Positions 1-64,000 of a stretch of DNA of 64,000 nt are shown piece by piece (the first letter of the stretch is position 1; each line of letters starts with the position of its first letter). Made by a program: the position numbers and the translations under genes. The notes below the pieces were generated by a model that made no database searches, was not told the origin of the DNA, and saw nothing but the letters and a program-made list of their open reading frames with translations. The DNA is from Streptomyces sp. R28 (GTDB taxonomy: Bacteria > Actinomycetota > Actinomycetes > Streptomycetales > Streptomycetaceae), in contig NZ_CP163439.1 of the NCBI RefSeq assembly GCF_041052385.1, positions 124,001-188,000 of the forward strand. The letters run 5' to 3'.

Positions 1-3000
1 CAGGGCCGCGATGCCCAGGTCGCTGCGAGCCGCGGTACTGGCGGCGGCGGTGCCGATGGCCACGTTGCGGTTGGCGGCGGTCAGTTCGCGCACGGTGTTG
101 CCGAACTGGTCGTACTCGGTGGTGGCGATGTGCCCGCCGGGGGCGGAGGTGTTCACCGTGCGGCCGGAGGCGTCCAGGTAGTGGATGGTGGCGCGCTTGT
201 AGTCGGCGGCCGCCAGTGCGCTGCCGGCGTTCGAGGCGGGCACGACGTCCGCCGGGAAGACCGCGGTCGCGTCCGTGGGGGCGTCACCCTGCCCCCATGC
301 CCTGACGTCGGACGAGCCCATGCTGTTCGGAGCTGCGGTGCCGGTCAGCGGTACGTCGTAGACAACGGACGTGACCGCGTCGCCGGAAACGGTGTCCGCG
401 CTGCCCTGCGCGAGCGCCGGGCGGGATGCCTTGAGCAGCATGCCCTCACCGGCCGCGCTGCTGGAGCCGGCTTTGCCGTAGGTGAAGGTCCACGGCAGCT
501 CGCCGGGTGAGGTCAGCTTGGTGACCCGGCCGCTGCTGTCGTAGGCGTACTCGGTCTTCAGTGACGGCGAGATCTGCGGGTTCCATGCCTGGCGCAGCCG
601 GCCGGAGCCGTCGTACAGGTACATCTGCACCGGCTTGGAGGTGGCCGTGGCGGCACCGGGCGCGGTCGACCACAGCCGGATCTCCTTCACCTGCCCGGAG
701 ACGTCACCGAAGGTGCTGTCGGTGCCGGTGGTGGAGGTGGCGTAGACGAACTCGAGCGCGCGGCAGCCCTTGGTGGTGCGATCGGCCTTGCAGGCCGTCA
801 CCGTGGTGGCCGAGGTCGGTGCGTAGACCCAGGTGGGGCGGGCGAGCTGCTTGCCACCGACGGTGACCGTCTCGGAGTCCATGGACGTCGTGGACTCGCT
901 CTGGCCGTCGTTCTTGGTGCTGGAGACCTGCCAGGTCGTGGCTCCGGTCGGCTTGGTGAACACGGTGACGCTGCCGTCGTCGCCGGTGAGCGTGAACGTG
1001 CCCGAGGTCGATCCGGTCAGCGTGAGGTCCTCGGCGCCGGGCTCGGCTGTCCACCCGCTCTGGTTGGAGTTGGCGGTGAAGTGGATGGCGTCGCCGTCGA
1101 GCGTCACCACGTCGACCGCGGTGTCGGACACCTTGCTCACGTGGCTGTACTCAGAGCCCGACAGCTCGGCCGCGGTGCCGCTCACCCATTCCTGGCCGAA
1201 GATCGGCGCCTGCCCCTCGGGTACCCCGTTGGGGGTACGGGAGGGCGCGGTGCGCTCCACCGACAGGCCGAAGGCGGATACGTCGGTGGCGTTGAGCGTG
1301 TAGTCGCCGGTGAGCGGGTTCAGCGCGCCGGGGCCCACCTCCTCGTCGGCGGGGTCGTCCGCGGTGCGGTCGACGACTGCGTTCAGCGGCTCGGCGCTCC
1401 CGGAGGCGGAGTTGGGGCCGGTGAAGTCGGCCTTGATCTCGATATTGCCGTCCGGGTTGACGGTGTCGGTGGCATTCCACACCAGCTCGGCGTTCTTGCC
1501 GCTGGTCAGTGGCACCGGCCAGGCGGAGAGCGCCTGTCCGTCCTTGGTGACGTCACTGGCAGGGATCTTCACCCACGCATCGGCCGCGGAGCGGCGCCAG
1601 GAGAACGAGACGCTGTCGTACTTGCCGGCATCGGCCTCGGCGACCAGAGGCAGACGGCGCGCGGTGCGCTGGCCCTCGGAGGGCTGGACGAAGCCGCCCG
1701 GACCGGCGTGGAACGTGTACTCGGTCGCTTCGGACTTGTTGTCCGCCTTGTCCACGGCCCGCACCTGCAGTGTGTGGGTACCGTCGCGCGGCGGGGTGAC
1801 GGAGATGCTCTTGTCGGCGCTCGACCCGCTGGTGGTCACCTTGGTCCACGTCACGCCGTCCAGCGACCATTCCAGCCACTGGTGGTCAGCAGCCGGTGGA
1901 GTGACCGTGAAGGTGCCGCCCTGACCTGCCCCCTTGACCCAGGCATTCGACGGGTAGTCCGTCGAGGTGATCTTCGATGGGGCGGAGGGTGCGCTGGTGT
2001 CGACGGTGAAGGTCTTCCAGGCCGACCAGCCGGTATTGTAGTGCGCCCCGTCATAGGGACTGGTACGGAACTTGTACGTCTTGCCGTTCGCCAGTACCCC
2101 GGACGGGACGGTCACCGAGGCGACCTGGCCGGAGGGTACGTACTTCGACACGATGACGTCGCCGACCTGGGTGTTGGTGGCGTTGTCGAAGATCTGGAAG
2201 GTGCCGTTGACCTTGTCACCGTCGGCGTCGACGAAGGTGTCCCGCAGCGTCGGCGTGGTGGTGTTGACGGTGTAGGCGCCGCTGTAGGAGAAGTACGGCG
2301 GGCCGGCTTCCTGCTTGGTGCCGGTGCGCGGCCGGTAGTTGTAGTTCACCACCAGTTTGGGCGGGTTGGAGGCGGCGTTGGCGGAGTTGACCCGCTTCCA
2401 TTGCGCCACCGCGGTCTCACTCGTGGCGCGCAGGCCCATGTGGCCGCGGGTGGCCTTGGCCGAGGCCCACTCCTGCACCAGCGTGGTCGCATCCGCGTTG
2501 ATCCAGCCGTCCGGCTGCGCGGTGCAGGCGGCGTTGCCGCGGGTCTCGGTGGAGGTCGCCTTCTTCGCCGTCCACGACGGCTGCGCCGTCCAGCGCGAAG
2601 ACGTCGAGGCCGCGCCGGTCGACCACACCTCCCACGGGTAGAGCGCACAGTCGGTGTTGTTGCCCGAGTGGAAGTTCCACAGCGACAGCTTGGCGTCCAG
2701 AACCAGTGCATCCTGGATCGGTGTGGTGTTCCAGGAGATGAAGGAGCGCGCCGTACGCGAGGTGCCGTCTGCGTTCGTGGTGCCGGGGTTGCCCAGATCC
2801 AGCTCGGTGTCCGTGGACCAGTCGACCGTCTCGCCCTGCTGCACGTAGGTGTCGAAGACGTTGGACAGCGACGAGGTGGACGGGTCGACGGTGACGGGGT
2901 ACTGCGTGTCCGGGTCGGCGAGGAACTTCGCGTCCGGCGTGACGACCAGGTCGACGGTCGAGCCCTTCCGCACCACCTTCAGGCCGACCTTGGCCTTGCG

Positions 3001-3843
3001 GGTGTGCTCGCCGGACCGCTTGTCGACGGTGGCGTCCCACATCACCGCGGCGGGCATCACGGCCCGCTTCTTGTTCTTCTTGTCGGTGAACTGCACACTG
3101 CCGTCGGCCAGTTGTTTGACCTTCAGGCCCTTGGCCTTCAGCGGCAGGGTGTAGGCGTAGCCGCCCGCACCGGGGCGCTGCTTGATCTCGACGAACTGCT
3201 CGAAGCCGGTACGCGTGGCTTCGACGACCACGTCGGCGCCGGGAACGGCGTTGACGTACTCCGCCCGCGTCCCGTCCAGCTTCGGCTTCGGCAGCCCGCC
3301 CTTCCACTGCAGGGTGATCTGCTGGTCACCCTCGCCGAGCGTCACCAGGTCGGTCGTCTTGGCCTCGCGAGCGGCCTTCAACGACTTCGCAGGGGTCCCG
3401 GACTTGCCGGCCAGGCGCAGCCCGCTCGGATGCGCCTTGGGCTCGACCGCCCCGTCCTCTTCCTCGACGAGGTCAAGGTCGACGGTGCGCCACTCTCCTG
3501 TGACCTCGTCCCTGAACCGGACGGGTCCGGCGGTGAGTTCCGTGGTAAGTGACCCGTCCTTGTTCGCCCACGTCGTGGCGGTCTCCGTACGCTCGGACAA
3601 CGCCTCCACCCGCTTGCCCGACAGTCGGGCGGCCACGCGCGCGGACGGGATGTCCGCCGCCTGTGTGGCCGACGCCTTCTACGGCGCCTTGGGGCTCTGC
3701 GGCGGGGTGGCGGACACAGCCGCGGCGTATGCGCTGTCAAGCAGCGTGACGGTCAGGGCCAGGGACAGACTTCCCGCTATCCAGCGAGTGCTTCTCCCAG
3801 ACCAGAGTCGTCTGCGTCCACGAGACGCAGGCGTGCGAATCAT
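1..3843 (-). pseudogene. RHS/DNRLRE-domain secreted giant protein, interrupted by in-frame TAG, 3' end off window
   Basis: The minus-strand frame is open from the left edge to about 3843 except for one TAG at 3679-3681. An N-terminal signal sequence (Arg-rich n-region, hydrophobic core, AYA cleavage site) is followed about 10 codons later by the TAG. Translation then continues without any other stop for more than 1,200 codons. In order this shows a spacer, a DNRLRE-like domain (about residues 260-430), Ig/FN3-like segments, an RHS-associated segment and YD/RHS repeats (motifs such as YDGSGRL, YAYDSSGRV, TEYDQFGN). RHS proteins are large secreted or surface toxin-delivery proteins whose toxin lies at the C-terminus, which is off the window. 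The start at 3843 is chosen for its GGAGAA ribosome site; 3870 is an alternative. A single CAG-to-TAG change would explain the stop, so this is either a recent pseudogene, amber readthrough or a sequence error. Confidence 0.8.
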
Positions 3844-4079
3844 CAGGGTTCTCCGGCTTTTTGACTTCATGTCACACATCACAAGTGTGATGTCTCTGCG
3901 AAGATAACGTGTGCAAAGAGACGGTAAATACGGGCAGGTGAGGGCAGGTTGGGTGCCTGCATGTCGGTTTGCAGGAGTGATTTGCATCACCTGATGTGAA
4001 CGGGGAAATTGGCGGCACAGCCTTTCGGCGGCATCGGCGGTCTGCCTTGAAGCCGCCGGCCCGGTGGACAAGCCGACCG

Positions 4080-4620
4080 ACTTCGATCGGCTGTCCGTTG
4101 GGGCTGATCAGACGGCCGGTCTTCCCACGCCTGCGCGGCAGAGCTTGAGCGGCGGGAGGCGGGCCTGCTGGGCGCGCGCCTCGCATGACGGGCCACCGCA
4201 GCTTCTCGTCGGTCAGCCGCGAGGGAACGTCCGCACCAGGTAACGGTCCAAGGTCAGGTGCACGCCACGGTGAGCTCGCCGCTCGGCGGGACCCGCGCTT
4301 CGAACTCGACGGCACCAGTCCCTGCCGGTGGTGGAGGTGGGGCCTCGACAACACCAGTGGCGAAGAGATCCGCCCCTCTGTATTGCATCGGCCTGGCCCC
4401 GCCAGGCAGTTCGGGATCGCTGCGGGGGGCCGTTGGGGCGAACAGGGAGGCCGAAGTCACCATGTCCAGCGCCTGGTGGGGGCGTTGATGGTTATAGACG
4501 GCAACCCACTCGTCGACCGCCTGCTGGGCACCCTCGCTCGATTCGAACGACGCGGCGTCGTTGAGGAACTCCTCCCGCAGCGTCTTGTGGAACCGCCCGT
4601 GCGGGCGGACTCGCCGAACA
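4080..4620 (-). mobile_element. IS481-family transposase remnant (C-terminal part, frameshifted)
   Basis: The minus-strand frame ending at 4254 reads GRFHKTLREEFLN and later VYNHQRPHQALDM. This is the end of the DDE domain typical of actinobacterial IS481 transposases, followed by their usual C-terminal tail (GAVEFEARVPPSGEL). The tail then shifts frame near 4250 and continues as SRLTDEKL...GARPAGPPP before becoming unrecognisable. The N-terminal half, including the first two catalytic Asp residues, is missing. At about 4620 the fragment abuts a polyprenyl-synthetase pseudogene. No terminal repeats were found. Confidence 0.65.
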
Positions 4621-5180
4621 GGCCGAGCAGGTCGTTGCGTAGTTGGAACGCCTCCCCCAGCGGCAGCCCGTATGCGGAGAGGTCGGCACGCGGCCAGGGA
4701 TCGGCGGGCGCGACCAAGCCACCGATGCAGGGGCTGTTCGACGGTGCACTTGGCGGTCTTGTAGCGGACGACCTTTCAGGGACATCTCTGCGTCCGGTTT
4801 GCTGCCGGTGCTGAGGATCTCCAGGGCTTCGCCCGCGATCAGTTCCCGAGCTGGCTCGGCCCACATAGGCCGAGCCCTGGCCAGGTAGGCGGCGGGCAGG
4901 CCGCTGGTGGCGAACAACTGGCCCGCCGGCGCCATCAAATGGTCCCCGACCAGCATGGCCAGGGAGCGGGCAGCCACGTGCGGTTTCGGACGTCCGGTCA
5001 CCGCGGAGCGCTGGGCGACGTGGGCAGTGGGCAGGTTGTGACGCGGCGGGCTGTCGTCGATGAGACCGTCGTGGACAATCGCTGCGGCGTGGACCAGTTC
5101 CATCGAGGCAGCCGCACGTAGGAGCGCGTCGTTGTCAGGCTGGTCGGCCGCACGCCACCCCCAGTTGGCTGGGTCATTTT
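4621..5180 (-). pseudogene. polyprenyl (isoprenyl) diphosphate synthase pseudogene, truncated at both ends
   Basis: The minus strand carries pieces of a trans-isoprenyl diphosphate synthase in three frames. The first piece reads GWRAADQPDNDALLRAAASM, then ELVHAAAIVHDGLIDD (the first Asp-rich region, where the usual HDD has become HDG). A second frame gives RYKTAKCTVEQPLH and a third gives LSAYGLPLGEAFQLRNDLLGLFGE. Intact enzymes of about 350 residues condense isopentenyl diphosphate with allylic diphosphates. Here the N-terminus before about 5180 is lost, at least two frameshifts separate the pieces, and the C-terminus is replaced by the IS481 remnant at 4620. It is certainly inactive. Confidence 0.75.
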
Positions 5181-5369
5181 CTGCGGGAGTCGTTTGTCGA
5201 TGACTTCGGGAGGCACTGCTGCGTGTCCTTGAAGATCAATGTCGGCGACTTTTGGGCTCTGTCACAGATCTTGGGGAGCGGTCGCGGAGGGTGACGGTGC
5301 CATTCGATTGGGAGCGTGGTCCCGAACCCCGGCTGCCCGACTCAAGCGCCCTCCTCGTAGCCTCCGCGT

Positions 5370-5918
5370 ATGACTGATGATCCGTTCCAATGCCGCTGTG
5401 TCCTCTGCCATGACTACGGTGACCAAGACGAGGCAGACGGCGTTGACCTGACGATCATCGAGAACGTGCAGCAACACGGATGGCACGTCGTGATGGTTCC
5501 CGAGGACGAGATCGGTCCCGGATTCGCTTACACGATCGGGCTGTCGCACACTCACGGCGCGCCTGAGCTCGCCATGTTCGGACTCGATATCCATGCCATG
5601 CATCGCATGCTCAACGGGCTCGGAGAGAAGTCCGCCTCGGGTGCTGTACTGGCTGACAGCCAGAAACATCCTGACGTGGTCGCCGGTCACCCAGTCGCGC
5701 TCAGGCAGGTGAATCTTCGCTGGTACCGGATATTCTTCGGGCGGGCCATCGGGTTCTACCGGCGGCCTCCATTTCCCGTGTTGCAAGTTGCGTGGCCCGA
5801 CATGGAGGGCCGCTTTCATTGGGAAGAACAGGCCGAGGAGATGCATCGGGAGTCCCAGCCTCAGTTGTGGCTGCCACCGGGTGAGCACCCTGTCGGGATC
5901 TGGACGACCGAACTCTGA
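5370..5918 (+). CDS. DUF4262 domain-containing protein
   Basis: A 182-residue soluble protein with the layout of DUF4262 proteins: an N-terminal Cys-rich start (CRCVLC), then IIENVQQHGWHVVMVPEDEIGPGFAYTIGL and a conserved GLSHTHGAPELAMFGLD segment. Family members are common in actinomycetes and often lie near mobile DNA, but no biochemical function is established. It sits alone between the IS481/polyprenyl-synthetase debris and an IS701 element inserted about 80 bp after its stop. No Shine-Dalgarno sequence is obvious before the ATG, so the message may be leaderless or the site weak. Codon use matches its neighbours. Confidence 0.8.
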   Translation: MTDDPFQCRCVLCHDYGDQDEADGVDLTIIENVQQHGWHVVMVPEDEIGPGFAYTIGLSHTHGAPELAMFGLDIHAMHRMLNGLGEKSASGAVLADSQKHPDVVAGHPVALRQVNLRWYRIFFGRAIGFYRRPPFPVLQVAWPDMEGRFHWEEQAEEMHRESQPQLWLPPGEHPVGIWTTEL

Positions 5919-5981
5919 TATCGAACGTGCCGGCCGGCGGCAGAGCACACCACGGCGGGGAGCTACTGAAGCAAGATCATT

Positions 5982-7331
5982 TTGCGGAACAGTTCGAATA
6001 GGACTCCGTTAGGTCTTCCGGTTCGGGCTGTTCCTGGGCATGTTGGATGGGTCGACGCACATGAAGTCAACCGTGTCCGGGCTACGTTGGCGTTATACGT
6101 GGCGGATGTGTTCGCCTCGGTGCCGCGCAAGGATCAGCGGGCCAAGGGCGACTGCTACCTGCGGGGACTGATGCTGGACGGCCGCCGCAAGTCCATCCAG
6201 GCCATGGCCTCGCGGCTACCGGACGGCGACGAGCAGAACCTTCAGCAGTTCGTGAACCAGTCCACCTGGGACCCGGTGCCGGTGCAGCGGCGGATCTGCG
6301 AACGGATGCTGCCGCACATCGCCCCGACGGCCTGGGTGATCGACGACGTGTCCGTACCCAAGGACGGCAGAATGTCGGTCGCGGTGGCCCCGCAGTACTG
6401 CGGGGCCTTGGGAAAACGCGCCAACTGCCAGGTCGCGGTCAGCGTCCACGCCGCCACCGACGCTGCCTCCTGCCCTCTGCAATGGCGGCTGTTCCTGCCG
6501 AAGGAATGGGCGGCGGACACCGGCCGCAGGACCGTCACCCGCATCCCGCCCGAGGTCACGCACCGGGAGAAGTGGCGGTTGGCTCTGGACATGCTCGACA
6601 CGCTGGCCGGCTGGGGCATGAGGCCGCCGGTCGTCGTGGCCGACGCGGCCTACGGCACCAACGCACACCTGCGGGCCGGCCTGGCAGAGCGCGGAATCGA
6701 CTACGTGCTGGCCGTCCGCACGGACGTGACCGCCTATCCCTTCGAGGAACAGCCCGTTACCCCGGCCCGCAACGGGCCCGTCGGGTGCTGGCCACAGCCT
6801 CGCTACCGCCATCCCGCACCGTCGGTGGCGGCCCTGGCCTGCGGTCTCGCGCAGGACGCGTTCACCACCGTCGCCTGGCGCAACGGCTCTCGAGGAGAGT
6901 TACGGTCCCGCTTCGCCGCCGTGCGCATCCGCCCTGCGGGCAAGGCCGTCGAGCGTCCGATCCGAACCGCTGCCTCGGCCGCGCAGGGCTGGCGGGACGG
7001 GGTCCTGCCGGACTGCTGGCTGCTGGTCGAGTGGCCCGAAGAAGCCGAGACTCCCACCGACTACTGGCTGTCCAACCTGCCGGCCGACATGGCGATCGCC
7101 GACCTGGCCCGGCTGGCCAAGGTCCGCTGGCGCATCGAGCACGATTACCGCGAACTCAAGCACGGCCTGGGCCTGGACCACTTCGAAGGCCGCTCCTGGC
7201 CCGGCTGGCACCACCACGTCACCCTCGTGACCGCCGCCCATGCCTTCCTCACCGAACAACGCCTGGCCCCAAAAGCACCCGGGCCGGCCTCACCCTCTAC
7301 CAGATCCTCGATGCACTCCAGGACACCTTGA
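5982..7331 (+). CDS. IS701-family transposase (DDE), C-terminus split by a frameshift
   Basis: A DDE transposase of about 440 residues. The catalytic triad is visible in AWVIDDVSVPKDG, VVVADAAYG and RWRIEHDYRELKHGLGLDHFEGR. In the zero frame it ends at 7331 with an unnatural Pro/Ser tail. The expected C-terminus (AGLTLYQILDALQDTLRCWTG...) lies in the -1 frame and stops at 7412-7414 inside the right repeat. The switch falls exactly at CCCAAAA (7268-7274), a canonical slippery heptamer. The start is uncertain: the in-frame TTG at 5982 lies outside the element, and no ATG or GTG occurs in frame before the conserved VDAHEVNRVRA segment. The frame break could be programmed frameshifting or a mutation. 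Confidence 0.85.
   Translation: MRNSSNRTPLGLPVRAVPGHVGWVDAHEVNRVRATLALYVADVFASVPRKDQRAKGDCYLRGLMLDGRRKSIQAMASRLPDGDEQNLQQFVNQSTWDPVPVQRRICERMLPHIAPTAWVIDDVSVPKDGRMSVAVAPQYCGALGKRANCQVAVSVHAATDAASCPLQWRLFLPKEWAADTGRRTVTRIPPEVTHREKWRLALDMLDTLAGWGMRPPVVVADAAYGTNAHLRAGLAERGIDYVLAVRTDVTAYPFEEQPVTPARNGPVGCWPQPRYRHPAPSVAALACGLAQDAFTTVAWRNGSRGELRSRFAAVRIRPAGKAVERPIRTAASAAQGWRDGVLPDCWLLVEWPEEAETPTDYWLSNLPADMAIADLARLAKVRWRIEHDYRELKHGLGLDHFEGRSWPGWHHHVTLVTAAHAFLTEQRLAPKAPGPASPSTRSSMHSRTP
5999..6015 (+). repeat. left terminal inverted repeat of the IS701-type element
   Basis: The 17-bp sequence TAGGACTCCGTTAGGTC here is repeated exactly in reverse complement at 7408-7424. The four bases immediately outside (5995-5998, CGAA) recur directly after the right repeat, as expected for a 4-bp target-site duplication. 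Confidence 0.9.
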
Positions 7332-7407
7332 GGTGCTGGACCGGCATCTGCACCACCTGTCAACAGCCCTTGCCCAGCAGGACACACAGAACACCGAGAT
7401 CAAGAAC

Positions 7408-7424
7408 GACCTAACGGAGTCCTA
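7408..7424 (-). repeat. right terminal inverted repeat of the IS701-type element
   Basis: Exact reverse complement of 5999-6015. It contains the -1-frame stop codon (TAA, 7412-7414) of the transposase and is followed by CGAA at 7425-7428. Confidence 0.9.
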
Positions 7425-7562
7425 CGAAGCCGGCTCGACCATAAGATCTGTGCCAGAGCCCCCAAGTCAGGCTCTGGCACAACTTCTGTGGACCTGTTGC
7501 GGAGCGTGACTGGTGACGGCCCCGGTGGCGTGCGCCGGTGAGTGATCGTGCAGGCTGGACAC

Positions 7563-8132
7563 ATGGCCAGTCGCGTTGAGAAGTACCTCGCCCATCTTGA
7601 TCGACTTTCCGGAGGAGGGGAGCCCCGCTTCTTCCCTGTCGAGTCGACCAAGCAGGGGCTGCGGGGCGTGACGGAGATCGTTTACGACAACCTGCCGGAC
7701 GGGCTTCTCACGGCGCTCACCTACGGCTTGTCGCTGGCGGAGCATCCCGATTGGCAGCACGGCTCGCCGGAACTCTGCCTCAGCCTGAACTCGACCAACG
7801 TGATCTGGGCCCACGCCGTGGGCTTCCTCGCCGAGCAACTCCGTGGAACCTGCCCATTCAGTTACGGCAGCACGATCAACTTCGGTGAGCGCATCGTGCC
7901 CGAGTCAGAGATGACGGCATTCTGCGTGTTCGCGCCGCTGGTCCTCGACAGAGACGACTACCTGGGCATCGACGTCGGCATTCCGGGACACGAGGGCCAC
8001 GACGTGATCAACATCCAAGGGATGTACCCCATCCACGAGGTCGAGCGGCAGTTCATCAACGAGTACGGGCTTGAAGCCTTCTGGAAGAGCGACTGGGAGC
8101 CCACCAACGTGCTCCGGCGTCCCGCGATCTGA
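7563..8132 (+). CDS. suppressor-of-fused (SUFU) domain protein
   Basis: A 189-residue soluble protein matching the bacterial SUFU-like family: an N-terminal YLAHLDRLSGGGEPRFFP stretch, then GVTEIVYDNLPDGLLTALTYGLSLAEHPDW and a C-terminal IQGMYPIHEVERQFINEYGLEAFWK. Bacterial SUFU-domain proteins are mostly uncharacterised; comparative genomics has linked many to immunity in polymorphic-toxin loci. The ATG at 7563 is preferred because the family begins here; GTG at 7542 would add seven residues. No toxin gene is next to it: the IS701 copy lies upstream and ISL3 debris downstream, so its partner may have been lost. Confidence 0.75.
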   Translation: MASRVEKYLAHLDRLSGGGEPRFFPVESTKQGLRGVTEIVYDNLPDGLLTALTYGLSLAEHPDWQHGSPELCLSLNSTNVIWAHAVGFLAEQLRGTCPFSYGSTINFGERIVPESEMTAFCVFAPLVLDRDDYLGIDVGIPGHEGHDVINIQGMYPIHEVERQFINEYGLEAFWKSDWEPTNVLRRPAI

Positions 8133-8159
8133 TCTGGGGAGGGCAGCTGGTGGACAGCA

Positions 8160-9000
8160 TCAGGCGAGCAGGACTCGCTTGCGTAGGAGCGCGAAGCCGG
8201 CTCGGCCAAACATCTGGCGCTTGAGCATCTTGATCCGGTTGACATGCCCTTCGACCGCGCCCGAGTTCCAGGGCAGAGTGAGTCCGGCGGTGACGGCGTC
8301 GAGATCGCGGTCGATGCCGGCGGCAAGGGGGTGGAGGCTGGGCAGGTCGTCCTGCCGGACGGCGTCGAGCCAGGCTGCCAGGTGTTCACCTTGGCGCTGC
8401 GTGAGCATGATCGCGAAGGAGCGGACATGCCGGGTGAGGGCGTCGAGTTCGGGACAGTACGTGCGGAGAGTCTTGAGCTGGATCTGTTCGGGCTCGGTGA
8501 GGGTCTCCGGGCGTCTCAGGATCCGCCCGGAGACGGTCCGGGGCGACGGTGGCCGGGCGATCACCGGCCGCGGCAAGGTCCGCTTCTTGTGCACGTAGGC
8601 ACGGACGCGCTGGTAGCTCCCCTTGTAGCCGAGCGGCACGATCTCCTCCCATAGCTCCCAGGCGTTGGTGAATCCCTCGTTCCACCGGTCGTCCAGGTCG
8701 GGCTTGTAGTCATCAAGGACCGAGGGCCGGTTCTGCCACTCGCCGGTGAACAGTTCCTCCGGGAACGCGGCGTCGGCGAGCTGCTTGACGGTCCGCCAGG
8801 TCATGCCGAGCTGACGCTGGATCGAGCGGCGGCTGTGCCCTGCCTCCAGCAGCGCGTGGACGGCAGCGCGCCGGGCCCGGGTGCGGTCGGTGAACCGGTG
8901 CCAGGTCGGCCAGGGTGAACCGGGCGGTTCCTCTTCCGGAGCAGGCTCCAGCTCGGGTCCGTGGGCGCCCGGGACAAGGGCGCGGAGGCAGCCGCGGTGC
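8160..9000 (-). pseudogene. ISL3-family transposase, C-terminal fragment
   Basis: The minus-strand frame ends at 8160 with the characteristic ISL3 C-terminus (LTLPWNSGAVEGHVNRIKMLKRQMFGRAGF). Upstream it carries a helix-turn-helix-like segment (GHSRRSIQRQLGMTWRTVKQLAD). The N-terminal zinc-finger and first catalytic region are absent. Coding similarity stops near 9000, where a fragment of a solute-binding protein begins on the opposite strand. About 275 of roughly 500 residues remain, so it is inactive. The residues upstream of this point in the same frame are only the antisense of the neighbouring fragment. Confidence 0.8.
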
Positions 9001-9012
9001 TGGGCGACGGTC

Positions 9013-9703
9013 CGTGGACTACAGCAAGTACCACGACGTACGCGTCGACAACAGCTCGCGACCGGCACCCTGGTCCCCGACGTCGTCCAGCTCCAGACGG
9101 TCCCGGACTTCACCCGCTGGAAGAGCCAGGGCAAGCTGCTGCCGTACAAGCCCGCAGGTTTCTCCAAGCTCTACAAGGACTTCCGCGACCCGCAGGGCGC
9201 CTGGTCGGCCGTCCGGGTGACCGCCTTCAGCTACATGTACGGCGTCGAAGCCGTCGCGGGACACGCCCCCCAAGTCTCCGTACGAGCTGGTCGACCCGCG
9301 CTGGAAGTGCGCCATCGCCTCCTCCTACCCGCACGACGACGACGCGGCGCTCTACCTCTTCTCCCTCTACCAGGAGGCGTACGGCTGGGACTGGGTCGCG
9401 AAGTTCGCCGCGCAGCAGCCGCAGGTCAACCGCGGTTCGCACACCCCGGCTGTCGCGGTCAATGCCAAGCAGAAGGCAATCGGCGTCGGCGGGTCCGGCT
9501 CGCTGACCGCGCCCCCGACCGCCGCAACGCGCTTCGCCGTGGCCGACAGGCACCCCTTCATGGCCTGGGGCCAGCGAGCCGCGATCCTCAGGAAGGCCGC
9601 CAACCCCACCGCCGCCAAGCTGTACGTCAACTGGGTACTGTCCGCCGAACGCCAGCAGAGCTCCTCCAACGGCTGGTCCGTCCGCAAAGCTGCGCGCCCT
9701 CGG
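9013..9703 (+). pseudogene. extracellular solute-binding protein (ABC transporter, iron-type) pseudogene
   Basis: Three consecutive plus-strand frames together encode the C-terminal two-thirds of a periplasmic-type solute-binding protein: VDYSKYHDVRVDN, then ATGTLVPDVVQLQTVPDFTRW to SAVRVTAFSYMYG, then PKSPYELVDPRWKCAIASSYPHDDD to LYVNWVLSAERQQSSSNGWSV. Frame changes lie near 9050 and in a run of six C at about 9265-9270. The signal peptide and N-lobe are missing where ISL3 sequence begins, and the C-terminus is cut at about 9700 by TnpB sequence. The protein resembles Fe(III)-type binding proteins; the substrate cannot be stated. Confidence 0.75.
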
Positions 9704-10031
9704 GCCGTAACGTGACCGGCTTCCCCACGGCCCGCCGGTACCGCTTCGACCACGGCTCGCCCAGGCTCCCGGCCTTCAGATTCGCCGCCAGCGTCCCGTA
9801 GGCGTCACAGGTCTTTCTTGATGGTGTGCTGGGCGGCCTCGCCCCCAGACCCCACCGCTGCCTGACCTCGGCGTAGGTATGCCCGCGCAGCGCGAAGTTC
9901 CGCTTCACATCCTTGGCGAACGCGACCTCGGACGCCCAGGATGCGGCCTCGTTGCAGGCGTGCAGGGTCGCCTCAAGTGCCGCCGCCTGTACGGGCGTCG
10001 GCACCAGCTTGACCTGCACCACCAGCTTCAT
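9704..10031 (-). pseudogene. IS200/IS605-family TnpB (OrfB), N-terminal fragment
   Basis: From the ATG at 10031 the minus strand reads MKLVVQVKLVPTPVQAAALE, ...ACNEAASWASEVAF..., ...KRNFALRGHTYAEVRQRWGLGA, then KTCDAYGTLAANLKAGSLG and KPVTLRPEGAQ. This is the N-terminal REC/wedge part of TnpB RNA-guided nucleases. Between RWGLGA and KTCDAY the expected QAAQHTIK segment is readable only in a shifted frame, showing two compensating indels. The RuvC domain and zinc finger are absent because the fragment ends at the solute-binding-protein remnant. It is not functional, and no guide-RNA end was found. Confidence 0.75.
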
Positions 10032-10532
10032 GACACCCGAACCTACACACCCCTCCGTACACACAGCCGACTTCCGCACACCCGTTCCATCATCCAGTGA
10101 TCCATCGACCGTGCGTTCGACATTGCCCGGCTCTGCCGGACAGCTCCACGGGCGCTCCGCGCCCCACTTCCCGGACACCGCGACGCTCCGCGTCGCCACT
10201 ACACGATGCGATTCCTCCCAGGCCTAATCGCCTGGGGTTCCTTGCAAGAACGTCGCTGAAGAAACGAGTGCAAGCATCCCTCGGCCGCCTCGCGCTACCG
10301 GCGCTCGCCGAGGCGAAGGAAGTCGAACCAGTCGCGTAACAGGCCACCCCTCGATCCGAAGGCTACTGGCGCTGGCGGGTTGCTTGGCGACCGCAAGGCA
10401 GATCGGCGCGCGTCAACCACCGCCGAATCACCTCCCGGTGGCACAGGCCGCGCCGAGGCGGTGCCTGCGTCAGGGTGCGTCGGGCGACCGCAACCGCCTT
10501 TCCAGACCTCCAACCCGCCGATGTCGGAGGTA

Positions 10533-10562
10533 TTGACGCATACCGCTTCCCACACTTAGCGT
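10533..10562 (+). promoter_or_regulatory. possible sigma-70-type promoter for the glycosidase gene
   Basis: TTGACG (10533-10538) and TAGCGT (10557-10562) are separated by 18 bp, close to actinomycete vegetative promoter spacing. A palindrome begins 14 bp downstream, as expected for a repressor site. The resulting leader would be about 400 nt, which is long, so this is tentative. Confidence 0.3.
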
Positions 10563-10575
10563 CTGCTCGATCTTA

Positions 10576-10588
10576 CGAACACTGTTCG
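10576..10588. promoter_or_regulatory. palindrome CGAAC-N3-GTTCG, candidate operator
   Basis: A perfect 5-3-5 inverted repeat (CGAAC ACT GTTCG). The same core (CGAAC AAC GTTCG) occurs in the larger palindrome before the next glycosidase gene at 12500-12530, suggesting one regulator for both. Confidence 0.45.
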
Positions 10589-10980
10589 GGTTTTCGGACA
10601 GCTCGCCCAGGGTCGGACCGGGAATCTGCTGCGCAGGGCATCGCCGTACTCCGAAGGCCCCTGGGCCTGAACAAGAGAGAGAAACAGAAGACGCACGAGA
10701 ACAGGACGCCGAAGCGGCACAGGTGAAGGGCCACCTCACCGGCACCCGAAAGCCACAGAGCGTCCCGCTCCGCCAAGTACACCCCCACACACAAGGACGG
10801 CCAACCGCACCGATGGTCCCGTGCCACGACCGCCCCACCCGGGCGGCAATCGTGACTTCGCCGTTCCCCTCGCTCGGGGCCGGGTCCGCCCCCGCCTTCA
10901 CCGAGACCGGGCCGCCCCGCCACTCCCCCCCCCGCCTCTCCACTCGTTGGGCCGCATTCACAGAACGACAGGAGACGTAC

Positions 10981-12414
10981 ATGTCCGCGCTACGCGCACG
11001 GCTGTCGGCGATATTTCTCGCCGCGTGCCTCCTCTTCACGTCCCAAGCCCTGACCACACCGCAACCGGCCGCCGCCGCCGACCCCGGCTACCTGATGGTG
11101 CATTTCACCGGGGAGGGGTCGACCAACCAGCAGATGTACCTCTCGCACAGCCCGGACGGTCTGCACTGGAACGACCTCAACGGCGGCGGCATGGTCCTGC
11201 GCTCCACCGTCGGTACGAAGGGCGTGCGCGACCCCGCGTTCGTGAGATCCCCCGACGGCAGCAAGTACTGGATCATCGCGACGGACCTGTGCATCAGCTG
11301 CGGGCAGACGTGGAGTCAGTCCATCAACGACGGCAGCCGCAACCTGGTGGTGTGGGAGTCGACGGACCTGGTCACCTGGTCGCAGCCGCGGCTGCTGAAC
11401 GTCGCCGGCGCCATCCCCGACGGACGCAACGCGTGGGCGCCGGAGGCGATCTGGGACCCGGCCAGCAACGACTACATCCTGTACTGGGCGACGAACGTGC
11501 CCCTCAACGGCGTTACGAAGCACCGCATCTACTACTCCCACACGAGCGACTTCCGCACCATCAGCACCCCGCAGACCTACATCGAGCGCCCCGGCACCCA
11601 GGAAATCATCGACACCCAGATCATCGAGGTCCCGGCCGGTGTAGGTAACTACCGCTACGTGCGGGCCTCCGGCGACGGTCAGATCACCCTCGAAGGCAGC
11701 AACTCGATCCTCGGGACGTGGACCAACCTCGGCAACCTCTCCGGCATCGGCCTCACCGGGTCGATGGTCGAGGGCCCGATGTGGATGAAGTTCAACGGCA
11801 CCAACAAGTGGGCCCTCTACCTCGACCAGTACGCCACCAGTGGCGGCTACATGCCGGTCCTGACGACCGACCCGTCCAACCCCGCCTCCTACCAGAAGCA
11901 GGCGTCGGGAAGCTACAACATGGGCGGCACGAAGAAGCGCCACGGCTGGATCATGAACCTGACGGCCGCCGAGGAGAGCCGCGTGCTCGCCCGCTGGCCC
12001 AACACCCCGGTCAACCGGCTCCAGTCGTACAACTTCCAGGACCGCTACGTCCGGCAAACCAACTTCGACGTGCGCATCGACCCCAACGTCAGCCCCGTCG
12101 ACGACTCCCGGTTCCGGATGCGAACCGGCCTGGCCGGCACCGGCACCGTCTCCTTCGAGTCGGTGAACAACCCCGGGTACTTCCTGCGCCACTCCAACTA
12201 CGACTTCCAGCTCGCCTACAACGACGGCTCCGCCCAGTTCGCCGCGGACGCCACTTTCCGTCAGGTCGCCGGGCTCGCCGACGCGAGCTGGTCGTCCTTC
12301 CAGTCGTACAACTTCCCCGACCGCTACATCCGCCACTACGCCTACGAACTCCGCCTCGACCCCATCACCACCACGACAGCCCGCGCCGACGCCACGTTCC
12401 GCCTGACCAGCTGA
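10981..12414 (+). CDS. secreted GH43-like glycosidase with C-terminal AbfB (CBM42) domain
   Basis: A 477-residue exported enzyme, probably acting on arabinose-containing polysaccharides outside the cell. Residues 1 to about 36 form a Sec signal peptide (AAAA-DP). Residues about 37-335 form a five-bladed-propeller domain of the GH43/GH62/GH117-like fold: candidate catalytic residues lie in GVRDPAFVRS, WAPEAIWD and VEGPMWMKF. Residues about 345-477 are an AbfB domain with two repeats (LQSYNFQDRYVRQ and FQSYNFPDRYIRH), which binds arabinofuranose side chains. The start has a good AGGAGA site, and longer in-frame upstream sequence looks non-coding. A hairpin terminator follows, and a second glycosidase lies 156 bp downstream on the same strand. 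The exact substrate is inferred from the AbfB domain. Confidence 0.85.
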   Translation: MSALRARLSAIFLAACLLFTSQALTTPQPAAAADPGYLMVHFTGEGSTNQQMYLSHSPDGLHWNDLNGGGMVLRSTVGTKGVRDPAFVRSPDGSKYWIIATDLCISCGQTWSQSINDGSRNLVVWESTDLVTWSQPRLLNVAGAIPDGRNAWAPEAIWDPASNDYILYWATNVPLNGVTKHRIYYSHTSDFRTISTPQTYIERPGTQEIIDTQIIEVPAGVGNYRYVRASGDGQITLEGSNSILGTWTNLGNLSGIGLTGSMVEGPMWMKFNGTNKWALYLDQYATSGGYMPVLTTDPSNPASYQKQASGSYNMGGTKKRHGWIMNLTAAEESRVLARWPNTPVNRLQSYNFQDRYVRQTNFDVRIDPNVSPVDDSRFRMRTGLAGTGTVSFESVNNPGYFLRHSNYDFQLAYNDGSAQFAADATFRQVAGLADASWSSFQSYNFPDRYIRHYAYELRLDPITTTTARADATFRLTS

Positions 12415-12420
12415 CCTGTC

Positions 12421-12457
12421 GGGATGCCGGCACCTCAACGGGAAGCGCCGGCATCCC
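12421..12457 (+). terminator. hairpin terminator after the GH43-like gene
   Basis: Perfect 10-bp stem GGGATGCCGG / CCGGCATCCC around a 17-nt loop, 6 bp after the stop codon. Confidence 0.7.
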
Positions 12458-12499
12458 CCAGACCTCTTGGCCTGCCCCCGATTCGGTCGTTACGGCTTC

Positions 12500-12530
12500 T
12501 CGGGATCGCGAACAACGTTCGAGATCCCGA
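12500..12530. promoter_or_regulatory. 31-bp palindrome upstream of the second glycosidase, candidate operator
   Basis: Arms TCGGGATCGCGAAC and GTTCGAGATCCCGA (14 bp, one mismatch) flank AAC, about 40 bp before the start codon. It contains the CGAAC-N3-GTTCG core also present at 10576-10588. The spacer is 3 bp, not the 4 bp of the actinobacterial LexA box. Confidence 0.6.
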
Positions 12531-12570
12531 ATTTGATATCCCGCATGAGTGCCCAATGGAGGACACCTCA

Positions 12571-15500
12571 ATGCGTCACCCTCTCAGACCCAGGCGCCGC
12601 GCGCTGGCCGCCCTCTGCACCTCTGTGTTGTCCTTCAGTCTCCTGACCGCCGGCCCGGGCGCGGCCCCCGCCCAGGCGGCCGACGACCCCAACGCGGTGG
12701 CGCTCGACAAGGACGCGATCCTCGCCGCCAACCAGCTCGACGAGCGGCAGTGGTACAAGGACAACATCCCGTTCGTGGACACCCCCGACAACGACATCGA
12801 CGACGTCTACTACTACCGGTGGAGCACCTACAAGCGGGCGCTCCGCTACACCGTGCCGGGCACGGGGTACGTGTCGACCGAGTACGACGTGCCGATCGGC
12901 TACGCCGGCAACCCGTACACGGCGCTCCCGGACGCGACCGGCTATCACCTGCTGGACGGACGCTGGCTGCACAACCGCGACTACGCGGGTGACTACCTGG
13001 ACTTCTGGCTGCGCGGCGCGGGCAACCCGGGCGCACGGAACTTCAGCGAGTGGATCACTAGCGCCGCCTACCAGCGCTATCTCGCGACCGGTGACGCCGC
13101 GCAGATCAAGTCGGCTCTCCCCCACCTCATCGCCCTGTACAAGCGGTGGGACTCCAACTTCGACGCCGACATCACGGTGAACGGCACCCAGTCGACCAGC
13201 GACCTGTACCACCAGTCCCCGCTGTCCGACGCCACGGAGTACACCGAGACGTCGATGCACAGCAGCAACTGGTTCAGCGGCGGCCGCGGTTACCGGCCCA
13301 CGATCAACGCGTACATGTACGCCGCCGCCCAGTCGATCAGCAAGATCGCCACCATGACCGGGGACACGGCGACCGCGAACGACTACGACGCGAAGGCCGC
13401 GCAGCTCAAGGGCGCCGTGCAGAACTCGCTCTGGGACCCGCAGCGCAAGTTCTTCATGCAGGTCTACAACACGGACAGCACCAACGGCACCCTGAAGCAG
13501 ACCAGGACGTCCTGGCGGGAGCTGATGGGCTACGCCCCCTGGGCGTTCAACCTGCCGGACGCGCAATACTCGTCGGCGTGGAAGTACCTGACCGACGCCA
13601 AGCGGTTCAAGGCGCCGTTCGGACCCACGACGCTGGAGCGGGTGCACGACTTCGAGGCTGAGCAGGCCACCCGCAACCACGCCAACCTGTTCAACTCGTC
13701 GACGGCCTCGAACGGCCAGTACATCGGGCAGATCGACTTCGACGACAGCTACGTCACCTTCACCGTGGACGCGCCCGCCGCCGGCACGTACCCGGTGACC
13801 GTCTACTACGCCAACGGCACCAGTGGCACGTCCACCCACCAGCTCGTCGTCAACGACGACACCGCCCGCCCGATCACCGTCAGCTACGCACCCACCGGCG
13901 CCTGGCAGAAGTTCTCGGAGTCGCAGGCCGTCACCGTGCAGGTCCCGATGAAGGCCGGCGCGAACACGCTGAAGTTCGCCAAGGGCACGAGCTTCGCCGA
14001 GCTCGACCGGATCACGGCGAACCCGTACTTCAACTACCAGGCGATACCCGCCGAGCAGAAGCGCGACGACGCCAACTGCTGCCACTGGAACGGCCCGAGC
14101 TGGCCCTTCCAGACGAGCCAGGTCCTCACCGGCATGGCGAACCTGCTCCAGGACTACCCGGCGCAGAGCTACGTCACCAAGGCCGACTACGCCACCATGC
14201 TGGCCCAGTTCGCCGACCTCCAGCACAAGGACGGCAAGCCCTACATCGCCGAGGCCGCGAACGGCGACACCGGCGACTGGATCTACGACGGCCTCAACTT
14301 CAGCGAGAACTACAACCACTCCAGCTTCAACGACCTGGTGCTCACCGGTCTGCTGGGCATCAAGCCGCAGGCCAACAACACGCTGGTGCTGAAGCCGCTG
14401 GTCCCGTCCGGCTGGGACTGGTTCGCGGTGGAGTCCCTGCCGTACCACGGGCACACCTACTCGATCCGCTGGGACAAGGACGGCACCCACTACGGCAAGG
14501 GCAGCGGCCTGCAGGTCTTCCAGGACGGCCAGCGCGTCCACCAGTCCTCGACGCTGGGCAACACCACCGTCAACGTGGCCGCCCCGGTCACCCCGGCGCA
14601 GCCCCCGCGGCTGATGAACGTGGCGGCCAACCCGCTGACCGCCGAGCAGGACTGGCTCGGCCGAGCCATCTCCCAGCCGTACCCGAAGGCCTTCGCCTCC
14701 TACACCAACACCGTCTCCAACGGCCCGCACTGCCACAGCGGACAGACCTGCAAGCCCACCACCTTCGACGCCCCGCTACGGGCCACCGACGGCTGGATCC
14801 GCTACGACAGGACTCCCGACGACCGGTGGACCAACTCCGGCTCGCCGAACGCCACCGACCACCTCGGCGTCGACTTCGGCGCGCCACGGAAGATCAACGA
14901 GGTGAAGTTCTACAGCTACGACGACGGCGCGAACATCCGCGTCCCCGCGAGCTACACCGTCCAGTACCTCACCAACGGCTCGTGGGCGAACGTCCCGAAC
15001 CAGACCAGGAGCCCCGCCACGCCGGTCGCGAACAATGCCAACGAGGTGACGTTCCCGACGATCACGACGTCCCAGTTCCGGGTCCTCTTCACCCCCCAGG
15101 CCGGCAAGTTCGTCGGCGTCACCGAGCTGGAGTCCTGGTACCCGGAGACTCCGGCCGTGAAGATCATCAACAGGAACAGCAACCTGGAGCTCGGCATCTC
15201 CGGCTCTGCGATCAACGCCGGTGGCGCCGCCCAACAGCAGACGGCCGACGGCACGGCCAACCACCAGTGGAAGATCGTCCCCGCCGAGAACGGCTACTAC
15301 AAGATCTTCAATACCAACAGCGGCCAGGTCCTCGGCATCAAGGACGCCTCCAAGACGGCCGGCGCCATCGCACTGCAGTGGGGCGACAGCCTCACCTCCG
15401 ACCACCTGTGGTCGGTGGTGGACGCGGGCGGCGGCTACTGCAAGATCGTCAACAAGAACAGCGGCCTGGTCCTGGGCATCCAGAACATGTCGACCGCATC

Positions 15501-15594
15501 CGGGGCCCAGGTCCTGCAGTGGGACGACAACGGCACCGCCGACCACCTGTGGCGCATCGTCACGGACGACGGATCCACACCGTTCAACTCCTGA
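12571..15594 (+). CDS. secreted multidomain (alpha/alpha)6-barrel glycoside hydrolase with CBM, F5/8C and ricin-type domains
   Basis: A 1,007-residue exported enzyme. It starts at the ATG preceded by GGAGG at 8 nt and has a long signal peptide ending APAQA. Residues about 40-350 and 485-620 form an MGH1/trehalase-like (alpha/alpha)6 barrel (conserved SSNWFSGGRGYRP, NCCHWNGPSWPFQTSQ, ENYNHSSFNDL). A CBM6/35-like beta-sandwich (about 356-483, beginning DFEAEQAT) sits inside the barrel sequence. Then come an F5/8-type-C/discoidin-like domain (about 675-858) and a ricin-type beta-trefoil with NSG-containing repeats (about 862-1005). It probably acts with the GH43-like enzyme on a side-chain-decorated plant glycan. 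The GH family number and bond specificity cannot be assigned from sequence alone. Confidence 0.8.
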   Translation: MRHPLRPRRRALAALCTSVLSFSLLTAGPGAAPAQAADDPNAVALDKDAILAANQLDERQWYKDNIPFVDTPDNDIDDVYYYRWSTYKRALRYTVPGTGYVSTEYDVPIGYAGNPYTALPDATGYHLLDGRWLHNRDYAGDYLDFWLRGAGNPGARNFSEWITSAAYQRYLATGDAAQIKSALPHLIALYKRWDSNFDADITVNGTQSTSDLYHQSPLSDATEYTETSMHSSNWFSGGRGYRPTINAYMYAAAQSISKIATMTGDTATANDYDAKAAQLKGAVQNSLWDPQRKFFMQVYNTDSTNGTLKQTRTSWRELMGYAPWAFNLPDAQYSSAWKYLTDAKRFKAPFGPTTLERVHDFEAEQATRNHANLFNSSTASNGQYIGQIDFDDSYVTFTVDAPAAGTYPVTVYYANGTSGTSTHQLVVNDDTARPITVSYAPTGAWQKFSESQAVTVQVPMKAGANTLKFAKGTSFAELDRITANPYFNYQAIPAEQKRDDANCCHWNGPSWPFQTSQVLTGMANLLQDYPAQSYVTKADYATMLAQFADLQHKDGKPYIAEAANGDTGDWIYDGLNFSENYNHSSFNDLVLTGLLGIKPQANNTLVLKPLVPSGWDWFAVESLPYHGHTYSIRWDKDGTHYGKGSGLQVFQDGQRVHQSSTLGNTTVNVAAPVTPAQPPRLMNVAANPLTAEQDWLGRAISQPYPKAFASYTNTVSNGPHCHSGQTCKPTTFDAPLRATDGWIRYDRTPDDRWTNSGSPNATDHLGVDFGAPRKINEVKFYSYDDGANIRVPASYTVQYLTNGSWANVPNQTRSPATPVANNANEVTFPTITTSQFRVLFTPQAGKFVGVTELESWYPETPAVKIINRNSNLELGISGSAINAGGAAQQQTADGTANHQWKIVPAENGYYKIFNTNSGQVLGIKDASKTAGAIALQWGDSLTSDHLWSVVDAGGGYCKIVNKNSGLVLGIQNMSTASGAQVLQWDDNGTADHLWRIVTDDGSTPFNS

Positions 15595-15603
15595 CCGACC
15601 GTC

Positions 15604-15649
15604 CCCCGGGGCCGCGGCGGCGTCACCCGACGCTGTCGCGGCCCCGGGG
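15604..15649. terminator. strong GC hairpin between convergent genes
   Basis: CCCCGGGGCCGCGGCGGCGT pairs with ACGCTGTCGCGGCCCCGGGG around a short loop (20-bp stem with two mismatches). It lies 10 bp after the glycosidase stop and can serve both that gene and the convergent Nudix gene. Confidence 0.75.
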
Positions 15650-15763
15650 CACACCCCGTGGCATCGGGCCAGACACCGAGGGTGCCTCCCATCCCGTCCC
15701 GCCCTACCGGGATCGCTCTCCTGTGAAAGCGAGTCCTGCTCGCACCGTGACATGGCTGTCTGT

Positions 15764-16258
15764 TCATAGGCCGAGCCGCACCGGTCCGGCTGGAACACCA
15801 GAGGTGATCAATGCCGTCAAAGGAGTTGCCAGGTCGCGCGGGGAGAACAGGTCAGGACCGGCATAGGCATCGACCTCGTTCGGGTGCCACCACTTCAGAC
15901 CGCTGATGTTCTCCGCGGCAAGCTGGTCGTCGGTCAGAGTCCCACGCGGACTGAAATTGACAGTGCGTACGAGGAAGTAGTCGTTGATGACCCCGTCGTA
16001 GCCTTCGGCGTGACCAGGCGCCACGACTTCCTGGTGCCAGACATGCGGCGGATCGGTCCTGACGACAAGACCAACCTCTTCAAGCAGTTCACGGCGGAGG
16101 GCTGCCAATGGTGTCTCGCCCGGCTCGATTCCTCCGCCGGGGGCTGCCCACACCACGGTTCCCGCCGGCTGTGGAATGGCGAACCGGCAGAGAAGGATGC
16201 AGTCGTCCTCGTCGAGGATGATCGCGCGGACTGAACGACGCAGGTTCACAGACGGCAT
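15764..16258 (-). CDS. Nudix hydrolase
   Basis: A 164-residue soluble enzyme with a complete Nudix box, [23 protein letters not shown] (glycine, REL and EE-G residues all present, about residues 41-63). Nudix enzymes hydrolyse nucleoside diphosphates linked to other moieties; the particular substrate cannot be told. The N-terminus reads [20 protein letters not shown], the usual first beta-strand. It is a single gene, convergent with the glycosidase upstream and separated from the plus-strand YrhB gene by about 200 bp. Confidence 0.85.
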
Positions 16259-16466
16259 GCGGACACGCTAACGGCCCACGACAAAGGCGATAGATCGAAC
16301 AGGAAGACGGAAGCCCAGTCGCTTGCCGTCACCGTACTGGCGCAGAGCACGTGTTCCATGGCTGCCGTAATCCTGGCCAAGAAGGTCCGTCAGAGCCCTC
16401 GTACGTGACCCTGGGCCGTGCGAAATTTGCTGGTCGCGAGAGGCGTGCGTGCGGGAAGCTGCATGC

Positions 16467-17216
16467 GTGATCGAGCGCGAGGCCGCCGTTCAGGCTGTCG
16501 GGGACCAGCTGGAGCGCGACTATCAGCAGTGGCGGGCAGCGGGTGCGGCCGCCATGCGGATGGCTGTGGTCGACGTCGAGAAGCACGAGCTGGTGTGGAT
16601 CGTCTCCTGGACCTCCGAGGAGTTCGTACGCACCCGGAACCCGGAGTTCATGCTGGCCGGTAACGGGCCGTACCTGGTTGACCGTGTCGACGGCGGACTG
16701 CACCGGATCGGCGTCGTCTGCGCGGTGACCGGGGAGTGGGAGGCCGACTATCGAGCCCGGATACGTGGGCTGCCGGTGCGCACCGCAGTAGACGATCTAC
16801 ACGATGCGCTGTGCGAAGTCGCCGCTGCGCACGGACGCATGCACGCTGTACGGACGCTGCGCCAGAGGCTGCCTGTGCTCTCGCCTGCGGAGGCCATCGA
16901 ATACCTGAGCGCCTTGCTGGACGGTGATGTACCCGCGCGTCTCATGGCCGTCGCCACCAAAGAGCTCGTGGAGCCGCTCAACCCGGTACTTGCTGTAGAG
17001 ACGATTCTGAGCGGGGCGGCGATCCGAGCCGGTCAGAGACCCCGAGGGATGACTGGAAAGCCAGTCGGCATGCCGATCGCGGATCCGGTCCCGTTCCTCC
17101 GACGTGGCGAGGAAGACGTCGGCGCCACCGTGATCAGTGTGTCGGCCAGCCGCACAAGGCTGAGGGGCACCCGGCCAGCGGGGGCCGCAAGAGCATCAGG
17201 GTGTTGCTGGAGGTGA
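16467..17216 (+). CDS. YrhB-domain (Imm35-like) protein with extended C-terminus
   Basis: The first about 95 residues match the YrhB domain (MIEREAAVQAV..., VVDVEKHELVWIVSWTSEEF, AGNGPYLVDRVDGGLHRIG). A helical region of about 100 residues rich in Arg and Leu follows. YrhB/Imm35 proteins are listed among immunity proteins of polymorphic-toxin systems, but no toxin gene adjoins this one. GTG at 16467 is chosen because family members begin MIER; GTG at 16449 would add six residues. The last 60 or so residues (after about 17040) overlap an XRE-type remnant on the other strand and look like readthrough into foreign DNA, so the natural C-terminus may have been lost. Confidence 0.65.
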   Translation: MIEREAAVQAVGDQLERDYQQWRAAGAAAMRMAVVDVEKHELVWIVSWTSEEFVRTRNPEFMLAGNGPYLVDRVDGGLHRIGVVCAVTGEWEADYRARIRGLPVRTAVDDLHDALCEVAAAHGRMHAVRTLRQRLPVLSPAEAIEYLSALLDGDVPARLMAVATKELVEPLNPVLAVETILSGAAIRAGQRPRGMTGKPVGMPIADPVPFLRRGEEDVGATVISVSASRTRLRGTRPAGAARASGCCWR

Positions 17217-17325
17217 TCGTCGAGGGCGGGCGCGGCGCTGGCGCGTACGACCTTGACCTCGATCAAATCGTTGGGCTGGCAGTCCAGGATGTCGCACAGA
17301 GCGGCACACCGGGGTGACGGGCGCG
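17200..17325 (-). pseudogene. XRE/Cro-CI-type regulator fragment
   Basis: The minus strand reads PSPRCAALCDILDCQPNDLIEVKVV. This matches the last helix of the helix-turn-helix and the start of the linker of XRE regulators (pattern LxALCxxLxCxPxDLI). The recognition helices upstream are absent because the sequence runs straight into the promoter side of a lipoprotein gene. It is a short fragment in an otherwise uninformative frame. Confidence 0.4.
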
Positions 17326-17363
17326 CGGGACCCCTCCCGGGCACCCGCCTGTAGAACGGCCCC

Positions 17364-17927
17364 ATGACCACATCGGAAACATCGGCCCGCCGCCGTACGG
17401 GCAGGCTGTCTGCGGTGGGCGGCGCGGCGGGGACTGCGGGGACTGTCTGCGCCCTCCTGGCCCTCGCCGTCACGTTGACCGGCTGCGGCTCCGACTCCGG
17501 CGGCGAGGCAGGGCCGCCCGCGCCAGCCACACCGTCGCGTTCGGCCGAACCTTCGCCCGCCTCGCCCACGCCGACGCCGACGCCCACGAAGCCCTCCTCG
17601 ACGCCGTCGCGGACCGCGGTCAAGCCGATGAAGCCGTCGACGCCGGCCGAGCTGCGGGCCTGTGCAGACGGCAGTTGCACGGTCGTCGTGACGAAGGGCA
17701 CCGAGATCCCGCGCGCCGCCGGCCTGCGGGCGGGACCCTTCACGGTGAGTGCCGTCGGTACCCAGGGCGTGGACCTGACCTCGGTCGACGCAAGCGGATT
17801 CACCTCCAACCTCCTCGGGCAGCGACCCGACCAGGGCGGGCCCTCCACCGTCAACGAGCTGTCGATCAGCGTTCTCGCCATCGTGGGAGACACCGCAAAG
17901 CTGCGGCTCTCCCCGGCGGAGCACTAG
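17364..17927 (+). CDS. putative lipoprotein with Pro/Thr-rich linker
   Basis: A 187-residue exported protein. A signal sequence ends in a lipobox (VTLTGC, Cys at about residue 40), so it should be anchored to the outer face of the membrane. Residues about 50-95 form a low-complexity Pro/Ser/Thr linker (repeated TPTP). The C-terminal about 90 residues form a small globular domain with a CADGSC pair and alternating beta pattern (VVVTKGTEIP, SISVLAIVGDTAKLRL). No family was recognised. It is first of three plus-strand genes spaced 30-34 bp apart and likely co-transcribed. There is no clear ribosome site. Confidence 0.7.
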   Translation: MTTSETSARRRTGRLSAVGGAAGTAGTVCALLALAVTLTGCGSDSGGEAGPPAPATPSRSAEPSPASPTPTPTPTKPSSTPSRTAVKPMKPSTPAELRACADGSCTVVVTKGTEIPRAAGLRAGPFTVSAVGTQGVDLTSVDASGFTSNLLGQRPDQGGPSTVNELSISVLAIVGDTAKLRLSPAEH

Positions 17928-17957
17928 TTCTCACACCCACATCGAGGAGGGATTGCC

Positions 17958-18404
17958 ATGGGGCAGGCACGCGAGGGCGCCCGGTTAGGGGCTTGGGCAG
18001 TCGGCGGGGTCATCGGCCTTGCGGTGTTGTACGTGATCGGGGTGTTCGCCTTCGGCGGCGCGGCGTGGATCACCGCGCCGTTCCGCGGTGAGGCGGACAA
18101 GCGCGAGAACACCGTCGGCTCGGGCGAGTTCCGTCAGACCACGTACGAGGAGTTCTTCGATCTGTGCGAGGCCGTGCAGAACGCCGAAGGGACGATCCGG
18201 GCGCTCCGGGAGGAGCGGAAGACCGCCTCGGAGGCTCGCACGACGCAGATCGACCAGTCGATCACCGCGCTGAAGGCCTCGCGGATCGAGTCGGTCAACG
18301 CCTACAACTCCAAGGCCGCCCAGGAGCACCGCGTGCCCTTCCATGACAAGGATCTGCCGTACCGGCTGGATGCCACCGCCGAGCGCACGACGTGCACCAA
18401 CTGA
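17958..18404 (+). CDS. small single-pass membrane protein of unknown function
   Basis: A 148-residue protein with one N-terminal transmembrane segment (about residues 11-38, GAWAVGGVIGLAVLYVIGVF). A charged extracytoplasmic helical region follows (about 55-115), rich in Glu, Arg and Ala with heptad-like character (EAVQNAEGTIRALREERK). It lies in the middle of a three-gene cassette with lipoproteins on both sides and has a strong GAGGAGGG ribosome site. The family is not recognised. Co-localisation suggests the three products form an envelope complex. Confidence 0.7.
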   Translation: MGQAREGARLGAWAVGGVIGLAVLYVIGVFAFGGAAWITAPFRGEADKRENTVGSGEFRQTTYEEFFDLCEAVQNAEGTIRALREERKTASEARTTQIDQSITALKASRIESVNAYNSKAAQEHRVPFHDKDLPYRLDATAERTTCTN

Positions 18405-18438
18405 TCCCCACCTCATCCCGGGAAGAGGGCAGCACCGC

Positions 18439-19002
18439 ATGAAGAAGTTCGCACGCACGGCCCTGACCACCGTCGTCGCGCTCGTCGCGGGCCTTGCCCT
18501 GACGTCCTGCACCGACTCCAGCCAGGACAAGGAGAACAAGGCCAAGCAGGAGAACTACGACTACCTCGTGGCTCAGCAGCCGGCGGGCCGCATGGAGTAC
18601 TCGCCGACCCGCGAAGCGATCAACCAGTGGATCAAGACGTGGGGGAAGCGGGGCAAACTCTCGTACGTCTACATCCAGAACGCCAACGGCGAGTACGGGT
18701 ACTTCATCATGAAGGGCCTGCCGGTGCCGCGCTGCAAGATGCTCACTCCGACGGAGAAGGCGGAGTCCTCCTCCCACGGCATCGCGGTCCTCGCACAGCC
18801 CGGCATGGACGGCACGTACACATCGGGTTCCACCTGCAACGCCTACTACGGATTCGACGCCACGACGAACGCGTACATGGAGTTCACGGTCGGCACGAAC
18901 CAGTCGTTCTTCCTGTTCGACAAGCCCATGACAATGCCGGAGTACGCCAGCGCCAAGCAGTTGGGGCCGACCTCGGTGAACGACGTCGAGAAGCAGCCTT
19001 GA
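18439..19002 (+). CDS. putative lipoprotein
   Basis: A 187-residue exported protein starting MKKFART, with a lipobox LALTSC (Cys at about residue 24). The mature part is mixed alpha/beta, with conserved-looking aromatic strands (KLSYVYIQNANGEYGYFIMKG) and three further Cys/aromatic positions. Similar small lipoproteins occur in actinomycete genomic islands, but no function is known to me. It has a GGAAGAGGGC ribosome site 34 bp after the preceding gene, forming the end of the three-gene cassette. Downstream lies transposon debris. Confidence 0.7.
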   Translation: MKKFARTALTTVVALVAGLALTSCTDSSQDKENKAKQENYDYLVAQQPAGRMEYSPTREAINQWIKTWGKRGKLSYVYIQNANGEYGYFIMKGLPVPRCKMLTPTEKAESSSHGIAVLAQPGMDGTYTSGSTCNAYYGFDATTNAYMEFTVGTNQSFFLFDKPMTMPEYASAKQLGPTSVNDVEKQP

Positions 19003-19149
19003 GCGGTCGAGGCCGGTTGGAAGAGCTCCCGCCCACCCCGTGCACCGTGAAGCGGCGCCGGGCACGCGGAACCGGCCTGGTACACGGTCGGCGGGCCAGG
19101 TGGTCTCTTGACCCAGTGACCAGCTGACCGACTGGCGTTGTACGGAAGA

Positions 19150-19433
19150 GCGCGCTTCCTCCCCCAGGAGCTCGGCCGCCGCCCGACGGCGACCCACCCG
19201 GCTGACGGCACGCGTCCGGCAGTTGGAAGAGCGGCTGTCCGAGGAGCCGGGCAGGACGGTCTGGACCGAATCCGGCCTCGGTGCCCCGGCCGACCTCGAC
19301 CAGCTTCAGCGCCGCATCACGAACTGGAACAACAACTCGCCGATGTGCAAGGACAGTTGGACGAACGAACCGAGGAACTGGACGCTGCACGCGCCGCCAA
19401 CCGTGAACTGACCCGGGCGCTGAACTACACGCC
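19150..19433 (+). pseudogene. DUF6262 (TnpC-like, recombinase-associated) C-terminal fragment
   Basis: One frame reads TRLTARVRQLEERLSEEPG, WTESGLGAPADLDQLQRRIT. The next frame continues ELEQQLADVQGQLDERTEELDAARAANRELTRALN. Together these form the coiled-coil C-terminal half of the DUF6262 proteins encoded beside paired tyrosine recombinases in Tn554-like elements. There is a frameshift near 19325 and the N-terminal half is missing. This is a relic of such a transposon. Confidence 0.65.
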
Positions 19434-19467
19434 GGAGGGAACGGGCCCGCCTACCCCCCCGGAAGGC

Positions 19468-19812
19468 CCCGCCCTCGATCAGGATGAGCAGACCGATCGA
19501 GATCAGCACCCGGCAGCAGCATGTGGCCCCAGCGGCTGAGAGCCTTGGCGACGACCGGACGGGTGGCGAAGAACCTTCCCGCGAAGCACCACACCGCAGC
19601 CAGGGTCAGAAAGACCACGGCATACACGCTCATCCCGCCGACGCCTGCGGTGGCGAACGCAGAGACGTAGACACCGATGTCGTCACCGCCTTGGCGAAGG
19701 TGACCACGGCGACCTCCAACGAGCTGGGGCCGCCCTCCTTCGCCAATTCCTCGTCCGCGTCTTCACCGTCGCGGTGGTTCTTCCACGCTTTCCACGCCGC
19801 CTTGAGACCTAG
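19468..19812 (-). pseudogene. CadD-family cadmium-resistance transporter, C-terminal fragments
   Basis: Minus-strand pieces in several frames (LGLKAAWKAWKNHRDG...EEL, GGPSSLEVAVVTFA, GGMSVYAVVFLTLAAVWCFAGRFFATRPVVAKALSRWGH, LISIGLLILIEGGAF) line up with the second half of CadD-type membrane transporters. At least two frameshifts separate them. The N-terminal membrane helices are lost at about 19812, next to the stop of the WYL regulator gene. It is inactive. Confidence 0.65.
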
Positions 19813-19822
19813 CTGTTGCGGG

Positions 19823-20788
19823 TCAGGACGTTGGTGACGGCGCATAGTGGTGGGCAAGGTTGGTGGCGAGGTCGCGGAGGTGAGCCCTTGCTTCGGTGGG
19901 GTCGTGCACAATGATGGCGCTTCCGAACGGCAGTAGTGCTCGCACGTCCTCCAGATGCAGGAAGTGGATCGTCACCTTGTGGCCGGTGGCGGATTCTTCA
20001 TGGTCGTCCCGGACGAGTCGTTGGCCAAAGATCCGTTGCGCTCGCTCGATCTGGGTCTGGTCGATGGTGGCGCTGACCTCTATCGCGTGGCTGTGTTCCC
20101 ACTGATCAACGAGCGCCGCAGCGACGGTGGCCAGGGTCTGGTTCTCGCGGATCCGTCGTGGCTGGTCGACTTCTTTCCACGCCGCGATCCGTTCGAGTCG
20201 GTACATCCGTGGCACTTGGGCACAGTCGGCGACGAGGTACCAGATGCCGGCCTTGGCGAACAGCCCGTAGGGATCCACGACCAGGTCGCGTGGGCATGAC
20301 TCGCGTGGGCTGTCGTACTCGATCCGTAGCCGGCGACCGTGCCGCACTGGGCCGATCAGCGAAGCCGGAGTCGTGCCGGAAGTATGTGCCTGGAGCCAGG
20401 GACGGCTGTCCACGTGCACCACGTCGGTGAGCGGCAGGAGCTCATGAGCTCGACGTGACCGTGTAGCGACGATCTTGGAGAGCGCGCGCTGACTTTCGGC
20501 CGATGCGTTGAGCTCCGCACGTTGCTTCTCATCCAGCCCGGTGAGCGACAGATGATCACGCTCGCCCGGCGTGAGTCGCGTGAGGTCGAGCCCGGACCCG
20601 GGAAGCATGGTTACGCCTCCGAGGCGGCCCCGTTGCGCGGTCACCGGCAGACCGGCGTCGCGGAGCCAGTTCAGGTCCCGGTTGATGGTTCGAAGGGATA
20701 CCCCGAGCGCCGAGGCAAGTTCCTGTGTGGTCACGGCATCCCTCGATGCGAGGAGCAGCATCAGGGTGAAGAAGCGATCTGGGGTCAC
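19823..20788 (-). CDS. WYL-domain transcriptional regulator (HTH_11)
   Basis: A 321-residue DNA-binding protein. Residues about 1-60 form a winged helix-turn-helix (TQELASALGVSLRTINRDLNWLRDAGLPV). Residues about 135-215 form the WYL domain (IEYDSPRESC, LFAKAGIWYLVADC). A C-terminal WCX-like region follows. It starts at GTG 20788, matching the usual family N-terminus (VTPDRFFTLMLLL). It is divergent from an FAD-dependent oxidoreductase across 130 bp and probably regulates it and itself. The gene is intact despite debris immediately downstream. Confidence 0.85.
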   Translation of the reverse strand: MTPDRFFTLMLLLASRDAVTTQELASALGVSLRTINRDLNWLRDAGLPVTAQRGRLGGVTMLPGSGLDLTRLTPGERDHLSLTGLDEKQRAELNASAESQRALSKIVATRSRRAHELLPLTDVVHVDSRPWLQAHTSGTTPASLIGPVRHGRRLRIEYDSPRESCPRDLVVDPYGLFAKAGIWYLVADCAQVPRMYRLERIAAWKEVDQPRRIRENQTLATVAAALVDQWEHSHAIEVSATIDQTQIERAQRIFGQRLVRDDHEESATGHKVTIHFLHLEDVRALLPFGSAIIVHDPTEARAHLRDLATNLAHHYAPSPTS

Positions 20789-20918
20789 ACACCGATCGTT
20801 TCAGGAATTGCGACACGATGCGGCGCATATCCCGGTCAGGCTGGTGGATGCGTACCTACGAGCTGCCTGTTCGCCGTGGGTGCGCGCACGCACCCCCCGA
20901 TCCAGAAAGGTGCTCGCG

Positions 20919-22244
20919 ATGAGTGCCAACACGACCGACGCCGAATCACCGGTGGCGTACCACCCAGGGTCTGCCGAGTACGACGAGCACCGTGCCGGCT
21001 TCCAGTTGCGGGAGCAACATCAGCCGGCCCACGTGGTGGCGGCACGGGCCGCCGGCGACGTCGTGGCGGCCGTCCGGCACGCCGCGAAGTCATGTATGCC
21101 GATCGCGGTCCAGGCCACGGGACATGGACTCGCCAACCCGCTCGCCGGTAAAGGTGTATTGGTGTCGACGCGAAGGATGGACAGCGTCTATGTCGACCCC
21201 GGTGCCGGCACCGCATGGGTGGGCGCTGGAGCGCGGTGGCGCGATGTGATCGAGGCCGCCGCGCGCTACGATCTGGCACCGCTGTCCGGGAGCATGCCCG
21301 GTGTCGGCGCTGTCTCCTACACGCTCGGCGGCGGCATCGGGCTGATGGCTCGTCGCTACGGCTTCGCCGCGGACCATGTCACGCGCTTGGAGCTGGTCAC
21401 CGTCGACGGCTCCCTGCTGACGGTTTCGGAACACGAGGAGCCCGACCTGTTCTGGGCGCTCCGCGGCGGTGGCGGGAGCTTCGGCATCGTGACCGCGCTG
21501 GAGATGGCTTTGATGCCGGTCGCCAGGCTGGTCGGGGGCGGTCTGATGTTCGACCTGGGCGAGACGCCGGAGGTGGTCTCAACCTGGTTGCATTGGACGG
21601 CGACCATGCCCTCGGAGATGACCTCGGCGATGACCACGCTTGAAGTTTCCGAGCGACACATGGCCCATGTCCAGATCGCCTACCTGGGTTCGGCTGCGGA
21701 GGCAGACGAATTGGTGGCGCCGTTGCGGGCGTTGAAACCTGCGTACGACGGTTTGCAGGAGATCCCGTACCGGCGGTCCGACACCGTCTTCAGCGAACCG
21801 GATCAGCCGCATGCGTATGTCGCCGACAACGTCTTGTTGCGGGCGATCGACGAGGAACGCCTCCGCGACGCCATCGCCGTGTCGGCGCCAGGCCGGTCGG
21901 TTCGCTCCATCATTTCGGTTCGTCATCTCGGTGGGGCGCTGTCCACTCCGCCGAGGGTGCCGAACGCAGTCAGCCACCGCGAGGCGATGTACCTGCTGTG
22001 TGCGGTGGGTGTGGTATCCCCCACAACCAAGTCGAACGCGGCAAGTGCGCGGGCGCTGCAGGATGAACTGTTGGCCAGCTGGTCCGGGACCGCCGTAGGC
22101 AGCTCGCCGAACTTCACTCTCGGACGACCCGACCAACGCGCCGCCGCGGAACTGTTCGACGGCGAGCGTCGTGACCGATTGCTGCAGCTTGCCCGTAAGT
22201 ACGACCCCGCCGGACTGTTGCACCCCAGCTTCGTCATCGCCTGA
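20919..22244 (+). CDS. FAD-binding (PCMH/BBE-type) oxidoreductase
   Basis: A 441-residue flavoenzyme. The PCMH-type FAD domain spans about residues 30-210 with QATGHGLANP (His as probable covalent FAD attachment) and GVGAVSYTLGGGIGLMARRYG. In this second segment the Cys used by bicovalent berberine-bridge enzymes is absent, suggesting mono-covalent flavin. A substrate domain follows, and the C-terminus ends with the BBE motif KYDPAGLLHPSFVIA. It starts at ATG 20919 with AGAAAGG upstream; the in-frame 5' extension is antisense to the divergent WYL gene. The substrate is unknown and the gene is probably controlled by the WYL regulator. Confidence 0.85.
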   Translation: MSANTTDAESPVAYHPGSAEYDEHRAGFQLREQHQPAHVVAARAAGDVVAAVRHAAKSCMPIAVQATGHGLANPLAGKGVLVSTRRMDSVYVDPGAGTAWVGAGARWRDVIEAAARYDLAPLSGSMPGVGAVSYTLGGGIGLMARRYGFAADHVTRLELVTVDGSLLTVSEHEEPDLFWALRGGGGSFGIVTALEMALMPVARLVGGGLMFDLGETPEVVSTWLHWTATMPSEMTSAMTTLEVSERHMAHVQIAYLGSAAEADELVAPLRALKPAYDGLQEIPYRRSDTVFSEPDQPHAYVADNVLLRAIDEERLRDAIAVSAPGRSVRSIISVRHLGGALSTPPRVPNAVSHREAMYLLCAVGVVSPTTKSNAASARALQDELLASWSGTAVGSSPNFTLGRPDQRAAAELFDGERRDRLLQLARKYDPAGLLHPSFVIA

Positions 22245-22268
22245 GCACCTCCTACGCAAGGTTGGCCG

Positions 22269-22680
22269 ATGCGTCTGGTCCGTGCTCAGCTTGCCAAGCA
22301 TCGAAGGTGGTTCGCTGGTGTGACCGTCTTCCAGTTGGTCAGCGTCACCGCCACCTTCTATCTGCCGACGATCAATGCGGATCTGATCGACAACGGCCTA
22401 CTGCGCACGGACGTCGGGCACATCTGGACGGCCGGCGGGTGGATGGTGGTCGTCAGTATCGTCCAACTGCTGGAGCGGTGATCTCGTCCTATGCTGGAAC
22501 GTGCGCAGCCACAAACGCTGCGCACGACCTGCGGTCAGACGTCTACGACAAGATCGCTACGTTCTCCAGCCGGGAACATCAGGACTTCGGCACGCCGACG
22601 CTGATCACTCGCAGCACCGACGGCGTTCAGCAGATACAGGCGCTCCTGCTCACCTTCGGCACCTTCGAGAGCCTGTCGGC
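22269..22680 (+). pseudogene. ABC exporter (TMD) N-terminal fragment, frameshifted
   Basis: The first frame reads MRLVRAQLAKHRRWFAGVTVFQLVSVTATFYLPTINADLIDNGLL, the start of an ABC-type multidrug/lipid exporter membrane domain, and stops at 22481. The next frame continues GAVISSYAGTCAATNAAHDLRSDVYDKIATFSSREHQDFGTPTLITRSTDGVQQI, the rest of the first cytoplasmic loop. Similarity ends at about 22680. The ATPase domain is gone. It lies 25 bp after the oxidoreductase gene and may once have been in its operon. Confidence 0.7.
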
Positions 22681-22689
22681 GTTGCGACG

Positions 22690-22835
22690 ACGAGTGGGTG
22701 TGCGTGTACTACGACATCGTGCCGTGGCAGCTCACGCCGGCAGCGTTGGATCGGTACTTCTGCGGTCCGGGCAAGCGGGCCCGCTCAACGGTCCGTGCGA
22801 AGACCAAACAAGACTGTTCAACCGCGCGGTGACGT
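22690..22835 (+). pseudogene. tyrosine-recombinase N-terminal fragment
   Basis: A short plus-strand frame reads VPWQLTPAALDRYFCGPGKRARSTVRAKTKQ before a stop. This resembles the N-terminal SAM-like domain region of actinomycete phage-type integrases. The catalytic domain is absent. It sits between ABC-exporter and Tn3 pieces and is too short to be functional. Confidence 0.45.
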
Positions 22836-22839
22836 GGCC

Positions 22840-23030
22840 ACCGCCCCCGGCTCTGCACAGAGGGCACGAGATCCGGGAGGAGGACGTGGCTCGCCTGTCT
22901 CCGATCAAGGACCGGCAGATCAACTTCCTGGGCCGCTACCTGTTCAACATCAAGGCGAGCGGCCCCGGCCCGGCCTGCGCCCTCTTCTGACCCAGGCGCC
23001 ACCGAGGACGACGAGGAAGAGGGCTGACGA
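22840..23030 (+). pseudogene. Tn3-family transposase, extreme C-terminal fragment
   Basis: The plus strand reads EIREEDVARLSPIKDRQINFLGRYLFNIKASGPG. After a frameshift near 22975 it continues with GLRPL-like sequence. This is the characteristic end of Tn3-family transposases (DEDVARLSPL..HINxLGRYxF). Only about 50 of roughly 1,000 residues remain. Confidence 0.6.
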
Positions 23031-23056
23031 CCGGGCGCAGGTGTACGGGACTCCGG

Positions 23057-23914
23057 TCAGCTGAACGGGGTGATCGTCTCGTACGGCTTCTGAAAACGCA
23101 CAGGGATACCGGACTCGGCGCTTTTGCGGTCGAGCAGTTCCTTGGTCTTGGCGAAATTGTCCAGGGCCCGCGGCATGGGACGCAGCTTCTTGTTGAGCGG
23201 CCGTCCGAAGTGGTCCCAGTGCACGGGGATGATGAGGTCGGGGCGGGTGGCCTCGACGGTGTGGTGCCAGTAGTCGTTCTGGAACTGCGCGGATTGTGCA
23301 CCCAGGGCACCGATGCCGAGGTAGAGCAGATCGACGTCCAGGCCCTCGAACTTGTTCGGGACGAAGTTGGCACTCGGGTGGACCAGCATCGTGCCGGTCG
23401 GGTGCTCGAAGAGGAAGGAGTAGCACCCGCCTGTGCGGTATGCGCTGGCCTTGGCCGGCGGAACGAGTGGCTCGTCGATCGTGCCGGGGAATCTGTCGCC
23501 CGGGCTGTGCGCCCCTTCGAAGACCCGGACCGTGAAGTCCCCGAAGGCGTATTTGTCACCGTCGCTGATACGGGTCATCGACTGTTCGCCCAGATCGGCT
23601 CCGCGGCCGACGTTCACCGTCGATTCCGATCCGTACAAGACGCCGCCGACGCGCTTGACGATCTCCGGGGAGTCCATGACGTGGTCGAGGTGGGAATGAG
23701 CCACGAACAGTGCGTCGAGATGCTCGATACCGCCTCGGGACAGGGCGTCGGAGATGCGTCCGAGGTCGGGTGCGATGGGCCGCCCAAGAGCGACTCGCAG
23801 CAGCGACGGCCTGGTGAAGAAGCCGTCGATGAGGATCCCGGACACACCGTCGGTGACGTGTACCGAGGATGTTCCGAGGAAAGTGGATCGAACAGACGCT
23901 GCTTCGACGGCCAT
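23057..23914 (-). CDS. MBL-fold metallo-hydrolase
   Basis: A 285-residue metallo-beta-lactamase-fold protein. The metal motif is AHSHLDHVMD (HxHxDH, about residue 74). Later ligands are likely His in FEGAHSPGD and HPSAN, and a C-terminal PVHWDHFGRP His. The overall pattern resembles UlaG-like/lactonase-type hydrolases, but the substrate is not clear. There is no clear signal peptide. The start at ATG 23914 follows a GGAGG site. The downstream 25 bp adjoins Tn3 debris; upstream is another gene remnant. It appears intact. Confidence 0.8.
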   Translation of the reverse strand: MAVEAASVRSTFLGTSSVHVTDGVSGILIDGFFTRPSLLRVALGRPIAPDLGRISDALSRGGIEHLDALFVAHSHLDHVMDSPEIVKRVGGVLYGSESTVNVGRGADLGEQSMTRISDGDKYAFGDFTVRVFEGAHSPGDRFPGTIDEPLVPPAKASAYRTGGCYSFLFEHPTGTMLVHPSANFVPNKFEGLDVDLLYLGIGALGAQSAQFQNDYWHHTVEATRPDLIIPVHWDHFGRPLNKKLRPMPRALDNFAKTKELLDRKSAESGIPVRFQKPYETITPFS

Positions 23915-24160
23915 GAGTCGATGTCCTCCATGTGGGTGCGGTGTGAACGGCGCAGGCCATGCGGGGTGCCCCCCTCGCGATGGGCAGTCAGCAGGCGTCG
24001 GCCCGGCCTTGGGCGTTGCGGCCACGGACCGGGACACCGGGCCCGTCACCGTCGTCGTACTGCGTAGGCGCTGTTCCAGCGTGAGCCGAACCAGCGCCTG
24101 GAGTGCCGGGCATGACCGCGCGCCCGGACTCGGCGGTGTCCTCGTCGTCCAGCGTGACGG

Positions 24161-24355
24161 TCATCTGCCCTCCCCCGCGACGTCCACGACCTTGCCGGGA
24201 TTGAAGATGCCCACCGGGTCGAGCGCGGCCTTCACCGCGCGCTGCAGCTCGGCCACCGTGGGTCCGATCTCGCTGCTCATGCCTCGCTTCTTCAGCTGCC
24301 CGCCGCCGTGCTCACCGGTGACCGTGCCGCCCAGCGGCCACCGGTTCGCGAGTTC
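24161..24355 (-). pseudogene. FAD-linked oxidase (GlcD-like) C-terminal fragment
   Basis: A minus-strand frame of 64 codons preceded by an in-frame stop reads GGTVTGEHGGGQLKKRGMSSEIG...LQRAVKAALDPVGIFNPGKVV. This is the C-terminus of glycolate/D-lactate-oxidase-type flavoproteins. The conserved GEHGVG motif is GEHGGG here. The remaining about 390 residues are absent. Confidence 0.7.
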
Positions 24356-28026
<3,671 letters not shown>

Positions 28027-28033
28027 GACCACC

Positions 28034-28076
28034 GAGCGGGCCACCGCACCGAAGTTCCTGGTGCGACGGGCCGCTC
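28034..28076 (+). terminator. hairpin terminator after the GH2 gene
   Basis: A 17-bp imperfect stem beginning GAGCGGGCC and ending GGGCCGCTC around a 9-nt loop, 8 bp after the stop codon. Confidence 0.6.
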
Positions 28077-28321
28077 CGTGCTCCGATGGCCGGCCCTGCT
28101 CGGCCCCACGCGAGGACCGCATCTGCCTCGCCGTGTCGCAGTGTCCGCCGTGTTTTCCGTACCGCTGACGGTCTGGGCGTCGGTCGACAGCTGATGAGAT
28201 GTGGCCGCCTCACACCACGAGACATGTTGATCTCAGCTGATCAGCGGATCCCTGCGTCGTCCCGACGCGTCAGCGCCGACCTGGTACGTGGGCGGTACGG
28301 GTCCGGCCGTTCGGCCGCGCG

Positions 28322-29002
28322 TCACCTCGAGATGCGGGCTTCGATGCCGTCAAGCAGGAAGTCGAGGCCGATCCGGAAGGTGTGGTCGGCGTCCAGGTGG
28401 GCGGCATCGTGCACCACCGTGGCCAGCGCGGGGAATCGGCCGGTGGCGAAGGTCCGCTCCAGATAGGGCCCGAGTGAGGCCTGCCAACGCTTCTCGTCCA
28501 TCCCGGTGGCCCGCTCGGCACGCCGCTCGGCGATCTCCCGACGCACCGCGCCGATCACGTACGCGTCGACCGCGGTGACCACCGGCATGATGTCGTCCAC
28601 GTCGATGCCGTCCAGCGCGGCCACGACGGCCTCCCCCCTGGCCAGCGCGTGCGGCCCGAGCTGCGGTCGTCCACCGAGCAGATCAGCGAGCCATTCGTGC
28701 TCGTGAGCGGCCTGCCGGGTGGTTTCGGCAAGAGACCGCAGCACCTCCCGCCAGTCGTCTCCGACCGGCCGGATCTCGGCATAGGCCGCGTCGACCATCA
28801 GGTCGAGCAACTCCTCCTTGCCGGCGATGTAGCTGTACAGCCGCATCGGCCCGACGCCCAGCGCGGTGGCGACCTTGCGTAGCGACACCGCATCCAGGCC
28901 GTCCGCGTCGGCCAACTGGATGGCCGCTCGCACGATCCGCTCTCGGTTCAGCGGAGCCGGGACGGGTCGGTTCGGTGGCTCCGGCCTCTCCCATACCAAC
29001 AT
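28322..29002 (-). CDS. TetR-family regulator (TetR_C_1 type)
   Basis: A 226-residue repressor. The N-terminal helix-turn-helix at about residues 18-65 reads NRERIVRAAIQLADADGLDAVSLRKVATALGVGPMRLYSYIAGKEEL. The C-terminal ligand-binding part resembles the tetracycline-repressor type (TetR_C_1). ATG 29002 is preferred; longer frames upstream would cover the operator. It is divergent from a TetX-like FAD monooxygenase with a perfect palindrome in the 71-bp gap, the arrangement of a drug- or metabolite-responsive repressor and its target. Confidence 0.85.
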   Translation of the reverse strand: MLVWERPEPPNRPVPAPLNRERIVRAAIQLADADGLDAVSLRKVATALGVGPMRLYSYIAGKEELLDLMVDAAYAEIRPVGDDWREVLRSLAETTRQAAHEHEWLADLLGGRPQLGPHALARGEAVVAALDGIDVDDIMPVVTAVDAYVIGAVRREIAERRAERATGMDEKRWQASLGPYLERTFATGRFPALATVVHDAAHLDADHTFRIGLDFLLDGIEARISR

Positions 29003-29027
29003 GCCGCTAACGATACATCGCATCGGG

Positions 29028-29042
29028 CGATACAGTGTATCG
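29028..29042. promoter_or_regulatory. TetR operator between regulator and FAD monooxygenase
   Basis: Perfect 7-1-7 palindrome CGATACA-G-TGTATCG midway between the divergent start codons. Related half-sites (CGATACATCG at 29011, CGTATCGG at 29053) flank it, suggesting more than one repressor dimer can bind. Confidence 0.75.
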
Positions 29043-29073
29043 GTCAGTACGGCGTATCGGAGGAGCGGCAATC

Positions 29074-30183
29074 ATGACCATCGCCATCGTCGGAGCCGGC
29101 CTCGGCGGCCTGGCTCTCGCCCGTGTGCTGCACGTGAACGGCATGGACGCCGTCGTGTACGAACGTGAATCGTCGCGCGGTGCGCGCGGTCAGGGCGGCA
29201 TGCTCGACATCCACTCCGGCCAGCGGGCGCTGCGCGAGGCCGGTCTGATCGACCAGTTCTACGCGATTGCCCGCGGTGAAGGGCAGGACATGCGGCTTCT
29301 CGAGCCGGACGGCACCCTGCTGCTCCAGGAGGACACACCCGACGACGCTCCGCTCGATCGACCCGAGGTCGACCGCGCCGATCTGCGCAACCTGCTGCTG
29401 GATTCCCTCCCCGAAGACGTGGTGCGCTGGGGGCACGCGTTCAAATCCGCCGACAACGGCCTGCTGCACTTCGCCGACGGCAGCAGTGCGACGTACGACC
29501 TGCTGGTCGGCGCGGACGGCGCGCACTCCCGGGTCCGCGCGCTGCTCACCGACGCCCGCCCGGCGCATATCGGCCAGAACGTCATCGAGATCGGCATTCC
29601 CGACATCGACCGCACGCACCCCGACCTCGCGACGATGGTCGGGCGCGGCAACTACTGGGTGCTCGGCAACGGGATATCCCTGGCGGCACAGCGCAACGGC
29701 GACGGCCGTGTTCGCATCGGCCTCAGCTTCTACAACACCGCCGAGGACTGGTTCGCTACCAGCGGGATCCCGTTCGACGACCCGGCAGCCGCCCGAGCGC
29801 GGCTGATCGACCTGCTCCCCGGCTGGGACGCACGGTTCACCGCGCTGATCGCGGCCTGCGACGACACGGTCGTGCCGCGGTCGATCACCACTCTCCCGGT
29901 TGGCCTGACCTGGCCGTCGACGCCAGACGTCACGCTGCTCGGCGATGCCGCGCACCTGATGCCGCCGGTGGGAGAGGGCGCCAACATGGCGCTGCTCGAC
30001 GGCGCCCTGCTCGGTCTCGCGCTGGCCGCACACCCGGACGACTTTCCCGCCGCCGTCAAGGAATACGAACGGGAGATGTTCGAACGCACCAGCGCTGCCG
30101 CCCGGATGTCCGCGGACATCCAGGAATTGCTGACCTCGCCGGACGCCGCCCAGAAAATGCTCGCATTCTTCAAACCTGGCTGA
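29074..30183 (+). CDS. TetX-like FAD-dependent monooxygenase
   Basis: A 369-residue class A flavin monooxygenase. The N-terminal GAGLGGLALARVL (GxGxxG) binds ADP of FAD, the middle DG motif is DLLVGADGAHSRVR, and the second FAD motif is LLGDAAHLMPPVGEGANMAL. Such enzymes hydroxylate aromatic or polyketide substrates; TetX inactivates tetracyclines, but the substrate here is unknown. It is preceded by GGAGGAG and faces its probable TetR repressor. A related paralogue lies at 32730-33866 on the other strand. It is followed by an IS630 remnant about 60 bp after the stop. Confidence 0.88.
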   Translation: MTIAIVGAGLGGLALARVLHVNGMDAVVYERESSRGARGQGGMLDIHSGQRALREAGLIDQFYAIARGEGQDMRLLEPDGTLLLQEDTPDDAPLDRPEVDRADLRNLLLDSLPEDVVRWGHAFKSADNGLLHFADGSSATYDLLVGADGAHSRVRALLTDARPAHIGQNVIEIGIPDIDRTHPDLATMVGRGNYWVLGNGISLAAQRNGDGRVRIGLSFYNTAEDWFATSGIPFDDPAAARARLIDLLPGWDARFTALIAACDDTVVPRSITTLPVGLTWPSTPDVTLLGDAAHLMPPVGEGANMALLDGALLGLALAAHPDDFPAAVKEYEREMFERTSAAARMSADIQELLTSPDAAQKMLAFFKPG

Positions 30184-30246
30184 AGGTGACCAAATACGGC
30201 CTGGAGACCGGTCGTCAAGCGGCGCGCTCCCCGTAGCTAGAGATCA

Positions 30247-30660
30247 TTAACGGCTGGGGTTACGGCGGTGGAGGTCGAGTCCGGTCTTGGCAATGAGGCC
30301 GTCGATGAGGCGGGGGCGGCACTGCATCCGCTTCAGCCGCGTCTTCACCAGCGCGGCGAGTTGGTCGAGGCTGTGTTTCGTGGGGTTGGCCAGCGACCTC
30401 TCCAGGTGCGACCACACGCCCTCGACGGGGTTGAACCTGGGAGCGTACGGCGGCAGTTGGTAGACCGTCAGCCATAATCGGGCGGCGATCAGCTCCCGCA
30501 TAGTGCGGCTGACGTGCGTGTTCAACGATGGGGCCGTCGAGCTGCTGGTGGGCGGCATCCAGCAGGCGGGCGTAGTCGGTCTCGGTGAAGCCTTTGCGTC
30601 GACCTAGCGGCAGCATGCAGGCGGCGGATCAGCCGATAGTGGCATTTGGGATCCAGGATG
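30247..30660 (-). pseudogene. IS630-family transposase, C-terminal fragment, frameshifted
   Basis: One minus-strand frame carries RRKGFTETDYARLLDAAHQQLDGPIV. After a shift near 30540 another reads LNTHVSRTMRELIAARLWLTVYQLPPYAPRFNPVEGVWSHLERSL. These are the DDE_3 core (catalytic Glu in NPVEGVWSHL) and C-terminus of IS630 transposases. The N-terminal helix-turn-helix is absent where a membrane-protein gene begins on the opposite strand. Confidence 0.75.
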
Positions 30661-30702
30661 CGGCGCCGGGCGTCTGTCTGTGCACAAACCGAGGGAGGGC
30701 GT

Positions 30703-31461
30703 GTGTCGGACACAGGCGATCAGCGACAAGCGAGGCTCCGACTTGCGAGGCAGCGGCCGGCTCCGGACCGCGTGAGAGCACGGGTTCGGGGAGTGAACGG
30801 TCCGCCGGACCATACGTCGTCGCGGACCATCGACTGGGCCAGGTGGGGCACCGTTGTCGGAGTTGTCGTGGGCATCGGAAGTCTGTTGTTCACGGCTGTC
30901 GCCACGTACTACGGCGCCATGATCTCGCGGGATCAGCTCGAGCAGTCGCAGGACGATACACAGCAGAAATTTCGGGACCAGGCGAAGCGCGTCGCATACT
31001 GGGTGGATGAAATGCCAAACAGCATGACATATCATCCACGTCTGCACCTGATGAACCGGTCGCCCGACCCGCTGTCCTATGTGCGTATGGATTTCGCTGT
31101 ATTGACCAGAGGCGAAAACGGTCACGCGATCGAGGTTAGGTACCTGGCTGAACTTCCTGGGCTAGGGCCATGTTCGGACGTCAGCTATGGCATAGATATG
31201 TTGAGATATGGCCTGAAGGGACGCTTAGCGAAGGTCTCGCCTTCCAGCCTGTTCCTCCTCGACATCCGCTTGGACTTCACGGATCGCAATGGCGTCATGT
31301 GGCAACGCGACCGGTTCGGATTGAGGTCCATGCTGGATCCGGATTATCAGCTCGGCTTGCAGCGAAGAGGAAAGAGAACACAGTTCGGGACTGTGCAAGG
31401 TGAGCCTGCGGTGAGACGAGTGACATCATGCGAGGGACAAGCTTCGTACGGTGACGAATGA
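30703..31461 (+). CDS. single-pass membrane protein of unknown function, lower-GC
   Basis: A protein of up to 252 residues with one membrane helix (TVVGVVVGIGSLLFTAVATYYGAMI, about residues 45-70). An amphipathic, Gln-rich segment (EQSQDDTQQKFRDQAKRVAYWV) and a beta-rich C-terminal domain of about 150 residues follow. No family was recognised; the layout resembles actinomycete hypothetical proteins with an N-terminal anchor and cytoplasmic domain. Base composition is visibly lower in GC than its neighbours, and the gene contains an in-frame TTA codon (31225-31227), so translation may depend on the bldA tRNA. GTG 30703 has a close upstream GGGAGGG; GTG 30793 is an alternative. It adjoins IS630 debris, consistent with transfer. 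Confidence 0.6.
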   Translation: MSDTGDQRQARLRLARQRPAPDRVRARVRGVNGPPDHTSSRTIDWARWGTVVGVVVGIGSLLFTAVATYYGAMISRDQLEQSQDDTQQKFRDQAKRVAYWVDEMPNSMTYHPRLHLMNRSPDPLSYVRMDFAVLTRGENGHAIEVRYLAELPGLGPCSDVSYGIDMLRYGLKGRLAKVSPSSLFLLDIRLDFTDRNGVMWQRDRFGLRSMLDPDYQLGLQRRGKRTQFGTVQGEPAVRRVTSCEGQASYGDE

Positions 31462-31649
31462 CCTTCTCTGCGGGCGCGAACCCACGGTGCTGGTTGGCGG
31501 TGGCATTCCGTTTTTCCCCAGCGCGAGCGCCGGGTGGATCTCGAACTCGTCGAGACCCGCACCTTCAGCTCGCGCTTCGGAGTTCTCAGGAGGTGCCGGG
31601 TCTTGTCGGGGCGGGCCCGCGTCGGTTGCTCATGGTGGTGCTTGCCGTA

Positions 31650-32507
31650 TCAAGGACGTACGTCGACGTAATCGCCGGTGGCCTTGGCCGGGCCGGTGGT
31701 GGTGGTACCGGTGAAGTTCCAACGCCAGTAGCCGTCCTTGACCGCCTTGACCGTGGTGCGCAAAGTGCCGGTGCTGCTGGTGTTCACCGTGGCCACCGTG
31801 GTGTAGGTGCTGCTGTTCTTCGGGCGGAACTGCAGTTTCACGGCCTGGCCCGCGTATCCCGCGTACCGGTAGGTGTCCCAGTTGGCCCGTACGAGCTTGC
31901 CGGTGACGGTGATGCGAGCGCCCTTGGTCACCGGTTCCGGTGACGCGTTGACCGTGAGCCGGGCGGCACGCTTGAGGCCGAACGATCCCACGCCGGGGGC
32001 AAAGGCCGAGTCGCCGTCGTTGGCGTCGACCAAGGCGTCGACCGTCCATGTCCCCGCGCTGGCGTTGGCCAGGTCCACCAGGTCGTCGCTGCCCGAGGCC
32101 GGGTGGGCGTTGACGGTGAACCGCGTCGTGCACGCCGTCGCGGTCTCGCAGAACGCGTCGGTGGTGTAGAAACCGCCGTGCGGCCCCTTCAGATCCACAT
32201 CGGCGAAAGACAGACCGGACTCATCCGATCCGGTGACCGTGACCGGGAACACCACATCGTGTGTGACACCCACGATGACGTCATGTCCGGAGTTGACGGT
32301 GGCACCGCTGACCACCGGGACACTGGACGCGGCCTCGGCCGAGACTCCGAACCCCGCCAGCAGAACGGCGACGGCCCCCACCACGACACCGCGGCTGGAC
32401 GCACGACCGACGGGCTTGCGCCGTGGGGCCTGTGCGGCGGTGACGGGCGGAGCGATGTCGTGCCCGACGCTTTGTCTGTCGCCCGGTGGTACGGCGAAGC
32501 TGCTCAT
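31650..32507 (-). CDS. secreted Ig-like-domain protein
   Basis: A 285-residue protein with a long N-terminal region, one hydrophobic signal segment (GVVVGAVAVLLAGFGVSAEAA, about residues 40-60) and two beta-sandwich-like domains. The first (about 65-170) contains a probable disulphide (FCETATACTTRF). The second (about 185-285) is Thr-rich, ends VDVRP, and resembles Ig-like domains of actinomycete extracellular proteins (ITVTGKLVRANWDTYRYAGYAG). No catalytic motif is visible. A GGGAGG site precedes ATG 32507. Function is unknown, probably cell-surface or exported. Confidence 0.7.
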   Translation of the reverse strand: MSSFAVPPGDRQSVGHDIAPPVTAAQAPRRKPVGRASSRGVVVGAVAVLLAGFGVSAEAASSVPVVSGATVNSGHDVIVGVTHDVVFPVTVTGSDESGLSFADVDLKGPHGGFYTTDAFCETATACTTRFTVNAHPASGSDDLVDLANASAGTWTVDALVDANDGDSAFAPGVGSFGLKRAARLTVNASPEPVTKGARITVTGKLVRANWDTYRYAGYAGQAVKLQFRPKNSSTYTTVATVNTSSTGTLRTTVKAVKDGYWRWNFTGTTTTGPAKATGDYVDVRP

Positions 32508-32729
32508 GAATCCTCCCAGAGATGTCAGACCCTGCCACCAACCACCCCACAAGTGACGGCAGTTGATGGCGAGCGCGAGAGACGGCTGTATGTCACTCCC
32601 TACGACTGCCGAACCAGCCCGATCGTTGCCCCCGGCCAGGGATGGGGACGTCGGGGCCCACCGTTGCGATGGGCCCCGACGTGCGCGGCGTCAGCTGTTG
32701 TTGGCCTCGTCGGCGGGGGCCTCAGTGGC

Positions 32730-33866
32730 TCATCGGCCCTTCTCGTATTCGTTGAACTTGTTGATCAGGCCGTGGGCTGTGTTGTCGTCGGAGTCGATCC
32801 GGTGGACCTCGGCACCTCCGAAAGTGGCGGCCTCGGCACTGCGGGGGAACATGGCCTGCTCGTATTCGGTGAGCGCGGCCTCGACGTCGCCGGGGTGCGC
32901 CGCGAGGGCCTTGCCGAGTTCTGCGCCGTCGAGCATTGCCAGGTTGGCGCCTTCACCGTTCGGGGCCGTGAGGTGGGCGGCGTCGCCGAGCAAGGTCACC
33001 CCCGGCACCCGGTCCCACCGGTGCCCGGTCGGCAGCGCGTAGTGGGGGCGCAGGACCGGCGCGGTGTCGCCGTCGGTGATCAGCGCGGTGAGCTCCGGTG
33101 CCCAGCCGTCGAACTCTGCCGCGATCCGCGCGGTCGCCGTGGCCGCGTCGGTGAAATCGATGGCGGCGAACCAGTCCTGCGGCTTGGACAGCGCCACGTA
33201 GGTGTGCAGGGTGTCGCCGCTTTCCCGGTGCGCGAAGATCTCCTTGCCCGGCGAGGGCGCGATCATCGACCCGCCGCCGACCGCTTTCGCGGCTGCCGGG
33301 TGCCGACTGTCGGCGTCGAACAGGTAGGTCTCGACGAACGACGTGCCGGCGTACTCGGGTGTGGTGGCGGAGAGCAGCGGCCGCACCCGTGACCACGCGC
33401 CGTCCGCGCCGACCAGCAGGCTTGTGGTGGCGGTGGTGCCGTCGGCGAACGTCACCTCGTAGCGGCCCTCGCCGAGGGCCCGGGTGCTGCTGACCCTGTG
33501 CCCCCAGGTGACGGTGCCGGTCGGGAGTGAGTCGAGCAGGATCTGCCGCAGCTCGCCGCGCTGCACCTCGGGGCGTCCGCCCGTGCCGTCGTCGGCTTCG
33601 TCGAGCAGGACGGTCCCGTCCCGGTCGAGGACCCGCATCGCCTCGCGGCCCTCGAGGACGATGGCCAGGAACTCGTCCATCAGCCCGGCCGCCTTGAGGG
33701 CGAGCTGCCCGTTGTGGTCGTGGATGTCGAGCATCCCGCCCTGCATGCGAGCCGACGGGGAGGACTCGGCCTCGTAGACCGTGACCGGGATTCCATGGAC
33801 GTGCAGCACGCGGGCCAGGACGAGTCCGCCGAGTCCGGCGCCGATGATCGTGACGGGGATGTGCAT
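32730..33866 (-). CDS. TetX-like FAD-dependent monooxygenase (second copy)
   Basis: A 378-residue class A flavin monooxygenase with GAGLGGLVLARVLHVHG, the middle motif SLLVGADGAWSRVRPLL and the second FAD motif LLGDAAHLTAPNGEGANLAM. The N-terminal 80 residues are strikingly similar to the enzyme at 29074-30183 (shared YExESS, QGGMLDIH, LALxxAGLxDEF patterns), so the two are paralogues. The substrate is unknown. ATG 33866 follows GAGGAGCC; the longer frame upstream is translated repeat DNA. No regulator gene adjoins it directly, but five phased heptamers lie 80-140 bp upstream. Confidence 0.88.
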   Translation of the reverse strand: MHIPVTIIGAGLGGLVLARVLHVHGIPVTVYEAESSPSARMQGGMLDIHDHNGQLALKAAGLMDEFLAIVLEGREAMRVLDRDGTVLLDEADDGTGGRPEVQRGELRQILLDSLPTGTVTWGHRVSSTRALGEGRYEVTFADGTTATTSLLVGADGAWSRVRPLLSATTPEYAGTSFVETYLFDADSRHPAAAKAVGGGSMIAPSPGKEIFAHRESGDTLHTYVALSKPQDWFAAIDFTDAATATARIAAEFDGWAPELTALITDGDTAPVLRPHYALPTGHRWDRVPGVTLLGDAAHLTAPNGEGANLAMLDGAELGKALAAHPGDVEAALTEYEQAMFPRSAEAATFGGAEVHRIDSDDNTAHGLINKFNEYEKGR

Positions 33867-33946
33867 GGTGGCTCCTCGGGATCGGGGCCGCCCAGTGAGC
33901 TCCGGCCGGCCGTCTCCCGAAAGGTGCCAATCCCCGTCGACAAGGC

Positions 33947-34005
33947 ACCGACATCCGACCGACAGCCGCCCAAATCCACCGACATCCACCGACAGCTGAC
34001 CGACA
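33947..34005 (-). repeat. five phased heptamers TGTCGGT upstream of the FAD monooxygenase
   Basis: ACCGACA (TGTCGGT on the coding strand) begins at 33947, 33958, 33978, 33988 and 33999, i.e. steps of 11, 20, 10 and 11 bp, close to whole helical turns. Such same-face heptamer arrays are typical of binding sites for activators of the SARP/OmpR type. Confidence 0.6.
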
Positions 34006-34043
34006 CCGCAGATCAGTCCCGGCACCTACCCGGAGTGGCGTTC

Positions 34044-34068
34044 AGCCCCGCGTCCGGTACGCGGGGCT
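34044..34068 (-). terminator. hairpin terminator downstream of the GlxA-type regulator gene
   Basis: AGCCCCGCGT pairs perfectly with ACGCGGGGCT around a 5-nt loop. It lies 125 bp past the stop of the regulator gene and before the monooxygenase control region. Confidence 0.6.
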
Positions 34069-34192
34069 GGAGTTCTTCAGTTCCGGCCGTCGGCACCTTC
34101 AACGGGTGCGCGGCACTGTTCATCAGCTTGTTCTGGATGCTCCGAGGTGGTTGGTGAACCGTGGGTGACCGAGCCGTCATTGGTCCTGGGGG

Positions 34193-35167
34193 TCAGTGGG
34201 TGCGTGAGCGGAAGGTGCGGCGGTAGGCGTCCGGGGGCACGCCGACGGTGCGGTTGAAGTGTCGGCGCATTGTCGTGGCGGTGCCCATGCCGGTGGCTGT
34301 TGCGATGGTGTCGATGCTGTCGTCGGTCTTTTCCAGGAGTTCCTGGGCGTGGCGGATTCGCTGGGTCAGCAGCCACTGCAGGGGGGTGGTGCCGGTCGCG
34401 GCTTTGAAGTGGCGGCCCAGGTGGCGTGAGCTCATCCGTGCCTGGCGGGCCAGGTCTTGCACGGTGAGCGGATGGGCGAGCCGTTCGATGATCCAGGGCA
34501 ACAGGGCGGCGAGGGGGTGGTCGTCCCGGGCGGGTACCGGGGTGGTGACGAACTGAGCCTGGCCGCCGGCCCGGTGCGGCGGTACGACCAGGCGGCGGGC
34601 GGCGGCGTTGGCAGTCGACGAGCCGTGGTCGAGGCGGACGAGGTGCAGGCAGAGGTCCATGGCGGCGGCTTTGCCGGCGGAGGTGAGGACGGTGCCGTTG
34701 TCGACGTAGAGAACGTCTGGGTCGACTTCGACCCGGGGGTAACGGGCGGCCAGGGCCTCGGTGTGCGCCCAGTGTGTGGTGGCGCGCTTGCCGTCCAGCA
34801 GGCCGGCCGCGGCCAGCACGAAGGCGCCCGTGCACAGGGAGACCAATCGCGCACCCGCCGTGTGGGCGGCGCGTAGCGCGTCGAGGAGTTCGGGGGGCGG
34901 GTCCTGGTCGACGTCGGCCCAGCCCGGGACGATCACGGTGTCGGCGTACTGAAGGTGGTCGAGTGCGAGGTCGGGCTCGAGGCGGAATCGGCCGACCTGT
35001 ACGGCGGCCGGTCCGCAGACGGTGAGCTCGTACCAGGGGGCCGTTGGGCCGGCGGGGCCGACGGGCGGAGCGGCGAAGACCTCGTATGCCAGGGACAGTT
35101 CGAAATGCAGCATCCCGTCGGTGACGGCCAGCGCAAGGGTACCCATGTCCGTAATTGTATGGGTCAT
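34193..35167 (-). CDS. GlxA-family AraC-type transcriptional regulator
   Basis: A 324-residue regulator. Residues about 10-185 form a DJ-1/PfpI-like domain with the pseudo-nucleophile region ARLVSLCTGAFVLAAAGLLDGKRATTHW. Residues about 220-320 form an AraC double helix-turn-helix (LTVQDLARQARMSSRHLGRHFKAATGTTPLQWLLTQRI and a second HTH ending PDAYRRTFRS). It is divergent from a saccharopine-dehydrogenase-like reductase across 80 bp. TGTCCG half-sites occur at 35146, 35214 and in reverse at 35175, so it probably regulates that gene. Confidence 0.85.
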   Translation of the reverse strand: MTHTITDMGTLALAVTDGMLHFELSLAYEVFAAPPVGPAGPTAPWYELTVCGPAAVQVGRFRLEPDLALDHLQYADTVIVPGWADVDQDPPPELLDALRAAHTAGARLVSLCTGAFVLAAAGLLDGKRATTHWAHTEALAARYPRVEVDPDVLYVDNGTVLTSAGKAAAMDLCLHLVRLDHGSSTANAAARRLVVPPHRAGGQAQFVTTPVPARDDHPLAALLPWIIERLAHPLTVQDLARQARMSSRHLGRHFKAATGTTPLQWLLTQRIRHAQELLEKTDDSIDTIATATGMGTATTMRRHFNRTVGVPPDAYRRTFRSRTH

Positions 35168-35247
35168 GTCGTTCCGGACACTCGCGGTCTGGTGCTCACG
35201 CACGTCAGGATGTCCGCAGTGGATCATTCGAGCACAGGGGAGAGCTC

Positions 35248-36276
35248 ATGGGATCGGGGCAGATGGTGGCGGTGTTCGGCGCGTACGGGCACACGGGGCG
35301 GTTCGTGGTGGCGGAGCTGCAGAAGCGCGGGTTCGTCCCGGTTCTCTCGGGCCGTGACGCGGACAAGCTGCGCATGTCGGCGTCCGGGTCGGGACTTGAG
35401 ACCCGGACGGCGTCGGTTGACGATCCGGTCTCGCTCGACCGCGCGCTGGCCGGGACGGCGGCCGTGATCAACTGTGCCGGGCCGTTCGCCACGACGGCCG
35501 CCCCCGTGATCGAGGCGGCCCTGCGGGCCGGGATCCCGTATCTGGACGTGGCGGCCGAGATCGAGGCCAACGTCGATACGTTCGCGCACTTCACGGACCG
35601 TGCCCGCGCCGCGGGAGCGGTGATCGTTCCCGCGATGGCCTTCTTCGGCGGTCTCGGCGATCTGCTGGCCACCGCGGCGATGGGTGACTGGACGGCGGCC
35701 GACGAGGCGCACATCGCGTACGGGCTGAGCAGTTGGCACCCCACAGAGGGGACGCGCGCCTCGGGGACGATCTCCCGGGAGCGGCGGGACGGCCGGCGTG
35801 TCCGCTACGCGAACGGGCAGCTGGAGTACCGCACTGACAACCCGCCCACCCTCAAGTGGCCCTTCCCTGAACCGATGGGCACGCGGGCCGTCATCGGGGA
35901 GTTCACGATGGCTGACGTCGTCACCGTTCCCAGCCACCTGTCCATTCCCGAGGTGTGCACCTACATGGTGGTCGAGGCGGCCAGGGATCTGTCAGCCCCG
36001 GACACGCCGGCACCTGCCGCGGTCGACGAGAGCGGGCGGTCCGCGCAGACCTTCCTGGTCGATGTCGTCGTGCGCTCCGGTGACACCGAACGGCGTGCTG
36101 TGGCAAGCGGCCAGGACATCTACGCCGTCACCGCACCGCTCGTCGTGGAAGCGGTCGACCGCATCCTCACGGGACGGACCAGGGCGGTCGGTGTCGCCTC
36201 TGCCGGCGAGATCTTCGATGCGGCCGATTTCCTGCGCGCGTTGTTCCCGCACGTCGACCTGGAGCTGCGTCTGTAG
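35248..36276 (+). CDS. saccharopine dehydrogenase-like NAD(P)-binding protein
   Basis: A 342-residue Rossmann-fold protein. The N-terminus MVAVFGAYGHTGRFVVAEL carries the GxxGxxG nucleotide motif. Then SGRDADKL and ALAGTAAVINCAGPF follow, the pattern of the saccharopine dehydrogenase NADP-binding family (also seen in trans-acting enoyl reductases). The C-terminal half is the mixed alpha/beta substrate domain. The reaction is unknown. ATG 35248 has an AGGGGAGAG site. It is controlled presumably by the divergent GlxA-type regulator. Confidence 0.8.
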   Translation: MGSGQMVAVFGAYGHTGRFVVAELQKRGFVPVLSGRDADKLRMSASGSGLETRTASVDDPVSLDRALAGTAAVINCAGPFATTAAPVIEAALRAGIPYLDVAAEIEANVDTFAHFTDRARAAGAVIVPAMAFFGGLGDLLATAAMGDWTAADEAHIAYGLSSWHPTEGTRASGTISRERRDGRRVRYANGQLEYRTDNPPTLKWPFPEPMGTRAVIGEFTMADVVTVPSHLSIPEVCTYMVVEAARDLSAPDTPAPAAVDESGRSAQTFLVDVVVRSGDTERRAVASGQDIYAVTAPLVVEAVDRILTGRTRAVGVASAGEIFDAADFLRALFPHVDLELRL

Positions 36277-36469
36277 CGGGCCGGCCGACTGCGCTGTACG
36301 CCGGAGTGCTGTGCTTGCTGTGCTGCGGCGCGCGTGACCGCGGAGCAGTTGAGGACATCGGCTCGCTGGTGGGCAGCAGCAGCGGTCATGTGGCCGGGGG
36401 ATCACGGACGTGCCTGGGTTCGATTCAGCGACCTGCCGGAAGGCGCCTGCTGCCGAGCCGGGTGGCGGG

Positions 36470-37003
36470 TCAGGAGGCGTCGGCGTAGGCGAGATGGGTG
36501 GCGCAAACGGTGCACCGGAAGAGCATGGCGCTTGCTCCTTCACCGAGGTGGGTCAGGAAGTGTTCGAGCGTGGATGCCTCGTGCCAGCCGCCCATACGCA
36601 GGTCGACACGGAGCTGGTCAAGGGCCTCGGGGTGGCCCGCCAGCTCCGTGTAACCGACTTCGCCGATGAAGGCGGCAGCGTCCTGGCAGTGGACGAGCCA
36701 GTGCGGATCCTGCCAGGCGTGGAAGCCAGGGGTGCCAAGCGTGACTTCGTGCAGGGTCTCTTCGCTGACGCCGTTCAGCCCGTAGGCGTCGCTGAATTCA
36801 CCTGCGAATCGTTCGGCGGCGCTGCCGTCGGCGATGCACCAAGGGCAGAACTGCCCGTTGACCTCCTGGGCGGTGTAGAAGGCCGCGGTGTAGATCCACC
36901 CGGTGCTGCGGTTGCAGCAGATGCACTCCTCGGGGCTCTCGTGGATGGCTCCGGTAGCGAGGGGATCGGGGTGGTAGCGGAAGGCGGGCAGAGGGGTACT
37001 CAC
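36470..37003 (-). CDS. CbrC family protein
   Basis: A 177-residue protein matching CbrC/UPF0167: LPAFRYHPDPLATGAIHESPEECICCNRSTGWIYTAAFYT, then FCPWCIADGSAAERF and WQDPHWLVHCQDAAAF. The two CxxC-type pairs suggest a zinc-binding core. In Escherichia coli cbrC has been connected with colicin E2 tolerance; the biochemical role is unknown. The start is GTG 37003, which overlaps (GTGA) the stop of a 25-codon open frame beginning at 37077, so it may be translationally coupled to a short leader. Confidence 0.8.
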   Translation of the reverse strand: MSTPLPAFRYHPDPLATGAIHESPEECICCNRSTGWIYTAAFYTAQEVNGQFCPWCIADGSAAERFAGEFSDAYGLNGVSEETLHEVTLGTPGFHAWQDPHWLVHCQDAAAFIGEVGYTELAGHPEALDQLRVDLRMGGWHEASTLEHFLTHLGEGASAMLFRCTVCATHLAYADAS

Positions 37004-37493
37004 TGCTGCCCGACAAGGGTGATGCCGACCTCGTGGGCGGTGATGTGTGCGCCGGCAGCCACGTCTATGAGCCTCATGGGGGTGCAGTCTGTCCGCAAGC
37101 AGGCTGGTGATCAAGGCGCTATCGACCGAGGAGCCATTCCCACAGAGCTGCCGCCAACGCGCAGCAGCGTGGCCGACAGGGGCAGGTCGTGATGATGGGG
37201 GGAAGGAGTTACCCCTGACCGAACAGCCCCCGTCCGACGGCAAAAACGCATCTGCCACCGGGACCGCCGGGACCTGCGGGACCGCCAAAAACTACGAGCT
37301 CGGGCCAGGCATGCCCTGCAAGATCCTGACGATCAACGCTCGGGTCGCCAAGGGCCTCCGTGCGTCGGAGACTTCGGGTTCGTTCTGTAACGCTTTTCGC
37401 GCCTCGCCCCAAGAACAAGTGACACGCCTTTGAAGAACTCCGGTGAACCTCCGTCAAGGATGACCGGGGAGCCTTTAGGAGAAGGAGACACTT
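37004..37493. other. about 490-bp spacer with possible small ORFs
   Basis: On the minus strand a 25-codon frame (37000-37077, MRLIDVAAGAHITAHEVGITLVG then QQ) ends in the GTGA overlap with the CbrC gene. On the plus strand GGAAGGAG followed six bases later by CTG at 37213 opens a 75-codon frame to 37433 encoding a Thr/Gly/Ala-rich, three-Cys peptide. Neither resembles a known family. The end of the spacer holds GAAGGAG for the following sigma-factor gene. Confidence 0.3.
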
Positions 37494-37912
37494 GTGGATG
37501 AGGCGAAACGGTTACGGGGCGGGCCCGCCGCGGCGGTACGTGACCCGCGGCTCTTCGAGGAGTTCTACCGGCGTCACGTGGACGCGGTGATGCGTTTCGT
37601 GGCCCGGCGTGTGGACGACCCGCACACGGCGGCCGACCTGACGGCCGAGATCTTCGTCGCCGTTCTCGACTCGGCCCACTCCTGCCGGCCTCGCCTGGGC
37701 AGCGAGACAGCCTGGCTGTACGGCATCGCACGCAACGTCGTGTCATCGGAGCGCCGCCGCATCGCCCGGGAGACCGAACGCGATCTACGCATCTCGGGGC
37801 GGCGGCTGCTGGAGCCCGACGACATCGCCCGCATCGAGGACAAACTCGACGCAGAGAGCCCCGGGCGGCTCGTCCTGGCCGCGCTCGCGAGGCTTCCCGA
37901 GGACGAGCGGGC
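37494..37912 (+). pseudogene. ECF-type RNA polymerase sigma factor, truncated after region 2
   Basis: It starts at GTG with GAAGGAGA upstream. It shows sigma region 2 intact: LFEEFYRRHVDAVMRFVARRVDDPHTAADLTAEIFVAVLD and SETAWLYGIARNVVSSERRR (core-binding and -10-recognition helices). A linker and RLPEDERA follow, the first turn of region 4. The sequence then leaves the family, so the -35-binding helix-turn-helix is missing; the frame runs on to 37982 in unrelated Cys-rich sequence. An intact promoter-like leader could still express a region-2-only protein. Confidence 0.75.
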
Positions 37913-37924
37913 CGACGGCCGCAG

Positions 37925-38053
37925 GACAATCCCGCACTCGAAGCGGCGTTCTTCGCCGTGCTGCTGCCCCTGTGCGTGCTGACCCACCGCTACATCCAAG
38001 CGCCGAGCCAGGCCTGGGCCCACAGACTGGCACGCCACGTGCAGCAACCGTGA
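37925..38053 (+). pseudogene. membrane acyltransferase C-terminal fragment
   Basis: A 42-codon frame reads NPALEAAFFAVLLPLCVLTHRYIQAPSQAWAHRLARHVQQP then stop. A hydrophobic helix followed by the HRYIQAP-type end is typical of the last transmembrane segment of acyltransferase-3 proteins (TYRYVEAP). It is joined directly to the truncated sigma-factor gene, marking a deletion junction near 37915. Confidence 0.45.
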
Positions 38054-38168
38054 CGAGTGCACCTGCCGAACCGCCTGGAGCGGTGCGGATGCTGACGCGT
38101 GTGTGCCGGCACCGTTCAACCATTGGCGGAGCCTCAGTGAGATCGGTAGGTTCTCCGTGGTGACCTTG

Positions 38169-39053
38169 ATGGAGACGCAGGGCCTCGCGTCGATGGGCGA
38201 CGGGGCGCAGTTACGTTGGACGGTGCTGGGAGACACGACTCGGCAGCCGCCCGTGGTCATGCTCCACGGCGGCCCGGGTCTGCCGGACTACCTGGGCGAT
38301 GTCGCCCCCATGATCGCGGACCTCGCGCCCGTGTACCGATACGACCAGCGTGGCACAGGCCAATCCCCGTGGCGGGGCCGCCATTCCTTGGCCCGGCATG
38401 TCGACGATCTCGCCGCGCTGCTCGACGCATGGGACGTACCCAAGGCCGTGTTGATCGGGCACTCCTACGGCACCGACCTGGCAAGCCGGTTCTGCCTGAC
38501 GCACTCCGACCGCGTTGCCGCGATGCTGCTGATGTGCGGGCCGTTCGTCGGTGATTGGCGCACCGGGTACCGAGCGGAGCGCGACCGCCGTATGTCCGCA
38601 GCACAGCAGAAGCGGCTTCGCGAACTGGAGGAGTTGCCGCACCGCACGGAGGAGCAGGAAGTCGAGCTGCTCACGCTGGCCTGGTTCACCGACCACGCCG
38701 ATCCCGTACGCAGGTGGGACTGGGCCGCGCGGGGCGCCCGGGAGCGGCGCCCCGTCAACTGGGCCATGAACCGCGAACTCGGCAAGGCAGGACACACGGA
38801 TCCGCTCGACGATCACCTGGCCGAGCTGCGCGCGTGCCTGCCCTCGCGCACGGAACTCATCGGTGGGTGCGACGATCCCCGCCCTCTGGCGGCACTTGAA
38901 TCACTCGCGCGCCGGCTCGCCCTTCCGTTGACGCGGGTCGAAAGCGCCGGGCACGAGCCCTGGTTGGAACAGCCCGACGCCGTACGCGCGCACCTTCGAC
39001 GGTTCGTACAAGGCACTCCGGGCACATCGGAATTCGACCAGTTCCCCGGCTGA
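38169..39053 (+). CDS. alpha/beta hydrolase (proline iminopeptidase-like, S33)
   Basis: A 294-residue alpha/beta-fold hydrolase. The oxyanion motif is HGGPGLPDY, YRYDQRGTGQSPW is typical of S33 peptidases, the nucleophile Ser is in GHSYGTD, and the catalytic His is in AGHEPWLEQP. Such proteins release N-terminal residues or act as esterases; the substrate is not clear. ATG 38169 is the likely start (GTG 38160 possible); the longer frame upstream overlaps the acyltransferase relic. It is followed 87 bp later by the convergent PfkB/aldolase operon. Confidence 0.8.
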   Translation: METQGLASMGDGAQLRWTVLGDTTRQPPVVMLHGGPGLPDYLGDVAPMIADLAPVYRYDQRGTGQSPWRGRHSLARHVDDLAALLDAWDVPKAVLIGHSYGTDLASRFCLTHSDRVAAMLLMCGPFVGDWRTGYRAERDRRMSAAQQKRLRELEELPHRTEEQEVELLTLAWFTDHADPVRRWDWAARGARERRPVNWAMNRELGKAGHTDPLDDHLAELRACLPSRTELIGGCDDPRPLAALESLARRLALPLTRVESAGHEPWLEQPDAVRAHLRRFVQGTPGTSEFDQFPG

Positions 39054-39139
39054 CGTCATCCTCAACACGTCGCTGCCCTGCGGGAGTTCGGAACCTCCGC
39101 CCGCACGCTCGCCGCACCGCCCTCGCCCCTCACGTCACA

Positions 39140-40069
39140 TCACGAGCGAGGCTTGTGTGTTGCGGCGAAGGCGTCGGCAGCCGCCAGGTCGAAGTCGCCG
39201 TGATCGCTGCCCAGACCCTGTGCCACCAGCGCCGCCGCAGCGCAGCCGAGGACGGCGGCGTCGTACGGGGTACGGCCCAAGCCCACGCCGCGCACGAAGC
39301 CGGCCGAGAACGCGTCACCGCAACCGGTGGTGTCCACCACGTCGACCGCGAAGGCGGGTACGTTCTGTGTGCCTTCCCCGGTCACCAGCAGCGCGCCGTC
39401 CCCACCGCGGGTGACCGCGACCAGGCCGGCGCCGGCGGCGAGGAGCTTGTTCGCGCCCGCTACCAGGTCCTCTTCGCCGGTGAAACCGAGGACCTGGTCC
39501 TCGTTGGGCAGCATGTGGTCGACGTACGGCAGCGCCGACGCAATCTGTTCGAAGCTCCCCAGGACGCCGGGGGCCAGCAGATCCACCGACGTGACCACGC
39601 CGTGGTCCTTGGCGTACGACAGGATGCGTGTGCCCGCCTCGACGCCGATCAACTCGGGGCCGCCGAGGTGGAGGTGGGTCGCCTCGGCGATCGCGTCCCA
39701 GGGCACGTCGTCGGGGCCGTAGGTGATGTTGGCGCCGAGCAGATGCAGCGACGGCCGGTCGCCATTGGGGCGGATGGGCAGGACGCTCGCGGAGGTCGGG
39801 GTGTCCGTGCGGCGGACGAGGAACCGGGTGTCGATACCGGCCGCGCCCAGCAGTTGGACCAGCATGTCGCCGGTGGGGTCGGATCCGATCGCCCCGGCGC
39901 TGCGGACGCAGGCGCCGAGCTTGGCGAGGGTCAGCGCGGTCCCGCCGGCCGTCCCGGCGGCCGTCATCCTGATGTCCTCCACCAGCGTGGCGCCCTGGCC
40001 CTCGGGTATCGCCTCCACCGGCCGCACCAGCACGTCCAGCACATGCACGCCCATCGTGACGACGTTCAT
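39140..40069 (-). CDS. PfkB-family carbohydrate kinase
   Basis: A 309-residue ribokinase-fold kinase with the second PfkB signature DTTGCGDAFSAGFVRGV (catalytic Asp, anion hole), an N-terminal GGTALTLAKLGACVRSAGAIGSDPTGD segment and an ADP-site VTRGGDGALL. It probably phosphorylates a sugar or ketose. The start overlaps the aldolase stop by 4 nt (ATGA), so the two are translationally coupled. A kinase plus class II aldolase pair suggests a catabolic route in which a ketose is phosphorylated and then cleaved to dihydroxyacetone phosphate and an aldehyde. Confidence 0.88.
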   Translation of the reverse strand: MNVVTMGVHVLDVLVRPVEAIPEGQGATLVEDIRMTAAGTAGGTALTLAKLGACVRSAGAIGSDPTGDMLVQLLGAAGIDTRFLVRRTDTPTSASVLPIRPNGDRPSLHLLGANITYGPDDVPWDAIAEATHLHLGGPELIGVEAGTRILSYAKDHGVVTSVDLLAPGVLGSFEQIASALPYVDHMLPNEDQVLGFTGEEDLVAGANKLLAAGAGLVAVTRGGDGALLVTGEGTQNVPAFAVDVVDTTGCGDAFSAGFVRGVGLGRTPYDAAVLGCAAAALVAQGLGSDHGDFDLAAADAFAATHKPRS

Positions 40070-40752
40070 CGGTTTCCCTCCTGCGCAGGCGGTACGGGGC
40101 GGGTGGTGCCGTAGTTCCGGGCGAGCGCGGCCTCGATCACCGCGAGTTGCTGGTGCTCGTCGAGAACGCGGGGCGTGCCGAGAGCGGCCGCGTGCTGGTA
40201 GACGCCGCACGCCCACTCCAGCAGCAGCGCGTGCTCGACCGCCTTGACCAGGGTCGGAGCGTGCGTGAGTGCGCCGTGGCTGGCCATCAGCGCAGCACTG
40301 CGGCCCTCCAGCGCCGTCAGGACGGACTCGGCGAGCGCCGGGGTGCCGAACGTGGCGTACGGTGCCACCCGCACCGAGCCACCCAGGGTCAGCAACTGGT
40401 AGTGGATGCAAGGCAGTTCGTCGAGCACGCAGGACAGGGCCGTTGCCATCGGCGCGTGGGTGTGCACGACCGCGCCGGTGCCGTAGCGGTGGTAGACGCC
40501 CAGGTGCAGATCCAGTTCCGACGTGGGCTCGAAGCTCCCGGCCACGACCTTTCCGTCGAGGTCGACCACGCTCACCTGGTCTGCCGTCAGTTCCGCGAGC
40601 ACCGCTCCGGTGGCCGTGATCGCGACAAGGTCCTCCACCCGCACGCTGACGTTGCCGGCCGTGCCGATCAGCAGCCCCTCCGCCCCCAGACGGCGGCACG
40701 CCTCGGCCACCGCGGCGCGCTCCTGAGCCAGCGCCGAGCTTGAGTCGGTCAT
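40066..40752 (-). CDS. class II aldolase/adducin-family protein (fuculose-phosphate-aldolase-like)
   Basis: A 228-residue zinc aldolase. The phosphate loop is GTAGNVSVRV, the catalytic Glu is in PTSELDLHLGVYHR, and the zinc His residues are in VVHTHAPMATALS and MASHGALTHA. It resembles L-fuculose- or rhamnulose-1-phosphate aldolases and the related epimerase family; the actual sugar is not identifiable. It is the first gene of a two-gene operon with the PfkB kinase and is divergent from a TetR gene with a palindrome in the shared promoter. Confidence 0.88.
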   Translation of the reverse strand: MTDSSSALAQERAAVAEACRRLGAEGLLIGTAGNVSVRVEDLVAITATGAVLAELTADQVSVVDLDGKVVAGSFEPTSELDLHLGVYHRYGTGAVVHTHAPMATALSCVLDELPCIHYQLLTLGGSVRVAPYATFGTPALAESVLTALEGRSAALMASHGALTHAPTLVKAVEHALLLEWACGVYQHAAALGTPRVLDEHQQLAVIEAALARNYGTTRPVPPAQEGNR

Positions 40753-40770
40753 GTACGCGACGGTAACCTA

Positions 40771-40791
40771 AACGTGAAACAAAGTCACGTT
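40771..40791. promoter_or_regulatory. operator between aldolase-kinase operon and TetR gene
   Basis: AACGTGA-N7-TCACGTT, a perfect 7-7-7 inverted repeat in the 57-bp gap between the start codons at 40752 and 40810. It includes the alternative GTG at 40774, which argues for the later start of the TetR gene. Confidence 0.75.
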
Positions 40792-40809
40792 CATGTTCGG
40801 AGGCCGTAC

Positions 40810-41481
40810 ATGGGGGATCCACAGGCCCCGCAGCCCGGCGGTTCACGGCCCGTCCCGCTGCGCCGCACTCCCCAGCAGGCGCGCAGCAAAGCCCGGCTGG
40901 CCCGTGTCCTCGAGGCCGCCGAACGCGTCCTGGTCGGTGAGGGCGTCCAGGCGCTCACCACGACGCGTATCGCGGCCGAGGCGAAGGTCTCGGTCGGTTC
41001 GCTGTACCAGTACCTGCCCGACCGCGACGCGATCATCGACGCCCTCGCCGCCGGCTACTTCGCCCGGCTCGAGTCGGCCATGGAGGATCTCGTCCGTGCC
41101 GCGGCCGACGAGCAGTGGGAGGACCCCGTCGGGGTGCTCATCGACGCCTATGCCGCCATCTACCGCACCGAACACGGTTTCAGGGCCTTGTGGTTCGGCA
41201 GCAGCCTGACCGAGCTGACCCGCGCCGCGGACCGTGAGCACAAACAGCGGATGGCGGACGGGATCCGGCGCGTCGTGCTGGCCCTGGGCATCGCCCCGGA
41301 CGACGCGGCACTCGCCCGTGCCTGCCACGTCGCGGTCCTGGCCGCCGACGCCCTTGCGCAGGAGGCGTTCCGTCGTGCCCCCGAGGGTGACCCGGGCCTC
41401 CTGGACGAAGCCAAGCTCATGCTGCGCGGGTACCTCACCGCCGTCGCCGCGCGCCATGGAGAGCAGGGGACCGCGAGGTGA
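40810..41481 (+). CDS. TetR-family regulator of the aldolase-kinase operon
   Basis: A 223-residue repressor. The helix-turn-helix at about residues 20-70 reads ARVLEAAERVLVGEGVQALTTTRIAAEAKVSVGSLYQYLPDRDAIID, and the rest is the helical ligand domain. ATG 40810 has GGAGG at 6 nt. It lies divergent from the kinase/aldolase genes with an operator between, so it most likely represses them and itself. Its stop overlaps (GTGA) the GTG of the next gene, suggesting co-translation. Confidence 0.85.
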   Translation: MGDPQAPQPGGSRPVPLRRTPQQARSKARLARVLEAAERVLVGEGVQALTTTRIAAEAKVSVGSLYQYLPDRDAIIDALAAGYFARLESAMEDLVRAAADEQWEDPVGVLIDAYAAIYRTEHGFRALWFGSSLTELTRAADREHKQRMADGIRRVVLALGIAPDDAALARACHVAVLAADALAQEAFRRAPEGDPGLLDEAKLMLRGYLTAVAARHGEQGTAR

Positions 41482-42302
41482 CCGATACGGGGTCAGGCCG
41501 GGCTTCCGGGGTCAGATCACGGCTCTGCGATCCTGGCGTCGTGCCGAAACCCACTCCCGTCACCCCCGATGCTCCCGCTCACATACCCGCCCCGCTCCTC
41601 ACCCAGCAGTGGCTCGACCTCACCTTCATCCACTGGGTCGTCGAACCGGACGCCGTGGCAGGGCTGCTGCCGAAGGGGACCGTTGCGGACACGCGGGACG
41701 GGGTCACCTATGTCGGGCTCGTCGCCTTCCGGATGCACCGGGTGGGCTGGCTGCGGCTGCCCGGGGTGCCGTATCTCGGGACCTTTCCCGAGACCAACGT
41801 GCGCCTGTCCTCCGTCGACGCGCACGGACGGCGCGGCGTCGTGTTCCGGTCGATGGACGCCGCACGGCTGATCCCGGTCGTGATGGGGCGCGTCGGCTTC
41901 CGGCTGCCCTACCTGTGGTCCCGGATGACCGTCCGCACGACCGACGACACCGTCACCTACACCAGCTCCCGCCGCTGGCCCGGCCCGCGCGGCGCATCCA
42001 GCCGCATCACCGTACGCGTCGGCGAACGCATCGAGGAGCCCACCGAGTTGGAGCACTTCCTCACCGCCCGCTGGGGCATGCACAACGCCTTCTTCGGCGG
42101 GCCGGAGCCGCTGGCCTACCTGCCCAACCACCACCCCCGATGGCCGCTGCACCGCGCCGAGCTGATCGCCTGCGAGCAGGACCTCGTCACCGCGGCCGGG
42201 CTGCCCGCCCCCACCGCCGCCCCCGTCAGCGTCCTGTACTCCCCCGGCGTCCCCGTCCGCCTCGGCCGCCCGGCCCGGCCCGCCGGTATCCCCACGCCGT
42301 GA
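41478..42302 (+). CDS. DUF2071 (YqjF-like) protein
   Basis: A protein of up to 274 residues matching DUF2071: QQWLDLTFIHWVVEPDAVAGLLPKG, GLVAFRMHRVGWLRLPGVPYLGTFPETNVRLSSV and ARWGMHNAFFGGPEPLAYLPNHHPRWPL. The fold is related to acetoacetate decarboxylase-like proteins, but no activity is established. GTG 41478 overlaps the TetR stop; GTG 41541 would remove 21 poorly conserved residues but lacks a ribosome site. A strong bidirectional terminator follows. Confidence 0.82.
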   Translation: MTDTGSGRASGVRSRLCDPGVVPKPTPVTPDAPAHIPAPLLTQQWLDLTFIHWVVEPDAVAGLLPKGTVADTRDGVTYVGLVAFRMHRVGWLRLPGVPYLGTFPETNVRLSSVDAHGRRGVVFRSMDAARLIPVVMGRVGFRLPYLWSRMTVRTTDDTVTYTSSRRWPGPRGASSRITVRVGERIEEPTELEHFLTARWGMHNAFFGGPEPLAYLPNHHPRWPLHRAELIACEQDLVTAAGLPAPTAAPVSVLYSPGVPVRLGRPARPAGIPTP

Positions 42303-42379
42303 CCGGTGCGACCACCAGAATCGGAACGGCGTGAACGACCGCAGCACGACCTCGGTGAGGGGCTGCAGTGGCAAGCGCA

Positions 42380-42412
42380 GGGGCCCGGACCGGGATGACC
42401 GGTCCGGGCCCC
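42380..42412. terminator. bidirectional terminator between convergent genes
   Basis: Perfect 14-bp stem GGGGCCCGGACCGG / CCGGTCCGGGCCCC with 5-nt loop, 78 bp after the DUF2071 gene and 44 bp before the stop of the convergent DUF1996 gene. Confidence 0.85.
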
Positions 42413-42455
42413 GAGGGAACCTGCCGACGTCAAGCGCCGTCAGGGGCCCTTGCCG

Positions 42456-44528
42456 TCACCCGGCGCGGCGCCGCGTACGCATCAGCAGCACGAAGCCGGC
42501 GATGAGGAGAACGGCGCCGCCCGCGGCCGGCCACAGCGTGGTGCCCGTCTCCGCGAGCCCACCCCCGACCGCCTGCGGCTCCGTTCCGGAACCGGCGTCG
42601 GACTCGTCTCCGACCGCGGCAGGCTGCGTCTGCGCGGGGGTGCTTCCCGCATCGGCTTCGTCGTCCGCCGTGCCGCCCTGTGCGGGGGCGGTCGCGGCCT
42701 TCGTGGCCGACGGGGTCCCGTAGGACTTCGGCGCCACCGTGCTCGACACGGTGGGCTTGTCGTCCTTCGCCGGTTCCGTCTCGGGCTCCTTGGTCGCCGG
42801 TTCGTCGGTCGCCGGCTCCTCCGTCACCGGCTCGTCGGTTGCCGGCGGGTCAGGCGCGGGCTGTTCGGTCGTCGGCGCCTGCGTCGGCTCGTCCTCGCCG
42901 TTGCCGTTGCCGTTGCCGGGGTCCGGCTCCTCGTTCCCGCCTGGCGGAGTGCCGGGAGCCTGGGTCGGCTGCGGCTCCTGGGACGGCTCCTCCTCGCCCG
43001 GGTCGCCGCCCTGGCCGGCTCCGGCGCCGCACTCGCGGCCCTCGTTGATGCAGTCGACCATCTGACCCATCAGGTCCTCGGCGAAGACGTTGATGAAGTC
43101 GCCGTGGTCGGTGACCGGCTTGTGCAGCTGCTCGGGGAAGGAGTCCACCGCGAACAGCGGGGTCGTACGGCCGCCGTCCTGAAGGCTCGGCGCGTCGACG
43201 TCGTACACGATCCGCTGCACCAGCTGCGGAATGGCCTTGAAGCCGTCCGGGCAGCTGCCGTCGGCGGCCGCGAACGCCACGTGGGTGCGGTGGTTGGCGC
43301 TGTCGATGTTCTGTCCGTCCCAGCAGCTCTGGAACTTGAAGGTGCGCACCACGTCGCTGCCCTGCGGGCACAGCGGGTACTTGTCCTTCAGCTGCCGGTC
43401 CTCGAAGCCGGTGCAGCTCCAGGAGGCGTTGGCGTTGGCGGTGCCGTTCACGAACGCCTTCGCGTCGCCGGTGATGATGCGCAGCAGCCGCGGCATCTCG
43501 GTGACCTTGCTGCGCGGGTTGCCCACGAACGTCAGCGTCACTTCCTTGGGCGTGACGATCTCACCGGCGTTGCCCTCGACACCGCCGCCGGGAGAGTTCG
43601 CGTCCTGCTCCTGGTTTCCGTTCTGCAGGCGTATCACGGGCCAGTAGTACGTGGACTTGTCGCCCTGGTCGACACAGGTCGTCTCGGCGTTCGCCAGGTC
43701 CTCGTCGCTCGCGAAGGCGTCGTTGGCCTGGTTACCGACGTAGTCGTGGAAGTGGTGGGCGCCGTTGGAGACGCCGGGGGCCACGATCACGTTGTCGGAG
43801 TTGAACAGGCCGTTCTCGTTCACTCCGCAGCTCGTGGCGAAGGTGCCGCGCGAGGCTTCCTTCTGGAGGGCCGGGCTGGGCACGTTCGGCTGTACGGCGG
43901 TGATGTCCGCGAAGTCCGCGGCGACGGGGCCGTTGCCGGCCTGGCCGCCGTTACCGGGCTGACCGCCGCTGCCCGGCTGTTCGTTGCCCTGGTCCGCGCC
44001 TTCCTCGCCTGCCTCGTTGCCGCTGCCCTGGTCCTGTCCGGCGTTGGCCTGGTCGCCGTCGCCGCTGTCCGCGGCGCGCAGGGTGCAGGGGGCGAGGGAC
44101 TCCAGGCCTTCGGGTCGTTCTCCCTGGCGGTCGACGGCGATCGCGATCCGTTCGATCGTCGCGGTGCGCTTGTCCTTCAGGGGGTTCATGATCGCGCTGT
44201 CGGCGAAGCCCGCGTCCTGCTGGATGGCCTGGGCCGACTCCTGCAACCGCTGGTAGGCCTCGGCGATCTGCTGGTCCAGGAGGGCGAGTTCCTTCGCTAC
44301 GTCCTCCTTCGCCCCGTCCGGCACCGCCGTCAGCCGGCTGCCGACGTCCGGGCAGTCGATGGTGCCGGCTGGGGAGGACAGCGTCCGGGCAGGTTCCGCC
44401 CCGCCGTCCTCGGTGGCCGAGGCATAGACGTTGGCCGCAACCAGGCCGCCGCCGCCCAACATCAGCGCGACCGCTGCAAAGGTCGCGCGCCGTGCGCCCG
44501 TGGGGCGTCTTCGCGTGCTGCGTCCCAA
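42456..44528 (-). CDS. DUF1996 protein with LAETG sortase-anchoring tail
   Basis: A 690-residue surface protein. The N-terminal signal helix ([24 protein letters not shown]) is followed by a helical segment with [20 protein letters not shown] Gly/Gln/Asn-rich linker (about 155-200) leads to a DUF1996 domain (about 205-465; [32 protein letters not shown], conserved Cys pairs). A long Pro/Glu/Thr-rich stalk (about 470-640) leads to [31 protein letters not shown]. LAxTG with hydrophobic helix and Arg tail is the signal for Streptomyces class E sortases, so the protein should be covalently attached to peptidoglycan. DUF1996 has no assigned biochemical role. The start follows GGACGC-type sequence with no strong ribosome site. 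Confidence 0.88.
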
Positions 44529-44647
44529 GGAAGTACTCCTACGCCTCGTGGTCGGTCAGGGCATGAAAATCCCCCGGCCTTATACGGAGACGGACCGCGC
44601 TGTGTTCAAACGCCTCACGGATTCACAGAAATTCCTTATGCGCAGGG

Positions 44648-45100
44648 TCAGTTCATCAGGCCCGCGGCGAGCGTGGCACCCAGTTCCCAGCACGCCTCGA
44701 CGTCGGCTTTGCCGGGCTCGCCCGTCACTGTCACGGGTTGCGCCGCGCGTCGCCAGGCGAGGCCGGTCGTGATGGCGTCGATCGCCCGGACGGCGCCGGT
44801 CACGTCGCTGCCGCCGTGGACGTAGTAGCCGAAGGGGCGGCCTTGTGTCGCGTCCAGGCAGGGGTAGTAGACCTGGTCGAAGAAATGCTTGAGGGCTCCC
44901 GAGATGTAGCCGAGGTTCGCCGGGGTGCCCAGGAGATAGCCGTCGGCGTCGAGCACGTCGGACGCTGTGGCCGACAGGGCCGGCCGACGTACGACCTCGA
45001 CGTTCTCGATCTCCGGCGCCGTCGCGCCGGAGATGACGCCTTCGAGCATGGCCTGGCAGTTGGGCGAGGGGGTGTGATGCACGATCAGCAAGGTAGGCAC
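44648..45100 (-). CDS. flavodoxin/NADPH-dependent FMN reductase-like protein
   Basis: A 150-residue single-domain protein. It has an N-terminal beta-strand and phosphate loop LLIVHHTPSPNCQAM, then DADGYLLGTPANLGYISGALKHFFDQVYYPCLD, which is the typical second FMN-contacting loop of flavodoxin-like reductases, and GYYVHGGSDVTGAVRAIDAI. It probably binds FMN and transfers electrons from NADPH; the partner is unknown. GTG 45100 is chosen since sequence before it lacks fold resemblance. It is the last gene before the DUF1996 promoter and lies downstream of the STAS-ANTAR gene on the same strand. Confidence 0.8.
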   Translation of the reverse strand: MPTLLIVHHTPSPNCQAMLEGVISGATAPEIENVEVVRRPALSATASDVLDADGYLLGTPANLGYISGALKHFFDQVYYPCLDATQGRPFGYYVHGGSDVTGAVRAIDAITTGLAWRRAAQPVTVTGEPGKADVEACWELGATLAAGLMN

Positions 45101-45146
45101 ACCCGAACCCTGCCGTCGCGCTGCCGATCCACGCAACCGCCACGCT

Positions 45147-45926
45147 TCAGTTGGCGGCTTGTGCGGGGTCCTGGTCCTCCGCCCCGTCTCGCGTGGCTTC
45201 AGGGGAGGAGCAGACCCTGGCGACCGCCGAGGACAGCTGTTCCTGCACGGCGTCCGACAACGCGTCGCCCTTGACCGCGGTGACCAGGTCTCCGGCCAGG
45301 GAGTGCAGTTTGGTGTTGGTGTTCTGGGAGGCCGCGACCAGTACCGTCCAGGCCTCCTCGGAACTCAGGCTGAACGAGGCCATCAGGATGCCCCGGGCCA
45401 GGTCGATGGTCGGCCGGGTCTGCATGGCCCGTCGCAGCTGGGCGACTTCGATTCGCAGGTCGTGGTCGGCACCCTCGGACGTCCGCGTGTCCTGGGTGTG
45501 CTGGGCCGGCGTGTCCTCGCTCTCCGGACTCGGCCCGGCGAACAGCGCTTGCGTGCCGGTCAGGGCGAACAGGCGATCCACCGCCTCACTCGCGGGGTGG
45601 ACGGCGATCGTCTTGGCCTGCTCCAGGGCTCGATGGCGCAGGGTGAGCAGGATGTTCAGGGCGGAACAGTCGCAGAAGGTGACGCCCTCCAGATCCAGAT
45701 CGACGCCGCCGACCGAGCGGTTCAGGGCTTCGCGCAGGACGCTGCGGAAGCGCTCGCTGGAGTCGAGGTCGAGTTCTCCACTGACCTTCACGATGACCCG
45801 GTCACCGTCCGGGCGAACAGCGGTCACCAGCGAGCACGCCGGGGCTGCCGCCGACGCGCTTCCGATGTCCGCAGGGTCGGCAACGCCCCCCGCAGGGGTG
45901 TTTGCAGAGGACGCGAGCTCTGCCAT
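45147..45926 (-). CDS. STAS-ANTAR fusion protein
   Basis: A 259-residue regulator. Residues about 40-130 form a STAS (anti-anti-sigma) domain (VIVKVSGELDLDSSERFRSVL, EGVTFCDCSALNILL, with Ser at the usual phosphorylation position). Residues about 155-215 form an ANTAR RNA-binding domain (LRRAMQTRPTIDLARGILMASFSLSSEEAWTVLVAASQNTNTKLHSLA). STAS domains are switched by anti-sigma kinases; ANTAR domains bind paired hairpins in mRNA leaders to prevent termination. The fusion would couple stress-kinase signalling to antitermination. The gene is divergent from a small winged-helix gene, with a palindrome between. Confidence 0.85.
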   Translation of the reverse strand: MAELASSANTPAGGVADPADIGSASAAAPACSLVTAVRPDGDRVIVKVSGELDLDSSERFRSVLREALNRSVGGVDLDLEGVTFCDCSALNILLTLRHRALEQAKTIAVHPASEAVDRLFALTGTQALFAGPSPESEDTPAQHTQDTRTSEGADHDLRIEVAQLRRAMQTRPTIDLARGILMASFSLSSEEAWTVLVAASQNTNTKLHSLAGDLVTAVKGDALSDAVQEQLSSAVARVCSSPEATRDGAEDQDPAQAAN

Positions 45927-45997
45927 GACCGCCTCTCCCTCAGGTACTCCCCGTCTCCGCTCCAGACTGAACCCGAACTGCGGGACACGTCAACCGA

Positions 45998-46010
45998 TAC
46001 ATGAAATGTA
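45998..46010. promoter_or_regulatory. palindrome TACAT-GAA-ATGTA between STAS-ANTAR and wHTH genes
   Basis: Perfect 5-3-5 inverted repeat in the 129-bp divergent intergenic region, which also holds GTATAC at about 46023. It is a candidate site for the small winged-helix protein. Confidence 0.45.
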
Positions 46011-46055
46011 GTGCGTGTTTTTGTATACGTGAACAGTCAGTCGTAGTCTTGGTAC

Positions 46056-46421
46056 ATGGATGGAGTCCCTGAGCCACACACCGGATGGACCTTTCTGACG
46101 AACCACGCCCGCGTGCTGGCGGCGATCGCCGACAATCCGAACGTCCGCATCCGAAGTATCGCCGCGCACTGCCGACTCACGGAGCGCGCCGTCCAGAAGA
46201 TCATTTCCGATCTGGAGCAGGAAGGCTACCTCTCGCACACCCGCGAGGGACGCACCAATACCTACCGGATCGCCCCGGCCAAGGTACTGCGTCACCCCGC
46301 GGAAGCCGGGCTGACAGTAGCCGCGTTGCTCTCGCTGCTCGCCCAGGACGAGGCTGATCGCACCTCCGCCCCCCAGCAGCTGAGCACGGCGCGCCAGCGG
46401 ATGCCGGTCGACGGTGGATGA
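46056..46421 (+). CDS. small winged-helix (MarR-like) transcriptional regulator
   Basis: A 121-residue protein that is almost entirely a winged helix: LTNHARVLAAIADNPNVRIRSIAAHCRLTERAVQKIISDLEQEGYLSHTREGRTNTYRI (about residues 15-72). A short helical tail follows. No ligand domain is present, as in many small MarR/HTH_24-type actinomycete regulators. It is divergent from the STAS-ANTAR gene and convergent with the lipid-kinase gene, with a hairpin terminator between. It likely controls the divergent gene. Confidence 0.82.
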   Translation: MDGVPEPHTGWTFLTNHARVLAAIADNPNVRIRSIAAHCRLTERAVQKIISDLEQEGYLSHTREGRTNTYRIAPAKVLRHPAEAGLTVAALLSLLAQDEADRTSAPQQLSTARQRMPVDGG

Positions 46422-46454
46422 GCGGATCAGCGGGTGAGAGGTCGCCCGCCCCGG

Positions 46455-46475
46455 CCGCCGGCTCGACGCCGGCGG
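46455..46475. terminator. hairpin between convergent genes
   Basis: CCGCCGGC / GCCGGCGG with a 5-nt loop, 34 bp after the winged-helix gene and 14 bp before the lipid-kinase stop. Flanking C/G runs extend the stem imperfectly. Confidence 0.6.
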
Positions 46476-46488
46476 TTCCGGCCCCGGC

Positions 46489-47370
46489 TCAGCACAGCAC
46501 GTGCAGCGCTCCCGGCAGGACCCTGAGCGTCACCGGGAGGGTCGCCTCGACCTCGCCGTCCGCACCGTAGGGTACGTCGCGGTCCGCCTCGATGCGGATT
46601 TCCCTGCCCCGCAGGATCCGCACCTGGGGCCGGTGGACGTGAGCGCCCGTCTTGAGGTCGTTCATCAGGGCGAAGAACAGCCGGCGCGGCGCCTCCTCGA
46701 TCATCACCACGTCCAGCAGTCCGTCGTCCACGCGGGCGTCGGGCGCGATGAGGCGGCCTGACCCGTAGTAGCCGGAGTTGGCGGCCACGACCGTGTAGCC
46801 GGTGAGGGAGTGTTCGCGGCCGTCGACGGTGACCCGGTAGCGCGCGGGGCGCCAGGTGGTGACGGCACGCAGTCCGCCCGCGTAGTAGGAGGCGGCGCCA
46901 CGCAGGAGTGTGGCGTTGTTGGCGTGGCGGTTGGCCAGCGCGTCGACGCCCGCGTACACGCTGCCCAGGACCACGGTGCGGTCGTGGACGGCCGACTCGA
47001 CTTCGATGGTGTCGACCTTACGAGGCTCGCGGTGGAGGAGTACCTGTGCGAGTGCCGTGGGGTCGCTGGGGAGATTCAGCGCCCGGGCGAAGTCGTTGCC
47101 GCGGCCGGCCGGGACGAGGCCCAGCAGGGCATCGGTGCCGCTGAGGGCGCCGCCGATGCCGCCGGCGATCCCGTCGCCGCCGACAGCGAGGACCACCCGG
47201 CCCCGTCGTCCGGCGTCCCGGGCGAGCTCCCGGGCGTGTGTCAGGCTGCGGCTGTACTCGGTCTCAAGGCCGGCCCCGGCCTCCCGCAGCAACCGGGCCA
47301 CCTGCAGCAGGGCGGCAGCTGAGGCGGATCCCCCCGCCGTGGGGTTGACGATGGCGGTGAACTGTCGCAT
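46489..47370 (-). CDS. diacylglycerol kinase-like lipid kinase
   Basis: A 293-residue protein of the DAGK/YegS family. The N-terminus QFTAIVNPTAGGSASA holds the nucleotide loop, LAVGGDGIAGGIGGAL is the GGDG motif (Ile where Thr is usual) and LLGLVPAGRGNDFARALNLP is typical of YegS-like kinases. The C-terminal beta-sandwich ends VPYGADGEVEATLPVTLRVLPGAL. Such kinases phosphorylate diacylglycerol or related lipids using ATP. ATG 47370 fits the family N-terminus. It lies 74 bp downstream of an alkyl-DHAP-synthase-like gene on the same strand, consistent with a glycerolipid module. Confidence 0.88.
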   Translation of the reverse strand: MRQFTAIVNPTAGGSASAAALLQVARLLREAGAGLETEYSRSLTHARELARDAGRRGRVVLAVGGDGIAGGIGGALSGTDALLGLVPAGRGNDFARALNLPSDPTALAQVLLHREPRKVDTIEVESAVHDRTVVLGSVYAGVDALANRHANNATLLRGAASYYAGGLRAVTTWRPARYRVTVDGREHSLTGYTVVAANSGYYGSGRLIAPDARVDDGLLDVVMIEEAPRRLFFALMNDLKTGAHVHRPQVRILRGREIRIEADRDVPYGADGEVEATLPVTLRVLPGALHVLC

Positions 47371-47443
47371 CGGTGAGCCTTTCGGGCCGACGGGAGGGTG
47401 CTGCGGAGGCGGGGGGCGAGTCACTGAGCGGGTGGGTGCGAGG

Positions 47444-49033
47444 TCAGTCGGCGGGCAGGAGGACACCGGGGTTGAGCAGGCCCGCCGGGTCCAGTCGGCG
47501 TTTCACGGCCTGCAGCGCCTCGATACCCAGGGGGCCCGCCTCGCGGACGTACCAGTCCCGGTGATCGGCGCCCACGCCGTGGTGGTGGGTGATGGTGCCG
47601 CCCGCGGTGAGGATCGCCTCGTTGGCGGCGTGCTTGGCCTTCTCCCAGTGCGCCACGGGGTCGTCGCCCTGTGCCGAGACGACGGTGAAGTACAGGGAGG
47701 CGCCGTTCTCGTAGACGTGGGAGATGTGGCACATGATCAGGGGCGGGGTGCCGGACTCGGTGAGCGTGGTGGTGAGGGCTTCGCGGACGGAGGCGTACAA
47801 CTCGGGAACGCGTGACCAGAAGGTCGCCGTCTCCAGTGTCTCCGCGAACGCCCCCGCGTCCAGCAGGGAGTCCCGGAGGTAGGGGGCCGAGTAGCGGCCG
47901 TGCGCCCAGCGCTGTCCCGGTTCCTCGCCGAGCGGGGTTCCGCCGCACTCGCGCAGGACGGCTGCTGCCCTCTCCCGGCGGTACGAGGTGTCCTCGTCCG
48001 TGCCTTCGTAGCCGGCGATCGCCGTGCATCCCGCGGGCTGGAGTCCGGCGCCGATGGCGTCGGGCTGGGCGAGGCCGATCAGCGTCTCGGTCTCGTCGGA
48101 CAGCCGCAGTACCGTCGGGCGCGGGCCGTCCTGGGCGAGGCGGCGCAACGCGGCGGCGCCTTCCTCGAAGGAGGGGAAGCGCCAGCCCTCGTACACGCGA
48201 GTCTGAGGGACGGGGCGGATCCGGACCGTGACGGAGGTGATGACGCCGAAGGCGCCTTCCGAACCGAGGAGGAGCTGGCGCAGGTCGGGCCCGGCTGCCG
48301 AGCGCGGTGCGCGGCCGGTGTCGAGGGTGCCCTCGGGGGTGGCGAGGGTCAGGCCGAGGACCATCTCGTCGAAGCGGCCGTAGCCGGCGGATGCCTGGCC
48401 GCTGGAGCGGGTGGCGGCGAATCCGCCGATGGTGGCCCACTCGTAGGACTGGGGGAAGTGGCCGAGGGTGAAGCCGTGTTCGGCCAGCAGCGCCTCGGCC
48501 TCGGGGGCGCGGAGTCCGGGTTGCAGGGTGGCCGTGCGGGAGACGGGGTCGAGGGCGAGCAGCCGGTCCATGCGGCGCAGGTCCAGGGCTACGAAGGGGC
48601 CGCGCCGGGCGGGAGCGAGGCCGCCGACGACGGAGGTGCCGCCGCCGAAGGGGACCATGGGCAGTCCTTGTTCGGCACATGTGCGCAGTACGGCCAGTAC
48701 GTCGTCGTGGTCGGCGGGGAGTACGACGGCCGCGGGGAGGTCGTCGACTTCGCCGTCGCGGATGCGGAGCAGGTCGGGGGTGGACTTGCCGCGGGTGTGC
48801 CGGATGCGGGTCTCGGCGTCGGTGCGGACGTGCTCCTCGCCTCCGACGGCCGCGAACAGGGCTTGGCACGCGGCGGGTTCGAGGCCTGGCTCGGGTACGG
48901 CGATGTCCTCCAGGGCGACCGGCCCGGCGGTGCGCGGCTTGACGCCGAGCAGGTCGCGCAGCAGCCCGGTCACCGTCTCGGGCAGCGGCGCCGCCTTGGC
49001 CGGGTCGCCCCAACCGCTCCACAACATGTCCAT
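47444..49033 (-). CDS. FAD-binding oxidase, alkyldihydroxyacetonephosphate synthase-like
   Basis: A 529-residue flavoenzyme of the AGPS/VAO family. The FAD-binding PP-loop is MVPFGGGTSVVGGL, LGHFPQSYEWATIGGFAATRSSGQ is typical of AGPS, and HISHVYENGASLYFTV and the triple-His segment ITHHHGVGADHRDWY match the catalytic region. The C-terminus is RRLDPAGLLNPGVLLPAD. AGPS exchanges the acyl group of acyl-DHAP for a fatty alcohol, the ether-lipid-forming step, without net redox. It is divergent from a TetR gene that is co-transcribed with GlpD. Substrate identity in actinomycetes is inferred. Confidence 0.85.
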   Translation of the reverse strand: MDMLWSGWGDPAKAAPLPETVTGLLRDLLGVKPRTAGPVALEDIAVPEPGLEPAACQALFAAVGGEEHVRTDAETRIRHTRGKSTPDLLRIRDGEVDDLPAAVVLPADHDDVLAVLRTCAEQGLPMVPFGGGTSVVGGLAPARRGPFVALDLRRMDRLLALDPVSRTATLQPGLRAPEAEALLAEHGFTLGHFPQSYEWATIGGFAATRSSGQASAGYGRFDEMVLGLTLATPEGTLDTGRAPRSAAGPDLRQLLLGSEGAFGVITSVTVRIRPVPQTRVYEGWRFPSFEEGAAALRRLAQDGPRPTVLRLSDETETLIGLAQPDAIGAGLQPAGCTAIAGYEGTDEDTSYRRERAAAVLRECGGTPLGEEPGQRWAHGRYSAPYLRDSLLDAGAFAETLETATFWSRVPELYASVREALTTTLTESGTPPLIMCHISHVYENGASLYFTVVSAQGDDPVAHWEKAKHAANEAILTAGGTITHHHGVGADHRDWYVREAGPLGIEALQAVKRRLDPAGLLNPGVLLPAD

Positions 49034-49106
49034 GGCCGTCGTCCTCACCGGTCGATTCGAGCGACGCCGTGTCCCGGACGGCCCCGCAGGCGTTACACTG
49101 TGACAC

Positions 49107-49706
49107 ATGACGCCTATTCGTCACAACCACTCGGACAGCGATGCGGTGCTCGACGCGGTGCGCGACTGTGTCCTGGCCGTCGGTGTCCGTCGCACGACGC
49201 TGACCGACGTGGCCCGCCGCGCGGGGGTCTCCCGGATGACGCTCTATCGGCGGTGGCCCGATGTGCGGACCCTGGTGGGGGACTTGATGACCCGGGAGTG
49301 GGTCGCGGTGGCCACCGGGGCCATGCCCGAGCGGCACCCCGGGGCCGACGCGCGCAGCCTGATCGTCGACGGGCTCGTGGCCGGGGTGGAGGCCTTCCGC
49401 GCCCATCCGCTGTTCCGGAAGATCGTCGACGTCGATCCGGAACTGCTCCTCCCCTACGTCCTCGACCGCCGCGGCGCGAGCCAGGAGGCCCTCATCGCGC
49501 TGCTGGCCGACGCCCTGCGCGAAGGCCACGCCGACGGGTCCGTACGAACCGGCCATGCCGAACGGCAGGCGCGGGCCCTGCTGCTGATCGTCCAGTCCTT
49601 CACGCTGTCCCTGCGGACCATGACCGACGAGGACGACGCCGACCTGAGCAGCGAGGCCTTCCTGGCGGAACTGCGCAGCATCCTCGAGAGGACCCTGACG
49701 CCATGA
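49107..49706 (+). CDS. TetR-family regulator
   Basis: A 199-residue repressor. The helix-turn-helix reads LDAVRDCVLAVGVRRTTLTDVARRAGVSRMTLYRRWPDVRTLVGDL (about residues 15-60), with a helical C-terminal domain. It sits between the divergent alkyl-DHAP-synthase-like gene and GlpD, overlapping the latter by 4 nt (ATGA). It probably regulates this glycerolipid pair in response to a lipid or glycerol metabolite. Confidence 0.85.
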   Translation: MTPIRHNHSDSDAVLDAVRDCVLAVGVRRTTLTDVARRAGVSRMTLYRRWPDVRTLVGDLMTREWVAVATGAMPERHPGADARSLIVDGLVAGVEAFRAHPLFRKIVDVDPELLLPYVLDRRGASQEALIALLADALREGHADGSVRTGHAERQARALLLIVQSFTLSLRTMTDEDDADLSSEAFLAELRSILERTLTP

Positions 49707-51289
49707 ACCCCACCACTCCTCCCCCGGTTCCCGGATCGTCGCTGTCGGCCGCCCGGCGCTCGCGCGAACTGGCCGAGACAGTCGGCGGTCCGGTCGTGGA
49801 CGTCCTGGTCGTCGGGCTGGGCGCGACCGGCGCCGGGGCCGCCCTGGACGCCGCCGCCCGCGGGCTGACGGTCGTTGCCGTCGACGCACACGACCTGGCC
49901 TTCGGCACGTCCCGCTTCAGCAGCAAGCTCATCCACGGCGGGCTGCGCTATCTCGCTTCGGGGCAGCTCGACGTGGCTCACGAGAGCGCGGTCGAACGCG
50001 GGGTGCTGATGGAGCGCACGGCACCGCATCTGGTGCGGGCCCAGCCCTTCGTCCTGCCGCTCACCCCGCTGGTCTCCCGCGGCCAGTCCGCCCTGGCCTG
50101 GGCCGGATTCCGGGCCGGCGACACCCTGCGCCTGGCGGCCCGCACGGCCCGCGCCACCCTGCCGGCCCCGCGCCGGCTCTCCCCGGTGGAGACCCGCCAC
50201 CTGGCCCCCGCCCTGCGCACCCAGGGCCTGCGCGGCGGTCTGCTGTCATGGGACGGCCGGCTCACCGACGACGCCCGCCTGGTGACCGCGATCGCCCGCA
50301 CCGCCGCCGCTCGCGGTGCGCGGATCCTCACCCGGGTCAGGGCCCTGCAACTCACCGCGTCCGGCGCCCGGATACGCGACGAACTCACCGGCGAGGAGGG
50401 CGAGATCAGGGCCCGCGTCGTGATCAACGCCTCCGGCGTCTGGGCGGGCGGCCTGGTGGACGGCATCCGGATCCGCCCCTCACGCGGCACCCATCTCGTC
50501 CTGCGCGCAGACCATCTCGGCCCCCTGCCCGCGGGGCTCCACGTCCCCGTCCCCGGGGAGAGCAACCGCTTCGTCCTCGTCCTGCCCCAGGGCGACGGCC
50601 GGGTCTACGTCGGGCTCACCGACGAGCCCGTCGACGGCGACATCCCCGACGTTCCCGAGGTACCGGAGCCGGACATCGGCTTCCTCCTCGACGTCCTCGG
50701 CTCCGTTCTCGACATCCCGGTCCAACGCGACGACGTCGTGGGGGCGTTCGCCGGACTGCGCCCCCTGCTCGACACCACCCCGGGCGAGCACTCCGGCGCG
50801 GCTCCTCGGACCGCCGACATCTCCCGCCGGCATGCGGTGCTCACCTCGCCGGACGGCGTGATCACCGTGGTCGGCGGCAAGCTCACCACCTATCGCCGCA
50901 TGGCCGAGGACGCCGTCGACGCCGCCGTCGCCACCGGCCGGCTCTCCGCCGGCCCCTCCCCCACCGCCTCCCTCCCGCTCGTCGGCGCCGCATCACCCGA
51001 CAGTCTCGGCTCCCTCCGGGCACCGCGCCGCCTCGTCCAGCGCTACGGCACCGAGGCACCGGCCGTCCAGGCGCTCGGCGCGCACGATCCCCGGCTGGCC
51101 GAACCAGTGCTGCCGGGACACCCGGTCACCGCCGCCGAACTGCTGTGGGCCGTACGCCACGAAGGCGCCCTGGACGAGGCCGACCTGCTCGACCGACGCA
51201 CCCGCATCGGGCTGGTACCGGCCGACCGGACGGCGGCGCTGGATGCCGTACGGGAGGTACTGGGAGAGGCGTGGGCTCAGCAGATGTGA
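49703..51289 (+). CDS. glpD: glycerol-3-phosphate dehydrogenase (FAD, GlpD type)
   Basis: A 528-residue flavoprotein that oxidises glycerol-3-phosphate to dihydroxyacetone phosphate at the membrane. The N-terminal FAD motif is VVDVLVVGLGATGAGAALDAAARG. FGTSRFSSKLIHGGLRYLASGQ is diagnostic for GlpD. The third FAD region is ITVVGGKLTTYRRMAEDAVD, and the C-terminal DAO_C domain carries LLWAVRHEGALDEADLLDRRTRIGL. It is translationally coupled to the TetR gene upstream. The product DHAP is the backbone used by acyl-DHAP/alkyl-DHAP chemistry of the divergent neighbour. Confidence 0.9.
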   Translation: MNPTTPPPVPGSSLSAARRSRELAETVGGPVVDVLVVGLGATGAGAALDAAARGLTVVAVDAHDLAFGTSRFSSKLIHGGLRYLASGQLDVAHESAVERGVLMERTAPHLVRAQPFVLPLTPLVSRGQSALAWAGFRAGDTLRLAARTARATLPAPRRLSPVETRHLAPALRTQGLRGGLLSWDGRLTDDARLVTAIARTAAARGARILTRVRALQLTASGARIRDELTGEEGEIRARVVINASGVWAGGLVDGIRIRPSRGTHLVLRADHLGPLPAGLHVPVPGESNRFVLVLPQGDGRVYVGLTDEPVDGDIPDVPEVPEPDIGFLLDVLGSVLDIPVQRDDVVGAFAGLRPLLDTTPGEHSGAAPRTADISRRHAVLTSPDGVITVVGGKLTTYRRMAEDAVDAAVATGRLSAGPSPTASLPLVGAASPDSLGSLRAPRRLVQRYGTEAPAVQALGAHDPRLAEPVLPGHPVTAAELLWAVRHEGALDEADLLDRRTRIGLVPADRTAALDAVREVLGEAWAQQM

Positions 51290-51364
51290 GGGCTGGTGGG
51301 CCCGACGGAAGGCGTGAGCTGATGGGCCTGGCGGGCGGCGCCACCCGGGTGCGAGCGCGCTCCG

Positions 51365-52003
51365 TCAGGCTTCGCCGCGTCGCATGCGCCACACGTTGTC
51401 GTCCCGGAAGCCCTTCTCCCCGTCCGGTGACAGGCTCGCCCTGCGCACCACCTCCAGCGTCTCCACGCTCCAGGCGGTCTTCGGCAGCGCGAGTTCGTCG
51501 AGCACGCTCTGCAGCGTCGGGAACTGCGCCTCGAAGGGTGGCTGGCTCTGCCAGGACGGCCAGCCGGCGTGCATGACGATCAGCAGGGTGCCGCCCGGCG
51601 CGACCGCGTCTGCGGCCTGGCGCAGAATCCGCTGCTGGTCCAGTGCGATCGGCGACTGCAGATACTGCGCGTTCACCAGGTCGAAGGAGCCCTGCGGGAA
51701 CGACTCTCCCAGCACGTGACGTTCCCAGACCGTACGGTCGCTCACGCCGGCCTCGGTGGCGTGCAAGGCGGCGCGTTCCAGAGCCGTGTGCGAGATGTCG
51801 ACGCCGGTGACCTGCCAGCCGCGCGATGCCAGCCACACCGCGTCGGCCCCTTCTCCGCATCCGAGCTCGAGCGCGCTGCCCGGTTCGAGGCCCGAAGCCT
51901 CGCGTACCAGCAGGGAGTTGGGGCGGCCGCTCCACAACCGGCCGCCGTCGCGGTACCGGGCCTCCCAGAACTCGGTGGCCTTCAGGGCAGGGGTCTCGGT
52001 CAT
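51365..52003 (-). CDS. class I SAM-dependent methyltransferase
   Basis: A 212-residue methyltransferase. Motif I is SALELGCGEGADAVWLASRGWQVTGVDIS (SAM-binding GxGxG region), motif II lies around FDLVNAQYLQSPI, and motif III in AVAPGGTLLIVMHAG. The N-terminal FWEARYRDGGRLWSGRPN is typical of TehB/thiopurine-like methyltransferases. The methyl acceptor is unknown. ATG 52003 is chosen from motif layout. It is convergent with GlpD. Confidence 0.88.
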   Translation of the reverse strand: MTETPALKATEFWEARYRDGGRLWSGRPNSLLVREASGLEPGSALELGCGEGADAVWLASRGWQVTGVDISHTALERAALHATEAGVSDRTVWERHVLGESFPQGSFDLVNAQYLQSPIALDQQRILRQAADAVAPGGTLLIVMHAGWPSWQSQPPFEAQFPTLQSVLDELALPKTAWSVETLEVVRRASLSPDGEKGFRDDNVWRMRRGEA

Positions 52004-52237
52004 GGCTTCTCCCGGGTGCGCAGGTGTCGTGGAGGGACTCGGACGAGCACGAAGGCTGCCGGGTCCACGCTGAAGAAGCCTGTGGGACGGCGCGGAGGGA
52101 GGCGAACGGTCTTGCTGGTTCGGCAAATCCATCGACGGACCGTACGCGCCGTGGGGGGCGAACCGTTCGAGCACTGCGACAGGCGGGTGACTGCAGGACT
52201 GCGACCTTGGTGCCGGTGCACCTTCATGCGCCCGGCG

Positions 52238-53020
52238 TCACACCTCCAGCCAGAAGCCCGCGCGGGTCAGCCAGAGGTCGAGGAGTGCTGTGTCGCCGTG
52301 TGTCTCGATGGTGGGCGCGGGGCGGCGGTAGAAGTACAGGAGCAGGTCCGTCGCCGGGCCGCGTGCGGTCGCGGTGGCGTTGTCGGCCCCCGCGCGCCAG
52401 ACGGGGCTCTTGCCCGTGAGGTCGACGAGCCATTGTCCGGCACCGGTCGCGTCGAAGTGGAGGGTACGGTCGGGGCCGAGCAGGTCGGGCAGGTCCGGCC
52501 GGGGCTCGAACGCCTCGGGGAAGGTCGAGTACTCCAGCCACTCCTCCACCGCGTCGACGGCGAGGTCGCGCTCCAGCGAGAACTCCGTTCCGGCAGCCAG
52601 GGCCGCGTCGGCGCGGTGCACGGCCGTCTCGTACGTCATGCGGCGCGCCCAGAACGTCACCGGCGCGGACTGCTCGTCGGAAGGGTTCCACGCCAGTGCG
52701 TCGGGCCCGGCGGCGCGGAGGGCGGCGCTGAGACTTGCGGCGCCTTCGAGGAGCCACGGGACCAGGAACGACTCGTCCTCGTCGGGGTACGCGGTCGGGT
52801 CGTTCACCAGGTCGTCGGGGATCGGGGCCGTGGCCCGGGTCCGTACGACCTCCTCCGCCCAGCGGTGGTCGCCGCCGACGTGCCGCAGGAGCTGGCCGAG
52901 ATTCCAGCCGGGGCAGGAGAGCACCGGGGCCATCATGTCCGCGCCCCGCACGTGAGCGGTGAGCCGTTCGGTCTGGGTGACGATCTCGTCGCAGTAGCGG
53001 TCGAAGGTCGGCGAGGTCAT
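52238..53020 (-). CDS. maleylpyruvate-isomerase/TIGR03083-family mycothiol-type protein
   Basis: A 260-residue actinobacterial DinB-like protein. The N-terminal four-helix part (LTAHVRGADMMAPVLSCPGWNLGQLLRHVGGDHRW) carries the metal His, with VPWLLEGAASLSAALR and TYETAVHRADAALAAG completing it. The C-terminal beta-rich MDMPI_C domain reads LDLWLTRAG. Family members use mycothiol as a cofactor in isomerase or transferase reactions; the substrate here is unknown. Its presence supports an actinomycete host. Confidence 0.85.
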   Translation of the reverse strand: MTSPTFDRYCDEIVTQTERLTAHVRGADMMAPVLSCPGWNLGQLLRHVGGDHRWAEEVVRTRATAPIPDDLVNDPTAYPDEDESFLVPWLLEGAASLSAALRAAGPDALAWNPSDEQSAPVTFWARRMTYETAVHRADAALAAGTEFSLERDLAVDAVEEWLEYSTFPEAFEPRPDLPDLLGPDRTLHFDATGAGQWLVDLTGKSPVWRAGADNATATARGPATDLLLYFYRRPAPTIETHGDTALLDLWLTRAGFWLEV

Positions 53021-53126
53021 CGCCTCATGATGCCGCAGAGCCAGGGCCCCCTTGTCAGTGGTCTCGGATACTGTGTGCCGCCTGAGCAAGATCGGGAAGC
53101 AGGATCAGGTGGGGAGAGAGAGCACG

Positions 53127-53846
53127 ATGCTGGTGGGGGCGGGACATGTACGGCGCAGGCTGGCCCAGGTGGCTTTGCTGGCCGGGGTGCTGACGGGCTG
53201 TTCGGGGGCTGCGGAGAGCGACGAGACGAAGACCTCGGCGAGCGCCGCGGCGTCGGCCGACGCGGCGGAGGACAGCGTTACGGCGGTGAAGAGCGGGGGC
53301 ACCATCGGCGCCGCGGGGTCGGCCTGTGAGCTGCCCGTCACGTTCGACATCGCCGAGGACTGGGAGGCGGAGGCCATCGACACCGGGGCGGCCGAGGAGA
53401 AGGCGGCTGACAGCGGTGACGGCTCCGGCGATTCCGGGAAGGACGAGCTGGCACAGGAGATCGCCGACGCGCTCCTGTACCAGGGCCCGGTCGCTGCCGC
53501 CTGTGAGGTCGACGCCAAGCCGGCGGGGAACATCGGCTTCCTCCGCGTCTGGACGGGCAAGCCGAGTGACGTGGACGCACACTCCGTGCTGGAGGCCTTC
53601 CTCGCGGCGGAGAACGGCACGAGCAAGGCGAAGTACAGCACCTTCAAGGCGGGCGACCTCGCGGGTGTCGAGGTGAAGTACCTCTACACCAGCAAGCTCC
53701 TGGAGGAGACGAAGGAGGAGTCGGCCATAGCCGTCGCCACCAAGAAGGGTCCGGTCGTCATACACCTCGGCGGACTGGACACTGACGAGCACCGGGCGAT
53801 GCTGCCGGCGTACGAACTCGCCAAGCGGACCCTGCGCACCACCTGA
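53127..53846 (+). CDS. putative lipoprotein
   Basis: A 239-residue exported protein. The signal region RRRLAQVALLAGVLTGC has a lipobox (LTGC, Cys at about residue 26). A low-complexity Ala/Ser/Asp linker follows, with a globular domain (about 65-239; CELPVTFDIAEDWEAEAI, LRVWTGKPSDVDAHSVLEAFLAAE) that includes a probable Cys pair. It resembles lipoproteins of actinomycetes of the LpqN-like fold. ATG 53127 has GGGGAGAG. A hairpin terminator follows 12 bp after the stop. Confidence 0.72.
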   Translation: MLVGAGHVRRRLAQVALLAGVLTGCSGAAESDETKTSASAAASADAAEDSVTAVKSGGTIGAAGSACELPVTFDIAEDWEAEAIDTGAAEEKAADSGDGSGDSGKDELAQEIADALLYQGPVAAACEVDAKPAGNIGFLRVWTGKPSDVDAHSVLEAFLAAENGTSKAKYSTFKAGDLAGVEVKYLYTSKLLEETKEESAIAVATKKGPVVIHLGGLDTDEHRAMLPAYELAKRTLRTT

Positions 53847-53857
53847 GCAACGGGGGC

Positions 53858-53891
53858 GTCCGGCGCGGGCGGCAAGGGCGCCGCGCCGGAC
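53858..53891 (+). terminator. hairpin terminator after the lipoprotein gene
   Basis: GTCCGGCGCG pairs perfectly with CGCGCCGGAC around a 14-nt loop. Confidence 0.75.
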
Positions 53892-54086
53892 ATGTAGTGC
53901 TGGGGTGGGGTGGTGGGGCGACCTCCCCGGAGTCGGTCAGGATGCCGCGCAGGAGCCGATCGCGGGGGCAGGCTGTTGCCACTATCAAGAGCCAGCCCGC
54001 GTTAACAACGCTCGTGATCAATACACCTAGGAGCACCCGTCCCTGGCATCAACAGGGGTCACAACGTTCGAAAGTTTTGAGGAGAT

Positions 54087-54740
54087 CTACGACTGTCCGG
54101 CGTCGCTCTCCGCTCCGGTGTAGAACGCGATCGTCGCCGCCGTCGTGGCCGCCACAGTCTCCTCATCGGCCCCCGAGGCGGCGTAGGCCTCTCCCCACAG
54201 CCGACCCGATCGCGTCGCGTACTCCTTGCCTTCGTCCGAGAGCTGCCAGGCCTCGGCCTCCTCCCTGCTCATCCCGCCACCGGCGAGGTGCATGCCGAGG
54301 CCGAGCAACGCCCCGTCCCAGCCGACGCCCACGGCGCCCGGCCCGAACCTGCCCCAGAAGTCGGGCGGCACCACGGCCACGTGCTCCAGCTCCAGCACCG
54401 TCCGCTCCTCGCCCTCCGGCGTGAGCCGCACCTCGACCTCGCTGAAGCCGGGATCGGGCCCGTACAACCAACTGACCCGCAGCAGTGTCGGCTCCTCGCA
54501 CCGCAGGATCTCCCCGCCGGCCTGGCCCTCCAGCTGGTATCGCCCGCCCACCTTGAACTCCCCGCTCACCGGCAGGAACCAGCGGCCGATCCGCTCGGCC
54601 GACGTCACCGCGTCCCACACATCGGCGACCTCGGCGTCGTAGGTGCGCCGCAGCAGCACGGTGCGGGCCTCGCCCGCCTCGACCTGCCGTACACCGACCT
54701 GGCGGTGCAGGCGGTTCAACTCGTCGACGATCTCACTCAT
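54087..54740 (-). CDS. SRPBCC (AHSA1-like) protein
   Basis: A 217-residue START-fold protein: LLRRTYDAEVADVWDAVTSAERIGRWFLPVSGEFKVGGRYQLEGQAGGEIL and TVLELEHVAVVPPDFWGRFGPGAVGVGWDGALLGL are the conserved AHSA1-like strands and C-terminal helix region. Such proteins have a hydrophobic cavity for lipids or aromatic ligands. Its start lies 8 nt inside the end of the ArsR-type regulator gene, so the two are a coupled pair, a common actinomycete ArsR-SRPBCC arrangement. Confidence 0.85.
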   Translation of the reverse strand: MSEIVDELNRLHRQVGVRQVEAGEARTVLLRRTYDAEVADVWDAVTSAERIGRWFLPVSGEFKVGGRYQLEGQAGGEILRCEEPTLLRVSWLYGPDPGFSEVEVRLTPEGEERTVLELEHVAVVPPDFWGRFGPGAVGVGWDGALLGLGMHLAGGGMSREEAEAWQLSDEGKEYATRSGRLWGEAYAASGADEETVAATTAATIAFYTGAESDAGQS

Positions 54741-55095
54741 CCCCGCTCACTTCCTTTCTCAGTCTGCGGTCGCGCTTGCCTCGCGCGAGTTCCGTTCCGA
54801 GGGCGTCGAGCCGCTGCTCCCAGAAACCGCGGAATCTCTCCAGCCATGCGTCCACCTCGCGCAGCGGCGCGGCGTCGACGGCGTACAGCCGTCGCGTGCC
54901 CTCCGCCCGCACGGACGCGAAACCGCTCTCGCGCAGCACCCGGAGGTGCTGCGAGACAGCCGGCTGGGAGATCCCGAACTCGTCCTGGATCACGGCACTG
55001 ATGTCGCCCGATGCCTGCTCGCCTGCCGCGAGCAGTTCCAATATCCGGCGCCTGACCGGATCACCCAGCACATCGAAAGCGTGCACGGAACCCAC
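54733..55095 (-). CDS. ArsR-family transcriptional regulator
   Basis: A 120-residue winged-helix repressor: AFDVLGDPVRRRILELLAAGEQASGDISAVIQDEFGISQPAVSQHLRVLRESGFASVRAEGTRRLYAVD. No metal-binding Cys pair is present, so it belongs to the non-metal ArsR subgroup often paired with SRPBCC proteins. It overlaps the downstream SRPBCC gene. Two direct repeats directly upstream probably form its binding site and promoter. Confidence 0.88.
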   Translation of the reverse strand: MGSVHAFDVLGDPVRRRILELLAAGEQASGDISAVIQDEFGISQPAVSQHLRVLRESGFASVRAEGTRRLYAVDAAPLREVDAWLERFRGFWEQRLDALGTELARGKRDRRLRKEVSGDE

Positions 55096-55108
55096 TATGC
55101 CAGCGCCT

Positions 55109-55137
55109 GCTTATATAAGGCAAGGCTTAAATAAAGC
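55109..55137. promoter_or_regulatory. direct repeats upstream of the ArsR gene, likely operator
   Basis: GCTTATATAAGGC (55109-55121) and GCTTAAATAAAGC (55125-55137) are near-identical 13-mers in an unusually AT-rich patch 13 bp before the ArsR start. The first contains the palindrome CTTATATAAG. Confidence 0.6.
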
Positions 55138-55207
55138 CCCTGGTCGGGCCGGGGCCCGACTGAGGTGTCTATCTGTGCGGTGTCTACCTGTTTCGCCCGC
55201 TTGTCCG

Positions 55208-55987
55208 CTATCCGCGGTCGGCGAGGAAGCGGTCGAGCGCCAGCGTCAGTTCCGCCGGCTTCTCCACCGGCAGTTCGTGGCCGGCGTCCAGGATGCGGAC
55301 CACCGCGTCCGGGTAGGCCTTGGCCATCCGCAGCATCTGGGCGACCGGCAGCTGGATGTCGTGATAGCCGTGGACTATGAGGGTGGGCGCGGCTATCTCG
55401 CCGACCCGGTCCAGTACGTCGAAGGCGCGCATGGCGCCGTAGAGCGTCATGACGACCTCGCGGGGAGTCTCGGCGGAGGCGCGGATGGCCGCGCGGACCT
55501 CCTCGCGCGGGTACCCGGGCGCGAAGGCGCGCCGGATGTTGGCGGCGACGAACAGCTTGAAGGGGGCGAGCGTCGAGGCGGCCATCAGCAGGGCGCGGCC
55601 CCGGCTGTAGGCCATCTTGCCGATGGAGTCCACCAGCACCATGCGCTCGATCCGCTCCGGGTGGGCGAGGGCGATGGTCTGCGCGGTCATGCCGCCCATG
55701 GAGTGACCGATGATCACGAACCGTTCGATCTTCAGGTGATCGAGGAGGGCGACGACGTCCTTGGCCAGCTCGTCGATCGTGCGCACCCCCGATCCGCTGC
55801 TCTCGCCGTGCCCGCGCAGGTCGAGGCGGACGACGCGGCGCCGCTCGGCGAAGTGGGCCACCTGGTGGTCCCAGCGGTGACGGTTCGCCGTCCAGCCGTG
55901 GACGAACACCAGGGGCACACCGTCACCGTCGCGGGGGCCCTCGTCGTCGTACGTCAGGGTCGCGCCGTCGACTTCGAGCTGCGGCAT
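55208..55987 (-). CDS. alpha/beta hydrolase
   Basis: A 259-residue alpha/beta-fold hydrolase. The oxyanion loop is VFVHGWTANRHRWDHQV, the nucleophile Ser is in IGHSMGGMTAQ, the acid in GYHDIQLP and the catalytic His in AGHELPVEKP. It is similar to lactonase/esterase-type enzymes. It lies 65 bp downstream of the PKS-linked hydrolase on the same strand and is the last gene of the minus-strand operon; it could serve as a type II thioesterase or editing hydrolase, but this is only inferred from position. Confidence 0.8.
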   Translation of the reverse strand: MPQLEVDGATLTYDDEGPRDGDGVPLVFVHGWTANRHRWDHQVAHFAERRRVVRLDLRGHGESSGSGVRTIDELAKDVVALLDHLKIERFVIIGHSMGGMTAQTIALAHPERIERMVLVDSIGKMAYSRGRALLMAASTLAPFKLFVAANIRRAFAPGYPREEVRAAIRASAETPREVVMTLYGAMRAFDVLDRVGEIAAPTLIVHGYHDIQLPVAQMLRMAKAYPDAVVRILDAGHELPVEKPAELTLALDRFLADRG

Positions 55988-56052
55988 GGGTGGCCTCCTG
56001 GTATCCAGTTTCTCGTTACTGACCGGTACGGTAACCGGGCTTCCGGCTGTCG

Positions 56053-57204
56053 TCACCGGCGTTCGCCCAGGAAATCGAGGATGTGCCCGAAGACGTCGAG
56101 GGCTGCTCCCCTGCCGAGGAACGTGTCCAGGTGGCCGTAGCCGGGGATCTCGGTGTACGTGACGTCCAGTTGTGGTTGGCGACGGGCGAGGACGTCACGG
56201 CAGAGCTTCTGGGAGTCGAGCCACAGGCCGTTCTCGCTGCCCGCGAGGAGCAGGACCGGGGTGTCGATACGGGCCGCCGCGTCCAGGGCGTTCTGCGGGA
56301 GGGCCCGGTAGCGGTGGTCGGTGTCGTGCCAGCGGACCACGGTGCGGGCCAGTTCGATGCGGCGCAGGTGCGGCAGGATCCACAGCGGGGCGGGGCCGAG
56401 CAGTTCGGCGAGTCGGTCGTGGGTGGCGTCGGTCAGGTGCTCGTGGACGAAGAGGGAGGCGCCGGTCCCCCAGGCCGAGTTGTGCAGGATCTGGCAGGTG
56501 GGGTCCGGGCAGGTCGCCCTGCGGGAGGCCAGGGCGAACAGCGGGGTGTACTTCGACCACAGGCCGACCTTGCGGAGGTCGACGGGGATGTGGTCGATAC
56601 GGGACTTGAGGAGTTCGCCCGCCAAGGTCATGCGCAGGGAGGTGCGGCCCGCGAGCTTCGGGGTGAGGAAGACGCCCTGGGACACCACACCGGCCAGGCC
56701 TGGCACCAGGCCTGCCGTCATGCTCATCGAGAGGGCGAGGGAACCGATGCAGTGGGCGACGACGGACAAGGGGCGGTCGCCGATGCGGGTGCGGATGTGG
56801 CGGACGGCCTCGGGGATGTCGTAGAGGGCGACGTCGTCGTAGGTGTAGCGGCGGCCCGTCTCGTTGTACGGCAGCCGGCAACTGCCTCGCCAGTCGAGCA
56901 GCCAGGGCTCGTAGCCCTCGTCCAGGAGGACGTCGACCAGGTTGCGGGTCTCGGGCAGCAGGAACATGTCGGCCGAGGCCGTGTGTCCGTGCAGGAGCAG
57001 GACGGCCGGGCGGTCGCGGGCGGGGGCGCGGTCGCCGGTGTCGATGCGGGTCAGGCCGAGGCGTACGCCGTCGGTCGTGTGGAAGGGGATCTCCTCGACC
57101 GTCGCCGGATCCAGGCGGTGGCGCAGGGGGCGCAGGGGCGTGGTGGTCCTCACCCTGCGCAGGGCCGGCCCGGCGGTCCTGGGGTTCGTCGTTCTGAAGA
57201 TCAT
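56053..57204 (-). CDS. alpha/beta hydrolase of the GMC-oxidase-associated type, Cys nucleophile
   Basis: A 383-residue hydrolase. The oxyanion loop reads LLHGHTASADMFLLPETRN and WLLDWRGSCRLPYNE marks this subfamily. The nucleophile elbow is VVAHCIGSLAL, with Cys at the Ser position, and catalytic His is in GYGHLDTFLG. Related proteins occur fused to, or beside, GMC-type cholesterol-oxidase-like proteins in actinomycetes. Its ATG overlaps the stop of the PCP-thioester-reductase gene by 4 nt (ATGA), so it is translationally coupled to the biosynthetic operon and probably processes its product. Confidence 0.8.
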   Translation of the reverse strand: MIFRTTNPRTAGPALRRVRTTTPLRPLRHRLDPATVEEIPFHTTDGVRLGLTRIDTGDRAPARDRPAVLLLHGHTASADMFLLPETRNLVDVLLDEGYEPWLLDWRGSCRLPYNETGRRYTYDDVALYDIPEAVRHIRTRIGDRPLSVVAHCIGSLALSMSMTAGLVPGLAGVVSQGVFLTPKLAGRTSLRMTLAGELLKSRIDHIPVDLRKVGLWSKYTPLFALASRRATCPDPTCQILHNSAWGTGASLFVHEHLTDATHDRLAELLGPAPLWILPHLRRIELARTVVRWHDTDHRYRALPQNALDAAARIDTPVLLLAGSENGLWLDSQKLCRDVLARRQPQLDVTYTEIPGYGHLDTFLGRGAALDVFGHILDFLGERR

Positions 57205-59630
57205 CGGTGGTGCTCCGTGGGGTTCGTGGTGCGGCGCAGGTCGAGCAGGTCCGCGGCGGCGCGGGCGAAGGGGCCGAGCAGACCGCGGCCCATCTCCAGG
57301 CCGAACCAGGCGAGCCAGGTGAGCTTGGCGGCACGCTTCTCCTGGCTGGTCAGGCGCGGGTCGACCTTGATGCCGTCGATCTGGTCGCGTACGTAGGAGT
57401 CGGCGGGGACGACGACCTCGCCGGCCAGGCTCGCCGGTTCGCCCTCACGGCCGAGCTCCACGGTCAGGGCGCGGGTCTGGCGCCAGAGGTCGCGGCGGGC
57501 GCGGGCGTACTTGTGGCCCTCCAGCCACCAGCGGCCGCCGTCGGTGTCCGTCAACTCCAGGCGGTAGCGCAGGAGTTGGTGACGCAGGCCGTGCCGGTGC
57601 GGGATGCCTTCCTCGGGGCGGATCCAGATGTCACCGCGTTCCACGTTGAGCGGCTCGGGGTGCAGGGCCGGGCAGGTGACCACGCCTCGGACGTCGACGC
57701 GGCGGTCCGTCACCAGCTGGTGCATGCTCGCGATGGAGAGGGTGAGGGACATCGCGCAGGGACTGCAGGGGGTGGCGGGAGCAGCGGGGGCGCCAGTAGG
57801 CGCGGCGGGGGTGGCGGCGACAGGGGCGACGGTGCCTTCGGTGGTCTCGGTGAACCACAGGTAGGGCTGGTCGTCCTTGTGCGGGAGGCGGGCCAGGCCG
57901 TCGTGGGCGAGGCTTTCGAAGGTCTTCAGCTGGGCTCGGGCGTCGTAGCGGGAGGCCGGGGGAAGGCCGAGGGCCCGGACGAGTGCGGTGGTGCGGTCGG
58001 CCGTGGCGGCCGGGCCCTTCAAGGTCGCCTCGCAGAGTTTCAGGGCGGTGGGGCTCTGCAACACGCGGTTCAGGAAGCCCAGTTCGGGGATCGGGTCGGC
58101 CTGGAGGCGGGCCAGGGCGTCGGTGCGCCACTCGTCCCAGTCCTGTACGCGGACGTGCATGCCGCCGAGGGCCATGTCGCTTACGACGTCGTCGAGGGTG
58201 TTGGGGACGCCGGTGAGGTTGTAGTCGAAGCCCCAGGCGTCGGGTTCGCAGATGACGGCGACCGCCACACGGCTCACCCAGTCGACGGGGGCGGCGTTGA
58301 GGTAGCGGAAGGCGGGGACCGTGCGGAAGCGGCCGAAGGCCGAGATGAGGCCGCTGCTCAGGTCCTGGGGGTTGTAGGCGCCGGTCTTCGTGTGACCGCC
58401 GATGCCGCCCGGACGCAGGGCCGTGACGACCAGGCCGTGGTCGCGGGCGCGGCGCAGGGCCACTTCGGCGGCCCACTTCGTCTGGTCGTAGCCGGCGACG
58501 AGGCGGTCGATGTGGGCGAGGGGGTCGTCCTCGCCCATGGCGGGGATGCCGACCTCGTTGAACACCGCGATGGAGGAGATGTGGTGCAGGGGCTTGGGAC
58601 GGCCGGTCGCGGCGAGTTCTGCGAGGGTGAGGGCGCCGAGGACGTTGCTGGTGCGCAGGGACTGGTAGCCGCGCAGGAAGTCCACGGCGGCCGCCACCGC
58701 GACGATGCTGTCCACTTCGTGGGCGAGGGTGTTCCAGAGGTCCTCGGTGAGGCCCAGCCGGGGGTGGCGGATGTCGCCGGGCAGCACGGTGATGCGGCGG
58801 CGGATCTCCGACGACCAGGGCAGCGCGTAGCTCTTGAGCGCCTCGCCGAGCCGGGCCACGGCCGCCTCCTCGTCGGCGGCCCGGACCAGGCAGTACACGT
58901 GGGCGTCGCTGTGGCGCAGCAGGTCCAGGAGCATGTGGCTGCCGAGGAAGCCGGTGGCGCCGGTCAGCAGGACGCGGCGGGGCGGCAGGGGGTCGGGCGA
59001 GGCGGTGAAGGGGAGGCGGTCGGCGAGGGCCAGGTCGGCGAGGACCTGGGTGAGGTCTTCGGGGCGGGCCGTGGAATCCGACGGGGCGGTGAGGGGCAGG
59101 GCGGCCGCCGGCGGAACCCGCACCGCCCGCGTCACCGCGGGGACAGCGTCCGGGGGGCGCTGCGTTTGCGGTACGGCCGTCGCGGATCCCGTGCTCTCCA
59201 GCGCGCGCCTGGCCAAGCTGATCGGCCTGGCGTCGGCGAACACCTCGTCCAGGTCGACCGACAGGCCCAGCTCTTCCTCCAGCGCCGAGACGAGCTCCAC
59301 CGCGTTCACGGAGGTGCCGCCGGCGTCGAAGAAGTCGGCGTCGGGCGCCAGTTGTCCTGCGGGGACGTGCCGGCCCGCCACGGCTGCGACGGCGCGGGCG
59401 AGGGCGTCCACGTCGCGGGGCGGGCCGCTGTGGACGGGCGAAGCCGTGCCCGGTCCGCTCCCGCGGGCCGCCGTAGGTTCCGCGGCATCCGCTCGCGCGG
59501 CCGGCTCGGCCGACTCCGTGACCTTGGCCAGGAGGTCGGTCACGGTCAGACCGACGCCGCCCCGCTCGATCGCCTCCGCGGTCGCCCGCTGATCGGCGGC
59601 TGTCGGCACGTTGTCCTTCATCTCACGCAT
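57201..59630 (-). CDS. carrier protein-thioester reductase with C-terminal GMC-associated domain
   Basis: An 809-residue terminal release protein. Residues about 70-150 form a peptidyl/acyl carrier domain (LAPDADFFDAGGTSVNAVELVSALEEEL, phosphopantetheine Ser in GGTS). Residues about 215-590 form an NAD(P)H-dependent thioester reductase (RRVLLTGATGFLGSHMLLDLLRHSDAHVYCLVRA, YDQTKWAAEVALRRA as the active-site YxxxK). Such domains release the carrier-bound acyl chain as an aldehyde or alcohol. Residues about 635-809 match the lipid-binding domain normally found next to GMC cholesterol-oxidase-like proteins (GVVTCPALHPEPLNVERG, RYRLELTDTDGGRWWLEGHK). The start at ATG 59630 has GAAGGG; it is 52 bp after the PKS gene. 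Confidence 0.85.
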   Translation of the reverse strand: MREMKDNVPTAADQRATAEAIERGGVGLTVTDLLAKVTESAEPAARADAAEPTAARGSGPGTASPVHSGPPRDVDALARAVAAVAGRHVPAGQLAPDADFFDAGGTSVNAVELVSALEEELGLSVDLDEVFADARPISLARRALESTGSATAVPQTQRPPDAVPAVTRAVRVPPAAALPLTAPSDSTARPEDLTQVLADLALADRLPFTASPDPLPPRRVLLTGATGFLGSHMLLDLLRHSDAHVYCLVRAADEEAAVARLGEALKSYALPWSSEIRRRITVLPGDIRHPRLGLTEDLWNTLAHEVDSIVAVAAAVDFLRGYQSLRTSNVLGALTLAELAATGRPKPLHHISSIAVFNEVGIPAMGEDDPLAHIDRLVAGYDQTKWAAEVALRRARDHGLVVTALRPGGIGGHTKTGAYNPQDLSSGLISAFGRFRTVPAFRYLNAAPVDWVSRVAVAVICEPDAWGFDYNLTGVPNTLDDVVSDMALGGMHVRVQDWDEWRTDALARLQADPIPELGFLNRVLQSPTALKLCEATLKGPAATADRTTALVRALGLPPASRYDARAQLKTFESLAHDGLARLPHKDDQPYLWFTETTEGTVAPVAATPAAPTGAPAAPATPCSPCAMSLTLSIASMHQLVTDRRVDVRGVVTCPALHPEPLNVERGDIWIRPEEGIPHRHGLRHQLLRYRLELTDTDGGRWWLEGHKYARARRDLWRQTRALTVELGREGEPASLAGEVVVPADSYVRDQIDGIKVDPRLTSQEKRAAKLTWLAWFGLEMGRGLLGPFARAAADLLDLRRTTNPTEHHR

Positions 59631-59682
59631 GAGAGCCCTTCACGGTGTCGCCCTGCTCTTTCATCGCTGCCGCCCGGCGCCG

Positions 59683-62600
59683 TCATGGCCGCCGCCACGA
59701 ACGGAACGTCCGCAGCTGCTCCGGTGTGACCACGGCCTCCAGCCGTTCGTGTTCCTGATCGCCGCCGCCCAGTGCCGAGAGCAGGCGACGGGCGGGGGCG
59801 TTGCGAGGCGTGCGTTGCGCGGTCAGGCGGACCTTCGCGCAGTCCAGTTCCTCGGCGCGGTCGGCGAGCCATTGCAGGAGGCGTTCCTCGACGCCTCGGC
59901 CGAGTGCGCGGCAGCTCATCAGCCAGGCGAGGACGTCGAGTTGGTCGCCCTCGCGGCGCAGGGCGAGGAGGCCGATCTGGCCGTAGTCACCGAAGCGGTC
60001 GCGGGCCGCCGCCGTCCAGACCTCGCCGTCTTCGCGCCACCGGGCGACATCGCCGCCGTCGGTGGAGCGGGCGCGGAGGGTGAACTGGTTGGTACGGCGG
60101 ACGAGCTGCTCGGCCCGCGGCACATCGGCATCCGACAAGGACCGGATGTCGACCTCCAGTTCCAGCCGGTCCAGGAACTCCTCGAAACCGGCCTGTTCGC
60201 GTACGGCGTCCCGCTCCCGTTCCTCCTCGTAGAACCGCGCTCGCAGCGAATCCTCGGCCGTCGCAGCGACTGGGACCAGCGGCCACAACCGGCCCAGGAA
60301 CTCGGGCAGTTCGGCCGTCGGCGGGCAGGTGACCGACAGCACCTGCGGCAGCGCGGCGCGCATCTTGGCGATCTCGGCGGGGTTGTCGTCGAGGAACAGG
60401 AAGCTGTCCGGGCCGAGGTTGAGCGTGCGAGCCGCCTCGGCGAGGCGAGCGGGTTTCGGGTCCCAGGCGGCGGAGAGCACGCTGAAGTGCTCGGCCTTCA
60501 GGGGGCTGTCCGGGCGGTCCAGTACGGCGCGGACGGTGTCCTCGTCGTTGTTGCTGACCAGCACCAGCAGCGCGCCGGCCGCCCGCCACTGCAGGAGCCT
60601 GCGGGCGAGCAGTGCTCGCGGGCCGCTCAGGTCCACGGCCTCGGGGCCGGTCTCCCCGGCCACCCCGCCCCACAGCGTCTCGTCGCCATCGACGGCGATC
60701 ACCTTCGGCGCGGGACGCCGTACCGCTCGCACGGCCTCGGCGAGGCAGAGGGCCACGGCTGCCTGGAAGTGCGGGGTGAAGGGGAGGTGGGCCAGGCGTT
60801 CGGTCCGCTCGTCGAAGCGTTCGCCGATCGGGTGGTGGCGGGTCCAGTCGTCAGGGCCGAGCACGGCGATGCCGGGCACGTCGGCCAGTTCGGCGGCGAT
60901 CTCCCGTTCCCACCGGCTGAAGCGGTCCTCGCCCTGTACGGCGGGCAGGAAGCCGACGATCAGCGGCTTGCGGGTGCGCTCGGCGACCGCGCGCAGTGCG
61001 GCCGGGTAGGCGGTGCGCAGTTCGGCGAGCAGTGCGTCGTCGACCGGGCCGAAGCGTTGCAGGTCCGTCGCCCGCAGCAGGGCGACGCCCAACGTCGTGG
61101 CCGGGTCGGCGAACACGCCGGACGGGTCGCGCAGGCTCGCCAGTACGTGGTGGTACGGGGCCTCGGCGACGGTCGTCGCGCTGTCGGCCGGGACGGACGC
61201 GTTGATCGCCGTCTCGCACATCAGGGGCAGGTTGCCGAGGGCGAAAGTGGCGGCGAGGGCGAGCGTGGGGGGTGGTGGCGCGGTGGTGGGCCCCGCTTCC
61301 GGGATCTCGATTGGCGTCAGCGTCGCATCCACCGGCCCTGTCCCCTTCGTATCCACCGGTCCCGTCCGCGTCGTATCCACCGGCCCTGTCCGCGTCGGAC
61401 GGACCGGCCCCGTCGGGTCCTCGGCCGTCTCCGCGAACAGGGCCAGCAGTTCCTCGCCCAGTTCGGTGGCCGTCGCCGCGTCCAGGATGTCGAGGTTGTG
61501 GTCGAGGCGGATCCGGCCGGCGTCCGGCGTCATGGAGATCATCAGGTCGAGGTCGGAGTAGCCCGTCCCGGCCGGCAGCACCTCCAGGCCGGTCAGCCCG
61601 CGTGCGGCGCGTACGTAGTTGAAGTACACCTCCACCAGCGGCGCGTTGGCCCGGTACAGGCCTTGTCGGGCGAGCACCGGCAGGACGTCGGAGAACATCG
61701 CGCCCTTGGCCAGCAGCCGCTCCAGTCGCCCGTCGGTGCGGCGCAGCACCTCCTCCATCCGCTCCCCCGCGTTCGCCTCGGCGGGGAAAGGAACCGGCAC
61801 GCCGAAGAAGCCCACCGCGTCGTAGGCGTCGGCGTGGACGCGGGTGTCCACGGGTACGGCGAGGACGAAGCGTTCACGCTCGCGCTTCCTGGCCAGCAGG
61901 ACGGTCAGGGCGCCGAGGCAGAAGGCGGCAGGGGTCACGGCCAGGCGGCTCGCGGCGGTCGAGATCCGGTCCATGAGCCCGTCGGGGATCGGCACGGTGA
62001 CGCTGCCGGCGCGGTACGAGCGGGACTGCGGGCGTGGTCGGCTCAGGGTCAGGTCGAGGCGTGCGCTGTCGTGGAACGCCTCGCGCCAATCGCCCGCCTC
62101 GGCCGACCCCGTGGCCCGCTCGCCGGTCTGCTGGGCGTCGATCAGCAGGTCGATGTCCCGGTTGGTGACGGTGTCGCCGAGCGTGTCGCCGGACAGCTCG
62201 GCGTCGATCTCGCCCGCCACCAGCAACAGCGACTGCAGATCGCTGACGGCGTGGTGGGCGCCGTACACGAGGATCTGGCCGCGTTCGCCGCCGTCCAGCA
62301 GTTCGAAACGCCACAGGGGCGCGGCAGCCAGGTCGAACGGTGGCTCCAGGAGCTCGCGCAGCCGGTCGGCGGCATCGAGGGCGATGTCCTCCGCCACGAC
62401 CGTCCACCGCAACAGCGGTTCCGGCAGTTCGCGGTCCACCCTCAGCTGCCGCCCGCCTTCGTCGGCGGTGACGACGGCGGTGCGCAGGGCCGCGTGCCGT
62501 GCGGTGAGGCGGGTGAGGATGCCGGTGAGGGTCTCGCGGGTGGTCGGCGTGGTGAGCCGTACCGCCAGGCCGACGGCGTGGGCCGCGCCCGGCATGTCGG

Positions 62601-64000
62601 GCTGGGCGCTGCGCAGGAGCCGTACGACGTCGCGGGTCGCGGGGTGCAGTGCGGTCTCGGGTACCTCCGGCGCGCGCGCCGGCTGCTCCCTGGTCGTTGT
62701 CTCCCGTTCCGGAAGCGCCGTTCCCAGGGCCTGGGCGAGGCCTCGGATGTCGGCGGCCGAGAAGACGGTGGCGACGGGGAGTTCGACGCCGAGTTCGCGG
62801 GCGAAGGCGTTGCGCAGCCGCACGAGCATGAGGGAGTCGAGGCCGAGTTCCTTCAGGGCCGTGGTCGCGGAGACCTGGACCGCGCCGCCGGAGACCTCAC
62901 CGACCCGGGCGCGTACGTACGCCTCCAGCCGTACGGCCCGCTCGGTGCCGGTGGTCGCCGCGAACACCTTCTTGACGAGGTCGTCCGTGCCCGGGGTGCC
63001 CGTGGGGGCGGTGATCAGGTCGGCCAGGATCGGACGGGTGCGGGCCGCGTCGGGGTCGAGGGCCAGCATCTCCCAGTCCAGGGCCAGGGGGGCGAGCTGG
63101 CGGCGGGCCGTGGCAAGGACGCGGTCGAAGAGTTCGCCGCCGTCCTGCGCGGAGAAGGCGACCAGGCCCGAGCGGGCCGTCTCGGCCTCGCGGGCGCCGG
63201 ACGCGGACACCATGCCCACGCCCGACCAGGCGCCCCAGTCGAGGCTCAGCGCCCGACGGTCCGTACGGGAGAGGTGGTGGGCCCACGCGTCGAGGAACGC
63301 GTTCGCCGCCGAGTACGGGCTCTGCCCGGCCGAGCCGAGCAGGCCGGCCGCCGAGGCGAACAGGACGAAGTCCTTGGCGTCCGGGGTCAGTTCGGTGAGC
63401 AGGGTGGTGCCGAGGACCTTGGGGGCGAGGACGCGCAGGACCCGCTCGTCGGTCAGGTTGGCGATCGTGGCGTCGTCGAGGACGCCGGCCGCGTGGACGA
63501 CGCCGGTGATCGGGCCGAGTTCGTGCCGTACGGCGTCCAGGGCTGCGGTGAGGCCGTCGCGGTCGGCGACGTCCGCGCGCGCCAGGTGCACGGTCACATC
63601 GCGCGCCTCGAGATCCCGGATCCAGCCCGCCGAGTCCGCGGAGGGTGTGCTCCGGCTCATCAGAGCCAGTCGGCGGGCGCCGCGACGGACCAGCCGCTCG
63701 GCGACGACACGTCCGAGGCCGCCCAGACCGCCGGTGATCAGGTACACGCCGTCCGGGGTGATGACGCCGTGACCGCCGTCGTCCGGGCGGGTGCGGGTCA
63801 GGCGGGGGACGAGTCGTCCGGCCCCGCGCAGCGCGACGAGCCGTTCGTCGTCGGCGTGCCGCAGCTGGGTCCACAGCGCGTCGGCGCCGTCCGTGGGCGG
63901 GAGGTCGACGAGGGTGGTCCTCAGTTCCGGGTGTTCCTGCGCCACTGCGAGGCCGAAGCCCCAGGCGAGCGCTTGCTGAGGGGCCGTCACCTGCGTGCTG
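59683..64000 (-). CDS. hybrid PKS: KR-ACP-condensation-FkbH, partial (5' end off window)
   Basis: At least 1,439 residues are visible; the gene continues to the right. In order: a ketoreductase (LITGGLGGLGRVVAERL NADPH site; FVLFASAAGLLGSAGQSPYSAANAFLDAW with catalytic Ser and Tyr). An ACP follows (LKELGLDSLMLVRLRNAFARELG). Next is an NRPS-type condensation domain (about residues 455-880; LVYGAHHAVSDLQS gives HHxxxD) and a Pro/Thr linker with TGPVD repeats. The end is an FkbH-like HAD-IIIC domain (KVIAVDGDETLWGG, FLFLDDNPAEIAKMRA) and its GNAT-like C-terminal part. FkbH proteins transfer a glyceryl group from 1,3-bisphosphoglycerate to a carrier protein. The next gene supplies a carrier plus reductase, so a glyceryl unit may be loaded there and condensed with the polyketide. 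Confidence 0.88.
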   Translation of the reverse strand, partial: STQVTAPQQALAWGFGLAVAQEHPELRTTLVDLPPTDGADALWTQLRHADDERLVALRGAGRLVPRLTRTRPDDGGHGVITPDGVYLITGGLGGLGRVVAERLVRRGARRLALMSRSTPSADSAGWIRDLEARDVTVHLARADVADRDGLTAALDAVRHELGPITGVVHAAGVLDDATIANLTDERVLRVLAPKVLGTTLLTELTPDAKDFVLFASAAGLLGSAGQSPYSAANAFLDAWAHHLSRTDRRALSLDWGAWSGVGMVSASGAREAETARSGLVAFSAQDGGELFDRVLATARRQLAPLALDWEMLALDPDAARTRPILADLITAPTGTPGTDDLVKKVFAATTGTERAVRLEAYVRARVGEVSGGAVQVSATTALKELGLDSLMLVRLRNAFARELGVELPVATVFSAADIRGLAQALGTALPERETTTREQPARAPEVPETALHPATRDVVRLLRSAQPDMPGAAHAVGLAVRLTTPTTRETLTGILTRLTARHAALRTAVVTADEGGRQLRVDRELPEPLLRWTVVAEDIALDAADRLRELLEPPFDLAAAPLWRFELLDGGERGQILVYGAHHAVSDLQSLLLVAGEIDAELSGDTLGDTVTNRDIDLLIDAQQTGERATGSAEAGDWREAFHDSARLDLTLSRPRPQSRSYRAGSVTVPIPDGLMDRISTAASRLAVTPAAFCLGALTVLLARKRERERFVLAVPVDTRVHADAYDAVGFFGVPVPFPAEANAGERMEEVLRRTDGRLERLLAKGAMFSDVLPVLARQGLYRANAPLVEVYFNYVRAARGLTGLEVLPAGTGYSDLDLMISMTPDAGRIRLDHNLDILDAATATELGEELLALFAETAEDPTGPVRPTRTGPVDTTRTGPVDTKGTGPVDATLTPIEIPEAGPTTAPPPPTLALAATFALGNLPLMCETAINASVPADSATTVAEAPYHHVLASLRDPSGVFADPATTLGVALLRATDLQRFGPVDDALLAELRTAYPAALRAVAERTRKPLIVGFLPAVQGEDRFSRWEREIAAELADVPGIAVLGPDDWTRHHPIGERFDERTERLAHLPFTPHFQAAVALCLAEAVRAVRRPAPKVIAVDGDETLWGGVAGETGPEAVDLSGPRALLARRLLQWRAAGALLVLVSNNDEDTVRAVLDRPDSPLKAEHFSVLSAAWDPKPARLAEAARTLNLGPDSFLFLDDNPAEIAKMRAALPQVLSVTCPPTAELPEFLGRLWPLVPVAATAEDSLRARFYEEERERDAVREQAGFEEFLDRLELEVDIRSLSDADVPRAEQLVRRTNQFTLRARSTDGGDVARWREDGEVWTAAARDRFGDYGQIGLLALRREGDQLDVLAWLMSCRALGRGVEERLLQWLADRAEELDCAKVRLTAQRTPRNAPARRLLSALGGGDQEHERLEAVVTPEQLRTFRSWRRP
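61327..61398 (-). repeat. three tandem 24-bp repeats in the PKS linker
   Basis: Units begin at 61327, 61351 and 61375 (each starting ATCCACCGG on the plus strand), followed by a degenerate partial copy. They encode repeated TGPVD-containing octapeptides between the condensation and FkbH domains. Confidence 0.75.

Follow-up and report, generated by a model that had tools for sequence, protein, structure and literature searches.

A foxicin-type polyketide locus in Streptomyces sp. R28 with a proposed glyceryl-loading and reductive release core

Results

A foxicin-type core at the end of a polyketide gene cluster

The single-contig 10.76 Mb genome of Streptomyces sp. R28 carries a polyketide synthase (PKS) gene cluster whose end lies in the window, the 64,000-nucleotide stretch analysed here (C1:124001-188000). 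Its five core genes are 70-89% identical to the fox genes, so by sequence it adds a new member to the published foxicin-type kind. From the domains and from analogy with characterized systems, we consider it reasonably likely that a core of this type loads a glyceryl unit through an FkbH domain, esterifies it through a condensation (C) domain and releases the product reductively. The identity of the genes, the order of the domains, the catalytic residues and the co-occurrence of the parts were observed; every chemical step is inferred. The features of the window are as follows.

55208..56056, minus strand: ABH2, an alpha/beta hydrolase with a Ser nucleophile (GHSMGG), FoxEII ortholog (PF00561)
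56053..57204, minus strand: ABH1, an alpha/beta hydrolase with a Cys nucleophile (AHCIGS), FoxEI ortholog (PF12146/PF00561)
57201..59630, minus strand: ACP-thioester reductase-X protein, 809 aa, FoxBIII ortholog (PF00550, PF07993, TIGR01746)
57231..57758, minus strand: domain X, ~176 aa, predicted beta-barrel with a C-terminal helix
59683..64000, minus strand: C-terminal 1438 aa of the FoxBII ortholog (open frame and assembly with the upstream DNA)
59755..60714, minus strand: FkbH, with a HAD part (DGDET at 60676-60690, Lys, DD) and an acyltransferase part (SCRALG at 59899-59916) (TIGR01686)
60715..61248 (approximate), minus strand: NEX-like N-terminal extension of FkbH, between C and the phosphatase part (FkbH comparison)
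61399..62658, minus strand: condensation domain with the motif HHAVSDLQS (PF00668; PDB C domains by phmmer)
62692..62895, minus strand: ACP of module 2 (PP-binding / ACP_SdgA_C, motif LDSLMLV)
63211..63750, minus strand: KR of module 2; both the NADPH motif TGGLGGLG and the catalytic Tyr are intact (Pfam KR/adh_short, motifs)

Positions 59683-63999 form one open frame, the last third of a type I PKS/NRPS gene of 4640 aa on the minus strand (C1:183683-197605) whose upstream part lies off the window. Pfam and NCBIfam matches give the domain order ACP-KS-AT-DH-KR-ACP-KS-AT-DH-KR-ACP-C-FkbH. An AMP ligase of 665 aa (C1:197670-199667) is encoded 64 bases upstream of the PKS gene, also off the window. 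Downstream on the same strand follow the genes for the ACP-thioester reductase-X protein, ABH1 and ABH2, with ends that overlap or nearly touch.

A sequence-only reading of this DNA had placed KR, ACP, an HHxxxD condensation domain and a DxDxT FkbH domain in one chain, followed by a separate carrier protein-thioester reductase. Both statements hold: the domains lie in a single minus-strand frame with Pfam/NCBIfam matches, and the gene at 57201-59630 has PP-binding and TIGR01746 matches. That reading gave no strand, covered the C-terminal part of the PKS alone and missed the third domain (X) of the reductase protein. Its remark that no adenylation domain is visible stands for amino-acid A domains in the part examined, but the neighboring gene off the window encodes a FAAL-type AMP ligase. 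The upstream DNA that it wished to see shows the PKS continuing to C1:197605, and the next gene encodes this FAAL-type ligase, predicted to serve the starter acid.

A divergent gene block (C1:200112-204423) lies beside the core; its first gene encodes a sensor-kinase-like ATPase (~560 aa) and its last a protein of ~412 aa. It is found on the same side in one group of orthologous loci (G097, G049, G104, G007).

Relationship to the foxicin cluster

The foxicin cluster of S. diastatochromogenes Tü6028 (KT440882) has similar clusters in 21 more strains and encodes foxBI (583 aa), foxBII (4807 aa), foxBIII (945 aa), foxEI (378 aa) and foxEII (259 aa) (PMC5318452). The genes in 60 kb of the Tü6028 genome match these lengths, with BII read as 4869 aa from an earlier start; foxEI was missed by the gene caller and scored separately by tblastn. 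The window and Tü6028 proteins are 78% (foxBI), 73% (BII), 70% (BIII), 89% (EI) and 85% (EII) identical, and within FoxBIII the thioester reductase (TR) reaches 86% and X 82%. In both genomes foxBI-foxBII-foxBIII-foxEI-foxEII are adjacent and in this order, and FoxBII has the same domain order, including a first DH with the motif HxxxGxxxxS. The cluster is not new; its core is the foxicin core.

The flanks are a different matter. In Tü6028 the core is flanked by foxA, foxGI and further fox genes; around the R28 core these are missing, and no fox-like tailoring genes were found near it. Gene calling in and around the Tü6028 cluster gave 32 genes, and of these the core alone is common to 13 orthologous loci; two further genes each matched one of these loci. 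The 371-aa and 481-aa genes, by length foxA and foxGI, are in none of the 13 within ~10 kb flanks on each side of the core, the span that the comparison covered, at the locus only.

Disruption of foxBII abolishes foxicin A, which carries its acyl chain as an amide on the nitrogen of an aminoquinone, without a glyceryl ester (PMC5318452). This counts against the glycerol ester that had been suggested as the product. In foxicin the glyceryl would be either a leaving group or built into the ring, or the core would make a different product that other enzymes then convert.

Predicted acyl chain

Judged by their motifs, the two KRs and the second DH are apparently intact. The AT motifs are YASH/FASH, which suggest methylmalonyl units, so the chain that arrives at the C domain is probably a 2-methyl-2-enoyl chain. 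Such a chain fits the acyl chain of foxicin A and is a misfit with ring closure of the malleicyprol type. The 2,4,6-trimethylheptadienoyl chain of foxicin (renumbered in this analysis) is consistent with two methylmalonyl/KR/DH modules, and the double bond of the first DH is placed beta,gamma in foxicin as published (PMC5318452).

Condensation and FkbH domains

The C domain scores 75.7 bits against a cut-off of 30.6, with HHAVSD at 62239-62256, and its PDB matches are peptide-synthetase C domains at low scores (19-67 bits). HHxxxD is kept in nearly all C domains of the family. The residue after Asp is usually Gly in C domains; here it is Leu, as it mostly is across the family.

The FkbH domain matches TIGR01686 with 411 bits (cut-off 147). 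It had been said that loss of catalytic residues would tell against its function; in the alignment the domain retains them all (D10, D12, T14, K88, D110/D111 and C269 in FkbH domain numbering), and they are conserved across 83 C-fused FkbHs and 6 others. The invariant Cys stands in the SCR motif of the acyltransferase part, and from its conservation and from knowledge of the family the glyceryl is probably carried on it. The preceding extension has regions of 28-32% identity in FkbH proteins without a C domain and corresponds to the part named NEX in BurF (PMC12304814).

Of the 199 genomes sampled from the genus, 24 carry a C-FkbH fusion, mostly with 73-93% identity, which is far beyond chance. 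A third FkbH in the R28 genome lies in a 1248-aa frame (C1:8979250-8986018), with a separate condensation-domain gene 4.6 kb off.

Proposed reassignment of FoxBI and FoxBIII

The FoxBI ortholog scores 440 bits with FAAL_FadD32 against 147 bits with AA-adenyl-dom, both under their own cut-offs. Its top PDB relatives are mostly FAALs, and the best-named ones are FAALs rather than amino-acid A domains. On these grounds the published label of foxBI as an A domain looks wrong, and we relabel it a FAAL.

The FoxBIII ortholog matches the thioester reductase family TIGR01746 with 249 bits (cut-off 213) and has the motifs TGATGFLG (NADPH) and YxxxK, of which TGATG and YxxxK are kept across the family. 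No thioesterase family in Pfam or NCBIfam matches it. Because of these results and the extra C-terminal X, the published label "PCP-TE" looks wrong as well, and foxBIII would encode ACP-reductase-X.

Domain X and the Cys-type hydrolase

No Pfam family matches X. Its structure model (pLDDT 74, moderate confidence) has weak beta-barrel matches, some of them cyclases. Foldseek gave no match at E <= 0.001, and a PDB sequence search with X returned nothing. The best VIA-align hit (Z 8.2, a Penicillium herquei beta-barrel enzyme) is within the chance range for unmatched models, so we claim no fold family for X.

The nucleophile of such alpha/beta hydrolases is usually Ser, whereas ABH1 has Cys. Distant ABH1 relatives (31-41% identical) adjoin or lie near a large protein in all five loci examined (L184, L185, L186, L187, L188), which is a GMC oxidoreductase in all three that were scanned with Pfam. 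In this small set, the C-terminus of two or three of the GMC-type proteins weakly resembles X (E 3.5e-5, 4e-4 and 0.03). GMC enzymes and TR alike produce aldehydes, so X and ABH1 may handle aldehydes.

Distribution of the cassette

X is distinctive enough to serve as a query, and a search with it among genome contigs identified 77 loci, mostly in Streptomyces and also in Nocardia, Amycolatopsis, Kitasatospora and Actinacidiphila. C, FkbH, TR, X and ABH1 occur together in every one of the 60 loci of at least 18 kb; ABH2 is found in 36 of them. In a sample of the phylum, X was present in 3 of 396 genomes, all three of the genus Streptomyces. The cassette follows varied PKSs (two-module FAAL-primed, FAAL-fused, multimodular cis-AT and trans-AT).

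The R28 genome encodes a second C-FkbH / ACP-TR-X / ABH1 cassette (C1:2095120-2110079) behind a trans-AT PKS of 2806 aa with two KS and no AT. The two PKSs are 58% identical over C-FkbH; C, FkbH, TR and X share 53-75% identity with the window copy, and KS just 39-43%. Similar loci to this second cassette are found in S. coelicoflavus and S. coeruleorubidus. In Nocardia stercoris (L138:11472-14205) genes for a glycosyltransferase and a PapA-type acyltransferase come after the cassette, which suggests a glycosylated, acylated lipid as the product. An MFS-exporter-like gene directly follows the cassette in several cis-AT relatives (L142, L147, L148).

We tentatively speculate that C-FkbH/ACP-TR-X/ABH1 is a portable actinomycete release system that turns varied chains into acyl-glyceraldehydes for conversion by X and the hydrolase, and that X and ABH1 form a pair with a general role in handling aldehydes, partnered elsewhere by GMC oxidoreductases. 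Such a cassette could be moved between PKSs. The C-FkbH fusion occurs in about one in eight sampled Streptomyces genomes, yet the literature found links foxicin alone to it.

Proposed pathway and alternatives

In the pathway that we favor, the FAAL would activate a carboxylic acid and load the N-terminal ACP. Two modules would then add what are probably methylmalonyl units and carry out the reductions that leave a 2-methyl-2-enoyl chain; the first DH probably sets its own double bond beta,gamma, as published for foxicin. FkbH would take 3-phosphoglyceroyl from 1,3-bisphosphoglycerate, remove the phosphate and hand the glyceryl on to the ACP that begins the reductase-X protein, a loading step already suggested by the sequence-only reading and in keeping with the conserved catalytic residues, family knowledge and precedents. 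The C domain would join the polyketide to a hydroxyl of the glyceryl unit as an ester; the kept HHxxxD motif and the ester-forming vioprolide and BurF systems are consistent with this step, which had likewise been suggested. The reductase, with NADPH, would then release an acyl-glyceraldehyde, or an acyl-glycerol after a second reduction. Here the conserved NADPH and YxxxK motifs and aldehyde release by BurF argue for the reductive release put forward earlier. X and the Cys-type ABH1 would then act on the aldehyde or ester. Neither ester versus amide nor two- versus four-electron reduction can be read from the sequence, and the amide of foxicin A without a glyceryl ester and the Leu in place of Gly in the C motif count against the proposal.

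The published foxicin model (PMC5318452), in which the foxBI A domain attaches a diamino acid to a carrier protein already bearing glyceryl and the thioesterase at the end of foxBIII hydrolyses the product, suits the nitrogen and the amide of foxicin A. It is nevertheless very improbable, given that the FoxBI ortholog is nearest to FAALs in PDB and NCBIfam comparisons, the FoxBIII ortholog is a reductase with no TE match, the Tü6028 proteins are the same as those of the window, and foxA and foxGI were found in none of the 13 orthologous loci. These enzymes are at odds with the published pathway, whereas the labels FAAL, reductase, X and Cys-type hydrolase give a simple one. That one could also end differently: glyceryl may be a temporary handle, with the acyl-glyceraldehyde or its ester as acyl donor for ABH1, whose Cys would move the chain to another acceptor (an aminoquinone in foxicin), leaving a final product without glyceryl. 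The Cys nucleophile of ABH1, the presence of this hydrolase in 60 of 60 loci, and foxicin A, with the expected chain and no glyceryl, speak for this ending, but the quinone genes stand outside the conserved core, and we regard it as unlikely. We know of no case of amine acylation by such a route.

Butenolide formation as in malleicyprol, a ring closure of the aldehyde onto the acyl alpha-carbon, would share the C-(NEX)-T-Red logic of BurF and could draw on the weak similarity of X to beta-barrel proteins, some of them cyclases. Malleicyprol requires a beta-keto ester, however, whereas here the last module has an apparently intact KR and DH and an AT motif that points to an alpha-methyl group; we hold this ring closure to be quite improbable. 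BurF retains the NEX part alone, and an FkbH that no longer loads glyceryl could similarly leave another hydroxy acid to be loaded in trans. Conservation of the whole FkbH and its catalytic residues in the aligned C-fused copies makes this highly improbable. Streptoglycerides were rejected as a product because they contain a C-linked glycerol as part of a tricyclic acetal, which does not fit, and a tetronate route was set aside as no FabH-like enzyme is encoded among the core genes.

Comparison with vioprolide and malleicyprol biosynthesis

In the part of the published account considered here, VioA of the vioprolide pathway (Cystobacter) starts with a FAAL, has FkbH in place of an A domain and makes a glycerate ester through a C domain (PMC8949500). 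Compared by this description, VioA and the window share the FAAL start and the C domain next to FkbH. Unlike in the window, the VioA chain runs on into a peptide, and that part of the account describes no reductive release.

BurF (malleicyprol, Burkholderia) has the order C-NEX-T-Red and forms an ester and then an aldehyde, as established by mutagenesis and trapping. In BurF NEX is an FkbH remnant; its orthologs are coupled to full FkbH parts in 95% of cases, and the authors suggest that BurF lost such parts (PMC12304814). By published description, BurF and the window both combine an acyl-primed PKS with C, an FkbH-related NEX, T and Red. BurF no longer has the catalytic parts of FkbH and uses trigonic acid, whereas the fox family has a complete FkbH; the BurF beta-keto chain cyclises to a butenolide, and X is not among the BurF domains named (PMC12304814). 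The vioprolide and BurF precedents support glyceryl loading, esterification and reductive release for the window. The proposed glyceryl attachment and aldehyde release differ from the published foxicin mechanism, and the corrected labels would join the fox pathway to those of vioprolide and malleicyprol.
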